Assembly (NCBI GenBank): GCA_018003015.1
Contig: JAGNEZ010000052.1
Location: forward strand, 1 to 45,726
Source: Phycisphaerae bacterium
Lineage (GTDB): Bacteria > Planctomycetota > Phycisphaerae > UBA1845 > PWPN01
Direction: 5' to 3'
Length of the DNA: 45,726 bases
The notes under the pieces were generated by a model. That model was not told the DNA's origin. It searched no databases and saw nothing but the letters and a program-made list of their open reading frames with translations. Both the position numbers and the translations under genes were made by a program. Positions 1 to 45,726 of this stretch are shown one piece after another. How positions within the stretch are numbered: the stretch's first letter is position 1; every line of letters begins with the position of its first letter.

Positions 1-123
1 GACCATGCCCCAGCGGCTGCGATACCTCGAAGAGGCTGCGCAAATGTAGTGAAGACTTTCAGAAGGAAACGGCCTTGGCGCTATCGCCAGGACCACTGAC
101 GCTGCCAAACTCAGTAACTTGGG

Positions 124-1458
124 CTAGAGCGTCCATTCCGGGCGGTACTCGCGGTGCAGCAGGGCATCGGCCTTGGGGGAGTTGACGATCTTGCCCGCCA
201 CCGGGTCGTACTCGATCGGCTCACCGACGAGGAGGGTGATCCCGCCGAGCAGGGCGATCTCGGTCAGCGGGCCGCCGATGTCGAACGGAGAGAACGTCCC
301 GGGGCCGCCCTTGCAGGCCTTGATCCATTCGGCGTGGTGGCCGGGCGACCGTGGCAGGGTTTTGGGCGGGCCCTTGAAGCCGGCGTATCTCTTCTCCGGG
401 AGAAGCTTGTACCGGGTGTTCCACGGGCAATCCGAGAAGACCGTGCCCTTCGCCCCGACCAGGGCGCAGCCGTGCTCGGTCACGGCGTGTTCGGGCAAGG
501 CCTCGCCGGGTGGCCGAGGCCCGCCGTTGTACCAGGTCATCTTGGCCGGTGGCAGGTTGCCGCGGGCCGGAAACTGGTAACGGGCCTTCGCCCACTTCGG
601 GTAGGTCTCCGGATTGATTTCCGAGGCCTCACCCTCGACGCGGATGACGCCGGCCGACGTGCCGGGCGCGGGCTGCCACAAGAGACCCAACTGGAGCCCC
701 CGGAAGGCGAGGTTCACCGTGTGGCACCAGAAGTCGCCCATGGTGCCGGTGCCAAACGCTCGCCAGTCCCGCCATTTGCCGCGAACGTACTGCGGATGAT
801 ACGGTCGGACCGGGGCCGGCCCCAGCCAGAGATCCCAGTCCAGACCCGCCGGGACCGGCGGTTTGTCCTTGGGGCGGTTTCGGGGTCCGTTGCCGCCGTT
901 GAACCAGACATGCGCTTCCTGGATCGTGCCGACCGCGCCGCCGGTGGCGAGTTCCACCGCTCGGCGAAGACCCTCGCTGGCCGAGCCCTGGTTGCCCATC
1001 TGGGTGACGACCTTGTACTTCGCCGCCGTCTCGCGCATGACCCGGGCCTCGCCCACGGTCCGGGTGAGCGGCTTTTCGCAATAGACGTGCTTGCCGCGTT
1101 TCATGGCCGCGACCGCGATCACCGCGTGGGTGTGGTCGGGCGTGCTGACCACCACCGCGTCGATCGCCTTGTCCATCTTGTCGAGCATCTTGCGGAAATC
1201 GACGAACGGCTTGGCCTTGTCGAACTGCTTGAACGATTTCTCGGCGTAGGGTGTGTCCACGTCGCAGATCGCCACGACGTTTTCCGAGGCGACGTTGCCA
1301 GCGTTCGACGCCCCCTGGCCGCCCGCGCCGACCAAGGCGAGATCGAGCTTCTCGTTGGCGGCAAAGCCGATGACGGTGTGCCGGGGGAGGAGCAGAACCC
1401 CTACTCCACTGGCCGCGGCGGTCTTGAGAAACCTCCTGCGATTCGATCGGATGGTCAT
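124..1458 (-). CDS. Gfo/Idh/MocA family oxidoreductase, Tat-exported
   Basis: A 444-residue NAD(P)-dependent sugar or inositol dehydrogenase-like protein. Residues 1-33 form a twin-arginine signal (RRRFLKTAAASG), so export to the periplasm as a folded, cofactor-loaded protein is expected. A Rossmann nucleotide-binding loop (VGAGGQG) lies near residues 43-49 and the family EKP motif (CEKPLTR) near 128-130. The C-terminal alpha/beta domain is rich in Trp and Gly, as in planctomycete members. The start was moved inward from the longest frame because ATG at 1458 begins the Tat signal and is preceded by GGGAGG at a 10-base spacing. The substrate cannot be read from the sequence. It is the last minus-strand gene at the left edge, 91 bases downstream of a LolA-like gene, and could share its transcript. 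Confidence 0.93.
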   Translation of the reverse strand: MTIRSNRRRFLKTAAASGVGVLLLPRHTVIGFAANEKLDLALVGAGGQGASNAGNVASENVVAICDVDTPYAEKSFKQFDKAKPFVDFRKMLDKMDKAIDAVVVSTPDHTHAVIAVAAMKRGKHVYCEKPLTRTVGEARVMRETAAKYKVVTQMGNQGSASEGLRRAVELATGGAVGTIQEAHVWFNGGNGPRNRPKDKPPVPAGLDWDLWLGPAPVRPYHPQYVRGKWRDWRAFGTGTMGDFWCHTVNLAFRGLQLGLLWQPAPGTSAGVIRVEGEASEINPETYPKWAKARYQFPARGNLPPAKMTWYNGGPRPPGEALPEHAVTEHGCALVGAKGTVFSDCPWNTRYKLLPEKRYAGFKGPPKTLPRSPGHHAEWIKACKGGPGTFSPFDIGGPLTEIALLGGITLLVGEPIEYDPVAGKIVNSPKADALLHREYRPEWTL

Positions 1459-1549
1459 ACGTAGCGTACCTCCCGGACGGGTGGGCCTGATGACTCCTGA
1501 TTTCAAACCACAACCCCCGTCGAGAATACCGCCGCCGGTCGGCAACCTG

Positions 1550-2398
1550 CTAGCGGCCCGCGCCATCCTTGGCATCAGCCTCGAGCGGGATGGTGTCGAT
1601 CTGCTTGTCCGGCATGGGGGGCATGTCGAGCTGGCTGGCCACCATGCCGGTGTTCAATCGAATGGAGGAGAAGCTGGCGATGATCTCCTTCTCTTCCTCC
1701 TTCTCAACCGTCTGGACGCGTATCGGCAGATCCAGCGCCCTGTCGATATAGAGATGAACCGTGGCGTACTTCTTGGCCAGGTCCGTGTTGGGCAGCGGTG
1801 TGCAGGCCAGGTGGTCGGTCTGGGGAGGATCCTTGGGCCCCGGCCGTGCCAGGGCTACGCTGAAGAGCTTGAGGATGTCGGCTTTCTTCTGCCCGAAGGG
1901 AAGCGGGAACGGGCCGCGGCCCAGCTTGAAGACTTCCAGGGCCTCGCCCGGCCGGACCATCTGTCGCTTGGTGATCACGTTGCTGTCATCGCGGGTTTCG
2001 ATGTACCACTGGCCGTCGAAGACGTGCCACTGCTTCTTCTTCTTGACGACCTTGTCCTGCTTGTGCTCGTCGAAGCGAATGAAGAACCGGGGGTTGGGTT
2101 TGGCCTGTTTGAAGCGCAAGATGCCCTTGTACTCCTGGGTCTCGTCCAGGGCCGGATCAATCTTGGTGAACTCGATGACCGCTTCGATGCTGTCCACGGT
2201 ATCGCCCTTGCGTTCCAGGCGGTCGAGGATTCTGTCGATGGCCGGATCGATCCTTCCGGCCGGCGCGGAGGAGGGGCCGGGCGCGGATTCGGGCGGCTTC
2301 GAGGCCGGCTCGGCGGCGGAAGCAACGGCCATGGCCAAGCCGCAGGCAGCGGCCAGCAGGGTAGCCGAGGCGAGTATCGATCGGGCGATCCTGTTCAC
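1550..2398 (-). CDS. LolA-like exported protein (outer-membrane lipoprotein-sorting family)
   Basis: A 282-residue protein with a signal peptide of about 28 residues ending AVASA-AEP. A Pro/Ser/Ala-rich linker follows, then a beta-rich domain resembling LolA/LolB lipoprotein carriers: repeated strands such as KGILRFKQAKP, RFFIRFDEH and WHVFDGQWYIE, each a piece of an expected half-barrel. A Lys-rich loop (VVKKKKQW) is unusual. GTG at 2398 is chosen because GAGGAG sits about 7 bases upstream and the signal peptide begins there; the longer frame adds 16 unlikely residues. In this family the role is binding lipid or lipoprotein in the periplasm, but no ligand is evident here. It is divergent from the cobA-hemD fusion, with 121 bases between the two starts. 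Confidence 0.75.
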   Translation of the reverse strand: MNRIARSILASATLLAAACGLAMAVASAAEPASKPPESAPGPSSAPAGRIDPAIDRILDRLERKGDTVDSIEAVIEFTKIDPALDETQEYKGILRFKQAKPNPRFFIRFDEHKQDKVVKKKKQWHVFDGQWYIETRDDSNVITKRQMVRPGEALEVFKLGRGPFPLPFGQKKADILKLFSVALARPGPKDPPQTDHLACTPLPNTDLAKKYATVHLYIDRALDLPIRVQTVEKEEEKEIIASFSSIRLNTGMVASQLDMPPMPDKQIDTIPLEADAKDGAGR

Positions 2399-2519
2399 AG
2401 GTCCTCCTCGTGGAAAGCACGGCGGTCCGGTTTCGGCTTGCCTCAAAGGCGGTTATTCTACTGATGCCCTGGAGCGGGGACAAGGCGATCAGCTCGACGG
2501 CGGGAGGCGGGTCATCGGA

Positions 2520-4100
2520 GTGTGGACGGCACATCTGGAAGCCCTTGAACGCCTGGCCGGCGGGGTCGGCGAGTTCGAACCCGGTACCGTGGCCCTGGTC
2601 GGCGCTGGACCGGGCGACAGCGCCCTGATCTCGGTGCGAGGGGCGGTGCGGCTGAGTCAGGCCGATGTCATCCTCCATGACCTGCTGGTCGGACCGGAGT
2701 TGCTGGATATCACCCGGCCGGACGCGGAACGAGTCTTTGTGGGCAAGTGGCGGGGTCAGCATGCCTGGTCGCAGGACGAGATCAATGCCGCCCTGATCCG
2801 TCACGCCCGGGCCGGCAAACGCGTGGTCCGCCTCAAAGGCGGCGACCCCTTCGTGTTTGGCCGGGGAGGTGAGGAGTGCCTGCGGCTCGCCGAGGCCGGC
2901 ATTCGATACGAGGTCGTTCCGGGAATCACCGCCGCGTCCGGGGCACCGGCGACCGCCGGTATCCCGCTCACCCACCGGGGACTGAGCCGGTCGCTGGCCC
3001 TGGTCACCGGCCATGCCGAGCCGGATGACCCCCATCCGCCCGACTATGCCGCTCTGGCCCGGATGGAGACCGTGGTTTTCTACATGGGTCTCAAAAACAT
3101 CGAGGAGAATTGTCAGGGACTGATCGAGGCGGGCCTGTCCGCCAGCACTCCGGCCGCGGTCATTCACTGGGGCACACGGCCTCAGCAGCGCACCGTCGTC
3201 GGCACGCTCGGGGATATCGCCGATCGGGCCGAGGAGATCGACGAGCTGGGTTCGCCAGCCATGGTGGTCATCGGCCAGACGGTGCGGCTGCGCGAGAGCA
3301 TCGAATGGTTTGAGCGTCGCCCCTTGTTCGGCAAGACGGTCGTGGTCACTCGGGCCCCCGACCAGGCCGGCACCCTGGCCGGGGCCCTGGCCGCCGCGGG
3401 AGCCGAAGTCATCGAAGCCCCGACGATCGAGATCGCCGAGCTGGATGACTACTGGTCGGTGGATCAGGCCCTGCGGTCGATCGCCCAGTACTCCTGGCTG
3501 GTGGTAACCAGCGTCAATGGGGTCGATGCCCTGTGGGATCGTCTCGAAGCCGTGGGCGGTGATACTCGGGCCCTCGGCGGCGTTCGGGTCGCCGCGGTGG
3601 GGGCAGCCACCGCCGGGAGGCTGCTGGAGCGGGGGCTTCGCGCCGATCTCGTTCCGGGCGAAGCGGTGGGCGACGTCCTCGCGGAGACTCTGGCCCAGCG
3701 TGGGGTGCGCGGCCAGCGGGTGCTTCTACTGCGGGCCGATCTCGGCCGGCCACAGCTGCCCCAGGCCCTCCGGGAGGCGGGAGCGGTCTGCGATGACTTG
3801 CCCATCTACCGGACGGCCTGTCCCGAATCCCTGCCCGGCAGCTTCCTCGAGGCCTTTGATGCCGGCCACATCGACTGGATCGCGCTCACCAGTCCCTCGT
3901 CGTTCGTGAACCTGTTGAAATTGATCGGCCGGGAGCGGGCGGAGCGGCTGCGGACGATCAAGCTGGCCGGTATCGGACCAGTCACCACGCGGGCAATCCG
4001 GCAGGCCGGGTATGTCGAGAGCGCCGAGGCCAATTCGCATGACGTGGCCGGCCTGGTGGCGGCCATCGTCGCGGCGGCGGGGCGGCACGGATGTCATTGA
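2520..4100 (+). CDS. cobA-hemD: Fused uroporphyrinogen-III C-methyltransferase / uroporphyrinogen-III synthase
   Basis: A 526-residue fusion. Residues about 22-265 are a SUMT domain: VGAGPGD (27-33), LKGGDPFVFGRGGEE (106-119) and VPGITAASG (133-141) are the SAM and substrate signatures. It methylates uroporphyrinogen III at C2 and C7 to precorrin-2, the branch point to siroheme and cobalamin. Residues about 268-526 are a HemD domain (GKTVVVTRA, then VTSVNGVDAL and ALTSPSSF) that cyclises hydroxymethylbilane to uroporphyrinogen III. GTG at 2520 is the likeliest start, with a GGGAGG about 12 bases upstream; another GTG lies at the first SUMT strand. The frame stays open upstream, but that part is not protein-like. 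The next gene overlaps its stop by 10 bases. The enzyme assignment is firm; the exact start is not. Confidence 0.93.
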   Translation: MWTAHLEALERLAGGVGEFEPGTVALVGAGPGDSALISVRGAVRLSQADVILHDLLVGPELLDITRPDAERVFVGKWRGQHAWSQDEINAALIRHARAGKRVVRLKGGDPFVFGRGGEECLRLAEAGIRYEVVPGITAASGAPATAGIPLTHRGLSRSLALVTGHAEPDDPHPPDYAALARMETVVFYMGLKNIEENCQGLIEAGLSASTPAAVIHWGTRPQQRTVVGTLGDIADRAEEIDELGSPAMVVIGQTVRLRESIEWFERRPLFGKTVVVTRAPDQAGTLAGALAAAGAEVIEAPTIEIAELDDYWSVDQALRSIAQYSWLVVTSVNGVDALWDRLEAVGGDTRALGGVRVAAVGAATAGRLLERGLRADLVPGEAVGDVLAETLAQRGVRGQRVLLLRADLGRPQLPQALREAGAVCDDLPIYRTACPESLPGSFLEAFDAGHIDWIALTSPSSFVNLLKLIGRERAERLRTIKLAGIGPVTTRAIRQAGYVESAEANSHDVAGLVAAIVAAAGRHGCH

Positions 4101-4789
4101 ACCATACCATTGTCAGCATCGGCACGCTGAGCCGGAACCGGTTCTGGAATGAGCAGGAAGCCAGGCGAGTGGCTCATTCGACCACCACCCTGGTTCGCAG
4201 CGGGTCGACCGCCATCCTGATCGATCCCGGACTGCCGGCCGAACTGCTCGTTCGACGGCTGGACGAACGGGCTGGTATCGGCGTCGGCGACATCGACACC
4301 GTATTCCTGACCAACTTCCGGCCCGCCCACCGCCGAGCCCTGCCGGCGCTGAGCAAGTCGACCTGGCTCATGCACGAGCCGGAGATCGAAGCGATGCGAC
4401 GCCATCTGGCGGAGATGAGACGGAATCTGCTCGACGAAGGTCCGGCAGGGAAAGGTCAGTCCGAGGAGGAACTCCTGGGCTTGATCGGCGCCGAGGAGTC
4501 GCTGCTGGAGAGGGTTCAGTCGGCACCCGAGAAGCTCACCCCAGCGGTGCACCTGTATCCGACGGCCGGCGTGACGCCCGGGGCCTCCGGGTTGCTGCTG
4601 GCCGGCCCGGCTCGCACCACCATCGTCGCCGGAGATGCGGTCGTGACGCGCGACTACTTCGAAGGCGGACGCGTCTGGGAGCACGCCGAGGACGTGGAGG
4701 AGGCCAAGCGCTCGTTCATGGACATTCTCGAGGTGGCCGACGAGATTATCCCCGGGCACGACAACGCCTTCGCGGTATTCGGGCGATAG
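4091..4789 (+). CDS. Metallo-beta-lactamase-fold protein lacking the HxHxDH motif
   Basis: A 232-residue protein whose strand pattern follows the metallo-beta-lactamase fold. An early strand reads STAILIDPGLP and the next segment DIDTVFLTNF. Where the family has T-H-x-H-x-D-H, this protein reads TNFRPAHRRAL, so the first metal ligands are absent. The usual G-H-T-P-G reads AGVTPG, without its His. Later elements remain: AGDAVVTRD and IIPGHD. The central part (about 100-145) is a charged helical insertion (EEELLGLIGAEESLLERV). It may bind one metal or none and serve as a non-hydrolytic binding protein. ATG at 4091 overlaps the stop of cobA-hemD, suggesting translational coupling and perhaps a tetrapyrrole-linked role. 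Fold call is moderate to good; function unknown. Confidence 0.8.
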   Translation: MSLNHTIVSIGTLSRNRFWNEQEARRVAHSTTTLVRSGSTAILIDPGLPAELLVRRLDERAGIGVGDIDTVFLTNFRPAHRRALPALSKSTWLMHEPEIEAMRRHLAEMRRNLLDEGPAGKGQSEEELLGLIGAEESLLERVQSAPEKLTPAVHLYPTAGVTPGASGLLLAGPARTTIVAGDAVVTRDYFEGGRVWEHAEDVEEAKRSFMDILEVADEIIPGHDNAFAVFGR

Positions 4790-4874
4790 GAGTCCTAAGA
4801 TCGCATTTGTCAAGTACTTGGCCCTGGCTCAGAGATGGCGGAAAAACGCGCTCGAATCAAAGCCCGCGCGTTGC

Positions 4875-4903
4875 TTGACACTGTCTGGCCGCACAGTTAG
4901 TCT
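4875..4903 (+). promoter_or_regulatory. Sigma-70-like promoter for the bifunctional-nuclease-domain gene
   Basis: TTGACA at 4875-4880, a 17-base spacer, and TAGTCT at 4898-4903. The predicted start of transcription, near 4910, leaves a leader of about 17 bases before the ATG at 4927. The spacer carries an inverted repeat, ACTGT (4880-4884) and ACAGT (4893-4897), which could be an operator. The -35 is perfect and the -10 weak. Confidence 0.55.
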
Positions 4904-4926
4904 CGCCTCCATCGGAGCAGAACGTC

Positions 4927-5334
4927 ATGGAAGTCCGCATGGACCTCGCTCGGATCGTGATCAGCGATACCAGCGAGCAACAGATGATTGTCCTGAAGGA
5001 GCGCGACGGCGCCCGGCACTTCCCGATCATGATCGGGTTGACGGAAGCCATGGCCATCGACCGCCGCGTCAAGAGCACCCCATTGCCTCGGCCGCTGACC
5101 CATGATCTGCTGGCCAATGTGATCGGGGACCTGAACGGCGAGCTGGAGAAAATCGTTGTTCACGACCTTCGGGAGCACACGTTCTACGCCAAGCTGGTGA
5201 TCCGGCAGAACGGGAAGCTGATCGAGGTGGACTCTCGGCCGTCGGATGCCATCGCCCTTGGAGTGGCCAGCGACACGCCGATCTACGTGGAAGAGAGCGT
5301 CTTGCAGCAGGTATGTGAGCCAACCGACTCGTGA
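4927..5334 (+). CDS. Bifunctional nuclease domain (BFN/DUF151) protein
   Basis: A 135-residue single-domain protein, the usual length for bacterial BFN-domain proteins. Family features seen are FPIMIGLTEAMAID (residues about 32-45), the pattern THDLLANVI, and the conserved tail segment VDSRPSDAIALGVASDTPIYV. Characterised members have RNase/DNase activity or stress roles; the activity here is inferred from family only. GGAG lies about 9 bases before the ATG and a promoter is predicted just upstream. The stop overlaps a possible GTG of the next gene by a few bases, but the better start of that gene is 18 bases downstream. Confidence 0.93.
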   Translation: MEVRMDLARIVISDTSEQQMIVLKERDGARHFPIMIGLTEAMAIDRRVKSTPLPRPLTHDLLANVIGDLNGELEKIVVHDLREHTFYAKLVIRQNGKLIEVDSRPSDAIALGVASDTPIYVEESVLQQVCEPTDS

Positions 5335-5351
5335 AGGGAAGGTTCGAGGAT

Positions 5352-6812
5352 ATGGCGGGTTCCGCAGCGGTGGACGAGGCAACAGTGGGGACGACGAGTG
5401 CGACGGCGACCCAGAACGTGCTTGAGGCGGGTTTCCTGCACTTCGCGGAGTTCTGCCGCTCACGCTGGCCGTCCGACCAGGGTCGCCCGATGGTCGTCAC
5501 CCGGGCCCCGGGGCGGCTCGATTGCATGGGCGGCATGGCCGATTTCAGCGGTGCCCTGGCCCTTCAACTGCCGCTGGGCCGGGGCGTCTATGTGGCCGCC
5601 GGACGGCGGGAGGACCAGAAGATCGTCCTACGATCCCTCGGCGTGACCGAATCCGGCCAGCCGGCCGAGGCGGAGTTTCCGCTGGCCGCGCTGTACCAGG
5701 CGGACGGGCGGGTGGCCACGCCGTCGGCACTGGCCGCCCAGTTCGAGACGTCGCCATGGGTGCGGCATATCGCTGGCGTGTGCCTCGGAATGTTGCGAGC
5801 GGGCCTGGTGCCGCATTTCGGCGGCGGCTTGTCGCTGGTGATCCAGTCCGACGTCCCCGCCCGGGCGGGACTGGGAATGTCTTCGGCCATTCAGGTGGCG
5901 GTCGCCAAGGCCCTGGTCGCCGTGCTCGAAGTCGAGATCTCCGACGGGCAGTTGCTGTCCGTCTGCCGGGAGGCCAACACCCACGTGGTCGGGGCCCAGC
6001 CCGGCCTGGTCGATCACCAGACCTGTCTGTGGGGGGAGACCGGTGTCTTGCTCCAGATCCGCTGCCAGTCGGACACCATGATGGGCACCCTCACCCTCCC
6101 GCAGGATGTCAGGTTCGCCGCGGTGGACAGCGGGGTCCGGCTTCCAATCTACGACCAGCGCTATGCCGACAACCGCGTTTCGGCGCTGATCGGCAAGTTC
6201 TTCATCGAACGACTCATGCGGACCTCCGGCACGAACGGAGACCCACTGGGCGGCTATCTGGCAAACATCGCTCCGAGCGAATACGTCCGGCGATTCCGCA
6301 ACGAGCTTCCGGTCAAGATGAAAGGCCGTGATTTCCTCGGGGAGTACGACCCGCCGGAAGATCTGGCGGCGTCGGTGGACCCCGGCCGGATCTACAAGAT
6401 TCGTTCGCGTACCGAACATCACATCTACGAGAACGACCGCACACATCGTTTCCTGGAGCGGTTGGCCCGGGTGCGGCGAACCCAGGATCGCGTTACCCTG
6501 ACCGAGGCCGGCGAACTCATGTACGCCTCTCACTGGAGCTACGGGCAGCGCTGCGGGATGGGCAGCATTGAAACCGACGTGTTGGTCAGTCTGATACGGG
6601 GGGCAGGGGTCGCCAAGGGTTTGTTCGGGGCCAAGGTGACCGGCGGGGGCTGCGGGGGCGCGGTCGCCGTGCTGATGACCGATACGCCCACGGCTCAGGC
6701 AACCTTGGACGAAGCCTGTGCCGCCTATGCGGCCAAGACCGGCAAGACCGCGACGGTTCTGCGGGGAAGCTCGCCCGGCGCAACCGCCTTCGGCGTTCGA
6801 TACCTCGACTGA
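5352..6812 (+). CDS. GHMP-family sugar kinase, L-arabinokinase/galactokinase-like
   Basis: A 486-residue cytoplasmic kinase with the three GHMP signatures: RAPGRLDCMGG (51-61), the ATP-binding loop PARAGLGMSSA (169-179) and the C-terminal VTGGGCGGAVAVL (429-441). The first motif (GRLDxMGGxADxSG) and the segment FLGEY...DP...Y.IRSRTEHHIYEN resemble the kinase half of plant L-arabinokinase more than classical galactokinase, which has G-E-H-x-D-Y. Likely reaction: ATP-dependent C1 phosphorylation of a galactose- or arabinose-like sugar. ATG at 5352 is preferred over GTG at 5331 because GGAAGG and GAGG precede it. A beta-mannosidase gene follows 118 bases downstream, in keeping with oligosaccharide catabolism. 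Substrate is inference. Confidence 0.88.
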   Translation: MAGSAAVDEATVGTTSATATQNVLEAGFLHFAEFCRSRWPSDQGRPMVVTRAPGRLDCMGGMADFSGALALQLPLGRGVYVAAGRREDQKIVLRSLGVTESGQPAEAEFPLAALYQADGRVATPSALAAQFETSPWVRHIAGVCLGMLRAGLVPHFGGGLSLVIQSDVPARAGLGMSSAIQVAVAKALVAVLEVEISDGQLLSVCREANTHVVGAQPGLVDHQTCLWGETGVLLQIRCQSDTMMGTLTLPQDVRFAAVDSGVRLPIYDQRYADNRVSALIGKFFIERLMRTSGTNGDPLGGYLANIAPSEYVRRFRNELPVKMKGRDFLGEYDPPEDLAASVDPGRIYKIRSRTEHHIYENDRTHRFLERLARVRRTQDRVTLTEAGELMYASHWSYGQRCGMGSIETDVLVSLIRGAGVAKGLFGAKVTGGGCGGAVAVLMTDTPTAQATLDEACAAYAAKTGKTATVLRGSSPGATAFGVRYLD

Positions 6813-6930
6813 CTCCTCTCAGCGGCTCTCCAGCCGGTTGGGTAGGGCTGCCGGAATATGGGTCCGGCTCAAGGTCTGCCCGGGTCCCGGCGGGGTGAAG
6901 GCCGGCCGCGCAGGGAAGAAAGCGATCAGC

Positions 6931-9414
6931 ATGAATCGGTCAATCCAGCTGGATGGCACCTGGGAGTTCACTCAGGCCGGACCGGGGAACAAGCGGATAC
7001 CACGATGGCTGCCGGCCACCGTGCCCGGCACCGTCCACACCGACCTCCTCGCCAACCGGGAGATCGAGGATCCGTTCTACCGCATGAACGAGCTCGATGT
7101 CCGCTGGGTGGAGGATTGCGATTGGGTCTACCGGCGGACGTTCAACGCCCCCGCCGAGGTCCTCAACACCTCGCGAGCCCTGTTCCTGGATTTCGACGGA
7201 CTCGACACCTTCGCGACCATTCGCCTCAACGGTCGGAAGGTCGGCACGACCGACAACATGTTTCACGACTGGCGGTTCCGGGTGGATCGGTTCCTGAGGC
7301 CGGGAACGAACACACTCGAGGTCGAGTTCGCCTCACCCCGGCGAGAAGCTCAGCGGCTCGCCGACCGCTCCAAGACGCAGTACAAGTCCATGTTCTTCGA
7401 GCCGCGCAACTTCATCCGTAAGGCCCAGTACTCAGGCGGCTGGGACTGGGGTCCGCGGCTGATGACCAGCGGAATCTGGCAATCCGTGCGGCTTCGCGGG
7501 ATCGAATCGGCCGAAATTCGCGATCTGGGCGCGCGAACCGTCAGCCTGTCGCAGAAGCAGGCGGTGCTCGACGTCGAGATTGAGATCGACGCCCATGTCG
7601 CCGGCCGGGCGGTGGTGAAGCTCGACCTGGTTGAATCCGACCACCGGGCCGGGCACGCCCTGATCCGCGCCCGGCTCAAGAAAGGCGCGCAGTCGCTCCG
7701 CTCGCGAATGGTGGTCGATCGGCCGCGGCTCTGGTGGCCGGTGGGCATGGGTCGGCAGGACCTGTACCAGTTGGCGGCCACCCTCGAGGTGGATGGGGTG
7801 GCGGCCGACGCCAGCACGTGTCGCATCGGTCTGCGGTCGGTGGAGCTGGTCCGGCGCAAGGATTCCCAGGGCGAGTCTTTTGGCTTCCGGGTCAACGGCC
7901 GGACAATGTTCTGCAAGGGAGCGAACTGGATTCCCGGCGACAGCTTCCTGCCGCGATTCACGCCGGACCGCTACCGGGCCAGGCTGACCGACGCCCGGGA
8001 TGCAAATATGAACATGCTGCGGGTGTGGGGCGGCGGAATCTACGAGACGCCGACGTTCTTCTCGATCTGCGACGAGCTGGGCATTCTGGTCTGGCAGGAC
8101 TTCATGTTCTCCTGTGCCGAGTATCCGGAAGACAAGGCCCTCCAGGCCAGGGTGCGCCGTGAGGCCGAACACGTGATCAGGCGTCTGCGCAACCATCCGT
8201 CGCTGGCCTTGTGGTGCGGATGCAACGAGAACCAATGGGGCTTCGACGAGTGGTGGCCGCCGCGACCGGGCCGCTTCGGCGAAGTGTATTACGACAAGAT
8301 TCTCCCGGCGGCCTGCGCCAAGCTCGACCCGTCACGGCCGTATTGGCCGGGCAGCCCATACGGCGGCTCCAGCGCCAACGACCCGAACGTCGGCGACCGG
8401 CACGAGTGGTCGGTCTACATCTTCTGGCAGAACCCGGAAAAGTACCACGACAGCAAGGCCCGCTTCGTCAGTGAGTTCGGCTTTCAGAGCATGCCCGCGG
8501 CCAGGACGATCCGCGAGTTCACCGCCCCCGAAGATCGCCACCTGTTCAGCCGAGTCATCGACCATCACAACAAGTGCGAGGACGGGCATCCGCGGAACAT
8601 GAAGTTCCTGGCTCATGGCTACGGCGTGCCCAGGGATCTCGACGAGTACGTCTATCTTTCCCAGATCGCCCAGGCCGAGGCGATCAAGACCGGCGTCGAG
8701 CACTGGCGGCGGCTCTGGCCGGCGACGACCGGGGGAGTTCTCTACTGGCAGTTCAACGACTGCTGGCCAGTCGCCAGTTGGTCAGCAGTGGATTCGCAGG
8801 GTCGCCCCAAGGGGCTCTGGTACGCTACTCGCAGGTTCTATTCCCCTGTCCTGGTCAGCCTGCGGCCGGTCGGCAAGACGGTCTACGGGCCCACCGACCT
8901 GGAGGTCTGGGTGACCAGCGATGCCGCGACGGGGCGGGCGGCGAGACTGGAGACCGCCGCCTGGACGATGAGCGGACGGCTGCTCCACCGTCGAAGGATG
9001 AACCTGCGCCTGCCGGCCAACAGGTCGCGGCGCGTCGCGACCCTCGCGTACGGCGAACTCGGGCTGTCCCACCCGGACCAGGAACTGGTCCACGTCCGCC
9101 TGCTCAGCGGGCGAAAGATGCTCTCCGAGAACATCCACTACTTCAGCCCGGCCAAGTACATCGAGTGGCCCTCCCCCAATCTGCGACCGAGCGTCCGGGC
9201 CGAACGCGGAGCGATGCGCATCGACATCCGGAGCCGCGTCGCGGTCCGAGGCCTCGAATTGGCAGCCGATCGGTGGGAGGGCCGTTTTTCAGACAACTTC
9301 TTTGACTTGCCACCCGGCCAAGAACGAACAGTCTATTGGGTGCCGCGGGCCGGTCTGCCTTCAGCCCAGTCGTTCAAACGAGAATTGAGCCTGCGATCCC
9401 TGGCAACGAGATGA
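6931..9414 (+). CDS. GH2 beta-mannosidase
   Basis: An 827-residue glycoside hydrolase of family 2, close to the usual length. Order: N-terminal jelly-roll (LDGTWEFT, WLPATVPGTVHTDL, then the beta-mannosidase hallmark DCDWVYRR), an Ig-like domain, then a TIM barrel with FCKGANWIPGDSFLPR, NMNMLRVWGGGIYE, the acid/base Glu433 in WCGCNENQW and the nucleophile Glu515 in RFVSEFGFQS. LYWQFNDCWPV is also typical. It would release terminal beta-D-mannose from mannan or glycan fragments. No signal peptide is seen at ATG 6931, suggesting cytoplasmic action on imported oligosaccharides. The open frame extends 71 codons upstream into the preceding kinase gene, but those residues are not family-like. Confidence 0.95.
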   Translation: MNRSIQLDGTWEFTQAGPGNKRIPRWLPATVPGTVHTDLLANREIEDPFYRMNELDVRWVEDCDWVYRRTFNAPAEVLNTSRALFLDFDGLDTFATIRLNGRKVGTTDNMFHDWRFRVDRFLRPGTNTLEVEFASPRREAQRLADRSKTQYKSMFFEPRNFIRKAQYSGGWDWGPRLMTSGIWQSVRLRGIESAEIRDLGARTVSLSQKQAVLDVEIEIDAHVAGRAVVKLDLVESDHRAGHALIRARLKKGAQSLRSRMVVDRPRLWWPVGMGRQDLYQLAATLEVDGVAADASTCRIGLRSVELVRRKDSQGESFGFRVNGRTMFCKGANWIPGDSFLPRFTPDRYRARLTDARDANMNMLRVWGGGIYETPTFFSICDELGILVWQDFMFSCAEYPEDKALQARVRREAEHVIRRLRNHPSLALWCGCNENQWGFDEWWPPRPGRFGEVYYDKILPAACAKLDPSRPYWPGSPYGGSSANDPNVGDRHEWSVYIFWQNPEKYHDSKARFVSEFGFQSMPAARTIREFTAPEDRHLFSRVIDHHNKCEDGHPRNMKFLAHGYGVPRDLDEYVYLSQIAQAEAIKTGVEHWRRLWPATTGGVLYWQFNDCWPVASWSAVDSQGRPKGLWYATRRFYSPVLVSLRPVGKTVYGPTDLEVWVTSDAATGRAARLETAAWTMSGRLLHRRRMNLRLPANRSRRVATLAYGELGLSHPDQELVHVRLLSGRKMLSENIHYFSPAKYIEWPSPNLRPSVRAERGAMRIDIRSRVAVRGLELAADRWEGRFSDNFFDLPPGQERTVYWVPRAGLPSAQSFKRELSLRSLATR

Positions 9415-9447
9415 GCCGCTCGGGCTCCGTGGAATGCCCAGGGGCCC

Positions 9448-9475
9448 TTGTCCCGCCACCGGTCACTACTATAAT
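9448..9475 (+). promoter_or_regulatory. Sigma-70-like promoter for the ferredoxin gene
   Basis: TTGTCC at 9448-9453, a 16-base spacer and a perfect TATAAT at 9470-9475. Predicted transcription starts near 9482, giving a leader of roughly 68 bases before the ATG at 9550. It lies in the gap after the mannosidase stop, so the ferredoxin is probably its own unit. Confidence 0.6.
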
Positions 9476-9549
9476 CGCAGGAAATCGTTCGTCCCGGGCT
9501 TCGCATGACGAATCACCGCCGGGCCGGACCGTGCTTGCTGGAGGAATCC

Positions 9550-9813
9550 ATGCCTCACTACATCGCCGAACCCTGCATCAACACCAAGGACACCGCGTGC
9601 GTGGCGGTCTGCCCGGTGGACTGCATTCACCCTACCAAGGAAGAGGCCGATTTCGCCACCGCACCCCAACTTTACATCGATCCGGAAACGTGCATCGACT
9701 GCGGCCTGTGTGTGGACGAGTGCCCGGTCAAGGCCATCTTTCCGGAAGAGGAACTCCCCGCTGAGTGGCAGAAGTACGCCCAGATCAACACGGCGTATTT
9801 CAAGGACAGGTAA
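9550..9813 (+). CDS. 7Fe-type ([3Fe-4S][4Fe-4S]) ferredoxin
   Basis: An 87-residue small electron carrier. The first cluster region is C9-x7-C17-x3-C21-P and the second is CIDCGLCVDECP. In Azotobacter-type 7Fe ferredoxins the first, third and last Cys bind the 3Fe cluster, and the Cys at position 11 is not a ligand. Here that position is not Cys, leaving the ligands for one 3Fe-4S and one 4Fe-4S cluster. ATG at 9550 is chosen because GGAGGAA sits just upstream and the MPHYIAEPC start matches the family; the frame runs 15 codons further upstream without homology. The partner enzyme is not identifiable from its neighbours. Confidence 0.93.
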   Translation: MPHYIAEPCINTKDTACVAVCPVDCIHPTKEEADFATAPQLYIDPETCIDCGLCVDECPVKAIFPEEELPAEWQKYAQINTAYFKDR

Positions 9814-9937
9814 TGCCTGGTCAGGAATCCGCCCGTCCCGGCTCCGGGGGGCGCCAGGTGCGACGGAGATGGCGGCGATCGATCGTCGGCCGCTGGGCTC
9901 CTGTGCAGGCGCCTCCCAGTGATGCACGCGAGGCGGG

Positions 9938-10363
9938 TTACTCCCCGTCGGCCGAGCTGGCCGGCGCCGAGGCCGATGACGGCTGAGTGTCGGCCATCGG
10001 CCGCTCGACCTCCACTTTCTTGACAATGAACTTCCGCTTGCCGTCCTCCTTGACCTTCGTCCCGGTCACTTTGACCTTGTCGTCAATCCTGACGTCGTCC
10101 AGCGTCGCGATCGCGCCGTTGATGATCACTTCGACCTGTGGCCCGAGGATGCCCGGAACGGTGACTTCTTCCTTGCGGTCGGGATCGAAAACCTTCATCT
10201 GGACTACGCCCGTCGCCTTGTCGTACGAAGCGACTTTGCCAGATCGGGTGCCGACCTTGGGCTCCTCGTCCTTCTTGCCGCAACCGGTTAGCAAGGCTGA
10301 AAGCACCATGGCGAGAGTGAGCAGACTCAGCCCTCGAATAACCGCCCTGGATGTCGTTTTCAT
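9938..10363 (-). CDS. Small lipoprotein of unknown function
   Basis: A 141-residue protein with a lipoprotein signal: positive N-terminus, hydrophobic core, and lipobox LLTGC with the lipidated Cys at residue 28. The mature part is short-stranded and charged (KVASYDKATGVVQMKVFD, VTVPGILGPQVEVIINGAIATLDDV, KVKVTGTKVKEDGKRKFIVKKVEVE), resembling a small beta-barrel or OB-like domain. It ends in a Ser/Ala/Pro-rich tail. No family is recognised. AAGGAAA precedes the ATG and a plausible promoter lies 42 bases upstream. It converges on the ferredoxin gene across 124 bases with no clear terminator. Probably anchored facing the periplasm. Confidence 0.85.
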   Translation of the reverse strand: MKTTSRAVIRGLSLLTLAMVLSALLTGCGKKDEEPKVGTRSGKVASYDKATGVVQMKVFDPDRKEEVTVPGILGPQVEVIINGAIATLDDVRIDDKVKVTGTKVKEDGKRKFIVKKVEVERPMADTQPSSASAPASSADGE

Positions 10364-10404
10364 CGTGGTTTCCTTTCCAGTACGTCCGTCATGGCAAGGC
10401 TCGC

Positions 10405-10433
10405 ACTCTACCGGGCGCCGCGGCCAAATGCAA
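10405..10433 (-). promoter_or_regulatory. Possible sigma-70-like promoter for the small lipoprotein gene
   Basis: On the minus strand, TTGCAT (10433-10428), a 17-base spacer and TAGAGT (10410-10405). Both hexamers are partial matches. It falls between the aroB stop and the lipoprotein start, giving a leader of about 35 bases. Confidence 0.4.
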
Positions 10434-10459
10434 TGGTGCAGAGGGCGGCGGTGAGCATC

Positions 10460-11575
10460 TCAGCCGGCCGCCCGCGCGACGCCGGCCTGGATCCACGGGG
10501 GCTGAAGGTCGTCGTACAGCCTCGCCCGGCCGATGGCGTCGGCCAGAACGAACCGCAGTCTGCCGGCGCTGACCTTCTTGTCGGCCTGCATGAGCCGCCA
10601 CAGTTCATCGTGGGCGTCGGCCAGCGGCGCGGCGGTCGGCAAGCCGACGCGTCCGATCAACTCGACGATCCGCTCGGCAGCGGCCCGATCCAGTCTTCCC
10701 GCCGCCACGGCGATCTCCGCGGCCGCAACCATGCCGGCCGCCACGGCCTCACCGTGCCGCCACGGCCGACCGCGCCGGGCCATGGCCGACTCGATCGCGT
10801 GCCCCACGGTGTGCCCGAAGTTCAGCAGCGCCCGCAGGCCGGTGATCTCACGCTCATCACGGGCGACGATCTCCGCCTTGATGCGCACGTTGCGCTCGAA
10901 CAGCTCCGGCAGGCAATCCACCTGGCAGGTCCGTATCTCGTCCGCGTGCCGCTCGTGCCAGTCGAAGAAGTCCGCGTCGCGGATGACCGCGTGCTTGATG
11001 CTCTCAGCCAGGCCGGCCCGGTAGTCGCGCTCGCTCAGGGTCCTGAGCGTGTCAGGATCGATGAGCACGAACTGCGGCTGATAGAAGGCCCCGATCATGT
11101 TCTTCCCGCTGGCATGATTCACCGCCGTCTTGCCCCCGACGCTCGCGTCGACGTTGGCTTCCACCGTCGTCGAGCACTGGGCAAAGGGGATCCCCCGGAG
11201 CCAGGTGGCGGCCACGAAACCGGTCAGGTCTCCGACCACGCCACCCCCGAGCGATACCGCCGGACAGGCCCGATCGATCTTCGCCGCCGCCAGGGCATCG
11301 TAGATCCGGCCGGCAGTCTGCAGGCTCTTCGAACCTTCGCCCGGCTCGACCGCGAACACCGTCGGCTCAAAACCCGCCTCGCGCAGGGCGGCGGCGGCTT
11401 GGTCCGCGTACAGCGGCCCTACGTTGCGGTCGGTGATCAGAAACGCCCGCGGAGCCTTGAGATGCTCCGCCAGGATCGCGCCCAATGACGCTAGCCCACC
11501 GGGGCGAATGATCACCGGATACCGCCGCGGCTGTACCTCAACCCAAACCGTGCGTGCAGGTGACGAATCGCCCAT
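10460..11575 (-). CDS. aroB: 3-dehydroquinate synthase
   Basis: A 371-residue cytoplasmic enzyme of the shikimate pathway that converts DAHP to 3-dehydroquinate using NAD+ and a divalent metal. The NAD-binding GEGSKSL and LGGGVVGDLTGFVAA segments, the active-site block VDASVGGKTAVNH and the metal-binding NFGHTVGHAIE are all present, with a further His in RHGEAVAAGM. The line leading into the active site reads CSTTVEANVDAS, where most homologues have PTTLLAQVDSS. Length is normal. It starts 8 bases after the NrnA-like gene, so the two are probably co-transcribed. No strong ribosome-binding site is visible. Confidence 0.97.
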   Translation of the reverse strand: MGDSSPARTVWVEVQPRRYPVIIRPGGLASLGAILAEHLKAPRAFLITDRNVGPLYADQAAAALREAGFEPTVFAVEPGEGSKSLQTAGRIYDALAAAKIDRACPAVSLGGGVVGDLTGFVAATWLRGIPFAQCSTTVEANVDASVGGKTAVNHASGKNMIGAFYQPQFVLIDPDTLRTLSERDYRAGLAESIKHAVIRDADFFDWHERHADEIRTCQVDCLPELFERNVRIKAEIVARDEREITGLRALLNFGHTVGHAIESAMARRGRPWRHGEAVAAGMVAAAEIAVAAGRLDRAAAERIVELIGRVGLPTAAPLADAHDELWRLMQADKKVSAGRLRFVLADAIGRARLYDDLQPPWIQAGVARAAG

Positions 11576-11583
11576 CGGAGTCG

Positions 11584-12609
11584 CTATCTACTCGCTTCCA
11601 TCAGCGCCTTGACCACCCGTTCACGAACGCCGGCCAGGTCGCCCTCGATCTTCGCACCCGACGCCCGGCGATGCCCGCCGCCACCAAACGACTCGGCGAC
11701 TGCGGACACATCCACGTCCCGCCCGCAGACCTGAGGCGACTTGCTGCGGAAGTTCGCCCGGATCCGACCATCGTCCTGCTGGATCAGGAGAACCGACACC
11801 GCGACCGATGCGGTGCTCATCGGCTCATTGACCAGCTCCTCGGAATCGGCGGACGTCGCTCCGGCCCGACGGAACATGTCCGGGTCCAGATGCATGACCG
11901 CCAGAGTGTTGTCGGCGTGGAGTTCGAGGCTGGCCAGGGCCAGGGCCTTGAGCCGGAGTCGAGCTGGAGACCAGGACTCGTACAGCCGGGCAAAGAGCTC
12001 TTCCGGACGGGCCCCCGATTCCTCAACCAACGCCGCCGCCGCGGCCAGCGTCCGCCCGTCAGTGTTCGAGAACCGGAACCAACCCGTGTCCGTGGTCATG
12101 CCGACCAGCAGGGCCTGCGCCGCCTGAGCGTCCAGGCTCGCCCCGATCGTCTCGCACCATTCGTGGACCAGCGTGCACGTCGAGGCCGCCGTCGAATCGA
12201 TCAGGTCAACAATCGAAGCGGCCTTGCCCGAGAGCTCATCCCCGGTGGCATGGTGATCGACGATGATCCGCGGCCGCGAGCTGGCCCGCAGGTATCCCCC
12301 CGCCGGTTCGACCTGCGCCCAGCTGCGGGTATCGAGGACCAGGAGACCATCAAAACGGGCGTCGAGCTGGGCCAAATCGCCCCCCAACCACCGCTCGAAA
12401 AAGCCGGGATCAGCCAGGAACGCATATCGGCCGGGCACCTCCTCGTATACCATCGCCGTTGCCTGGCGACCGCCGGCTTCAATGACCCGCTTCATGGCCA
12501 CCACGGCACCGAGTCCGTCACCGTCCGGCCGCTGGTGGGTGAGAATCAGTGTTCGCCGCCAGCCGGCCAGAAGCCGACCCGCATGCTGGAGCATCCCTCG
12601 CTTGATCAT
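11584..12609 (-). CDS. DHH-family phosphoesterase, NrnA-like (nanoRNase / pAp phosphatase)
   Basis: A 341-residue DHH-DHHA1 protein. The first metal motif HQRPDGDG has His25, Asp29 and Asp31; LVLDTRS supplies the next Asp near 93; the signature VDHH is at 117-120; and the C-terminal DHHA1 motif GGGGHRRASG is at 309-318. NrnA enzymes degrade 2-5-nucleotide RNAs and 3'-phosphoadenosine 5'-phosphate with Mn2+. ATG at 12609 has no good ribosome-binding site. A weak promoter-like pair on the minus strand (TTGCGG 12647-12642, TAACGT 12624-12619, spacer 17) would put the transcript start only a few bases before the ATG. It is followed immediately by aroB. Confidence 0.93.
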   Translation of the reverse strand: MIKRGMLQHAGRLLAGWRRTLILTHQRPDGDGLGAVVAMKRVIEAGGRQATAMVYEEVPGRYAFLADPGFFERWLGGDLAQLDARFDGLLVLDTRSWAQVEPAGGYLRASSRPRIIVDHHATGDELSGKAASIVDLIDSTAASTCTLVHEWCETIGASLDAQAAQALLVGMTTDTGWFRFSNTDGRTLAAAAALVEESGARPEELFARLYESWSPARLRLKALALASLELHADNTLAVMHLDPDMFRRAGATSADSEELVNEPMSTASVAVSVLLIQQDDGRIRANFRSKSPQVCGRDVDVSAVAESFGGGGHRRASGAKIEGDLAGVRERVVKALMEASR

Positions 12610-12693
12610 GATGGCTGGACGTTAATCCGCCGGAGCCATGGCCGCAAGCGCCTGCGGCTTGGCACCATGAGCCGCGGCACCTATCATCGGGGG

Positions 12694-13176
12694 ATGCGTG
12701 CTCCCTTCCGGGTCCTGTTCATCTGCACGGCCAACGCCTGCCGATCGCAGATGGCCGAGGCGGTGCTGCGGCACCTGGGCGGCCAGCGCTTTCTCGCGGC
12801 CAGCGCGGGCATCTGCCCGATGGGTCAGATCCACCCCCTGGCCATGGAAGCCCTTCGGCGGCGAGGACTGTCCTTCGCCGGGCAGTCATCCAAGAGCTTC
12901 GAAGACTTGCTCGAGGTCGAGCAGGACATCATCATCACGGTCTGCGATGCGGCCGCCTGCGTGATTCCCCCGCGATGGGCGGGGAACCCGATCGTCGTCC
13001 ACTGGGGCCTGCCCGACCCTGTCACCACGCCCGGCACACTCGCCGAGAAACACGCCTTGGCTGACACGACCGTGGACACGCTGGTCCGCTGGATCGGACG
13101 GCTGATTGAACTGCGGCTGGAGGACCTGAGCAGGACCGAGCTTGAGCGGGAGTTGAACACCATCCCGCGCCTGTGA
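12694..13176 (+). CDS. Low-molecular-weight phosphatase fold protein, thioredoxin-type arsenate reductase-like
   Basis: A 160-residue protein beginning with a beta strand and the P-loop CTANACRS (C11-x5-R17), then AEAVLRHL. The downstream segment ITVCDAAAC contains Cys84 and Cys89, and VHWGLPDP matches the HWGFDDP of thioredoxin-coupled ArsC. That family uses three cysteines (10, 82, 89 in Bacillus) to reduce arsenate; here the last two are separated by four residues instead of six. It could reduce arsenate or act as a protein-tyrosine phosphatase. No arsR or arsB neighbour is seen. ATG at 12694 fits the family; ATG at 12667 would add nine residues. The longer frame upstream is antisense to nrnA and is not coding. 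Confidence 0.85.
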   Translation: MRAPFRVLFICTANACRSQMAEAVLRHLGGQRFLAASAGICPMGQIHPLAMEALRRRGLSFAGQSSKSFEDLLEVEQDIIITVCDAAACVIPPRWAGNPIVVHWGLPDPVTTPGTLAEKHALADTTVDTLVRWIGRLIELRLEDLSRTELERELNTIPRL

Positions 13177-13294
13177 ACGACCATGATCAGAGCGTCCGCC
13201 GACCGCGACGAGACCTGCGGAGCGCCGCCGGGTCTCGGGTGACGACCCTTCCCACGACCTCAAGACCCGACGTCGATGCTCCGATACGCTCAAT

Positions 13295-14719
13295 ATGGAC
13301 AAAGACACGACGCTCCTGATGAAGTCCCTGGGGCTCCCCATCCGGGCAGAGTCTCAAAAGAACGCGAATCCCGGGCCGGCAATGCCGCCAGTCGCACCGG
13401 TGGCGACGACCACGACCTCTGCCACCGAGTTACTGGACCTCGTCGCCGAATCGGGCGACCAGCCGATGTTCCGGCCCCGGGCACCCAAGAATCTGGTCGA
13501 GGCCGGCCTGACCGACGCCATGGTCGACTCGATCATCTTCAAGTACCTGCACGCGGTGGGATCGGCTTCGGGAGCCAAGATCGCGTCTCTCCTGGCCCTG
13601 CCCCGACCACCGGTCGTCGAGCGGCTGGCCGACCTCAAACAGCAGCAGCTGGTTGGTTACGTGGGCACGGCAGTGATGGGCGACTTCACCTACCAGCTCA
13701 CCGACGCCGGACGCGAACGGGCCCGCAAGTGCCTCGAGGAATCGATGTACGTCGGCGCCGCCCCGGTGCCGCTGGCCACCTATATCGAGTCGGTCAAAGC
13801 CCAGTCCATCACCCTCGAACGACCAAGCAAGGAGGTCCTTAACGAGGCCTTCGGCGACCTGCTCATCAATGACCAGATGTTCGCCACCCTGGGGCCCGCA
13901 ATCAACTCCGGAAGAGGTATGTTCCTCTATGGATTCCCCGGCAACGGCAAGACATCCATCGCCGAACGCATCACCCGCTGCTTCGGTTCCGAGGTCTACA
14001 TTCCCCGAACACTGCACGTGGACGGCTTCCTCATCCGCTTGTACGACGCCGAGATCCACCAGGAAATCCCCCAGAGTCAACAGGGGATGCTCAAGAGCGA
14101 TGCCCTCGACGAGCGCTGGGTCCGAATCAAACGCCCGACCATCATCGTGGGCGGCGAGCTCACCATGGACGCCCTCGAGGTCCGGTACAACGAAACCACC
14201 AAGATCAGCGAGGCGTCTACCCAGCTCAAGAGCAACCTCGGTTCGCTGGTCATCGACGACTTCGGCCGCCAGCGGATCAACCCCTTCGAACTGCTCAACC
14301 GATGGATCATCCCGCTGGAGAAGCGCTACGACTTCCTGGCCCTGGCCAACGGTCTGAAAATCCAGGTACCGTTCGACCAGCTGCTGATCTTCTCCACCAA
14401 CCTGGAGCCCAAGGACCTGGTCGACGAGGCCTTCCTCCGCCGTATTCCCTACAAGATCAACGTCCTCGACCCGACCGAGGAGGAGTTCCGAGCCCTCTTT
14501 AAGATGATGTGCCGGATCCTCGAGGTCGAACACCAGGAGGACGTGGTCGACTATGTGATCGAGGAACACTACCGCAAGACCGGCCGGCCGTTCCGCTGCT
14601 GCCAGCCCCGCGACCTGATCAGCCTCGCCAGGAACCGCTGCCAGTATCAGGGTGAACCGGCCACCATGACCCGCGAGAATATGGACTTCGCCGCCACGGT
14701 CTACTTCACGGTCATGTGA
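13295..14719 (+). CDS. AAA+ ATPase with an N-terminal winged-helix-like region
   Basis: A 474-residue soluble protein. Residues 1-55 are low-complexity Pro/Ala/Thr. Residues about 60-150 contain a helical block (DAMVDSIIFKYLHAVGSASG, then LADLKQQQLVGYVG and YQLTDAGRERA) that looks like a winged helix. The AAA+ core has Walker A GFPGNGKTS with Lys219, Walker B LVIDDFGRQ with Asp321 and Asp322, a sensor-1-like FSTNLEPKDL, an arginine pair in FLRRIPYKI, and a C-terminal lid (PRDLISLARNR). Similar proteins of about 450 residues occur across Planctomycetota, Myxococcota and other phyla, generally without assigned function. GGELTMDALEVRYNE is a distinctive conserved insert. Lone plus-strand gene between the ArsC-like gene and a symporter. 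Confidence 0.9.
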   Translation: MDKDTTLLMKSLGLPIRAESQKNANPGPAMPPVAPVATTTTSATELLDLVAESGDQPMFRPRAPKNLVEAGLTDAMVDSIIFKYLHAVGSASGAKIASLLALPRPPVVERLADLKQQQLVGYVGTAVMGDFTYQLTDAGRERARKCLEESMYVGAAPVPLATYIESVKAQSITLERPSKEVLNEAFGDLLINDQMFATLGPAINSGRGMFLYGFPGNGKTSIAERITRCFGSEVYIPRTLHVDGFLIRLYDAEIHQEIPQSQQGMLKSDALDERWVRIKRPTIIVGGELTMDALEVRYNETTKISEASTQLKSNLGSLVIDDFGRQRINPFELLNRWIIPLEKRYDFLALANGLKIQVPFDQLLIFSTNLEPKDLVDEAFLRRIPYKINVLDPTEEEFRALFKMMCRILEVEHQEDVVDYVIEEHYRKTGRPFRCCQPRDLISLARNRCQYQGEPATMTRENMDFAATVYFTVM

Positions 14720-14882
14720 TCAGGCCGCCCGGATCCTCACCCACTCGCCGCCCCAGCCGGTTTCACGCCGGCCGAAAAGCCTGTAGGATAACATCGCCCC
14801 GGCGGATATGGCCGTCGCGGGCATGGCATCCTCGGGATCACCATTCGGCTCCCGGCTGGCTCTCGACACGGCGGCGGATTCC

Positions 14883-16709
14883 ATGAAGCTACAGCTCATC
14901 GACTGGGTTATCGTCCTCGCGTCCCTGTTCATCTGTTTCATCCCGGCCCTGTTCTTCGGCAAGCGGGCGGGCAAGGATACCTCCGAGTTCTTCGCCTCCG
15001 GCCGGTCGGTGCCCTGGTGGCTCGCCGGCCTTTCCATGGTCGCGACCACCTTCAGCAGCGACACGCCGAACCTGGTAACCGACATCGTCCGCCGACAGGG
15101 TGTGGCCGGCAATTGGTGCTGGTGGGCTTTCGTGCTGACCGGCGTGGCCACAGTGTTCTTCTACGCCCGGCTGTGGCGCCGATCCGGGGTGATGACTGAC
15201 CTGGAGTTCTACGAGCTGCGCTACTCCGGCAAAGCCGCGAGCGTAGTCCGCGGATTCCGCTCGGTGTATCTGGGTTTCTTCTTCAACTGCGTGATCATGG
15301 CCACCGTCAACCTGGCGGCATGCAAGATCGCCAACCTGCTTTTCGACCTGGATCCGCAAACCACCCTGCTCCTCGTTGGAGTACTGAATGTGGTCTTCGC
15401 CGCCCATTCCGGGCTGTGGGGCGTGCTGGTCATCGATATGATCCAGTTCTTCATCAAGATGACCGCGGTGATCGCCGCCGCTTACTTCGCCGTCAAGCAC
15501 GTCGGCGGTCTCGATACCCTGGTAAGCACTCTGTCCGACCCCCGGCTTTCACCCGATGGCAAGTCCACCCTCCACTACCTGAATATCCTGCCTGATTTCA
15601 CCAGCAACTGGGACATTGCCATCGCGGTCTTCGTGATGCCGATCGCGGTCCAGTGGTGGGCGGTGTGGTATCCAGGAGCCGAGCCGGGCGGCGGCAGCTA
15701 TATCGCCCAACGCATGCTCGCCTCCAAATCAGAGAAGGATTCCCTCGGGGCGGTGCTGTTCTTCAACGTCGCCCACTACGTTCTGCGGCCCTGGCCATGG
15801 ATTCTGGTCGCCCTCTGCTCCCTGCTCGTCTACCCGGAGTTGTCCGACATCCAGAAAGCCTTCCCGGACATGGACCCGAGCCTGCTCGGGCACGATATCG
15901 CCTTCCCGGCCATGCTCAAGTTCCTGCCCACGGGCTTCATCGGCCTCATGGTCGGCGGCCTGATCGCGGCCAACTCCTCAACGATCCTCACCCATCTGAA
16001 CTGGGGAGCGTCGTACCTGGTACACGACTTCTACCACCGTTTCATCAACACTCACGCCAGCGAGAAGCACTACGTGTTCGTCGGGCGGTGCACCACCGTC
16101 GGCCTGTTTCTGTGCTCGGCGGGAACAGTCTTCCTGCTCGATTCGGCCAAGGACGCCTTCGATATCATCCTCCAGATCGGAGCGGGCACGGGCCTTCTCT
16201 ACCTGCTCCGCTGGTTCTGGTGGCGGATCAATGCTTGGTGTGAAGTCGTGGCGATGGTGAGCTCTTTCGCGGCGTCGATCGCGCTGCTCATCGCCAAGAA
16301 AAACGGAGTATCACTCAGCACGCATCATGCCTTGCTCGTCACCATCGCCTTCACCACCATCTGCTGGATCCTGACTGCTTTCCTGGGCCCGCAGACCGAC
16401 CGCAAGACGCTCGTCGAGTTCTACAAAAAGGTCCGACCGTTCGGACCCGGCTGGGCTCGAATCCGCCGGGAGGCGGGCATTCCCGATACCGAGGCGGCGG
16501 CGAGCCACGAGAACATCCCCCTGGCCTTGCTCGGATGGGTGGCCGGCTGCACGGTCATTTGGTCGTCGCTGTTCACCGTCGGCAACTTCCTCTATGGCCG
16601 CATGAGCATGGCCCTGGTTCTGCTGGCCGTCTTCGTGGTCAGCGGACTGGTCCTGCTTCGCGTGATCGGTATACTGTGGAGCAATGGCGGCGAGCGAAGG
16701 CCCACCTGA
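14883..16709 (+). CDS. Sodium:solute symporter (SSS family)
   Basis: A 608-residue inner-membrane transporter with about 13-15 hydrophobic segments. The N-terminal IDWVIVLASLFICFIPALFF helix is followed by SEFFASGRSVPWWLAGLSM and TTFSSDTPN, typical of SSS proteins of this phylum. Conserved unwound-helix features include WWAVWYPGAEPGGG and LIAANSSTILTHLNWGASY. It should couple Na+ to uptake of a small organic solute, possibly a sugar or acid, given the glycosidase neighbours; substrate not determinable. ATG at 14883 is chosen because the first helix begins directly after it; ATG at 14808 would add 25 non-helical residues. A weak promoter-like pair (TTTCAC 14761, TAGGAT 14784) lies upstream. 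It converges on the propeller gene. Confidence 0.9.
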   Translation: MKLQLIDWVIVLASLFICFIPALFFGKRAGKDTSEFFASGRSVPWWLAGLSMVATTFSSDTPNLVTDIVRRQGVAGNWCWWAFVLTGVATVFFYARLWRRSGVMTDLEFYELRYSGKAASVVRGFRSVYLGFFFNCVIMATVNLAACKIANLLFDLDPQTTLLLVGVLNVVFAAHSGLWGVLVIDMIQFFIKMTAVIAAAYFAVKHVGGLDTLVSTLSDPRLSPDGKSTLHYLNILPDFTSNWDIAIAVFVMPIAVQWWAVWYPGAEPGGGSYIAQRMLASKSEKDSLGAVLFFNVAHYVLRPWPWILVALCSLLVYPELSDIQKAFPDMDPSLLGHDIAFPAMLKFLPTGFIGLMVGGLIAANSSTILTHLNWGASYLVHDFYHRFINTHASEKHYVFVGRCTTVGLFLCSAGTVFLLDSAKDAFDIILQIGAGTGLLYLLRWFWWRINAWCEVVAMVSSFAASIALLIAKKNGVSLSTHHALLVTIAFTTICWILTAFLGPQTDRKTLVEFYKKVRPFGPGWARIRREAGIPDTEAAASHENIPLALLGWVAGCTVIWSSLFTVGNFLYGRMSMALVLLAVFVVSGLVLLRVIGILWSNGGERRPT

Positions 16710-16806
16710 GCCTCCCACGCCGATCCGGAATGGCGATGAAGCTCATGGGATCGCCTCCAACTTGGCATGAAACCCGCAAGCCCAGCGGTCGGCGCAAGCT
16801 CGCAGC

Positions 16807-18021
16807 CTAGCTCCAGAGCGATTCGGCGGTGGCAAGCATGACCACGGTTCTCGGCTTGCCGTGTGAATCCTTCTCGTTGTGAGCGCTGTTCACACCGGTG
16901 TAGAAGAGGTGGTGCCGACCCTGGTGCGGCACGATCGAGCTGGACGCGTAAATGCCGTACGAATCCGGCTGGCTCCTGTCGCCGCGGGGCAGCCACGGAG
17001 TACGCCGCGGGCGTGCCCATTTCAGGCCGTCGGCCGAGAAGCACCACTCCAGGTCCATGGTCTGGGCTCGGACGCGATAGTGGCCGAGCATGCCCACCCG
17101 CCCTTGGGGCGTTCGGGTGACCGCAAGGTAGTAGAACTGCTGATCCGCCGGGTCCCGGGCGTCACGCTGGATGATCCGGGTACGCTGCTCGAAGCGAAGG
17201 CCGTCTGCGGAAACATAACGGTCCACGACCCGGAGCAGGCCGGGGGCGTTGTCTTCCCCGACGTAGGCCGGGTCGTCCTTGGGAACCTGGACCAGCCCGA
17301 CCGAGTACAGCTCAAACGACCCGTCAGGAAGCTGGTAGACGTTCGTGGCATCGTTGGAGATCAGGTGCGAGGGCGCGAGCGGCTCGTCCGCCGGCCGGTC
17401 CTTGCTGGGGGCCTTATGGAGTACGAGCCCGTCCGGCGAAGGCACACCGAAAGCAGCCCGGTCGTGCGGGTGGTACAGGACCGGCCGCCGCGGATCGATA
17501 ACCCGGTATCCGTGCCCGTCCTCGCTGTCCGCCGCCAGGTAGCGGGCAATCCCGGGACCGTGCGCCCAGAAGTAGATCCGATGCTTGCCGTCGCCCAGCC
17601 GGAGGTGCACCACCTGGACGGGATTCCACCTGTCGGGCAGATGGCCGAGGGCAAAGGGCCCGTCGCCCGGCCGCCCGGACCGGCCCTCGACGGGGTGCTT
17701 CTTCATCGGGCCGCCCGGCTCACCCTCGGCGTAAGCGATCGTGTACGCCTTGGTCGAACCGCAGACCGAGTACCAGAGCCGCCAACCGTTCCTGTCGAGC
17801 GGCTCGCAGGGGCAGGTGAAGTTCTGGATGTGGTCACCCTCCCAGGGCTCGGTTGGGGCCAGGACCACACCGTGCTTGCGCCACGCCCCAGGCGGACACG
17901 GTCGAGGCAGGTCAGACTCCGCCGACTGCGCCCGACTCCCCGGGCATGCACCACCAGCCACGACACCGGCCGCAACACCCAGAGACCCGCGAAGGAACGA
18001 CCGTCGATCAACTGGTCCCAT
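16807..18021 (-). CDS. Tat-exported five-bladed beta-propeller protein, glycosidase-like
   Basis: A 404-residue protein with a twin-arginine signal (RRSFLRGSLG) and a small-residue cleavage region near residues 28-33. The mature part has repeats of the type W-x-x-Y...G...I-x-Y-A, such as RLWYSVCGSTKAYTIAYAEG, KHRIYFWAHG, FELYSVGL and HHLFYTGVNSAHN, characteristic of GH32/43/68-type five-bladed propellers. The catalytic acid trio cannot be assigned with certainty. AAAGGA sits 8 bases before ATG 18021. It lies 90 bases downstream of a GH20-like glycosidase gene in the same direction, so the two probably form an operon acting on a glycan in the periplasm. Confidence 0.82.
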   Translation of the reverse strand: MGPVDRRSFLRGSLGVAAGVVAGGACPGSRAQSAESDLPRPCPPGAWRKHGVVLAPTEPWEGDHIQNFTCPCEPLDRNGWRLWYSVCGSTKAYTIAYAEGEPGGPMKKHPVEGRSGRPGDGPFALGHLPDRWNPVQVVHLRLGDGKHRIYFWAHGPGIARYLAADSEDGHGYRVIDPRRPVLYHPHDRAAFGVPSPDGLVLHKAPSKDRPADEPLAPSHLISNDATNVYQLPDGSFELYSVGLVQVPKDDPAYVGEDNAPGLLRVVDRYVSADGLRFEQRTRIIQRDARDPADQQFYYLAVTRTPQGRVGMLGHYRVRAQTMDLEWCFSADGLKWARPRRTPWLPRGDRSQPDSYGIYASSSIVPHQGRHHLFYTGVNSAHNEKDSHGKPRTVVMLATAESLWS

Positions 18022-18111
18022 GAGAAACGTCCTTTCGTGCCTTGAGTCCGTCTGGAAGATGCCCCAGGGCCGTCAGGGCCAGGCCGCCGCGGACAGGCCT
18101 CGGAACGCAAC

Positions 18112-20115
18112 CTACCGGCCGTCACAGCCAAGCTCGCCGGCCGTCGCCTTCATCTCCGCAATCATCGCGGTGACGACTCGGACTGCGGCGTCTGTGTACT
18201 TCTGGCTCGACCAACGCTCCGGAATGGCTGCCTCCCACGCGGGCAGGGCGGCACGGGCCTGCTCCAGTCCCTCTAGGTACATCTTGAACATTCTGCCGGC
18301 GGCCGGCTTGTCGACCTCGGCCACAACGCCGGAATGAACGATCCGTTTCAGCTCCCAAAGAGCCTTGAGGGCGTTGACGTAACCCTGGACCACCAGGCTC
18401 TCCTGGAGAAACTCGGGGATGCCCAGCCCGCGGGCGAGCTCGACCGATCTCGCCGCGTGCTCGAAGTCGCCCTCCAGTTGCTCGACGGACTTGATATCGC
18501 CCCAGGGCAGGGCATACACGTCCCACAGAACGAAGCCCAGCTCGGGCAGCTTGCCCTGTTTGAGCAGTTCGGCAACCTTGCCCGGAAACCTGCGCTTCTC
18601 GCCCGATGGAAACTCGCTCCCGTAGACGTCCCACGCCACCGGGCCGTGGACATCGGACCACTCGGCGAACCGGGCCGGATCCTTGAAGCCCTGGCGCACC
18701 GCCCACGAGAGGGCGAACTCGTGCGGCGAGCGGCCCTTGACATTCCAGGACCATTCCGCGGCGGCCTCGGCGTTGAACCGTACATGGTCAAGGGTGGGCA
18801 CGGGATAGCCGAGCAAACCCGACAGCCCCTTGTCCACGAACTCGTTCATGCGGAAGTGAATGAAGTGGGCCCCGGTGAACGGCTGGTAGGTGCCTACGAT
18901 CGCGCAGACGTTCGCACAGACACCAAGCCAGCGGCCCTCCTTGATCGCCCCCAGCAGGTACGGCCGGATCATCGGCTTCTCGCTCGCGTTGTAGGTGAAG
19001 AGGCTGTGGTAGTACCAGATCTTCACCTCCTTGGGCAGCTCGGCAAAAACCTCGGGATTGCTCTTCTCGGTCTCCTCGCTGGTCAAAATGCGCAGGCCGA
19101 GATCGGGCTGCTTGTCCAGAGCTTTCTTCCACGCGGCGACGATCGCTCGGGCCTCCAAAACGTCGCGGTCCTGCCCGGCACACGACACGCATTGGCAGCC
19201 CTTCTCACCCCCGAGGTTCTCCGCCATCCAGACGTCGACCTCCTTCACGCCCGGTCTGCCACGCCAGAGCAATAGCCACTGCGAGAGAATGTCAACAAAC
19301 AGGGGGTTCGAATAGCAGATCGAGCCCGGACGCCCATTCTTGCCCGCCAGCTCCGGATAGGCTTCAAAAAGCCCTGAATTCTGGAGCTGCTCGAGGTGCA
19401 GCACGACCGGCACGGGATTGATCCCGTACGTCGGGCCTTCGTCGATCATTCGCTGCTTGTAGGGCGCGTACCTGACGAAGCAGACCTTGTCCTTGTCCAC
19501 CCCACAGTGCGAGATCTGCTCGTCATAGTTCAGCTTCCGGTCGGACATCCAGCGAAGATGCATGGAACTGTCCGCTCCCCAGAAGCCGCGGTCCTCCATG
19601 TCCGGCCAGTCGGTGATCGTGACCAGCGGGATCCGCACCTTCCCACCGGCGGCCTTGGCCTTCACCAACTGCTGCAGCGTCTTGGCGGCGTAGTGGAGCC
19701 CACGCTCACCACCGCCGACAAGCAGCAGGCCGGTACCGTCGCCCGTCGGGCGGATCAGGTAAGCCTGGTCGCGGTGCGGCAGCTTGGCCAGCGGGGCGGC
19801 CTCCTCGCCGCCGACCCAGAGTCTGATCGTGAAGGAGAGAGTACCGCCTCGCCCGGCGTCACTGCCCAAGACCGTGTACAACTCCGCTCGGGCTTGGGAT
19901 GTGAGCCGATCGGCACCCCCGGAAATGACCACGGCCACCTCTGACCCCGGCACGGTGACCGCCGCGGTCAGCTCGACCCGCTTGGGCAGCGGTACGAGGT
20001 ACCGAATCCACTCCCGCGCGGATTCCTCGGAGACGTTCTCGGCTGCCGGCCCGCCCCAGGTAACCGGCGTCAGGCTCAGGATGATGGCGATGATCAGGCG
20101 ACGGCACGTTGGCAT
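18112..20115 (-). CDS. Exported GH20-like glycosidase (DUF4838-type)
   Basis: A 667-residue secreted protein with a signal peptide (RRLIIAIILSLTPVTWG). Residues about 30-160 look like the alpha/beta domain that precedes GH20 and GH67 barrels: AYLIRPTGDGTGLLLVGGGERGLHYAAKTLQQLV. A TIM-barrel-like segment then starts with ITDWPDMEDRGFWG. A C-x-C-x-x-C cluster (GCQCVSCAG, about residues 305-312) is typical of DUF4838-type glycosidases and may bind metal or form disulfides. Later strands include VKIWYYHSLF and HFIHFRMNEF. Likely substrates are hexosamine- or uronate-containing glycans. GGGTGG precedes ATG 20115; the frame extends 55 codons upstream without a signal peptide. A TACACT at 20208-20203 could be its -10. 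Confidence 0.8.
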   Translation of the reverse strand: MPTCRRLIIAIILSLTPVTWGGPAAENVSEESAREWIRYLVPLPKRVELTAAVTVPGSEVAVVISGGADRLTSQARAELYTVLGSDAGRGGTLSFTIRLWVGGEEAAPLAKLPHRDQAYLIRPTGDGTGLLLVGGGERGLHYAAKTLQQLVKAKAAGGKVRIPLVTITDWPDMEDRGFWGADSSMHLRWMSDRKLNYDEQISHCGVDKDKVCFVRYAPYKQRMIDEGPTYGINPVPVVLHLEQLQNSGLFEAYPELAGKNGRPGSICYSNPLFVDILSQWLLLWRGRPGVKEVDVWMAENLGGEKGCQCVSCAGQDRDVLEARAIVAAWKKALDKQPDLGLRILTSEETEKSNPEVFAELPKEVKIWYYHSLFTYNASEKPMIRPYLLGAIKEGRWLGVCANVCAIVGTYQPFTGAHFIHFRMNEFVDKGLSGLLGYPVPTLDHVRFNAEAAAEWSWNVKGRSPHEFALSWAVRQGFKDPARFAEWSDVHGPVAWDVYGSEFPSGEKRRFPGKVAELLKQGKLPELGFVLWDVYALPWGDIKSVEQLEGDFEHAARSVELARGLGIPEFLQESLVVQGYVNALKALWELKRIVHSGVVAEVDKPAAGRMFKMYLEGLEQARAALPAWEAAIPERWSSQKYTDAAVRVVTAMIAEMKATAGELGCDGR

Positions 20116-20686
20116 GAACGACCACCCTCTCGGACCGACAACTGGCGACCGAGGCTTCAGAAAGCGGATCCTGGGCCCCCTTCGAACCGGTCTGTCGGGG
20201 ACAGTGTACAGCACGGAACGGTTCGAATCGATTGCCGGTCGGTGGTGGCCAGATCGACAGGTCACGCTGAGCGGGGGCAACGCAGGGTCGTTGGAGAAAA
20301 CGGCGCCGGTCCGCCCTTCTCCTGTCTCCGGCGATCAACCGTGCTCGACTTTCTCCAATCACCCTGTTTTTCCTGGACAACAGGCCCGGCGTGTTGTAAG
20401 ATGTCTTACCACCTATTGCTCCCTCGGATATCGGATCCAGATCCGCTCCCCTGCGATCCGGGTGGCGGGAGGCCAGTTCGCAAGTTGGTTGATAAGTCGC
20501 GTCGTGGCGAAGGAGTACGAGTCCGGGCCGGAGGTCGGCCGCATGGGCTTGCCTCTCATCAGAGTCTCGGAGGGAAGACCGCGAGAAGGAGTGTCGTTCG
20601 CGCAAATGTCTCATCCCCATCCGTCAGTCTGAGCCGAGAAAGCCTGTGTCTCCGATTCCTGCAATGTGAGAGAAAGGAGCTTGATC
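20116..20686 (+). other. 571-base divergent intergenic region
   Basis: Lies between the minus-strand GH20-like gene and the plus-strand duplicated secreted protein. Short open frames run through it, but none has a start with a ribosome-binding site plus protein-like composition. It holds two inverted repeats, CCTGTT-N10-AACAGG at 20363-20384 and GTAAGA-TG-TCTTAC at 20396-20409, and the regulatory sequences of both genes. Confidence 0.6.
20396..20409. promoter_or_regulatory. Inverted repeat GTAAGA-TG-TCTTAC, operator-like
   Basis: Perfect 6-base arms around a 2-base centre, extending imperfectly to TTGTAAGA/TCTTACCA. The size and symmetry resemble sites of GntR/FadR-type dimeric repressors. 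It lies roughly 280 bases from both divergent genes, so the target is uncertain. Confidence 0.35.
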
Positions 20687-22282
20687 GTGAGAAAGCCTGC
20701 ACTGATGGTGCTCGTAACCTTGGTTCTGGTCGCCGGCCCAGCCTCGCCGGCCGTCGCGACCGACTGGGTCTTGGACAGGGACTTCTCCAAAGGAACCAAC
20801 CCGAACGGGGCATGGACTTATGGCGTCTATCTCGAGGACGCACTGAACCCTTCCTATCCCGACGGGTGGTACACCTGGCCGGCGTATTACGATTCTCCGG
20901 GCAGCGAGGCCCAGATTGGCTACTGGGGCAATCCCGGCGGTGACCTCGGGGCCGGCGCTGTGTTCTACACCAACAGTGACACGCCCCTGGGCGGCCCAGT
21001 ACAGTGGTGGGCGCCGCGAAAGGTCATGCTCCACCCCGCGGCCTTGGGCGGGGGATATGCCCCCGTGATCCGCTGGACGGCACCCGCGGATATGAGGGTT
21101 TCGGTCGACGCCCTGTTCTACGGGTGTGAGAACGCCACAACCGACGTTCATATCCTGCTGAACGGGACCATGTACGACGGTCCCAGCTACACCGGTACCC
21201 ACCTGCTCGACGGCGTCATCGACGGCAATTATGGCTATGCTCCCCTGGGGATCCCCGCCACCGGTACGTCGAACAGTGTGGGCTACAACGCCGTCCTCGA
21301 TCTCGTGGCCGGAGACGAACTCGACTTTGTTTGCGGGTACGGCGGCAACGGCTATGCCGGCGACTTGACTGGCCTCGATGTGACCATCACCAAGCTGGCC
21401 GACCTTACCGTGACCGACTGGGTCCTGGACAGGGATTTCGCGAAGGGAGCCAATCCGCACCGGCAATGGACTTATGGCGTCTATCTGGCGGATTCGTTCG
21501 ATCCTGCGGTCTATCCCGACGGATCCTACACCTGGCCGGCGTATTACGACTGGCCGGGCAGCAACGGGCAGATCGGTTACTGGGGCAACCCCGGTGGAGA
21601 CCTGAACGCCGGCTGCGTGTTCTACACGAACAGCGATGTGCCCCAGGGCGGCCCCTTCCAGTGGTGGGCGCCGCATAAGGTCATGCTGCACCCCGCCGCC
21701 TACGGCGGATCCTACGCACCGATGATCCGCTGGACAGCGCCCGCCGACATGACCGTCACGGTCGACGCCCTCTTCTACGGGTGCGAGGAAACCACCACCG
21801 ACGTCCATATTCTGCTCAACGGCACCATGAACGACGGTCCCGTTTACGTCGGCACATCCCTGCTTGACGGGGTCATCGACGGCAACTACGGCTACGCCCC
21901 TCTGGGCATTGCCGCCAGCGGCACGTCCAATCATGTGGCCTACAACGAGGTCCTCACCGTCGCGGCCGGCGACAAACTCGACTTCGTCGTCAACTACGGC
22001 CCCAACGCGTGGTTCGGGGGTGACCTGACCGGTCTGGACGTGACGATCGCCAGGGCGTGCAACAGCCCGTGGGCCGACGCGGACGGCGATTCGGACGTGG
22101 ACCAGGCGGACTTCGGCGTCTTCCAGACGTGCTTCACCGGCTCGACACCCGGTGATTCGTTGTCGACGCAGTGCCGATGCTTCGATCGGGCCGGCCAGCG
22201 TGGCGCCATCACCGGGGAAGATTTCAGCGCGTTCGCGGTCTGCTGGACCGGCCCGACGATCCCGTCCACCGGCTGCCCATAA
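20687..22282 (+). CDS. Secreted protein with a tandem-duplicated domain and a dockerin-like tail
   Basis: A 531-residue protein. GTG at 20687 follows AAGGAG by 8 bases and opens a signal peptide ending SPAVA-TDW. Two homologous domains of 218 residues follow, starting near residues 25 and 243. Each opens with TDWVLDRDF and contains WTYGVYL, YTWPAYYD, IGYWGNPGGDL, VFYTNSD, IRWTAPADM and DGVIDGNYGYAPLGI. The domains are Trp/Tyr/Gly-rich and look like beta-sandwich binding modules; no catalytic motif is seen. The C-terminus (about 458-531) has one good calcium loop (DADGDSDVDQAD) plus a degenerate second one, as in dockerin type I repeats. NPNGAWTYG-like motifs are common in planctomycete surface proteins. 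Function unknown, probably glycan or surface binding. Confidence 0.85.
   Translation: MRKPALMVLVTLVLVAGPASPAVATDWVLDRDFSKGTNPNGAWTYGVYLEDALNPSYPDGWYTWPAYYDSPGSEAQIGYWGNPGGDLGAGAVFYTNSDTPLGGPVQWWAPRKVMLHPAALGGGYAPVIRWTAPADMRVSVDALFYGCENATTDVHILLNGTMYDGPSYTGTHLLDGVIDGNYGYAPLGIPATGTSNSVGYNAVLDLVAGDELDFVCGYGGNGYAGDLTGLDVTITKLADLTVTDWVLDRDFAKGANPHRQWTYGVYLADSFDPAVYPDGSYTWPAYYDWPGSNGQIGYWGNPGGDLNAGCVFYTNSDVPQGGPFQWWAPHKVMLHPAAYGGSYAPMIRWTAPADMTVTVDALFYGCEETTTDVHILLNGTMNDGPVYVGTSLLDGVIDGNYGYAPLGIAASGTSNHVAYNEVLTVAAGDKLDFVVNYGPNAWFGGDLTGLDVTIARACNSPWADADGDSDVDQADFGVFQTCFTGSTPGDSLSTQCRCFDRAGQRGAITGEDFSAFAVCWTGPTIPSTGCP
20758..22053 (+). repeat. In-frame tandem duplication, 654-base period
   Basis: Copy 1 begins at 20758 and copy 2 at 21412, exactly 218 codons apart. 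Both begin with the 11 bases gaccgactggg, and many codons are shared throughout. Divergence lies mainly in loops (ALNPSYPDGWY versus SFDPAVYPDGSY). Confidence 0.85.
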
Positions 22283-22462
22283 CGCTGGTCCTCGGGCCGC
22301 TTGGCCAAGGGACAGGATCCGTCGGGGCATCGTCGCCGGCGTAACCGTCGCCATGCCGGGCGTCCAGCACGAAGCCAATTTGCGGATCGGATGCAAGACC
22401 TTGAAAAGGCAGGCGTTGTCCCCGGATGTCCGTTAGTGGCAGGTGGTGACAAAATACCTCTA

Positions 22463-22536
22463 TGGGCCCGAGAGGATTCGAACCTCTGACCTCGTCCTTA
22501 TCAGGGACGCGCTCTAACCAACTGAGCTACGAGCCC
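22463..22536 (-). tRNA. tRNA-Ile (GAU)
   Basis: A complete cloverleaf on the minus strand: acceptor GGGCTCG/CGGGCCC with one G-U pair, D stem GCTC/GAGC, anticodon stem CGTCC/GGACG enclosing CTGATAA with anticodon GAT, variable AGGTC, and T arm AGAGG-TTCGAAT-CCTCT. Discriminator is A at 22463. CCA is not encoded. In many bacteria this tRNA sits in the 16S-23S spacer, but here no rRNA is adjacent. Confidence 0.97.
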
Positions 22537-22550
22537 GCCAAGAGGCCGAC

Positions 22551-22581
22551 AAAAAAGCCGCCCGATCGCGAAACCGGCGGC
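22551..22581 (-). terminator. Probable intrinsic terminator upstream of tRNA-Ile
   Basis: On the minus strand GCCGCC (22581-22576) pairs with GGCGGC (22562-22557), followed by six T (22556-22551). It probably ends the transporter-amidotransferase transcript. It also lies between a good promoter at 22620-22647 and the tRNA, so it could act as an attenuator. Confidence 0.55.
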
Positions 22582-22619
22582 CGTCTGCTGGTCAGCCGAC
22601 ACTTTGGCCTGAATCTATT

Positions 22620-22647
22620 AGTGTAATCGCCAATCGCGGGGTGTCAA
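22620..22647 (-). promoter_or_regulatory. Sigma-70-like promoter upstream of tRNA-Ile
   Basis: Minus strand TTGACA (22647-22642), 16-base spacer, TACACT (22625-22620). The transcript would begin near 22613, about 77 bases before the tRNA 5' end, and would cross the hairpin and T run at 22581-22551. Confidence 0.6.
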
Positions 22648-22720
22648 CTGCACCGCCGGGCAACGCTCCAAGTCGAACCGCGGCGTCTCGACCATCTGTA
22701 ATCCACTGCCGAACCAGGGG

Positions 22721-23443
22721 TTAGACGGATTCGCCCGGTCTGTCGAACAGGCTCGTCCATCGCCCGATGAACTGCCGAGCCAGGGCATTCTGGCGGGCCA
22801 GGGCCCCCTCCAGCCGGGCTTCGTACTGGGCGAAGTCGTCTTCCGGGGCCTGCTCGGCCAGTTCGGCCGCCCCGGTCTGGACCCACTGCCGGGCGATGGT
22901 CAGGTTGCACTCGATATGGAACTGGATGGCGTAGACCCGCCGGCCGAGGCGAAACGCCTGATGCGGAAACCGCTTCGAGCTGGCCAGCAGCGTTGCCCCC
23001 CCAGGCAAATCAAAGGTGTCCCCGTGCCACTGGAAGACCTCGGTGGGACCGGCCAGCAGACTGAACAGCGGATCGCGGGCGGCGGCCGGCGCCGGGGTCA
23101 CCTGGAACAGGCCGATCTCCTTGGGACGTCTGGGGTAAACCCTGGCCCCGGCGGCCCGGGCGATGAGCTGGGAGCCGAGGCAGATGCCCATCACCGGGCG
23201 GTCCCGGGCGATGAGTTCGGCCAATAGTCGTCGCTCCGGGGCCAGGAACGCGTGCTGGTCGGTCTCGTCGACGTTCATCGGTCCGCCCATGACCAGCCAG
23301 CCGTCGAACGCGTCCGGCGAAGGCACCGGTTCTCCCTTATAGAGGTTCACGGTGGTGATCAGGTGCCCGGCGTCCAGCAGGGCGGACTCGAACTCGACCG
23401 CAGGCTCGCACCAGAAGTGCTGCAGAATACCGATATGAAACAT
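22721..23443 (-). CDS. Class I glutamine amidotransferase-like protein
   Basis: A 240-residue stand-alone amidotransferase domain. The nucleophile Cys88 lies in the elbow MGICLGSQL, with His176 and Glu178 in AIQFHIE completing the triad. QWHGDTFDLP is the usual segment of stand-alone GMP synthase-like amidotransferases. The C-terminal 50 residues are helical and charged. It could hydrolyse glutamine or a gamma-glutamyl compound; the substrate is unknown. ATG at 23443 fits the family start (MFHIGILQHF); GTG at 23458 would overlap the upstream gene. It begins 8 bases after the stop of the Ni/Co transporter gene, so the two are probably co-transcribed. Confidence 0.9.
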   Translation of the reverse strand: MFHIGILQHFWCEPAVEFESALLDAGHLITTVNLYKGEPVPSPDAFDGWLVMGGPMNVDETDQHAFLAPERRLLAELIARDRPVMGICLGSQLIARAAGARVYPRRPKEIGLFQVTPAPAAARDPLFSLLAGPTEVFQWHGDTFDLPGGATLLASSKRFPHQAFRLGRRVYAIQFHIECNLTIARQWVQTGAAELAEQAPEDDFAQYEARLEGALARQNALARQFIGRWTSLFDRPGESV

Positions 23444-23451
23444 AGAACGTA

Positions 23452-25281
23452 CTACCACTGTATCCAGCCGAACAGCGAGAGCCCGGTGCGCATATAGTAG
23501 AAGTAGTGAGCGGTGATGGCCAGGCCCAGCGTGACCACAACCAGTCCGCTGGCCGCCGGCAGAAGCTGCAGCAGAAGCCGCTGCCCGAGCGGAGATAAGC
23601 GATCCTCATGCCGGGACTCGGACAGGAGCCGCGAAGCATACCGGCGGCTGTAGAGGGCCAGGAATCCGATTGCCATCAGCGTCAGAGCTAGACCCAGACT
23701 GAAGATCCCGACGGCGTACAGGGCCCCCAGGATCACGTTCGTGCCGATGCCCAGGAACATGATGATCGTCGCGGTCGGGCAGGGCACGATGCCGCCGGTG
23801 ATACCCAGGAGGAGCAGCAGTCGAACGGTGATCCGGTCCGGATCGCCGCCGTGGCGGTGCGGACGGTCGGGTGAGTGCTCGTGGCCGTGGCTGTCGGAGC
23901 AAGCCTTTTCGTGACCAAGGGAATGGTGCTCCTGGTGGTGATGGTGATCAGGATCGTGGGCGTGCCCATGGTCGTGATGATCATGGTGATGGCGATGACC
24001 GCTGCGACCGCTCCACGCCCGCCAGATGAGCATGGCCCCCATGCCGGCGATGAGCAGGCCGGCGATCGTGCCCAGCCAGAGCTGGAGCTGCTGTCCCAGG
24101 TCGGGGTGGGTCTTCTGATAGGCCCAGATGACCACGCCGAGGAGTACGACCAGAGCGGTGTGCGTGATCGTCACGATCACCGCCAGGAGCACCGCATGCC
24201 ACCAGGTGCCGCGCTGGCTGATGAGGTAGGCGGCCACCAGCGTCTTGGCGTGGCCGGGCATGAGGGCATGGGCGGCCCCCCAGCCGAAGCACAGGGCGGT
24301 GATGGTGAGAAACACGGTCAGGCCCCAGGGCTCGCGCAGCAGCTTGATCAGCCGGCCGGCGTCACGCTGGTACTTGCTTTGCTGGGCGGGGTCGTTGCGC
24401 GGATCACTCAGGCTGGTGACGTAGAACGAGATTCGATCGGCCCCAAGGGCCGGGGCGGAGGTCGAAACGGACGCGGTGGTCGCGGTCACCGCCTGCGTCG
24501 CCGTGTTCAGCGCCCCGGCGGGCTCGACGGTGAATCGAAACCGCGTCTTCTTCTCCCGTGGCATCTTGGCCGGGTCGTACTGCTCGTAGATCAGCGGATC
24601 CATCGGGCATTCATCCATGAATGGAGGCCGCGGCGGATGAACGATGACCCGTGGCCCGGCCCGTCCGGCGACGGTGGGGTCGCTGCGCGCAGACTCGGAA
24701 CCGGCCGCGCCCGACTCGCCACCGGCCGAACCTGGCGAGGTCTCGCGACGGAGCAGAGTGCGCATCAGGCCGAGTCGCTCGGGAAAGCTAGTGTCCTCGT
24801 ACGCGAGTTCGTGTGTTCCGGTGGTCAGCGGCTGAGGAAACTGCCCGGAATAGCGGACCACAAGCCGATACGTGGGCATGCCCGCCACGCCGGGCAGCTT
24901 GAGAAGGATGCGGGTCGCATTGGTGATCTGGCCGGTTTCAGGGTCGGTTTCCTCGGGGATGGGCTTGAACGTGATCGGTTGACCGTCGAGTTTCGCGACC
25001 AGCAGGGGAGCGAGCTGGTCGGCCTTGCGAACCAGCCAAGCCTTCAGTTCCTCATCGGTGTCCTCGCCATCGCGGTCAGCGTCGATCTCGTCGCGGCGCA
25101 CGATCACCGACGGTCCCTCCGCGATGTCGAGCAGGAAATCCAGTTCGATCCGGTCGGGCAGAACATGCAGCATGCTGAAATGGACGACACTCTCGTTGCC
25201 CAGCGGGTGTGCCCGGGCCGCGGGCACGACGATCAGAAGAGCGGCCACCGCTAGGCCGCAGGTGAGCATTGGCTTGGTCAT
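23452..25281 (-). CDS. NicO/RcnA-type nickel-cobalt efflux transporter with periplasmic domain
   Basis: A 609-residue membrane protein. A signal peptide ending ARA-HP leads into an extracytoplasmic domain of about 290 residues (LGNESVVHFSML, LDFLLDIAEGPS) with an EF-hand-like loop DADRDGEDTDEE near residues 68-79. The membrane part has about six helices. Its first carries GAAHALMPGHAKTLVAAYLI, the NicO/RcnA signature. A His/Asp-rich cytoplasmic loop near residues 430-480 (HRHHHDHHDHGHAHDPDHHH) is suited to Ni2+ or Co2+ binding, and ITGGIVPCPTATIIM follows. Known relatives export Ni or Co. The gene lacks a ribosome-binding site and its predicted promoter places the transcript start at the ATG, so translation may be leaderless. 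Confidence 0.9.
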   Translation of the reverse strand: MTKPMLTCGLAVAALLIVVPAARAHPLGNESVVHFSMLHVLPDRIELDFLLDIAEGPSVIVRRDEIDADRDGEDTDEELKAWLVRKADQLAPLLVAKLDGQPITFKPIPEETDPETGQITNATRILLKLPGVAGMPTYRLVVRYSGQFPQPLTTGTHELAYEDTSFPERLGLMRTLLRRETSPGSAGGESGAAGSESARSDPTVAGRAGPRVIVHPPRPPFMDECPMDPLIYEQYDPAKMPREKKTRFRFTVEPAGALNTATQAVTATTASVSTSAPALGADRISFYVTSLSDPRNDPAQQSKYQRDAGRLIKLLREPWGLTVFLTITALCFGWGAAHALMPGHAKTLVAAYLISQRGTWWHAVLLAVIVTITHTALVVLLGVVIWAYQKTHPDLGQQLQLWLGTIAGLLIAGMGAMLIWRAWSGRSGHRHHHDHHDHGHAHDPDHHHHQEHHSLGHEKACSDSHGHEHSPDRPHRHGGDPDRITVRLLLLLGITGGIVPCPTATIIMFLGIGTNVILGALYAVGIFSLGLALTLMAIGFLALYSRRYASRLLSESRHEDRLSPLGQRLLLQLLPAASGLVVVTLGLAITAHYFYYMRTGLSLFGWIQW

Positions 25282-25287
25282 GCTTCG

Positions 25288-25316
25288 GTGATACGGGCCA
25301 TCAACGCGGGCGTCAA
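25288..25316 (-). promoter_or_regulatory. Promoter for the NicO-type transporter, leaderless transcript
   Basis: Minus strand TTGACG (25316-25311), 17-base spacer, TATCAC (25293-25288). Six bases separate the -10 from the ATG at 25281, so transcription would begin at or next to the start codon. It stands back to back with the promoter at 25338-25366. Confidence 0.55.
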
Positions 25317-25337
25317 CCCCGGCTTTCTCGCCACGCC

Positions 25338-25366
25338 TTGTATCTGGCCAGCCGGCCGGGTATCAT
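25338..25366 (+). promoter_or_regulatory. Sigma-70-like promoter for the secreted glycerophosphodiesterase
   Basis: TTGTAT (25338-25343), 17-base spacer, TATCAT (25361-25366). The predicted leader is about 60 bases and ends with AGGGGAAGGG before the ATG at 25432. Confidence 0.5.
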
Positions 25367-25431
25367 GAACCGTAGATTCTCCAAAGAGGTATGTCGCGGA
25401 GTCAGTCCCGCAAAGGGGAAGGGCGAACCTC

Positions 25432-27609
25432 ATGTTGCGGATCCACGCTCGGGGCCCAGGGAGCAGTGCGGTTATCGGCCTGGTCATGATCCTCGGATCA
25501 CCAGCCGCTCATGCCGGTCTGTACCACACCAATCTGCTCAGCAATCCCAGCTTTGAGGATTACTCCACGGCCGCGGCGGCGGTCTACCAGAGTGGCTCCA
25601 CCGTGCAATACGATCTCCAGACCGATAACACGACCGGCCGAGGCGTTCAGGGGTGGCTCAATTCTGGCTACGATGTCTGCGGGATCCGCACGGACGGGAG
25701 CGGCACCGGTCACAGCGGGGATTACTACGGCATGGGGGGTGGCTTCACCTCGGGCCTTGGCCAGGTCGCGGCGATGAAGCAGGATATCGACCTGCTGACC
25801 TGGGGCTTCACCGAAGCCGAACTCGACAGCCATCTGCTGGTGATGGAGGCCGGGGCGTACCTGAGCAGCTACCCCGGCGATTCCGACGCTGTCCGCTTCA
25901 CCATCTACTTTCTGGACCATGGCCAGGCGGTGAAGGCCGCGGCCTACACCTCGGGCCTCCAGGCCCCTGACACCTGGACACTCTTTGAATCGGCAACCAT
26001 CGCCCTGCCCTCAGGAACGCGGTTCATCCGCTTCGAGGCCGAGTTCACCAAGGCCGCCGGCAACAACAACGATGGTCGAATCGACGATGCCTGGGTGTTC
26101 CTCCGGCCGACCGTCTGGCCGTCGCCGCCCATGCTCGATCGCAACCTCTTGGCTAATCCGAGTTTCGAGCTTGGAACGCAGGGGTGGACGGTCACCGCGG
26201 GAAACCCCCGGGCTCGACCGGCCGGGCTCGACGGCGTCCCGGCCAAATCGGGTAGCCGGATGCTGGCCGGCGGACAGCGGAGTATGGACACCGATCCCAA
26301 TCGGGCGGTGGCCTGTCAGGAGATCGTTCTCCCCCACTGCGGGCTCAATCGCACAGTTCTCAACGACTCCGCGAACCGGTTCTTCCTTCGCACCGAGGCG
26401 TGGTTGTACAGCTTCCAGGATGTCGGGCAGGCCAAGGTCACCGTAGATGTCTATGATACCGCCGGTGGCCTGCTGAGCCACTACGACTCCGGCCGCGTCC
26501 GGGCCAACAAGCGTCCCTCGCCCTTCTTCCATCAGGAACCGCTGGCCCGGGGCGCCTATCGCGTGGTCTTCACCTACGATGCCGTCGATCCGTCTGGCAC
26601 CAATCTGGACGGCTACCTGGACGATGCCGCCGTGATCGTCAGCCGAACACCGCATCGGCCGCGATGGCACGGGCCGGTCACCATCGGGCACCGCGGGAAC
26701 TCGATCATCGCACCGGAGAACACGCTATCGGCCGAGAATGCGTGTCGGGCAGGCCGTGCACACCTCGGCGAGTTCGACGTGATGCCCTGCTCGACCGGTG
26801 AGCTGGTCATCATGCATGACAGCACTGTAGACCGGACGACGGATGGCACGGGTTCAGTCTCCAGCCTGAGCCTTGCCCAACTCAAGGCGTTGGATGCGGG
26901 CTCGTGGTTCTCCTCGGATTTCATCGGCGAGCGAGTCCCCACCTTCGAAGAGATCCTGCTGACCATGCTCCCCGATGTGACCCCGTTGATCGAAGCCAAA
27001 TCCGGCAAGGCAGCAGCCTACGTGGCCCAGTTGCGTGCCCTCGGGATCCAGCAGGATGTGCTCGTCCAGAGCTTCAGCTGGAGCCTGTTATCGCAGATTC
27101 ACGCCCTCAATCCCGCCATCCGTCTGGGGGCCCTGGGGAGCGGCACGCTCACCGCCAGCTCAATCGCTCAGATGCAGGCCGCCGGTGCGTCGATCGTCGC
27201 CTGGGAGCAAGGTGGCGTGAGCGATGCAACCGTGACCATGATCCACCAGGCCGGCATGCAGGTTTTCGTCTGGACGGTCAACGACACGGCGGCCGTCCAG
27301 CGCTTCATCGACCTGGGGGTGGATGGCATCATCACGGATCACCCGGGCGGGGTGACCTGGCTGGTTGACCCGGCGATCCATCCGTGCGATTTCGACCTGG
27401 ATTCCGACGTCGACCCAGACGACTGGGCCTTGTTCGGAGACTGCATGACTGCCCCGGGCGAGACTCCGGCGGTGGGTTTCTGCACTACGGCCGACCTCGA
27501 TCGCGATGGCGACGTGGATCAATCGGATTTCGGCGTATTACAGCGTTGCTTTGTAGGCTCGGGGGCCACGGCCGATTTCGCCTGCCTTGAGCCCCATTCT
27601 CCTCCTTGA
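25432..27609 (+). CDS. Secreted glycerophosphodiester phosphodiesterase with binding modules and dockerin-like tail
   Basis: A 725-residue secreted protein with a signal peptide ending AAHA-GL. Two modules each begin with a carbohydrate-binding-like start, NLLSNPSFED (about residue 34) and NLLANPSFELGTQGW (about 240). The GDPD domain (about 415-640) starts with IGHRGNS (His420, Arg421), then APENTLSAENA, EFDVMPCSTGELVIMHDSTVDR, PTFEEIL and VWTVND, so the catalytic His-Arg-Glu-Asp-His set is present. It hydrolyses glycerophosphodiesters to glycerol-3-phosphate plus an alcohol. Two intact calcium loops (DLDSDVDPDDW and DLDRDGDVDQSDF) close the protein as a dockerin-like domain. ATG 25432 has a strong ribosome-binding site. 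Probably scavenges phospholipid head groups or teichoic-type polymers outside the cell. Confidence 0.93.
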   Translation: MLRIHARGPGSSAVIGLVMILGSPAAHAGLYHTNLLSNPSFEDYSTAAAAVYQSGSTVQYDLQTDNTTGRGVQGWLNSGYDVCGIRTDGSGTGHSGDYYGMGGGFTSGLGQVAAMKQDIDLLTWGFTEAELDSHLLVMEAGAYLSSYPGDSDAVRFTIYFLDHGQAVKAAAYTSGLQAPDTWTLFESATIALPSGTRFIRFEAEFTKAAGNNNDGRIDDAWVFLRPTVWPSPPMLDRNLLANPSFELGTQGWTVTAGNPRARPAGLDGVPAKSGSRMLAGGQRSMDTDPNRAVACQEIVLPHCGLNRTVLNDSANRFFLRTEAWLYSFQDVGQAKVTVDVYDTAGGLLSHYDSGRVRANKRPSPFFHQEPLARGAYRVVFTYDAVDPSGTNLDGYLDDAAVIVSRTPHRPRWHGPVTIGHRGNSIIAPENTLSAENACRAGRAHLGEFDVMPCSTGELVIMHDSTVDRTTDGTGSVSSLSLAQLKALDAGSWFSSDFIGERVPTFEEILLTMLPDVTPLIEAKSGKAAAYVAQLRALGIQQDVLVQSFSWSLLSQIHALNPAIRLGALGSGTLTASSIAQMQAAGASIVAWEQGGVSDATVTMIHQAGMQVFVWTVNDTAAVQRFIDLGVDGIITDHPGGVTWLVDPAIHPCDFDLDSDVDPDDWALFGDCMTAPGETPAVGFCTTADLDRDGDVDQSDFGVLQRCFVGSGATADFACLEPHSPP

Positions 27610-27633
27610 CAAGATGGATTCTGACGATATACT
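27606..27633 (+). promoter_or_regulatory. Near-consensus sigma-70 promoter overlapping the stop of the GDPD gene
   Basis: TTGACA (27606-27611), 16-base spacer, TATACT (27628-27633). The -35 hexamer contains the TGA stop of the preceding gene. No coding region with a ribosome-binding site follows before the terminator at 27712-27743. Confidence 0.65.
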
Positions 27634-27639
27634 AGGACT

Positions 27640-27743
27640 TATAAGTTGCGCCAAGTGCGGGCCCCAGGCCTGCACGGGATCGTATGGCGGGCCAGAGATA
27701 AAAGAGAAAGGCCCCCGCGTAGCGTAGTTCGCGGGGGTTTTTT
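27640..27743 (+). ncRNA. Candidate small RNA or attenuated leader, about 104 nucleotides
   Basis: Defined by the promoter at 27606-27633 and the terminator at 27712-27743. A first hairpin pairs GTGCGGGCC (27655-27663) with GGCCTGCAC (27667-27675), with one G-U pair. A second possible pairing joins GGGCC (27689-27693) with GGCCC (27710-27714) and would block the terminator's left arm. The linker is A-rich (agataaaagagaaa). It does not match a known riboswitch or housekeeping RNA that I recognise. Alternatives: a leader regulating the pseudopilin gene at 28097, or a fortuitous promoter. The 5' end is approximate. Confidence 0.45.
27712..27743 (+). terminator. Strong intrinsic terminator
   Basis: CCCCCGCG (27712-27719) pairs with CGCGGGGG (27730-27737) around a 10-base loop, followed by six T (27738-27743). 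It serves the GDPD gene and the candidate small RNA. Confidence 0.85.
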
Positions 27744-28096
27744 GCGCGCGCCCTTTGTGAGACCATGGTTCCTGGTTCGTTCGTGGCGGCACATCGCGAG
27801 CCCAAGGGCGCATTTCAGTCTCTCTGTAGCAGGCCCGGGTACGTGCGTTTAGACTATGATCCAGGTGGATGACGGGAATGCCGGTGATCGAGATCGCCAC
27901 CCCGGCTGAGGGCCGCGGAGGGCGGAGTGAGAGTGGAGAAGTCCCGATTCATCCGAAGTCTGGCTCGAGGGCGCGTCGCCGACAAGACCTGCAAGTATGC
28001 GGCTTCGATCGACAAGTCTGTCGTTTCGGACCGCAAAGCGGGCCTTCGAGAGCGACGAGAGCTTCGAACGAACGCATCATCTGAAGGAGAACGATC
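27744..28096 (+). other. 353-base intergenic region before the pseudopilin gene
   Basis: No convincing gene. Short plus-strand frames and a long minus-strand frame pass through, but none has a start site or domain that supports it. TAGACTATGAT near 27850 could hold a -10 element for the pseudopilin gene but lacks a clear -35. Confidence 0.55.
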
Positions 28097-28957
28097 ATGT
28101 CGTGTCATGGCGAATGCAGGAGAGCGGCTTTCACCCTGATTGAGGTCCTTGTGGTCGTGGCGATCATCGCATTGCTGATCGCGATCCTGATCCCATCGCT
28201 CTCGATCGCCCGCGAGCAGGCCCGGCGCGGAGTGTGCTCTCAGAACATCCGGCAGATGAACATGGCGTGCATCCAGTATGCCGACAGCGACCGCGGCGGC
28301 AACTACATGTTCAACCGGAACCCCGCCAACTACAACAACGGCACCGATAGCCTGCTGCACATCATCCCGCGCTACTTGAGGGATCCCCGGGTGGCGATCT
28401 GCCCCAGCACCGAGAATATCGTTCGCGACAGTCCCGCCGACAAGGTGGTTCCGCCGCCTCGGGGTGGCGAGGAGGCGCTCTCCAACTACCAGGCGGATCT
28501 TGATGACAATGCAGCGGATGCGGCCGATAACCGCGGAGGCCATAGCTATGAGGTCTGGGGCTTCTACGACGGGGTCTGCCGCTACCCGGACAACACCCTG
28601 ATTGACGGAAAGCTGGTCCCCATCAAGGTCAGCGACACCAAGTACGTCACCATCAGCCACGTCATCAAGACCCATCGAACGGTCAAGCGGCCGTTCGACA
28701 CCATTCTGCTCATCGACGCCGACGACACGGATCCCAACAACGCTCCCGACCTGCGGAACAACCACAAGGAGGCCGGCCTTAATATCGGTTTCCTGGACGG
28801 CCACGTGGTCTTCGCCAAGCCCAAGCAGCTGGCCCGCATCTACACGGCCAGTTGGCAGTGGCCACCGACCGGCTGGAACAACCCCAGTGCTGCCGTGTAT
28901 GAACCGCATCTGGAGCAGACCACGGAGGATGGCCACACCCGGTATCGTGCCAAGTAG
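28097..28957 (+). CDS. Type II secretion/type IV pilin-like pseudopilin with an H-x10-DG motif
   Basis: A 286-residue protein with a short leader and the class III signal RRAAFTLIE followed by [19 protein letters not shown]. Prepilin peptidase would cleave before FTLIE; the -1 residue is Ala rather than the usual Gly. The long helix continues through [20 protein letters not shown]. The C-terminal domain ends with [18 protein letters not shown], the His-to-Asp-Gly motif of the large planctomycete pseudopilin-like family (H-x9-DG in most, one residue longer here). AAGGAG sits 8 bases before the ATG. No prepilin peptidase, GspD or GspE is in the window, so partners must be elsewhere. It lies between two dockerin-tailed secreted proteins. 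Exact substrate or structure formed is unknown. Confidence 0.92.
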
Positions 28958-29033
28958 TGACGATCTGACGAGCATCCCGGTTCCTGGACGCACCAGGAGC
29001 TGGGGCTTTACAGCTACCTAGCGAGGAGGACGG

Positions 29034-31628
29034 ATGATGAACGCGAATTGTGGGGAAAAGAGGTATCGCTCTGCGCGGACCGGGGCCCTCGGTGTCCTGG
29101 CGGTGTTGTTGGCGATGGGCGGCCAGGTGCAGGGACAACTTGTGCAGGTTTCCGTTGACCAGGGGGAATACTATCCATACCAGCTGCTGATCATGCCGAG
29201 TTCCGCGGGCGACACCGCGTTTGATCCGACCGACGGTGGCCGGATGTACATAGCGGTCGACGCTACCATCGCTTTGGGCGGCGGCGTCTATCGCGTAGAC
29301 ACCCTGCCCGGCGGGGCGATGGTCCCGGGCGATCAGGTCGCCCAACTCGACCGGCCGTCCGGTCTGGCCTTCGCCAGCAACGGGGATCTGGTCGCCTGTC
29401 TGGACTACCCCGGTGACGTGTACGCGATCCGCACCCCACGAAATGGATCGCCTTATACGGTTGACCACGCGATCGATCAGTTCGGAGGTGCGGCCGACGA
29501 TGATCCCATCGCTCTGGGAACCGCTCCGGCGGCGTTCAGCGGCGCGGTAGCCAGGCCCGGCGACATCATTATCGCCGACCGCGGCCGGGACGATGATGGT
29601 AGCGTTCCCAATGACTTCTACGTCTACACCGCGAGCGCGACACCCGGCGACCCGGGCACGCCCACCGACCCGCTGGCCTTCATCAACTACATGGCCCCGA
29701 CTCCCACGCTGGGGGCCTACGATAACATCAACATCAACGACTTCGATTTCTCGCTCGACGGGGCGAGCCTGTATACCCTGTTCGCGAACGGCACGATCGT
29801 GCAGCTCGACCCCAGCGGTAACGTCCTTCGAGAGGCGTCGATCGCCGGGGCGTCTCCCAACCCGGCGGCGATTGCCACTCACCCCGTCACCGGCCGCATC
29901 TGGGTGGCCAGCGACGACCTCGATGAGGTCTGGTCGATCGATCCAGCGACCGAGACCGTCCAGCGGGAATTGAAGTTCGCTCGTACCGGCGCGGCCGTGC
30001 CCGCGACCATCGATTTCAATGACCCCTCGCTACGGTTCAACGCCGACGGAAGCCTGTTCACGGTCAGCGATGCCTACACCCCAGGCTACGTCTGGATATT
30101 CAAGAAAGCCACGGGAACCAATCACCCCCCAACGGTGCGCATCGTGACCGACCCGCCCAGCGGGATCATGGGCAGCACCACGGCCGTGCTCGATGGCAGC
30201 ACTTCCACGAACGGCGACGGCGGAATCGCCGGGCTGACCTACCAGTGGGTGCAGGCCTGGGGGCCGGCGACCGCGACCATCGCCACGCCGACCGCGCCCG
30301 TGACCACCGTGACCCTGCCGGTCAAAGGCAGCTACGTCTTCACGCTACAACTGGATGATCATCAGGCCACGGACAACGTGGCCTGCGCCTCGGTCTATCT
30401 GACCATGCCCGCGGTCAGCGTGGTTTTGCCCGTCGGCACGACCATCGCCAAGGCATCCGCGGTCTTCGCCAACGGCGATTATCCGGGTGACGCCGCGTTC
30501 GACCCGATCGATAACGACACCATCTACATCACCAAGGACAACTCCGCCAGCACCACCCCAGGATCGGGCGGGGGCATCTATCGCATCAATCACAAGAGCG
30601 ATGACAGCTATGAGCTCGGCGAGCAGATCGCCAGCGCTGCCAACCCCTCTTCTTTGACCTTCACGCCGGATGGCACCCTCTGGTGGGTGCATGACTTCGC
30701 CGGCACGCTGTTCCGAGTCGTTTCCCCTAGCAGTGGAGCACCCTATATCGTCGAGCCGGTGATCAGCTCGTTCCTCGGCTCCGGCGACGACGATCCGATC
30801 GCCGTGGCCGCGGCGCCGCCGGGCTTCTCCAGCACACTCGTCAGCCCGGGCGATATCATCATCGGCGATCGCGGTGTGGACGACAACCCTCCGCAAGGCG
30901 TGTACGTCTTCCCGCCTGCGCTCTACACCGGAGCACCCCTGACGGGCTACAGCACCTTCCTTGTGCCTACGTCCTCACTCAGCGCATACCCCTCCGACAT
31001 GGACGGCATGTCCTTCGGGCCCGACCCGGCCCGCAGCAACGAGATCGTCATGTACGTGTCTTTCGACAACGGCAAGATCGTCAAGTTCGCGGCCGACGGC
31101 ACCTTCCTGCGTGAACTCGCCGTGACCGGCGTCACGCTAGCCAATCTCGATTCGATGGGCGTCAACCCCAAAGATGGCCGCATCTGGGTCGGCGATGACA
31201 ACCTCGATCAGCTCTGGTCGATCGATCCGGTCACCGGCGAGGCTCAGTTGGAAGTCTCCTTCTACCGCGAGGGCGAGACACGCCCGGATTACCAGATCAA
31301 CTTCCACGATCCGAGCATCAAGTTCTCCAACAACGGCAAGAAGATGGTGGTGTGCGACACCACTCAGAACGTGACCGAAGGCTGGATCTGGATCTTCGAG
31401 TTCAGCGAGCCGTTCCCCTTCGATTGGGACAAGGATTTGGACGTGGACAACACCGATCTGGCCGGGTTTGCCCAATGCTTCAGCGGGCCGGCGATTCCTC
31501 AGACCATCCAGGGTTGCACGCGAGCCGACGTGGACAAGGATGGCGACGTCGATCAGGCGGACTTCGGCGTGTTCCAGGAGTGCTACAGTGGAGCCGGCCA
31601 CAGTTACGATCCCGCGTGCGTGAACTGA
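29034..31628 (+). CDS. Secreted double beta-propeller protein with central Ig-like domain and dockerin-like tail
   Basis: An 864-residue protein with a signal peptide ending QVQG-QL. Two related regions (about 35-360 and 460-790) each carry matching elements: DTAFDPTDGGRMYIA versus DAAFDPIDNDTIYIT, GGGVYRVD versus GGGIYRIN, ARPGDIIIADRG versus SPGDIIIGDRG, and GRIWVASDDLDEVWSIDP versus GRIWVGDDNLDQLWSIDP. These are NHL/SMP-like propeller halves. Between them (about 365-460) is a PKD/Ig-like segment (PPTVRIVTDPPSG, TYQWVQAWGP). The tail has two calcium loops, DWDKDLDVDNTDL and DVDKDGDVDQADF. GAGGAGG precedes the tandem ATGs at 29034 and 29037. No enzyme motif is recognised; a binding or structural role is likely. 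Confidence 0.88.
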   Translation: MMNANCGEKRYRSARTGALGVLAVLLAMGGQVQGQLVQVSVDQGEYYPYQLLIMPSSAGDTAFDPTDGGRMYIAVDATIALGGGVYRVDTLPGGAMVPGDQVAQLDRPSGLAFASNGDLVACLDYPGDVYAIRTPRNGSPYTVDHAIDQFGGAADDDPIALGTAPAAFSGAVARPGDIIIADRGRDDDGSVPNDFYVYTASATPGDPGTPTDPLAFINYMAPTPTLGAYDNININDFDFSLDGASLYTLFANGTIVQLDPSGNVLREASIAGASPNPAAIATHPVTGRIWVASDDLDEVWSIDPATETVQRELKFARTGAAVPATIDFNDPSLRFNADGSLFTVSDAYTPGYVWIFKKATGTNHPPTVRIVTDPPSGIMGSTTAVLDGSTSTNGDGGIAGLTYQWVQAWGPATATIATPTAPVTTVTLPVKGSYVFTLQLDDHQATDNVACASVYLTMPAVSVVLPVGTTIAKASAVFANGDYPGDAAFDPIDNDTIYITKDNSASTTPGSGGGIYRINHKSDDSYELGEQIASAANPSSLTFTPDGTLWWVHDFAGTLFRVVSPSSGAPYIVEPVISSFLGSGDDDPIAVAAAPPGFSSTLVSPGDIIIGDRGVDDNPPQGVYVFPPALYTGAPLTGYSTFLVPTSSLSAYPSDMDGMSFGPDPARSNEIVMYVSFDNGKIVKFAADGTFLRELAVTGVTLANLDSMGVNPKDGRIWVGDDNLDQLWSIDPVTGEAQLEVSFYREGETRPDYQINFHDPSIKFSNNGKKMVVCDTTQNVTEGWIWIFEFSEPFPFDWDKDLDVDNTDLAGFAQCFSGPAIPQTIQGCTRADVDKDGDVDQADFGVFQECYSGAGHSYDPACVN

Positions 31629-31660
31629 CCTTCAAGCAGCTGCACGCCATAGTGCCTCTT

Positions 31661-31703
31661 GACGCCACCCCCGGCGTTTGGTCCCCGGGGGTGGCGTCGT
31701 TTT
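31661..31703 (+). terminator. Strong intrinsic terminator after the double-propeller gene
   Basis: GACGCCACCCCCGG (31661-31674) pairs with CCGGGGGTGGCGTC (31685-31698) around a 10-base loop, followed by GTTTT. The stem is 14 bases and perfect. Confidence 0.88.
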
Positions 31704-31808
31704 GGCTGCCCGCGGCACGGCCGGCAGCGAAGGATTCGGACCCGGCCAAGGTGGATGCTTCCGCGGACGTGTCGATCCGGATGCTGATCAAGCTGACTCT
31801 GCGCGCGG

Positions 31809-31825
31809 GACTTGCCCTGCAAGTC
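31809..31825. promoter_or_regulatory. Inverted repeat GACTTGC-CCT-GCAAGTC upstream of the Kelch gene
   Basis: Perfect 7-base arms around a 3-base centre, ending 21 bases before the ATG at 31847. It could be an operator or a small hairpin at the 5' end of the transcript. No clear promoter is visible beside it. Confidence 0.35.
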
Positions 31826-31846
31826 GTGACGGGATAGACCAGGGAG

Positions 31847-32962
31847 ATGCGGTTCAGTCGCCTGTTTGAGCCTGTTGCCGTGGTTCGCGGCCTGCTCGGT
31901 GTCGTGCTGACCTTCGCGCCGGTGTGCGCGGGGTGTGGGCGTCCGTCGCTTCGCTTTGTGGAACCACCTCGTCTCGAATACCGCATGCTGCCCCCGATGC
32001 CGCTGGGGCTCGGCGGAGCGTATTCCGGCCTGGCCGGGAATACCCTCCTTGTGGCCGGAGGCACGTTCTTCTCGGTGCCGCCCTGGATCGGGGGAGTGAA
32101 GCAGTGGGATGGCCGCGTTTTCGCCCTGGCTCCGGGCGCGGGAGCCTGGGAAATGGTGGGCCGCCTGGGGCCGCCGTTGGCCTACGGGGCCTCCATCACG
32201 ACACCACGCGGCGTGGTGCTGGCCGGCGGCGGCGATGCCCAGCGGCACTTCGACACGGTCCGGCTGCTCACCCTGGCGAACGGGCGAGTACACTTCGATA
32301 CCCTTCCGCCGCTGTCCCGGCCGGCCGCCTATCTCGAGGGAACCCGGCTCGGAGACACCGTCTATGTGGCCGGCGGGCGTTCGGCCCCCGATGCCCCCCA
32401 GGCGATGCGTCGTTTCCTCGCTCTCGATCTGGATCGGCTCGGCGACGGGTGGCGCGAGTTGGAGCCTTGGCCCGGCCCGGCCCGGATCTTCCCTTGTGTG
32501 GTCGGTCAGGATGGCGCGGTCTACGTCTTCAGTGGCGCCGAACTGGTGCCCGGGAAGGACGGATTGTCCGAACGCCGCTACCTGACCGACGCCTACCGAT
32601 ACCGCCCCGGACAGGGATGGAGCCGCATCGCCGACCTGCCTCACGCGGTGGTTGCGGCCCCCGTCGTTGCCTGGGGCGATCGTCAGATCCTGGTCTTCGG
32701 CGGAGATGACGGACGACTGGCCGCCCAGGGCGCTACCCTGGGCAATGGTCATCCGGGCTTCCGGCGTGAAGTCCTTGTCTACGACACCGGGGCAGATGGA
32801 TGGGCGGTCGCACAGGGCTTGCCATCACTTGCGGTGACGACCTCGGCGAGCCTGAGCGGCAGGACGATCCTTATTCCCACGGGCGAAGATCGCCCCGGGC
32901 ATCGGACCGCGACGGTCCTGGCCATCAGGCCGATGACAGGTATCTCTCGCTCAAATCCCTGA
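31847..32962 (+). CDS. Kelch-repeat protein, N-acetylneuraminate epimerase/mutarotase-like
   Basis: A 371-residue exported protein. The N-terminal hydrophobic stretch (VVRGLLGVVLTFAPVCAGC) may be a lipoprotein signal, though Cys rather than Leu is at -3 of the potential lipobox. Kelch blades are shown by repeated GG...Y/W patterns: NTLLVAGGTFF, GVVLAGGGDAQ, DTVYVAGGRSA, GAVYVFSGAEL and QILVFGGDDGR. The start of the mature protein (LPPMPLGLGGAYSGLAG) resembles cyclically permuted sialic acid mutarotases (NanM/YjhT). No other nan gene is visible, so the sugar is uncertain. The start is preceded immediately by GGGAG, an unusually tight spacing. It converges on the coiled-coil gene with 27 bases between stops. 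Confidence 0.82.
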   Translation: MRFSRLFEPVAVVRGLLGVVLTFAPVCAGCGRPSLRFVEPPRLEYRMLPPMPLGLGGAYSGLAGNTLLVAGGTFFSVPPWIGGVKQWDGRVFALAPGAGAWEMVGRLGPPLAYGASITTPRGVVLAGGGDAQRHFDTVRLLTLANGRVHFDTLPPLSRPAAYLEGTRLGDTVYVAGGRSAPDAPQAMRRFLALDLDRLGDGWRELEPWPGPARIFPCVVGQDGAVYVFSGAELVPGKDGLSERRYLTDAYRYRPGQGWSRIADLPHAVVAAPVVAWGDRQILVFGGDDGRLAAQGATLGNGHPGFRREVLVYDTGADGWAVAQGLPSLAVTTSASLSGRTILIPTGEDRPGHRTATVLAIRPMTGISRSNP

Positions 32963-32989
32963 CGGGAGGAGGCTCGACGTTCTGCGGCG

Positions 32990-35194
32990 TCATTTCGCGG
33001 GTGGGGCGATGCCTGCCAGCACTTCCTTGTAAGGCTGAGCTTCCGGGCGATCCTCCTGCCCTTTGAGCGCCCGCTGGTACTGCTGGCGAGCCTGGGCCAG
33101 GTACTGCTGGGCCTCGTCGCCGGTGCTCAGATTGGCCAGCAGGTAGTTGATCGCCCCGAGGTTGGCATGCAGGACCCAGAGCTGCTTGAGCGGGTCGTCC
33201 GCCTGGTTGTAGGTTTCGAGGGCCGATCGAGCGGCCTTGACCGCGGCGGCGTGGGCCTCGTCGGCAGTCGTGCCGGCGGCGTCAGATTTGACGACCGCCT
33301 GGGGCAACTCTGCGGCGTTGGCCCCCTCGGGCAGCAAGCTGGCCTCGGGCTTGACGCCGAGGGTTTCAAGCACCGCGAGCAGTCGGGCGTGCCGTCGCAG
33401 GCTCTCTTCGCGCTGGGCCTGGGTCATCGCTACGACATAGGCCATGTCGCCCTCCAGGGCGATCGCGTGGCCGGCGGTGAACTTGTTGCCCGCGATCAGG
33501 GTCAGGCGTGGGTTGCGTGATTCCGGAGCATTATCCTGGTTCAATCGCTCCGCGTTCTGCATCCGGTTCTCGGCCGCGGCCTTGGCCCGCCGAGCAGCCT
33601 GTTGGCCAGCGCCCTCGGCCAATCCGATCCCCTTGGCGGCCAACTGCTCGGCTTCGAGCAGGGCGGCGATCGCCGCCTTCGCCGCTTCGCCAGCCCGCTC
33701 CGCGAAGGTGGCCTGCTCGGCCTTCAACTGGGCGAGTTGCTTGGTCAGTGTGTCCTGGCGGCGATTGAGCTCGGCGGTCTGCCTTTGGATTTCCTTCAGC
33801 AGGACGTTGTTCGACTCGATCAGCCCTTGTTCGGCCTTGAGATCACTCTGGAGCGCAACCAGGCCCCGCTCTGCGCCCTGATCCCCGGATAACGGGGCGC
33901 TGAGGATGTCGTCCTCGTGTACCGCGTCCGTCTTGGCTCCCTTGATGGCTCCCTGGGCCAGCATGGTCGACTCGCGGAAAGCTGCCCGGTTGGCGGCCGA
34001 CGCGGCGTTGTAGTCCTTGACAAAGTTGTTCAGGGCTGCAGGGTCGGTCGACTTCACGCCCGCATCCTCCAGCTTGAACATCTTCTGCTCGGCTTCCGAG
34101 GCCTGGGCCTGGGCGGCCGCCAGCCGCGTCTGAACGCCCTTGATCTGCTCAGTCAGCTTCGCCACAGTCTTTTCAGCGGCGGCGATGGCCGCCTGCACCT
34201 GGCCCTTCCGTTCGGTGAGCTTGGCGATCTGGGCGTCCAGAGGCTGGGTATTCTCTGCGGATTGTTCGGCGACCTCGGCCTCCGGGGCCTTCTTGGCGGC
34301 CTCGACGGTGGCCGGCTTGGGCGCCTCCTGGTCCCTCTTGCTGCGATGGAGCAGCTTGTTGATCAGACTGCCGAGCCCGCTCTTCTTTGCGCCGGCGGTC
34401 GGCTGGGCCGCGGGTTGCCCCGCGACGGCTTTGGCGGGTTCGTCGACTGAGGCGGCCGGTGCAGCCCCCGTCTGCGACGCCGGCACGCCGGTGTCGTCCA
34501 GATGGACAAGAACATGCTCCTGGCCGAGTTCGCGGGCAATCGAGGTCACCTCCACTTCAAGTCGATTCCAGGCCAGGACGTTCGCGTCGAACTGTTCACG
34601 GGCTTGGTCGGCCAGGGCGATCTGGACGGCGGCCTGACGGCGATTCAGGTCGGCCTGCTGGTAGCACAGAATGGCCTCAAGTCGCGTCGCGGTCGGGTGA
34701 TTCTCACCGGTGGCTTCTCCGTCGCTCAGCCCGCGAGCTTCCTGGACGATCTTGAGGGCCTCGGAAAGCAGGGTGGCATTGCGGTTCAGGCTTTCCTGAA
34801 GCGTCTGGTAGGCCTGAGCGCCCTCCGGTTCGGCGGAGTCGGGCGGAGACACGCCGGCCAATTGAGCATAGGAATTACCCAATTCAGACTCGCGCTCTTT
34901 CTGCTGCTGCAGGGACTGGTCGAAGCTGTTTCGCTCCAGATCCGCGAGCGTCTGCTGCCATTTCTCCGTCGGGACGTCCGCGGGCTGGCTGGCCGACGGT
35001 CCCAGGATGGCCGCAAGCCGGATGTCCGCAGGGTTGTAGTCCCACAACATCCGCTTGGCGATCTCCACCTGGGCATCGATCTGCTTGAAGAGCCTGGCTT
35101 CCGGCGACTGCAGGGGTGAGGCGGTGAACATCCCCACCAAGACGACCGCCAGAATGATGCCGACGATGGCTATGACTGGAGTATATTGCTTCAC
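32990..35194 (-). CDS. Membrane-anchored coiled-coil protein of unknown function
   Basis: A 734-residue protein. One N-terminal membrane helix (VIAIVGIILAVVLVGMF) is followed by about 700 Ala/Gln/Glu-rich residues. Long heptad-like coils are visible: LADQAREQFDANVLAWNRLE, AAIAAAEKTVAKLTEQI, LIESNNVLLKEIQRQTAELN and AALLEAEQLAAKGIGLAEG. They are broken near residues 235-310 by a Pro/Ala/Lys linker. The C-terminal 120 residues look TPR-like (AHAAAVKAARSALETYNQAD and YLAQARQQYQRALKG). GTG 35194 follows GAGGAG by 7 bases. It resembles cell-envelope organisers or adaptors in general form only; no family is recognised. It ends 27 bases from the convergent Kelch gene. Confidence 0.88.
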   Translation of the reverse strand: MKQYTPVIAIVGIILAVVLVGMFTASPLQSPEARLFKQIDAQVEIAKRMLWDYNPADIRLAAILGPSASQPADVPTEKWQQTLADLERNSFDQSLQQQKERESELGNSYAQLAGVSPPDSAEPEGAQAYQTLQESLNRNATLLSEALKIVQEARGLSDGEATGENHPTATRLEAILCYQQADLNRRQAAVQIALADQAREQFDANVLAWNRLEVEVTSIARELGQEHVLVHLDDTGVPASQTGAAPAASVDEPAKAVAGQPAAQPTAGAKKSGLGSLINKLLHRSKRDQEAPKPATVEAAKKAPEAEVAEQSAENTQPLDAQIAKLTERKGQVQAAIAAAEKTVAKLTEQIKGVQTRLAAAQAQASEAEQKMFKLEDAGVKSTDPAALNNFVKDYNAASAANRAAFRESTMLAQGAIKGAKTDAVHEDDILSAPLSGDQGAERGLVALQSDLKAEQGLIESNNVLLKEIQRQTAELNRRQDTLTKQLAQLKAEQATFAERAGEAAKAAIAALLEAEQLAAKGIGLAEGAGQQAARRAKAAAENRMQNAERLNQDNAPESRNPRLTLIAGNKFTAGHAIALEGDMAYVVAMTQAQREESLRRHARLLAVLETLGVKPEASLLPEGANAAELPQAVVKSDAAGTTADEAHAAAVKAARSALETYNQADDPLKQLWVLHANLGAINYLLANLSTGDEAQQYLAQARQQYQRALKGQEDRPEAQPYKEVLAGIAPPAK

Positions 35195-35240
35195 ACTGTA
35201 ACTCCTCGCAGCTCACCCCGCTTTGTCGAGACGGAGGGCT

Positions 35241-35262
35241 ATGGTAGCGATACCAGTACCAT
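35241..35262. promoter_or_regulatory. Inverted repeat ATGGTA-N10-TACCAT upstream of the coiled-coil gene
   Basis: Arms at 35241-35246 and 35257-35262, with an inner GGTA-GCGA-TACC. A minus-strand TTGACG (35281-35276) lies just upstream, but the 17-base-spaced -10 (TACTGG) is poor. Operator-like; weak evidence. Confidence 0.25.
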
Positions 35263-35379
35263 GATTGGGCGTCAGCGTCAACGAGCCCAGGTCCCGGGGA
35301 ATAGGGCTGCCGGCTTGGCTTGGCGGGCCGGCGTCCGGAGGTTCCAGTAGGGCGACCAGTGGAGCGTGTCGCCAGGATA

Positions 35380-36960
35380 CTACTCCGTCTCGATCACCTC
35401 GATTCTCAGTCGGCCGAGATTAAGCCAGGTTGAGGTGACCATGTCCGCGAGCCCGGCGTCTCCGTTGGCGCTGACCGACATGGTGATGTGGCTTGGATCG
35501 ACGTCGGTCTGTCGAAGGGCGGCATCGAGATCCACCCACTCCCCTTCGATCCAGAACTGGCTCCACATGTGGCCGACCAGCACGTGTTGCTGGCCACCGA
35601 ATCCCCCGTCGGCGTAGACCAGCCCCGTGACCACGCGGGTGGGGATGCCCTTGGCTCGCCCCAGGGCGGCCAGGAGAATGCCGTGCTCGCTGCAGTCGCC
35701 TTCTCGGCTGCGGGCGACCTCGCTGGCGGTCGCGAACCCGACGCTGAGATTCTTGCTGTTGATGTGCTCGCTCACGAATCGGGTGAGCTTCTCGCCGAGT
35801 TGTCGTGGATCCTCCTCGTCGCCAGCGGCCTGGTCGGCCAGCTTGCTGACCTCCGCATCCTTCCAGTTGACGGAGGAACTGGCCGAGAGGTAGTCCTCGC
35901 GCTCGCTCGCCGAGAGCTTGGAGGTGGCTTTAGGACCGCTGTGGGCCGACGGGCGCGTGACAACCAAAGTCACGCTGTCATCGTCTTTGGCGGTGACTTT
36001 CTGGATGCTGGTCTCCGGGAAGTCGGGCATCTTGATCTCATCGGTTCCCGGTTTGAGTCCGATCCGGTAGGTGATCTTGCGGACTTCCTTCGGGTCGATT
36101 GACCGGTTCAGCTTGACGAGCATGTTGAGAGTCAATTCGGCCGGGTCATTGTCCGAGGTGGCGACCGCCCGCGAACAAGCCAGCAGTTCGATCGGGATGT
36201 CCATGACGGTCATCTTCATCCGCACGACGTCGCCGCTTTCGGTGACCCAGGTGACGGTTTCCAGATCGCTGCCGCCCAGGCCGAACGTCCCCGGCATGTG
36301 TATCTTCTGCTGGGTTCGGATGGCGTCGACCTTGCGGCCGAACAGGTCCACGGTCTCCGGCCCGATGATCTCGACGCGGGTGGGCAGCAGTTTGGTGGGC
36401 GACAGGGTGGGGTCGTAGATCCCGATCTCGTAGCGGGTACCGGCCTTGAGGCCGTGCTTGAACTGCTCGCGGTAGACCGCCCAGTCCAGCATGGCTCCGG
36501 GGGGAAGGTCATGGACCTTGGTGGGCAATTCCTGGCCAAACTGGCTCTGGCTGATCGATACCTGACCGTCCTTGAAGGTAGCCTTGGTGGTGACCGGGTT
36601 CTTGCCCAGATACTGGGTCTGGGAATAGGAGATTGGGCGCCCGTCGATGGTCTCCCGTGTTTTCTGATCGATGCCCAGTCCGATCTCGACCGATTCTCTG
36701 CGGACGCTTAGCTTCATCTTCGTCCAGCTCTGGATGATGTCGGTGTCCGCCCCCTTGATACGCTTCATCTGAATGTGCATCTGTCCGCACTTGTGCCCGT
36801 TGAGCATGACCGTGTACCACTCATCGGCGAAGACACCGACGGGTGGATTGAGCGGATCGGCGGGCCGGTCGGTGGATATCGGCTCAGCGGCCTTCGACTC
36901 TGCGAGCACGACATTCGGCAACAGCGACACAAGCAGGCCTATGCGCCAGATCGTTTGCAT
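35380..36960 (-). CDS. Exported transglutaminase-like domain protein
   Basis: A 526-residue protein with a signal peptide (WRIGLLVSLLPNVVLAES). Residues about 40-370 form an extended beta-rich region (WYTVMLNGHKCGQMHIQM, TYLIG-type strands). The C-terminal transglutaminase core has Cys423 in REGDCSEHG, His464 in VGHMWSQF and Asp near 479 in EWVDLDAA, the full papain-like triad. Such proteins act as proteases or amidases on periplasmic substrates. ATG 36960 is preferred over a start 41 codons upstream, since it opens the signal peptide and AAGG precedes it. It lies 126 bases downstream of sdhB without a clear promoter of its own; association with respiration is not implied. Confidence 0.88.
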   Translation of the reverse strand: MQTIWRIGLLVSLLPNVVLAESKAAEPISTDRPADPLNPPVGVFADEWYTVMLNGHKCGQMHIQMKRIKGADTDIIQSWTKMKLSVRRESVEIGLGIDQKTRETIDGRPISYSQTQYLGKNPVTTKATFKDGQVSISQSQFGQELPTKVHDLPPGAMLDWAVYREQFKHGLKAGTRYEIGIYDPTLSPTKLLPTRVEIIGPETVDLFGRKVDAIRTQQKIHMPGTFGLGGSDLETVTWVTESGDVVRMKMTVMDIPIELLACSRAVATSDNDPAELTLNMLVKLNRSIDPKEVRKITYRIGLKPGTDEIKMPDFPETSIQKVTAKDDDSVTLVVTRPSAHSGPKATSKLSASEREDYLSASSSVNWKDAEVSKLADQAAGDEEDPRQLGEKLTRFVSEHINSKNLSVGFATASEVARSREGDCSEHGILLAALGRAKGIPTRVVTGLVYADGGFGGQQHVLVGHMWSQFWIEGEWVDLDAALRQTDVDPSHITMSVSANGDAGLADMVTSTWLNLGRLRIEVIETE

Positions 36961-37086
36961 GATGATTACCTTCGACAAGAGCCGTATCTCGTTCGGGACG
37001 TCCCGGGTCGCCGACCCTCGGTTCCTGGCCGCGGTCAGACGCCCTTCTTCTGAGGGTGAACAGGATACCACGGCGGCGTTCATTTC

Positions 37087-37848
37087 TCACCGGTCGAAGA
37101 ACTTGCGGCATGCGTAGGCGGTGATGGCCCGCCCGGTGCGGGCGATGGATTCGGTGAGGGGGATTTCCTTCGGACAGACCTTGACGCAGTTTTGGGCGTT
37201 GCCGCAGGAGCTGAGTCCGCCGGGTCCCATGAGAACCTCGAGCCGCTGGGGGGCGATCGCCTTGCTGGTGGGGTGGGTGTTGTGCAGGGCCACCTGATTG
37301 ATTGCGGCCGGGCCGATGAAGCCCGAGGGTTCGCCGACCTGGGGGCAGGCCTCCAGGCAGCAGCCGCAGCTCATGCACCGGGAGAGGGGGTAGCCGATCT
37401 CCTGTTCCTCGGGTGACACCCGGGCGGGGTGGCCCAGATCATAGTAGCCGTCCACCGGATTCCAGGCCTTGACTTTGGTGAGGTCGGCGAACATGCGCGA
37501 GCGATCGACGATCAGGTCGCGGACCACGGGGAATTTGGTCATCGGCTCGAGCCGGATGACCTCGCCCTCTTCTTTGGTGAGTCTGTCGACCAACGCGGTG
37601 CAGGATTGGCGCACCCGGCCGTTGATGATCATGGTGCATGCCCCGCAAACCTCCTCGAGGCAACTGCACTCCCAAGCCACGGGGGCCACCTTCTCGCCTC
37701 GGGCCGTTCGCCCGATCTCGGCGATGCGCTGCAGACAGGAAATCACGTTCATCTGGGCTTCGTAGGGAATGTCGAAGTCCTGCCAGTAGCTGGCTTGGCC
37801 CGGTCCATCCTGGCGTCGGATCTTGAGCCTGACTCTGCGTTCAGCCAT
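37087..37848 (-). CDS. sdhB: Succinate dehydrogenase/fumarate reductase iron-sulfur subunit
   Basis: A 253-residue membrane-peripheral subunit carrying three clusters: [2Fe-2S] in CSCLEEVCGAC plus RQSC, [4Fe-4S] in CMSCGCCLEACP, and [3Fe-4S] in CGNAQNCVKVCP. It passes electrons from the flavoprotein to quinone or heme. ATG at 37848 is chosen because the beta-grasp start (AERRVRLKI) begins there; the longer frame overlaps the sdhA end. It is the last gene of sdhC-sdhA-sdhB, 64 bases after sdhA. The order matches Bacillus subtilis. The 3Fe-4S region is followed by KEIPLTESIARTGR as expected. Confidence 0.97.
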   Translation of the reverse strand: MAERRVRLKIRRQDGPGQASYWQDFDIPYEAQMNVISCLQRIAEIGRTARGEKVAPVAWECSCLEEVCGACTMIINGRVRQSCTALVDRLTKEEGEVIRLEPMTKFPVVRDLIVDRSRMFADLTKVKAWNPVDGYYDLGHPARVSPEEQEIGYPLSRCMSCGCCLEACPQVGEPSGFIGPAAINQVALHNTHPTSKAIAPQRLEVLMGPGGLSSCGNAQNCVKVCPKEIPLTESIARTGRAITAYACRKFFDR

Positions 37849-37912
37849 GTTCGCTATCCGCCTATCGATCGCTGGTCCTCGGTTTCCGGCCGCGGTCGTG
37901 ACGCATGGACCG

Positions 37913-39892
37913 TCACTTGGCGTCATGGGCCCGCGCCCTGGGTTTGTTCTGTTCCTGCTGCATGGTCCGCCACATCTGCTCGATCACCTCCGCGCCGACC
38001 AGGCCATAGGTGCGTGGTCGCGGCGGGATCAACGACGTATCCACGGCTTCGTAGGAAAGCGTGGTCCCGCCGGGTCGATAGGTGGCGATCGTGGTCTTGA
38101 GCCACTGATCATTCTGCCGGCGGAAAGCCTCACACCACCTGCGGGCCTCGGTGTGAATCTCATCCGGGTCGTCGCTCTTGGGCGGCGGGATGAGACAATC
38201 CGGCTTGAAGTGCGAACCCCGACTCTCGTCCCGGAGCAAGGCGGACCGAGCAATGACCTGAGCGAGGACCAGCATGTCGCCCAGTGCCCGGGCGAAGCTC
38301 AAGCTCTGGTTCATCCACTGGCCGTCGTCGGACAGTTCGAGATGCTGATACCGATGGTTCAGCTCGTCGATCTTGGCCAGGGTCTGCTCGATGGTCCGGT
38401 TGTACCGCACGACCGTGCAACTGGCCGTCATGGTTTGGCCGAGTTCGCGGTGGAGGGTATAGGGGTTCTCCTGGCCCCGGCTGTTGCGGAGTCGATCCTC
38501 CTGGGTCTTGTGTTCGGCCACGGCGGCGTCAAAGAGCGAGGTCGGCAGGTCTGCGGCCGATCCCGCAGGCAGACTGCGCAGCCAGGTATCGATCCCGGGC
38601 GCGACCAGCAACCCTGAGAAGATGCAGCTCAGCAGGGAGTTCGCCCCCAGGCGGTTGGCTCCGTGATATTGGTAGTCGGCTTCGCCAATCGCGAACAGGC
38701 CCCGGATGTTGGTCATGTGGTTGCGCGGCGAAGCTTGGGTCAGTCCGCCGGTCCGGTCGTTCTTCTCGTAGTCGCACCACAGGCCGCCCATGGTGTAGTG
38801 CACCGAAGGGAAGATCCGCATCGGCTCCACTCGGGGATCAACCCCCTGGAACTTCTCGTAGATCTCGATGATGCCGCCCAGTTTCCTGAGCGAGGTCGGC
38901 GGCAGTTCGGTCACATCGAGATAGACACAGTAGGCGCCCTGAACGACCGACAGGCCGAGGTTGACGCAGACATCGAAGATCTCGCGGGTGGCGATGTCGC
39001 GTGGCACGAGGTTGCCGTACTGAGGGTATCGTTCTTCGAGGAAGTACCAGCGCTCGCGGGCGGGGATATCGCGCGGATCGCGGGTGTCGCCCGGCTTGCG
39101 CGGGACCCAGACTCGGCCGCCTTCTCCTCGGGCCGACTCGCTCATCAGCCGGTCCTTGTCCGCCCCGGGGATGGCCGTCGGGTGGACCTGGATGAACTCC
39201 GGATTGGCGTAGCGGGCACCGGCCTTGAAGGCCCGGGTGCCGGCCGCCCCAGTGCACAGAATCGAGTTGGTGCTCTTGCCAAAGACCGCCCCGCAGCCGC
39301 CCGTGGCCAGCACCACGGCATCGGCTCGGAACGCTCGCATCTCCATCGAGCGCAGATCCTGGGCCACGATGCCTCGGCAGTAGCCCCGGTCGTCGATCAC
39401 CGGGCCGAGAAACTCCCATGGTTCGTACAGCGTGACGGTCCCCTCGGCCGTCCATCTGCGCACCTGCTCGTCCAGGGCGTAGAGCAGTTGCTGGCCGGTC
39501 GTCGCACCCGCGAAGGCGGTCCGCTTGTACAGCGTGCCGCCGAATCGCCGAAGGTCGCGGTGCCCTTCCGGGGTGCGGTTGAACATGACCCCAATGCGGT
39601 CCATGAGATCGCAGATCCGCTCACCCCAGTCGCACATCTCCTTGACCGGTGGCTGGTGCTGAAGAAATGCTCCACCGTAGACGGTATCATCGAAGTGCTT
39701 GTACTCGGAATCGCCGAGCGCCCGGGTCACGTGGTTGACCGCGTTGATGCCGCCCTGGGCGCAGACGCTGTGCGACCGCTTGACCGGCACCAAGCTGAGG
39801 AGGTCGACCTGGATGCCGAACTCCGCCAGTTTCATCGTGGCGGCCAGGCCGGCCAGCCCGCCGCCAACCACGACTACCCGTTGCTTTGCCAT
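37913..39892 (-). CDS. sdhA: Succinate dehydrogenase/fumarate reductase flavoprotein subunit
   Basis: A 659-residue flavoprotein. FAD-binding VVGGGLAGLAATMKL begins at residue 8, the covalent-FAD histidine lies in RSHSVCAQGG, and substrate and catalytic segments include HPTAIPG, SESARGEGGRVW, HYTMGGLWCD and AIGEADYQYHGANRLGANSLLS. It oxidises succinate to fumarate (or the reverse). The length and the VCAQGG sequence fit the Bacillus/epsilon-type enzymes rather than proteobacterial SdhA. Its start overlaps the sdhC stop by 19 bases, consistent with translational coupling. Cytoplasmic face of the inner membrane. Confidence 0.98.
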   Translation of the reverse strand: MAKQRVVVVGGGLAGLAATMKLAEFGIQVDLLSLVPVKRSHSVCAQGGINAVNHVTRALGDSEYKHFDDTVYGGAFLQHQPPVKEMCDWGERICDLMDRIGVMFNRTPEGHRDLRRFGGTLYKRTAFAGATTGQQLLYALDEQVRRWTAEGTVTLYEPWEFLGPVIDDRGYCRGIVAQDLRSMEMRAFRADAVVLATGGCGAVFGKSTNSILCTGAAGTRAFKAGARYANPEFIQVHPTAIPGADKDRLMSESARGEGGRVWVPRKPGDTRDPRDIPARERWYFLEERYPQYGNLVPRDIATREIFDVCVNLGLSVVQGAYCVYLDVTELPPTSLRKLGGIIEIYEKFQGVDPRVEPMRIFPSVHYTMGGLWCDYEKNDRTGGLTQASPRNHMTNIRGLFAIGEADYQYHGANRLGANSLLSCIFSGLLVAPGIDTWLRSLPAGSAADLPTSLFDAAVAEHKTQEDRLRNSRGQENPYTLHRELGQTMTASCTVVRYNRTIEQTLAKIDELNHRYQHLELSDDGQWMNQSLSFARALGDMLVLAQVIARSALLRDESRGSHFKPDCLIPPPKSDDPDEIHTEARRWCEAFRRQNDQWLKTTIATYRPGGTTLSYEAVDTSLIPPRPRTYGLVGAEVIEQMWRTMQQEQNKPRARAHDAK

Positions 39893-40653
39893 ACGTGTTG
39901 ACCAACCTCAACTGACTGGTTCCATGCCGCATCCATCGCGGTCGCCGGGGCCGGCTGCCGGGGGGCGGCGTTGGGGTAAGCCAGCATCCCCATCTGGGCA
40001 ATCAGCCCAATCACACCCAGAATCGTGCCGATGACCGCACAGACCACGCCTGCTCGATACTGCGCCTGCCGCCCCACGGTGACGCCCCAGGTGATCAGGA
40101 ACGTCCACAGGCCGGTCCCGAAATGGTAGCATGAGGCCATGATGCCAATCGAGTAGACCGGAATCGACCACCATCGGTGATATTGAATCGCCCAGGCGGC
40201 CGTGGCCGATGCCTGTTCCGGCTCGAACATGGCCCCGGCACCTCCGGGAACGATCTCGCCAAACCAGTGCACGTGCCACAGGTGCACCAGGATGAAAACC
40301 AGCACGATGAGTCCGGTGATCCGTTGCAGGGTGTATCGCCAGTTGCACCAGAAGGGATAGAGGTGAACGTTGGGTCTGCTCTCTCGCCAGATCATGACGC
40401 CCAGTGCGGCGTGGAATGCCAGGGGCAGGAAGATGAACAGAATCTCCGCCGGGACCAGGAACACGCCTAGGGCGTGAATTCGGTCCACCGCGGCCTGGAA
40501 ACGGTCCCCTCCCCCACGGCTGAGCACAATCATGGAATTGACGCACAGGTGAAACACCAGGAAAGTACCGATCGGGACGACGCCGGTCAGCGAATGCAGC
40601 CTGCGGAGCAGAAATTCGTTCAAATTGGGAGTCTGTGACTTGGTGGTATCCAC
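39874..40653 (-). CDS. sdhC: Succinate dehydrogenase cytochrome b subunit
   Basis: A 259-residue integral-membrane anchor of the single-subunit, Bacillus-type cytochrome b558 family. At least five helices are visible: VVPIGTFLVFHLCVNSMIVL, VFLVPAEILFIFLPLAFHAALG, ITGLIVLVFILVHLWHVHW, VYSIGIMASCYHFGTGLW and VVCAVIGTILGVIGLIAQMG. His residues in FHLCV, AFHA, VHLWHVHW and SCYHFG are placed as heme ligands would be. GTG 40653 is chosen: GAGGAG lies 9 bases upstream and the predicted promoter lies within the longer frame that starts at 40728. It is first in sdhCAB. No sdhD is present, as expected. Confidence 0.95.
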   Translation of the reverse strand: MDTTKSQTPNLNEFLLRRLHSLTGVVPIGTFLVFHLCVNSMIVLSRGGGDRFQAAVDRIHALGVFLVPAEILFIFLPLAFHAALGVMIWRESRPNVHLYPFWCNWRYTLQRITGLIVLVFILVHLWHVHWFGEIVPGGAGAMFEPEQASATAAWAIQYHRWWSIPVYSIGIMASCYHFGTGLWTFLITWGVTVGRQAQYRAGVVCAVIGTILGVIGLIAQMGMLAYPNAAPRQPAPATAMDAAWNQSVEVGQHVWQSNG

Positions 40654-40701
40654 CGGAAACTGCTCCTCTGCCGGAACGGGCCGGAGAATCGTGACCGGAG
40701 C

Positions 40702-40730
40702 ATTATAGATGGCGTTCCGACAAGCCACAA
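40702..40730 (-). promoter_or_regulatory. Sigma-70-like promoter of the sdhCAB operon
   Basis: Minus strand TTGTGG (40730-40725), 17-base spacer, perfect TATAAT (40707-40702). Transcription would begin near 40695, about 42 bases before the GTG at 40653. The rest of the 319-base gap to the antiporter stop (40973) shows no further feature. Confidence 0.6.
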
Positions 40731-40972
40731 TGCACGCCCCAGGGCCTGCCGGCGGCCTCTCAGGGGCTGAAGCTCGATCCGATCGTTGGACAGGGCTTGG
40801 TGCGTTGGCATACGGTGGGGTGTGGATCGCGTCAGATCGCGAAGGGCCCGGGCTTCATGCGATGTCAGCCAGATTGTCCTTCGGATGGCGGTTGGCTGGG
40901 CAGGCCGTCAAGCGTTCTTGGGGCCGAGAGCCGCGCCGGTCCTCGGGTGGCGGGTTCAGGCCCGAACGACGG

Positions 40973-42448
40973 TCAACCTGCCGCAGGGTTCTCTTGTAGG
41001 TGGAACAACCGCTGGGCGGCTTTCATCGCATCCTGATCGCCGAGCACCACCGCCACATCGTTTGGCTGAAGAACGGTCCCGCCGTTGGGCACAAAGTACT
41101 CGCCGTCTCGATTGACCAGAACGATCAGCGCGCCTCGCGGGAGCCCCAGTTCGATGATCCGTTTGCCCGCGGCACCCGAGTCGGGGCCGACAACGACATC
41201 GGCCATGGTCGCTCGGGCGCTTTCCTCCGTTCGCTCGAGTTCCAGGGGGGTCCGTGGCCTGCGTTGAAGGGGCCTGTCGAGCCCCAGCCATTTGGCAACC
41301 AGCGGAAGGGACTTGCCTTGTAGAAGAACAGAGGTGATAACCACGAAGAACACCAGGTTGAAGATCGTGTCCGCGCCTGACAGGCCAGCCATCATGGGGA
41401 ACGTCGCCAGGACGATCGGGACAGACCCTCGCAGGCCGACCCATGAAGTCAATAGTTTCTCGCGCCACGTCAGCCGACTTCCTGCAAGGCAGAGCATGAC
41501 GCTCACCGGCCTGGCAACTACCATGAGGAATCCGCAAAGCATCACTCCGGATCCGATCACGGGAATCAGGCGGGAGGGGAAAACCAGGAGACCCAGGGTC
41601 AGGAACATGGCGATCTGCATCAACCACGCCAGGCCGCCGTGGAACCGCATCAGGCTCCGCTTGTGCAGGAAGTCTCCGTTTCCGAGGATGATCCCGGCCA
41701 GGTACACTGCCAGAAAGCCGTTGCCGCCCAGCAAGTCGGCCGCCCCGAAAACCAGCAGCACGCACGCGAGCGTCAGGACCGGGTATAGGCCCTCGTACTC
41801 AAGCCGAATCTTGTTGATCAGGTAGATGATCCCCCTGCCGAACAGCAGGCCCACGGCCGTTCCTACGAGCATCTGCTGAACGAAGGCTGGGACCGCGCTC
41901 CACCAAGGGGCGCTGGGATTCTGCAAGAGGCTCACCATGGTGGCGGTCAGGAACACCGCCATCGGGTCGTTGCTGCCCGATTCAAGCTCCAACAACGGTC
42001 TGAGCCGGCCCTTCAGGCTGACGCTTCGCGACCGCAGGATGGCGAACACGGCCGCAGCATCCGTTGAGGAGATCACCGAGCCCAGCAGCAGACCTTCCAG
42101 CCAGGAGAAGCCCAACCGCATGACCGCAAAAGCGGCCACCAGGACGGCGGTCAGGAAGACGCCCGCAGTGGCAAGGATCATGCCGGTTCGGAAGACCGGC
42201 CTGACGCTTTGCCAATCGGTGTCCAACCCGCCCGAGAACAGGATGTAGGCCAACGCCAGGGTGCCCAGGAACTTGGCCGTGCGGGCATCATCAAAGTAGA
42301 TCCCCCCCGGCCCTTCCGAACCCGCCAACATGCCGATCAACAGGAACATGAGGAGCGCCGGCACCCCCAGACGTTCCGACGCCTTGCTGGCCAGTACGCT
42401 GGCTAGGAGCAGAACAGCCACACCAAGAAATATCGAGTCTTCAGCCAT
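40973..42448 (-). CDS. NhaP2/CvrA-type cation:proton antiporter with TrkA-C domain
   Basis: A 491-residue membrane protein. The first 390 residues contain about 12-13 helices of the CPA1 type (IFLGVAVLLLASVLASKASE, VPALLMFLLIGMLAG), and the acidic site lies in LESGSNDPMAVFL near residues 155-165. SWVGLRGSVPIVLATFP is also a family mark. The last 90 residues form a TrkA-C-like regulatory domain (ADVVVGPDSGAAGKRIIELG, GTVLQPNDVAVVLGD). Such proteins exchange K+ or Na+ for H+. ATG 42448 follows GGCGGA; a TTG five codons upstream is the alternative. The sdh operon lies downstream with its own promoter. Confidence 0.93.
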   Translation of the reverse strand: MAEDSIFLGVAVLLLASVLASKASERLGVPALLMFLLIGMLAGSEGPGGIYFDDARTAKFLGTLALAYILFSGGLDTDWQSVRPVFRTGMILATAGVFLTAVLVAAFAVMRLGFSWLEGLLLGSVISSTDAAAVFAILRSRSVSLKGRLRPLLELESGSNDPMAVFLTATMVSLLQNPSAPWWSAVPAFVQQMLVGTAVGLLFGRGIIYLINKIRLEYEGLYPVLTLACVLLVFGAADLLGGNGFLAVYLAGIILGNGDFLHKRSLMRFHGGLAWLMQIAMFLTLGLLVFPSRLIPVIGSGVMLCGFLMVVARPVSVMLCLAGSRLTWREKLLTSWVGLRGSVPIVLATFPMMAGLSGADTIFNLVFFVVITSVLLQGKSLPLVAKWLGLDRPLQRRPRTPLELERTEESARATMADVVVGPDSGAAGKRIIELGLPRGALIVLVNRDGEYFVPNGGTVLQPNDVAVVLGDQDAMKAAQRLFHLQENPAAG

Positions 42449-42757
42449 ACCATCCGCCCGCAATCGTTCGGCCGTCGTTTGCCGACCCTCGCAGCCAGGT
42501 CAGCTTAACCCAACACGGCGGTATGCTCCACACTGGGGCCCCGGACGCCGTTCTTGCCTGAACCACGCCCTTTTCGCGGTCAATTGACACCAGGGTAACG
42601 CCAGAAAGATCGGCTTGTTCCGGCCAATACACGTTGCACTGAGCACGGATGTGCCCCTTCAGGGCCCAGGCACGTGTTCGATCTTCTCCATGAGCTTGTT
42701 GCCGAGCGCTGAGGCCACCCGCCATCAGCACACCCCTGGGCCTCGTTGTGATCGACA
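42449..42757 (-). other. 309-base intergenic region between sulfatase and antiporter
   Basis: No supported gene. A minus-strand frame of 105 codons spans it (42758-42441) and overlaps the antiporter start by 8 bases. It has no family match, and its third positions look less GC-rich than in the neighbouring genes. It may be leftover coding DNA or chance. Confidence 0.45.
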
Positions 42758-44398
42758 CTATCGCGGCTGACTCTGAGCCGGCCGGGACGGCGAGTTCCCA
42801 GCCTGCTGTTCGTACTCGCGATTGAGCCCCTCCCAGAGGGCAGACATCTCTCGGACGCGCTCGGGCTGGACGGCGGCTAGATCGTGCGATTCGATCCGGT
42901 CAGCCTTTAGATCGTAGAGCTCCCAGACGCCTCCGCCGTCCGATTCGGAAACCAGCTTCCAGTCGCCAACTCGCAAGGCCCGGTTCCCCTCGTGGCTCCA
43001 GAAGAGGCACTCGTGCGGGATCGTGACATCCCGCGCGAACAGCGGCGTCAGGCTTCGGCCCGGCAACGGCGGACGGGCGAGTCCGTTCCACTCCCGCGGC
43101 GGAGTCACTCCGGCCAGTTCGAGAAACGTCGGCACCAGGTCGATGATGTGCACCGGCGAGTGGCCCAGTTGGCCACCGGTTCGGATCCCCGCCGGCCAAT
43201 GTAGGATCCCCGGCGTGGAGATGCCCCCTTCGTGAACCCAGATCTTGTGCCGGCGGAATGGGGCATTGGATACGGTGGCCCAGCCCGGCCCCAGGCAGAG
43301 AAACGAGGCCGCCGAGCCGGGATCAGCCGCTCGATCATGCCCATCGCCCCGGACCATCAGCGTGGCGTCCGCCCCATTGTCCGAGAGAAAGACGATCAGA
43401 GTATTGCCCCAGGTTCCCATCTTGCGGATCTGCTCGAGCACCCGCCCAACTTCCTGATCGAGCCGATCGACCATGGCCGCATGGATAGCCATCTTCGTGG
43501 CCTGCAGCCGCCGCTGTTTGGGCGTCAGCGAATCCCACGCAACCGCGCGTTCCACTTCGCCGGAGCCAATCTGCTTGAGGAGAGTGGGCTTGAGATAGCG
43601 CGGCGTGAAGCTCGGGTCTCTGGCCGACAGTTCGCAGTCCACGATCCCGGCCGCGCGCAGCTTCTGCCACCGGGCTCGGCGAACGACCTCCCAGCCCGCC
43701 ATGTAGCGGTCGCGATACCTGGCAATGTCCGCAGGCAGGGCATGCAGCGGGAAGTGCGGAGCGATGAACGCCAAGTAGAGGAAGAACGGCTCACCATGAT
43801 GCTGGGCATCATGTTCGGAAAGGAACTCAACGGCCCGCTGGGCGAAGACGGTCGTGGCGTAGTAACCGTCGCCCGGCTTGACCGGCGGAGCCTGCTGATC
43901 GTCAAGGAAATGGGCCGTGGGCGTGAAGTAGCGATTCCAGTCCTCGAAGTGGTAGGAGCGGTCGAACCCGCCGTTCAGCACCTTGCCGTCCACGTGCCAT
44001 TTGCCCGAATGGTAGCTGCGATAGCCGGCCGGCTTGAGGAGCTGGGGCAGGAGGGCCGCCCATGCGGGACGCTGCCCCGCCGGGTCGCGATTAACCTGCT
44101 GGGCGTAGTAGCCGGTCATCAGGCACGCCCGCGTCGGCCAGCATCGACCCGTGTTGTACAGCTGGGTCAGCCGCAACCCACCCTCCGCCAACCGATCCAG
44201 ATTCGGCGTGGCGATTTCCCCGCCGTAGCAGCCGATGTCGGAGAAGCCCATGTCATCGGCCAGGATGAGCACGATGTTCGGTCGGGGGGCCTGCTCGGCG
44301 GCCGCCTCGAGCACCCCAGCCTCGGAGGTTGGCAGCATCGCCATCGCCGCGATCACCGCATATGCAAACCAACCAGGGAGTAGTGTCTTGGATGCCAT
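42758..44398 (-). CDS. Secreted sulfatase (formylglycine-type)
   Basis: A 546-residue type I sulfatase. A signal-like N-terminus (GWFAYAVIAAMAMLPTSEA) precedes RPNIVLILADDMGFSDIGCYGG, with the metal-binding Asp48-Asp49. The modification motif is C86-W-P-T-R90, so Cys86 would be converted to formylglycine. Other marks are SGKWHVDGK, FLSDNGAD (metal ligands), HEGGISTPGILHWP and DLVPTFLELAGV. It cleaves sulfate esters, perhaps from sulfated polysaccharides. ATG 44398 follows GAGG by 6 bases; starts at 44461 and further upstream would precede the signal peptide. No sulfatase-modifying enzyme is in the window. It lies downstream of the ceramidase-like gene on the same strand with 239 bases between. 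Confidence 0.95.
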   Translation of the reverse strand: MASKTLLPGWFAYAVIAAMAMLPTSEAGVLEAAAEQAPRPNIVLILADDMGFSDIGCYGGEIATPNLDRLAEGGLRLTQLYNTGRCWPTRACLMTGYYAQQVNRDPAGQRPAWAALLPQLLKPAGYRSYHSGKWHVDGKVLNGGFDRSYHFEDWNRYFTPTAHFLDDQQAPPVKPGDGYYATTVFAQRAVEFLSEHDAQHHGEPFFLYLAFIAPHFPLHALPADIARYRDRYMAGWEVVRRARWQKLRAAGIVDCELSARDPSFTPRYLKPTLLKQIGSGEVERAVAWDSLTPKQRRLQATKMAIHAAMVDRLDQEVGRVLEQIRKMGTWGNTLIVFLSDNGADATLMVRGDGHDRAADPGSAASFLCLGPGWATVSNAPFRRHKIWVHEGGISTPGILHWPAGIRTGGQLGHSPVHIIDLVPTFLELAGVTPPREWNGLARPPLPGRSLTPLFARDVTIPHECLFWSHEGNRALRVGDWKLVSESDGGGVWELYDLKADRIESHDLAAVQPERVREMSALWEGLNREYEQQAGNSPSRPAQSQPR

Positions 44399-44637
44399 GC
44401 CAGCCTCGCTGCAGAAGGGAGAGCGATCGCTTCGATCGATTTCTTCCAGTAACATAGACATCCTACCGCAGTGCGAAGGCGCCGACCATTTTTCGATCTC
44501 CCGGTGCCGACGGCTTTGCGGTTTGTGACCCGAGGCGGAACAAAGCACATCGTCAGGCGGGCCACAAGCAGGTCAAGGCCGCCTAGACTCAGGCCCCTCA
44601 CAGGTCCCGTGTTGCTCACTCCGACACTGCGTGAGTC

Positions 44638-45726
44638 TCACCCCAGCAGCGTCCGCATGGCCGGCATCAGCACCTGCTCAGTCTCCGGGGCGACACGCGA
44701 CCATCGCCCGGTCTCGTAGCCGCCCTGACAGTAGGCGATCTCTGTGCCGACATACTGCACCGTGCAGTCACCGTACGCCGCCATGCAGACAAACCGATCC
44801 GGTCGCATGGCCGCAGCAGCGAGCTGGTACTCGACGAACAGCTCACCAGGCATGTGCAGCACGTCGGCGCTGCCCAGACGCAGCCGTGAGAGGTCGAGCA
44901 TATCACCCCGGGCACACCGGCGAATCCAGATCAGCTCGCTGGCGACCACCACTCGTTCGACCAGTTTCTCGTTCGGATTATCCAGGACGCTCAGGCACTT
45001 CGCTTCGTGAAGATCTCTCCGGATCGGAAACTTCACCGGCAGTACCCGCCAACCGACATCCTGCGCGCCGATGGCCTGCTTCTTCATGCTGTCCCATGCC
45101 CGAGCCATGCCGTCCGCCAGCCGGCCGGCCAGCTCGAACCGGCGGCTCGGGGCACCGTCGTTGTACTTGCTGGCGGCCAAATTCCCCCCCGCCCCGTTGA
45201 AATGCACATGCGCCGCCTCCGGCACCGTCGCCTCCCGCAGCCCCCGCGCCAAGCCTACGAAGTCCGCACTGACCGACCCTCGACCATAGAAACTCTGGGG
45301 GTGAGTTGCGTAATAGGTCATCGACACCAGCGGCACATCGCCGTCCCAGAAACTGATCAACTTGACGTCCGGATCGACGGTGCCCTCTGGTGCAGCTCGG
45401 GCGACCGGATCCGTGCAGGCACTCATGCGTGCGTAAAGAACCTTCCCGTCGGGACCCAGGACCCGCCGGTTTGACGCGACGCGATCCACCTTCGCCTGCC
45501 CGAGCCCCAGGTGCGTCACCCGTCGCGGCTGGCCAAGACTCCTCGACACAACCTCCCCAACCCGAGCAACCGCAGCCCGGGCCCACGCCACGTCGAACGT
45601 GCTGCCGCTCAAACCCCGGGGAGCTAGCAGTTCCTCAATATCGAAGTCCACGCTCGGGGCATCGTGTTGATGCAGCGTATGAACCGCTACCCGATCAGGC
45701 GTCGTCCCCGCTGCCTGTGCCAGGAC
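44638..45726 (-). CDS. Neutral ceramidase-like protein, 5' end outside the window
   Basis: At least 362 residues. The frame stays open to the window's right edge, so the true start lies beyond 45726; a GTG at 45651 is internal. The visible N-terminal part reads DRVAVHTLHQHDAPS, an H-x-H-x-x-A-P pattern like the zinc site of neutral/alkaline ceramidase-type proteins. Further family features are YYATHPQSFYGRG, SVSADFVGLARGL, HVHFNGAGGNLAASKYN and MPGELFVEYQL. In this phylum such proteins occur in carbohydrate and lipid loci; the true substrate is unproven. It precedes the sulfatase gene in the direction of transcription. Confidence 0.85.
   Translation of the reverse strand, partial: VLAQAAGTTPDRVAVHTLHQHDAPSVDFDIEELLAPRGLSGSTFDVAWARAAVARVGEVVSRSLGQPRRVTHLGLGQAKVDRVASNRRVLGPDGKVLYARMSACTDPVARAAPEGTVDPDVKLISFWDGDVPLVSMTYYATHPQSFYGRGSVSADFVGLARGLREATVPEAAHVHFNGAGGNLAASKYNDGAPSRRFELAGRLADGMARAWDSMKKQAIGAQDVGWRVLPVKFPIRRDLHEAKCLSVLDNPNEKLVERVVVASELIWIRRCARGDMLDLSRLRLGSADVLHMPGELFVEYQLAAAAMRPDRFVCMAAYGDCTVQYVGTEIAYCQGGYETGRWSRVAPETEQVLMPAMRTLLG

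Follow-up and report, generated by a model that had tools for sequence, protein, structure and literature searches.

GlpP is a textbook antiterminator that responds to glycerol-3-phosphate (G3P). A comparable principle operates in the ribonucleic antiterminator (RAT) leaders of LicT, SacY and GlcT, where a short hairpin, once stabilised by a protein, overlaps the terminator and keeps it from forming, much as we propose here; the loop and stem sequence of the RAT presumably differ from those of the element described below. RAT leaders answer to a CAT-PRD protein whereas the regulator linked to our element is GlpP (PF04309), and on that ground we do not count it as a RAT (LicT/SacY) leader. In the target leaders of HutP and TRAP, a protein reads NAG/GAG triplets to decide termination; the loop of our element also carries GAG repeats but these are two triplets within one hairpin loop rather than a long multi-triplet array, and the protein family is different. 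The closest described leaders are those of glpD, glpFK and glpTQ in B. subtilis, in which GlpP together with G3P disrupts the terminator (PMC9604022) and in which GlpP binds the antiterminator (PMC7430163, which also treats the LicT mechanism).

Here we describe an element from a Phycisphaerae bacterium that has in common with these leaders a promoter, an intrinsic terminator that acts conditionally within an untranslated leader, a glpP gene in the same genome and targets that include glycerol-phosphate genes. The likeness to the B. subtilis leaders is one of description, and the hairpin architecture is shared with Bacillota relatives, where it precedes glpD, glpK, glpF and GDPD genes. Unlike in B. 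subtilis, the host belongs to the Planctomycetota, the operons include glycerol-1-phosphate dehydrogenase and HAD phosphatase genes, and the copy studied here precedes a pseudopilin gene.

Results

Anatomy and conservation of the locus

The window is the whole stretch of DNA analysed, 45,726 nt of Phycisphaerae bacterium contig JAGNEZ010000052.1 (GCA_018003015.1), and its coordinates are used throughout; G000 denotes this genome and G001 a sister genome of the same genus. The features of the locus are as follows.

25432 to 27609, + strand: 725-aa protein with a glycerophosphodiester phosphodiesterase (GDPD) domain (Pfam), ending inside the promoter
27606 to 27633, + strand: promoter TTGACA (27606-27611), 16 nt, TATACT (27628-27633), overlapping the GDPD TGA stop (27607-27609); 11/12 in a consensus scan, identical in G001
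27640 to 27743, + strand: leader RNA of about 104 nt if terminated, predicted from promoter and terminator; folds better than 200 of 200 shuffles (z = -3.49)
27655 to 27675, + strand: 9-bp hairpin including one G-U pair, genus-specific; present here and in G001 (one mismatch)
27689 to 27693, + strand: GGGCC, 5' arm of the antiterminator hairpin; conserved, covaries in other genomes
27694 to 27709, + strand: AGAGATAAAAGAGAAA, loop of purines that holds two AGAGA-type repeats and is presumed to be contacted by GlpP; near-invariant in 18 copies
27710 to 27714, + strand: GGCCC, shared arm, forming the antiterminator 3' arm and, with 27712-27714, also the base of the terminator stem
27712 to 27743, + strand: intrinsic terminator with arms CCCCCGCG (27712-27719) and CGCGGGGG (27730-27737), a 10-nt loop and six T (27738-27743); stem sequence varies between genomes, pairing is kept
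27744 to 27752, + strand: GCGCGCGCC, directly 3' of the T run; kept in the family of the genus, 0 differences to G001
28097 to 28957, + strand: pseudopilin-like gene, 286 aa, with an N-terminal methylation motif (N_methyl) and DUF1559 (Pfam); proposed controlled gene
29034 to 31628, + strand: next gene, 864-aa protein with a PKD domain and a weak dockerin-like C-terminus

Transcription would be expected to start at about 27640. The order GDPD, element, pseudopilin and 864-aa PKD protein is the same in G001, the T run lies 354 nt from the pseudopilin start, and the 864-aa gene is possibly in one operon with the pseudopilin. Similar dockerin-like Asp-rich repeats end the GDPD protein (27400-27609) and the 864-aa protein (31400-31628). 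The sequence GCGCGCGCC or a similar one also stands directly 3' of the T run in L028-L034, L168, L169 and L172, including some distant copies; we found no role for it.

An earlier note, made from the window sequence, had recognised a promoter overlapping the GDPD stop, an 8-base terminator stem with six T, a 9-bp hairpin between them, and a GGGCC/GGCCC pairing that would exclude the terminator. All four are present where the note had placed them. The 9-bp hairpin is kept only in G001 and is absent from the copies adjacent to glpP, so that it drops out of the architecture and is probably incidental.

Taken alone, the promoter is within chance expectation (one site versus 0.8 ± 0.8 in shuffles of 3 kb by consensus scan), and the terminator pattern scan does not cover 10-nt loops such as that of the terminator at 27712-27743. 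It is conservation, in a paralogue and in copies in relatives, rather than the promoter that places the site beyond chance. Between G000 and G001, 1 of 65 bases differs in the core (27679-27743) and 0 of 34 in the promoter region (27606-27639), as compared with 19 of 100 in the comparison stretch 27753-27852. The two genomes of the genus thus show clear constraint on promoter and core, and neither promoter, terminator nor alternative pairing has been lost in this close relative.

The element accompanies glpP in Phycisphaerae

The element has the form GGGCC-AGAGA-N-AGAGAA-GGCCC, overlaps a terminator and in most cases follows a TTGAC promoter, and we found 18 copies in 14 genomes of the class Phycisphaerae using blastn (own genome and 100 relatives), a covariance model (397 class genomes) and, for further copies, reading by eye. 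The blastn search gave a paralogue in the own genome (G000:C10:80329-80400) and copies in G001 (two), G003, G005, G007 and G010, the latter five genomes belonging to the same GTDB family. Aligned, these copies show a TTGAC box, a variable leader and GGGCCAGAGA-N-AGAGAAAGGCCC running into the terminator, followed by GCGCGCGCC; TTGAC stands in the corresponding position in 13 of 17 copies. The covariance model matched only the C10 paralogue and the window copy in the own genome. Two other copies likewise occupy a second site in their genomes, one in G233 (C499; L164 1-772, - strand) preceding a separate GDPD gene and one in G189 (C8) preceding a pseudopilin gene. Weak matches in genomes without glpP (E 1e-4 to 1e-2) appear, among those inspected, to be plain G+C-rich terminators lacking GGGCC-AGAGA, as does a second weak match in G189 (C63).

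The C10 paralogue sits between a divergent glpP and an operon encoding GDPD, an Fe-ADH_2 protein of the glycerol-1-phosphate dehydrogenase type and a GlpT-like MFS transporter. GlpP encoded on C10 matches PF04309 with E values of 3e-39 to 9e-39, and its closest solved structures are 3kts and 1vkf. PF04309 is present in 7 of 101 relatives, namely the six blastn-positive genomes and G028, whose element adjoins glpP, and in 17 of 397 class genomes. In 14 of these 17, the element lies in the intergenic region beside glpP, 13 being located by the covariance-model search of relatives that the earlier note had suggested and one (G223) by eye; the genes behind the glpP-adjacent copies in the 14 genomes encode GDPD, glycerol-1-phosphate dehydrogenase, GlpT, HAD phosphatase and G3P dehydrogenase. 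All 10 genomes with model matches at E <= 1e-4 have glpP (hypergeometric P = 8e-16). GlpP of the remaining three PF04309 genomes is closer to the Bacillota type, and two of them (L082, L083) carry, ahead of a GlpT-like gene, a shorter, Bacillota-like GAG..GAG hairpin that overlaps a terminator. Because PF04309 was found only in the own genome among 392 genomes drawn from the phylum, the system is patchy.

A related hairpin in Bacillota

In a set of 80 glpP neighbourhoods, mostly from Bacillota, hairpins with a GAG-N4-8-GAG loop and a 3' arm that begins a terminator occur in 35 cases in 26 loci, versus 6-10 in shuffles. When triplets were compared in this terminator-overlapping setting, GAG had by far the highest share (4.6%) and most others were below 0.6%, AGA and GGA sharing letters with GAGA; GAG-N-GAG loops were approximately tenfold more frequent than loops with unrelated triplets. 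Among the genes behind these hairpins, named from their translations rather than by family search, are those encoding glpD-type G3P dehydrogenase (Sporosarcina, Lederbergia), glycerol kinase (glpK), aquaporin-type GlpF, GDPD and GlpT. In Lederbergia citrea, the GlpP-type hairpin is followed immediately by an Rfam Bacillaceae-1 RNA (L156 2748-2814, - strand), after which comes a glpD-type gene.

Apart from this adjacent RNA in L156, the Bacillota copies match no Rfam family. For the window element, no family scored above its gathering score in Rfam searches at gathering and permissive thresholds; the best sub-threshold hits were sodF sRNA and the Leu and His leaders (23.9/46 bits at best), matching mostly the G+C-rich terminator stem. 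The earlier note had recognised no known family, which holds for Rfam; functionally, the element belongs with the GlpP-controlled leaders of B. subtilis.

Two mutually exclusive hairpins

Read directly in 17 copies, the arms of the antiterminator stem are GGGCC/GGCCC in most, GGGCT/AGCCC in G189, G208, G223 and one G233 copy, GAGCC/GGCTC in G297 and G378, and CGGCC/GGCCC in G007, where four pairs can form; in the eighteenth copy (G189:C8), about four pairs remain. The stem therefore carries compensatory changes at two positions and is complementary in nearly all copies, the exceptions being the mismatched end pair in G007 and the separately read G189:C8 copy. The GGGCC/GGCCC pairing was not part of the covariance model with which copies were located, and the regular expression used to read the arms also permitted non-complementary combinations. 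Where the shared arm changes, so does the 3' arm of the terminator. Alignment in relatives, another step put forward with the initial reading, hence finds covariation both in the antiterminator stem and in the far arm of the terminator. Formal pair counting on alignment A6 gave no compensatory pairs because this alignment was fitted to the terminator and the shared arm is shifted by one base in copies with a shorter loop, which is why the arms were read directly. A conserved outer helix joining the leader with sequence past the terminator, as suggested by GCGCGCGCC and by G380, gave no signal compared with shuffles. On the strength of these sequence comparisons, we consider that the mutually exclusive pairing of antiterminator and terminator is real.

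Folding of the copies gave about -5 to -8 kcal/mol for the antiterminator alone and about -11 to -37 kcal/mol for the terminator, with the exception of G028, in which the two are nearly equal in stability. The terminator, being far more stable, should win unless the competing hairpin is held.

The pseudopilin as a probable target

The gene next to the window copy encodes a pseudopilin rather than a protein of glycerol or G3P metabolism, and no glycerol-phosphate transporter or dehydrogenase adjoins it. Such a gene is atypical of known targets but does not define the mechanism; it lowers the claim about the target and leaves that about the mechanism as it is. Support for the pseudopilin comes from the distant genome G189, in which the gene behind the C8 copy encodes one of about nine members of the window pseudopilin's subfamily among hundreds of pseudopilin matches in 14 genomes; both the element and the subfamily assignment were confirmed by searches with the model and with the protein. 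Because the subfamily matches, it is unlikely that the two loci arose by chance insertion in this lineage, whose genomes each hold more than 60 pseudopilin genes. The subfamily members at G000:C78 and G000:C22 and in G010 and G208 lack the element. The own genome has a large set of pseudopilin-like proteins, with at least 67 matches, and the G189 pseudopilin is followed by a gene for a 483-aa, apparently secreted protein without a Pfam match (L171 727-2178, - strand). In the literature searched, we found no report of a pseudopilin as a GlpP target.

The reading that fares best among the alternatives is a GlpP-responsive leader that was duplicated from the glp operon and that GlpP recognises, yet without a real target at this site, such that it would be a decoy or relic and the pseudopilin would be expressed from another promoter. 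This would fit with the restriction of the copy at the window site to this genus, with the 354 nt to the next gene and with a strongly conserved block in between (approximately 27855-27916) that could hold another promoter. The clear constraint on promoter and core between G000 and G001 argues against it, and so does G189, where an element of its own precedes a gene from the same pseudopilin subfamily, as does a pattern scan that found no other promoter-like or terminator-like site between element and gene, although an undetected promoter may lie between 27744 and 28097. We therefore regard a decoy or relic as unlikely and, given the recurrence in G189 and the constraint between the two genomes, hold the pseudopilin to be the probable working target of the window element, with less certainty than we attach to the assignment to GlpP.

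The block at approximately 27855-27916 is nearly unchanged between G000 and G001 and may serve as another promoter or for some other regulation. A 71-aa frame at 27869 is unlikely to be coding since changes between G000 and G001, judged by eye, mostly alter amino acids.

Discussion

Altogether, we consider it very likely that the window element is a GlpP-dependent conditional terminator, i.e., an antitermination leader. In our model, RNA polymerase would start near 27640 and by default would stop at 27743 because the competing hairpin is far less stable than the terminator at 27712-27743. With abundant G3P, GlpP-G3P would grip the AGAGA..AGAGAA loop as it emerges and hold GGGCC (27689-27693) paired with GGCCC (27710-27714); the held hairpin would take the base of the terminator stem, thereby allowing transcription to proceed into the pseudopilin gene (28097) and probably also the 864-aa gene. 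Transcripts arriving from the upstream GDPD gene would meet the same conditional terminator, which would decide their read-through. We infer GlpP binding, the response to G3P and read-through over approximately 350 nt to the pseudopilin; such an arrangement would tie the expression of a gene for the cell surface or for secretion to the supply of glycerol phosphate.

The earlier note had left open whether the locus encodes a small RNA or an attenuator. The attenuator before the pseudopilin is supported by the conserved exclusive pairing and by the G189 copy. If the 104 nt formed a free-standing small RNA that acts in trans and has a promoter and a terminator to itself, this would account for these two signals, for the stable fold and for the lack of a plausible open reading frame, but what is conserved is the stretch that overlaps the terminator and not a seed elsewhere, the alternative pairing covaries, and nearly all copies stand directly before genes, mostly those of glycerol-phosphate operons beside glpP, making this reading very improbable. 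That the element is an ordinary GDPD terminator next to a chance promoter-like sequence, as its position directly behind the GDPD stop codon and the expected chance frequency of the consensus promoter alone might suggest, is scarcely credible given that the upstream half (GGGCC and the AGAGA loop), useless to such a terminator, is among the most conserved parts and that TTGAC is kept before most copies.

As a GlpP-dependent leader, the element represents antitermination that is known in kind while the pseudopilin target, the occurrence in Planctomycetota and the motif shared across phyla appear to be new. It brings GlpP-dependent antitermination into the Planctomycetota, with an unexpected predicted target, the DUF1559-type pseudopilin that is abundant in planctomycetes, and the conserved hairpin provides a testable recognition motif across two phyla. 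We lean, by a little, towards a broader interpretation in which control by GlpP and G3P extends beyond glycerol metabolism in Planctomycetota, a pseudopilin and a secreted protein having come under the switch through two or more recruitments or through a single ancient one, and in which hairpins whose loop holds two GAG triplets make up an RNA family, so far undescribed, that is the signature of GlpP targets in Bacillota and Planctomycetota alike. The functions of DUF1559 pseudopilins are little understood, and a metabolite switch before one of them would offer a rare handle on their role.
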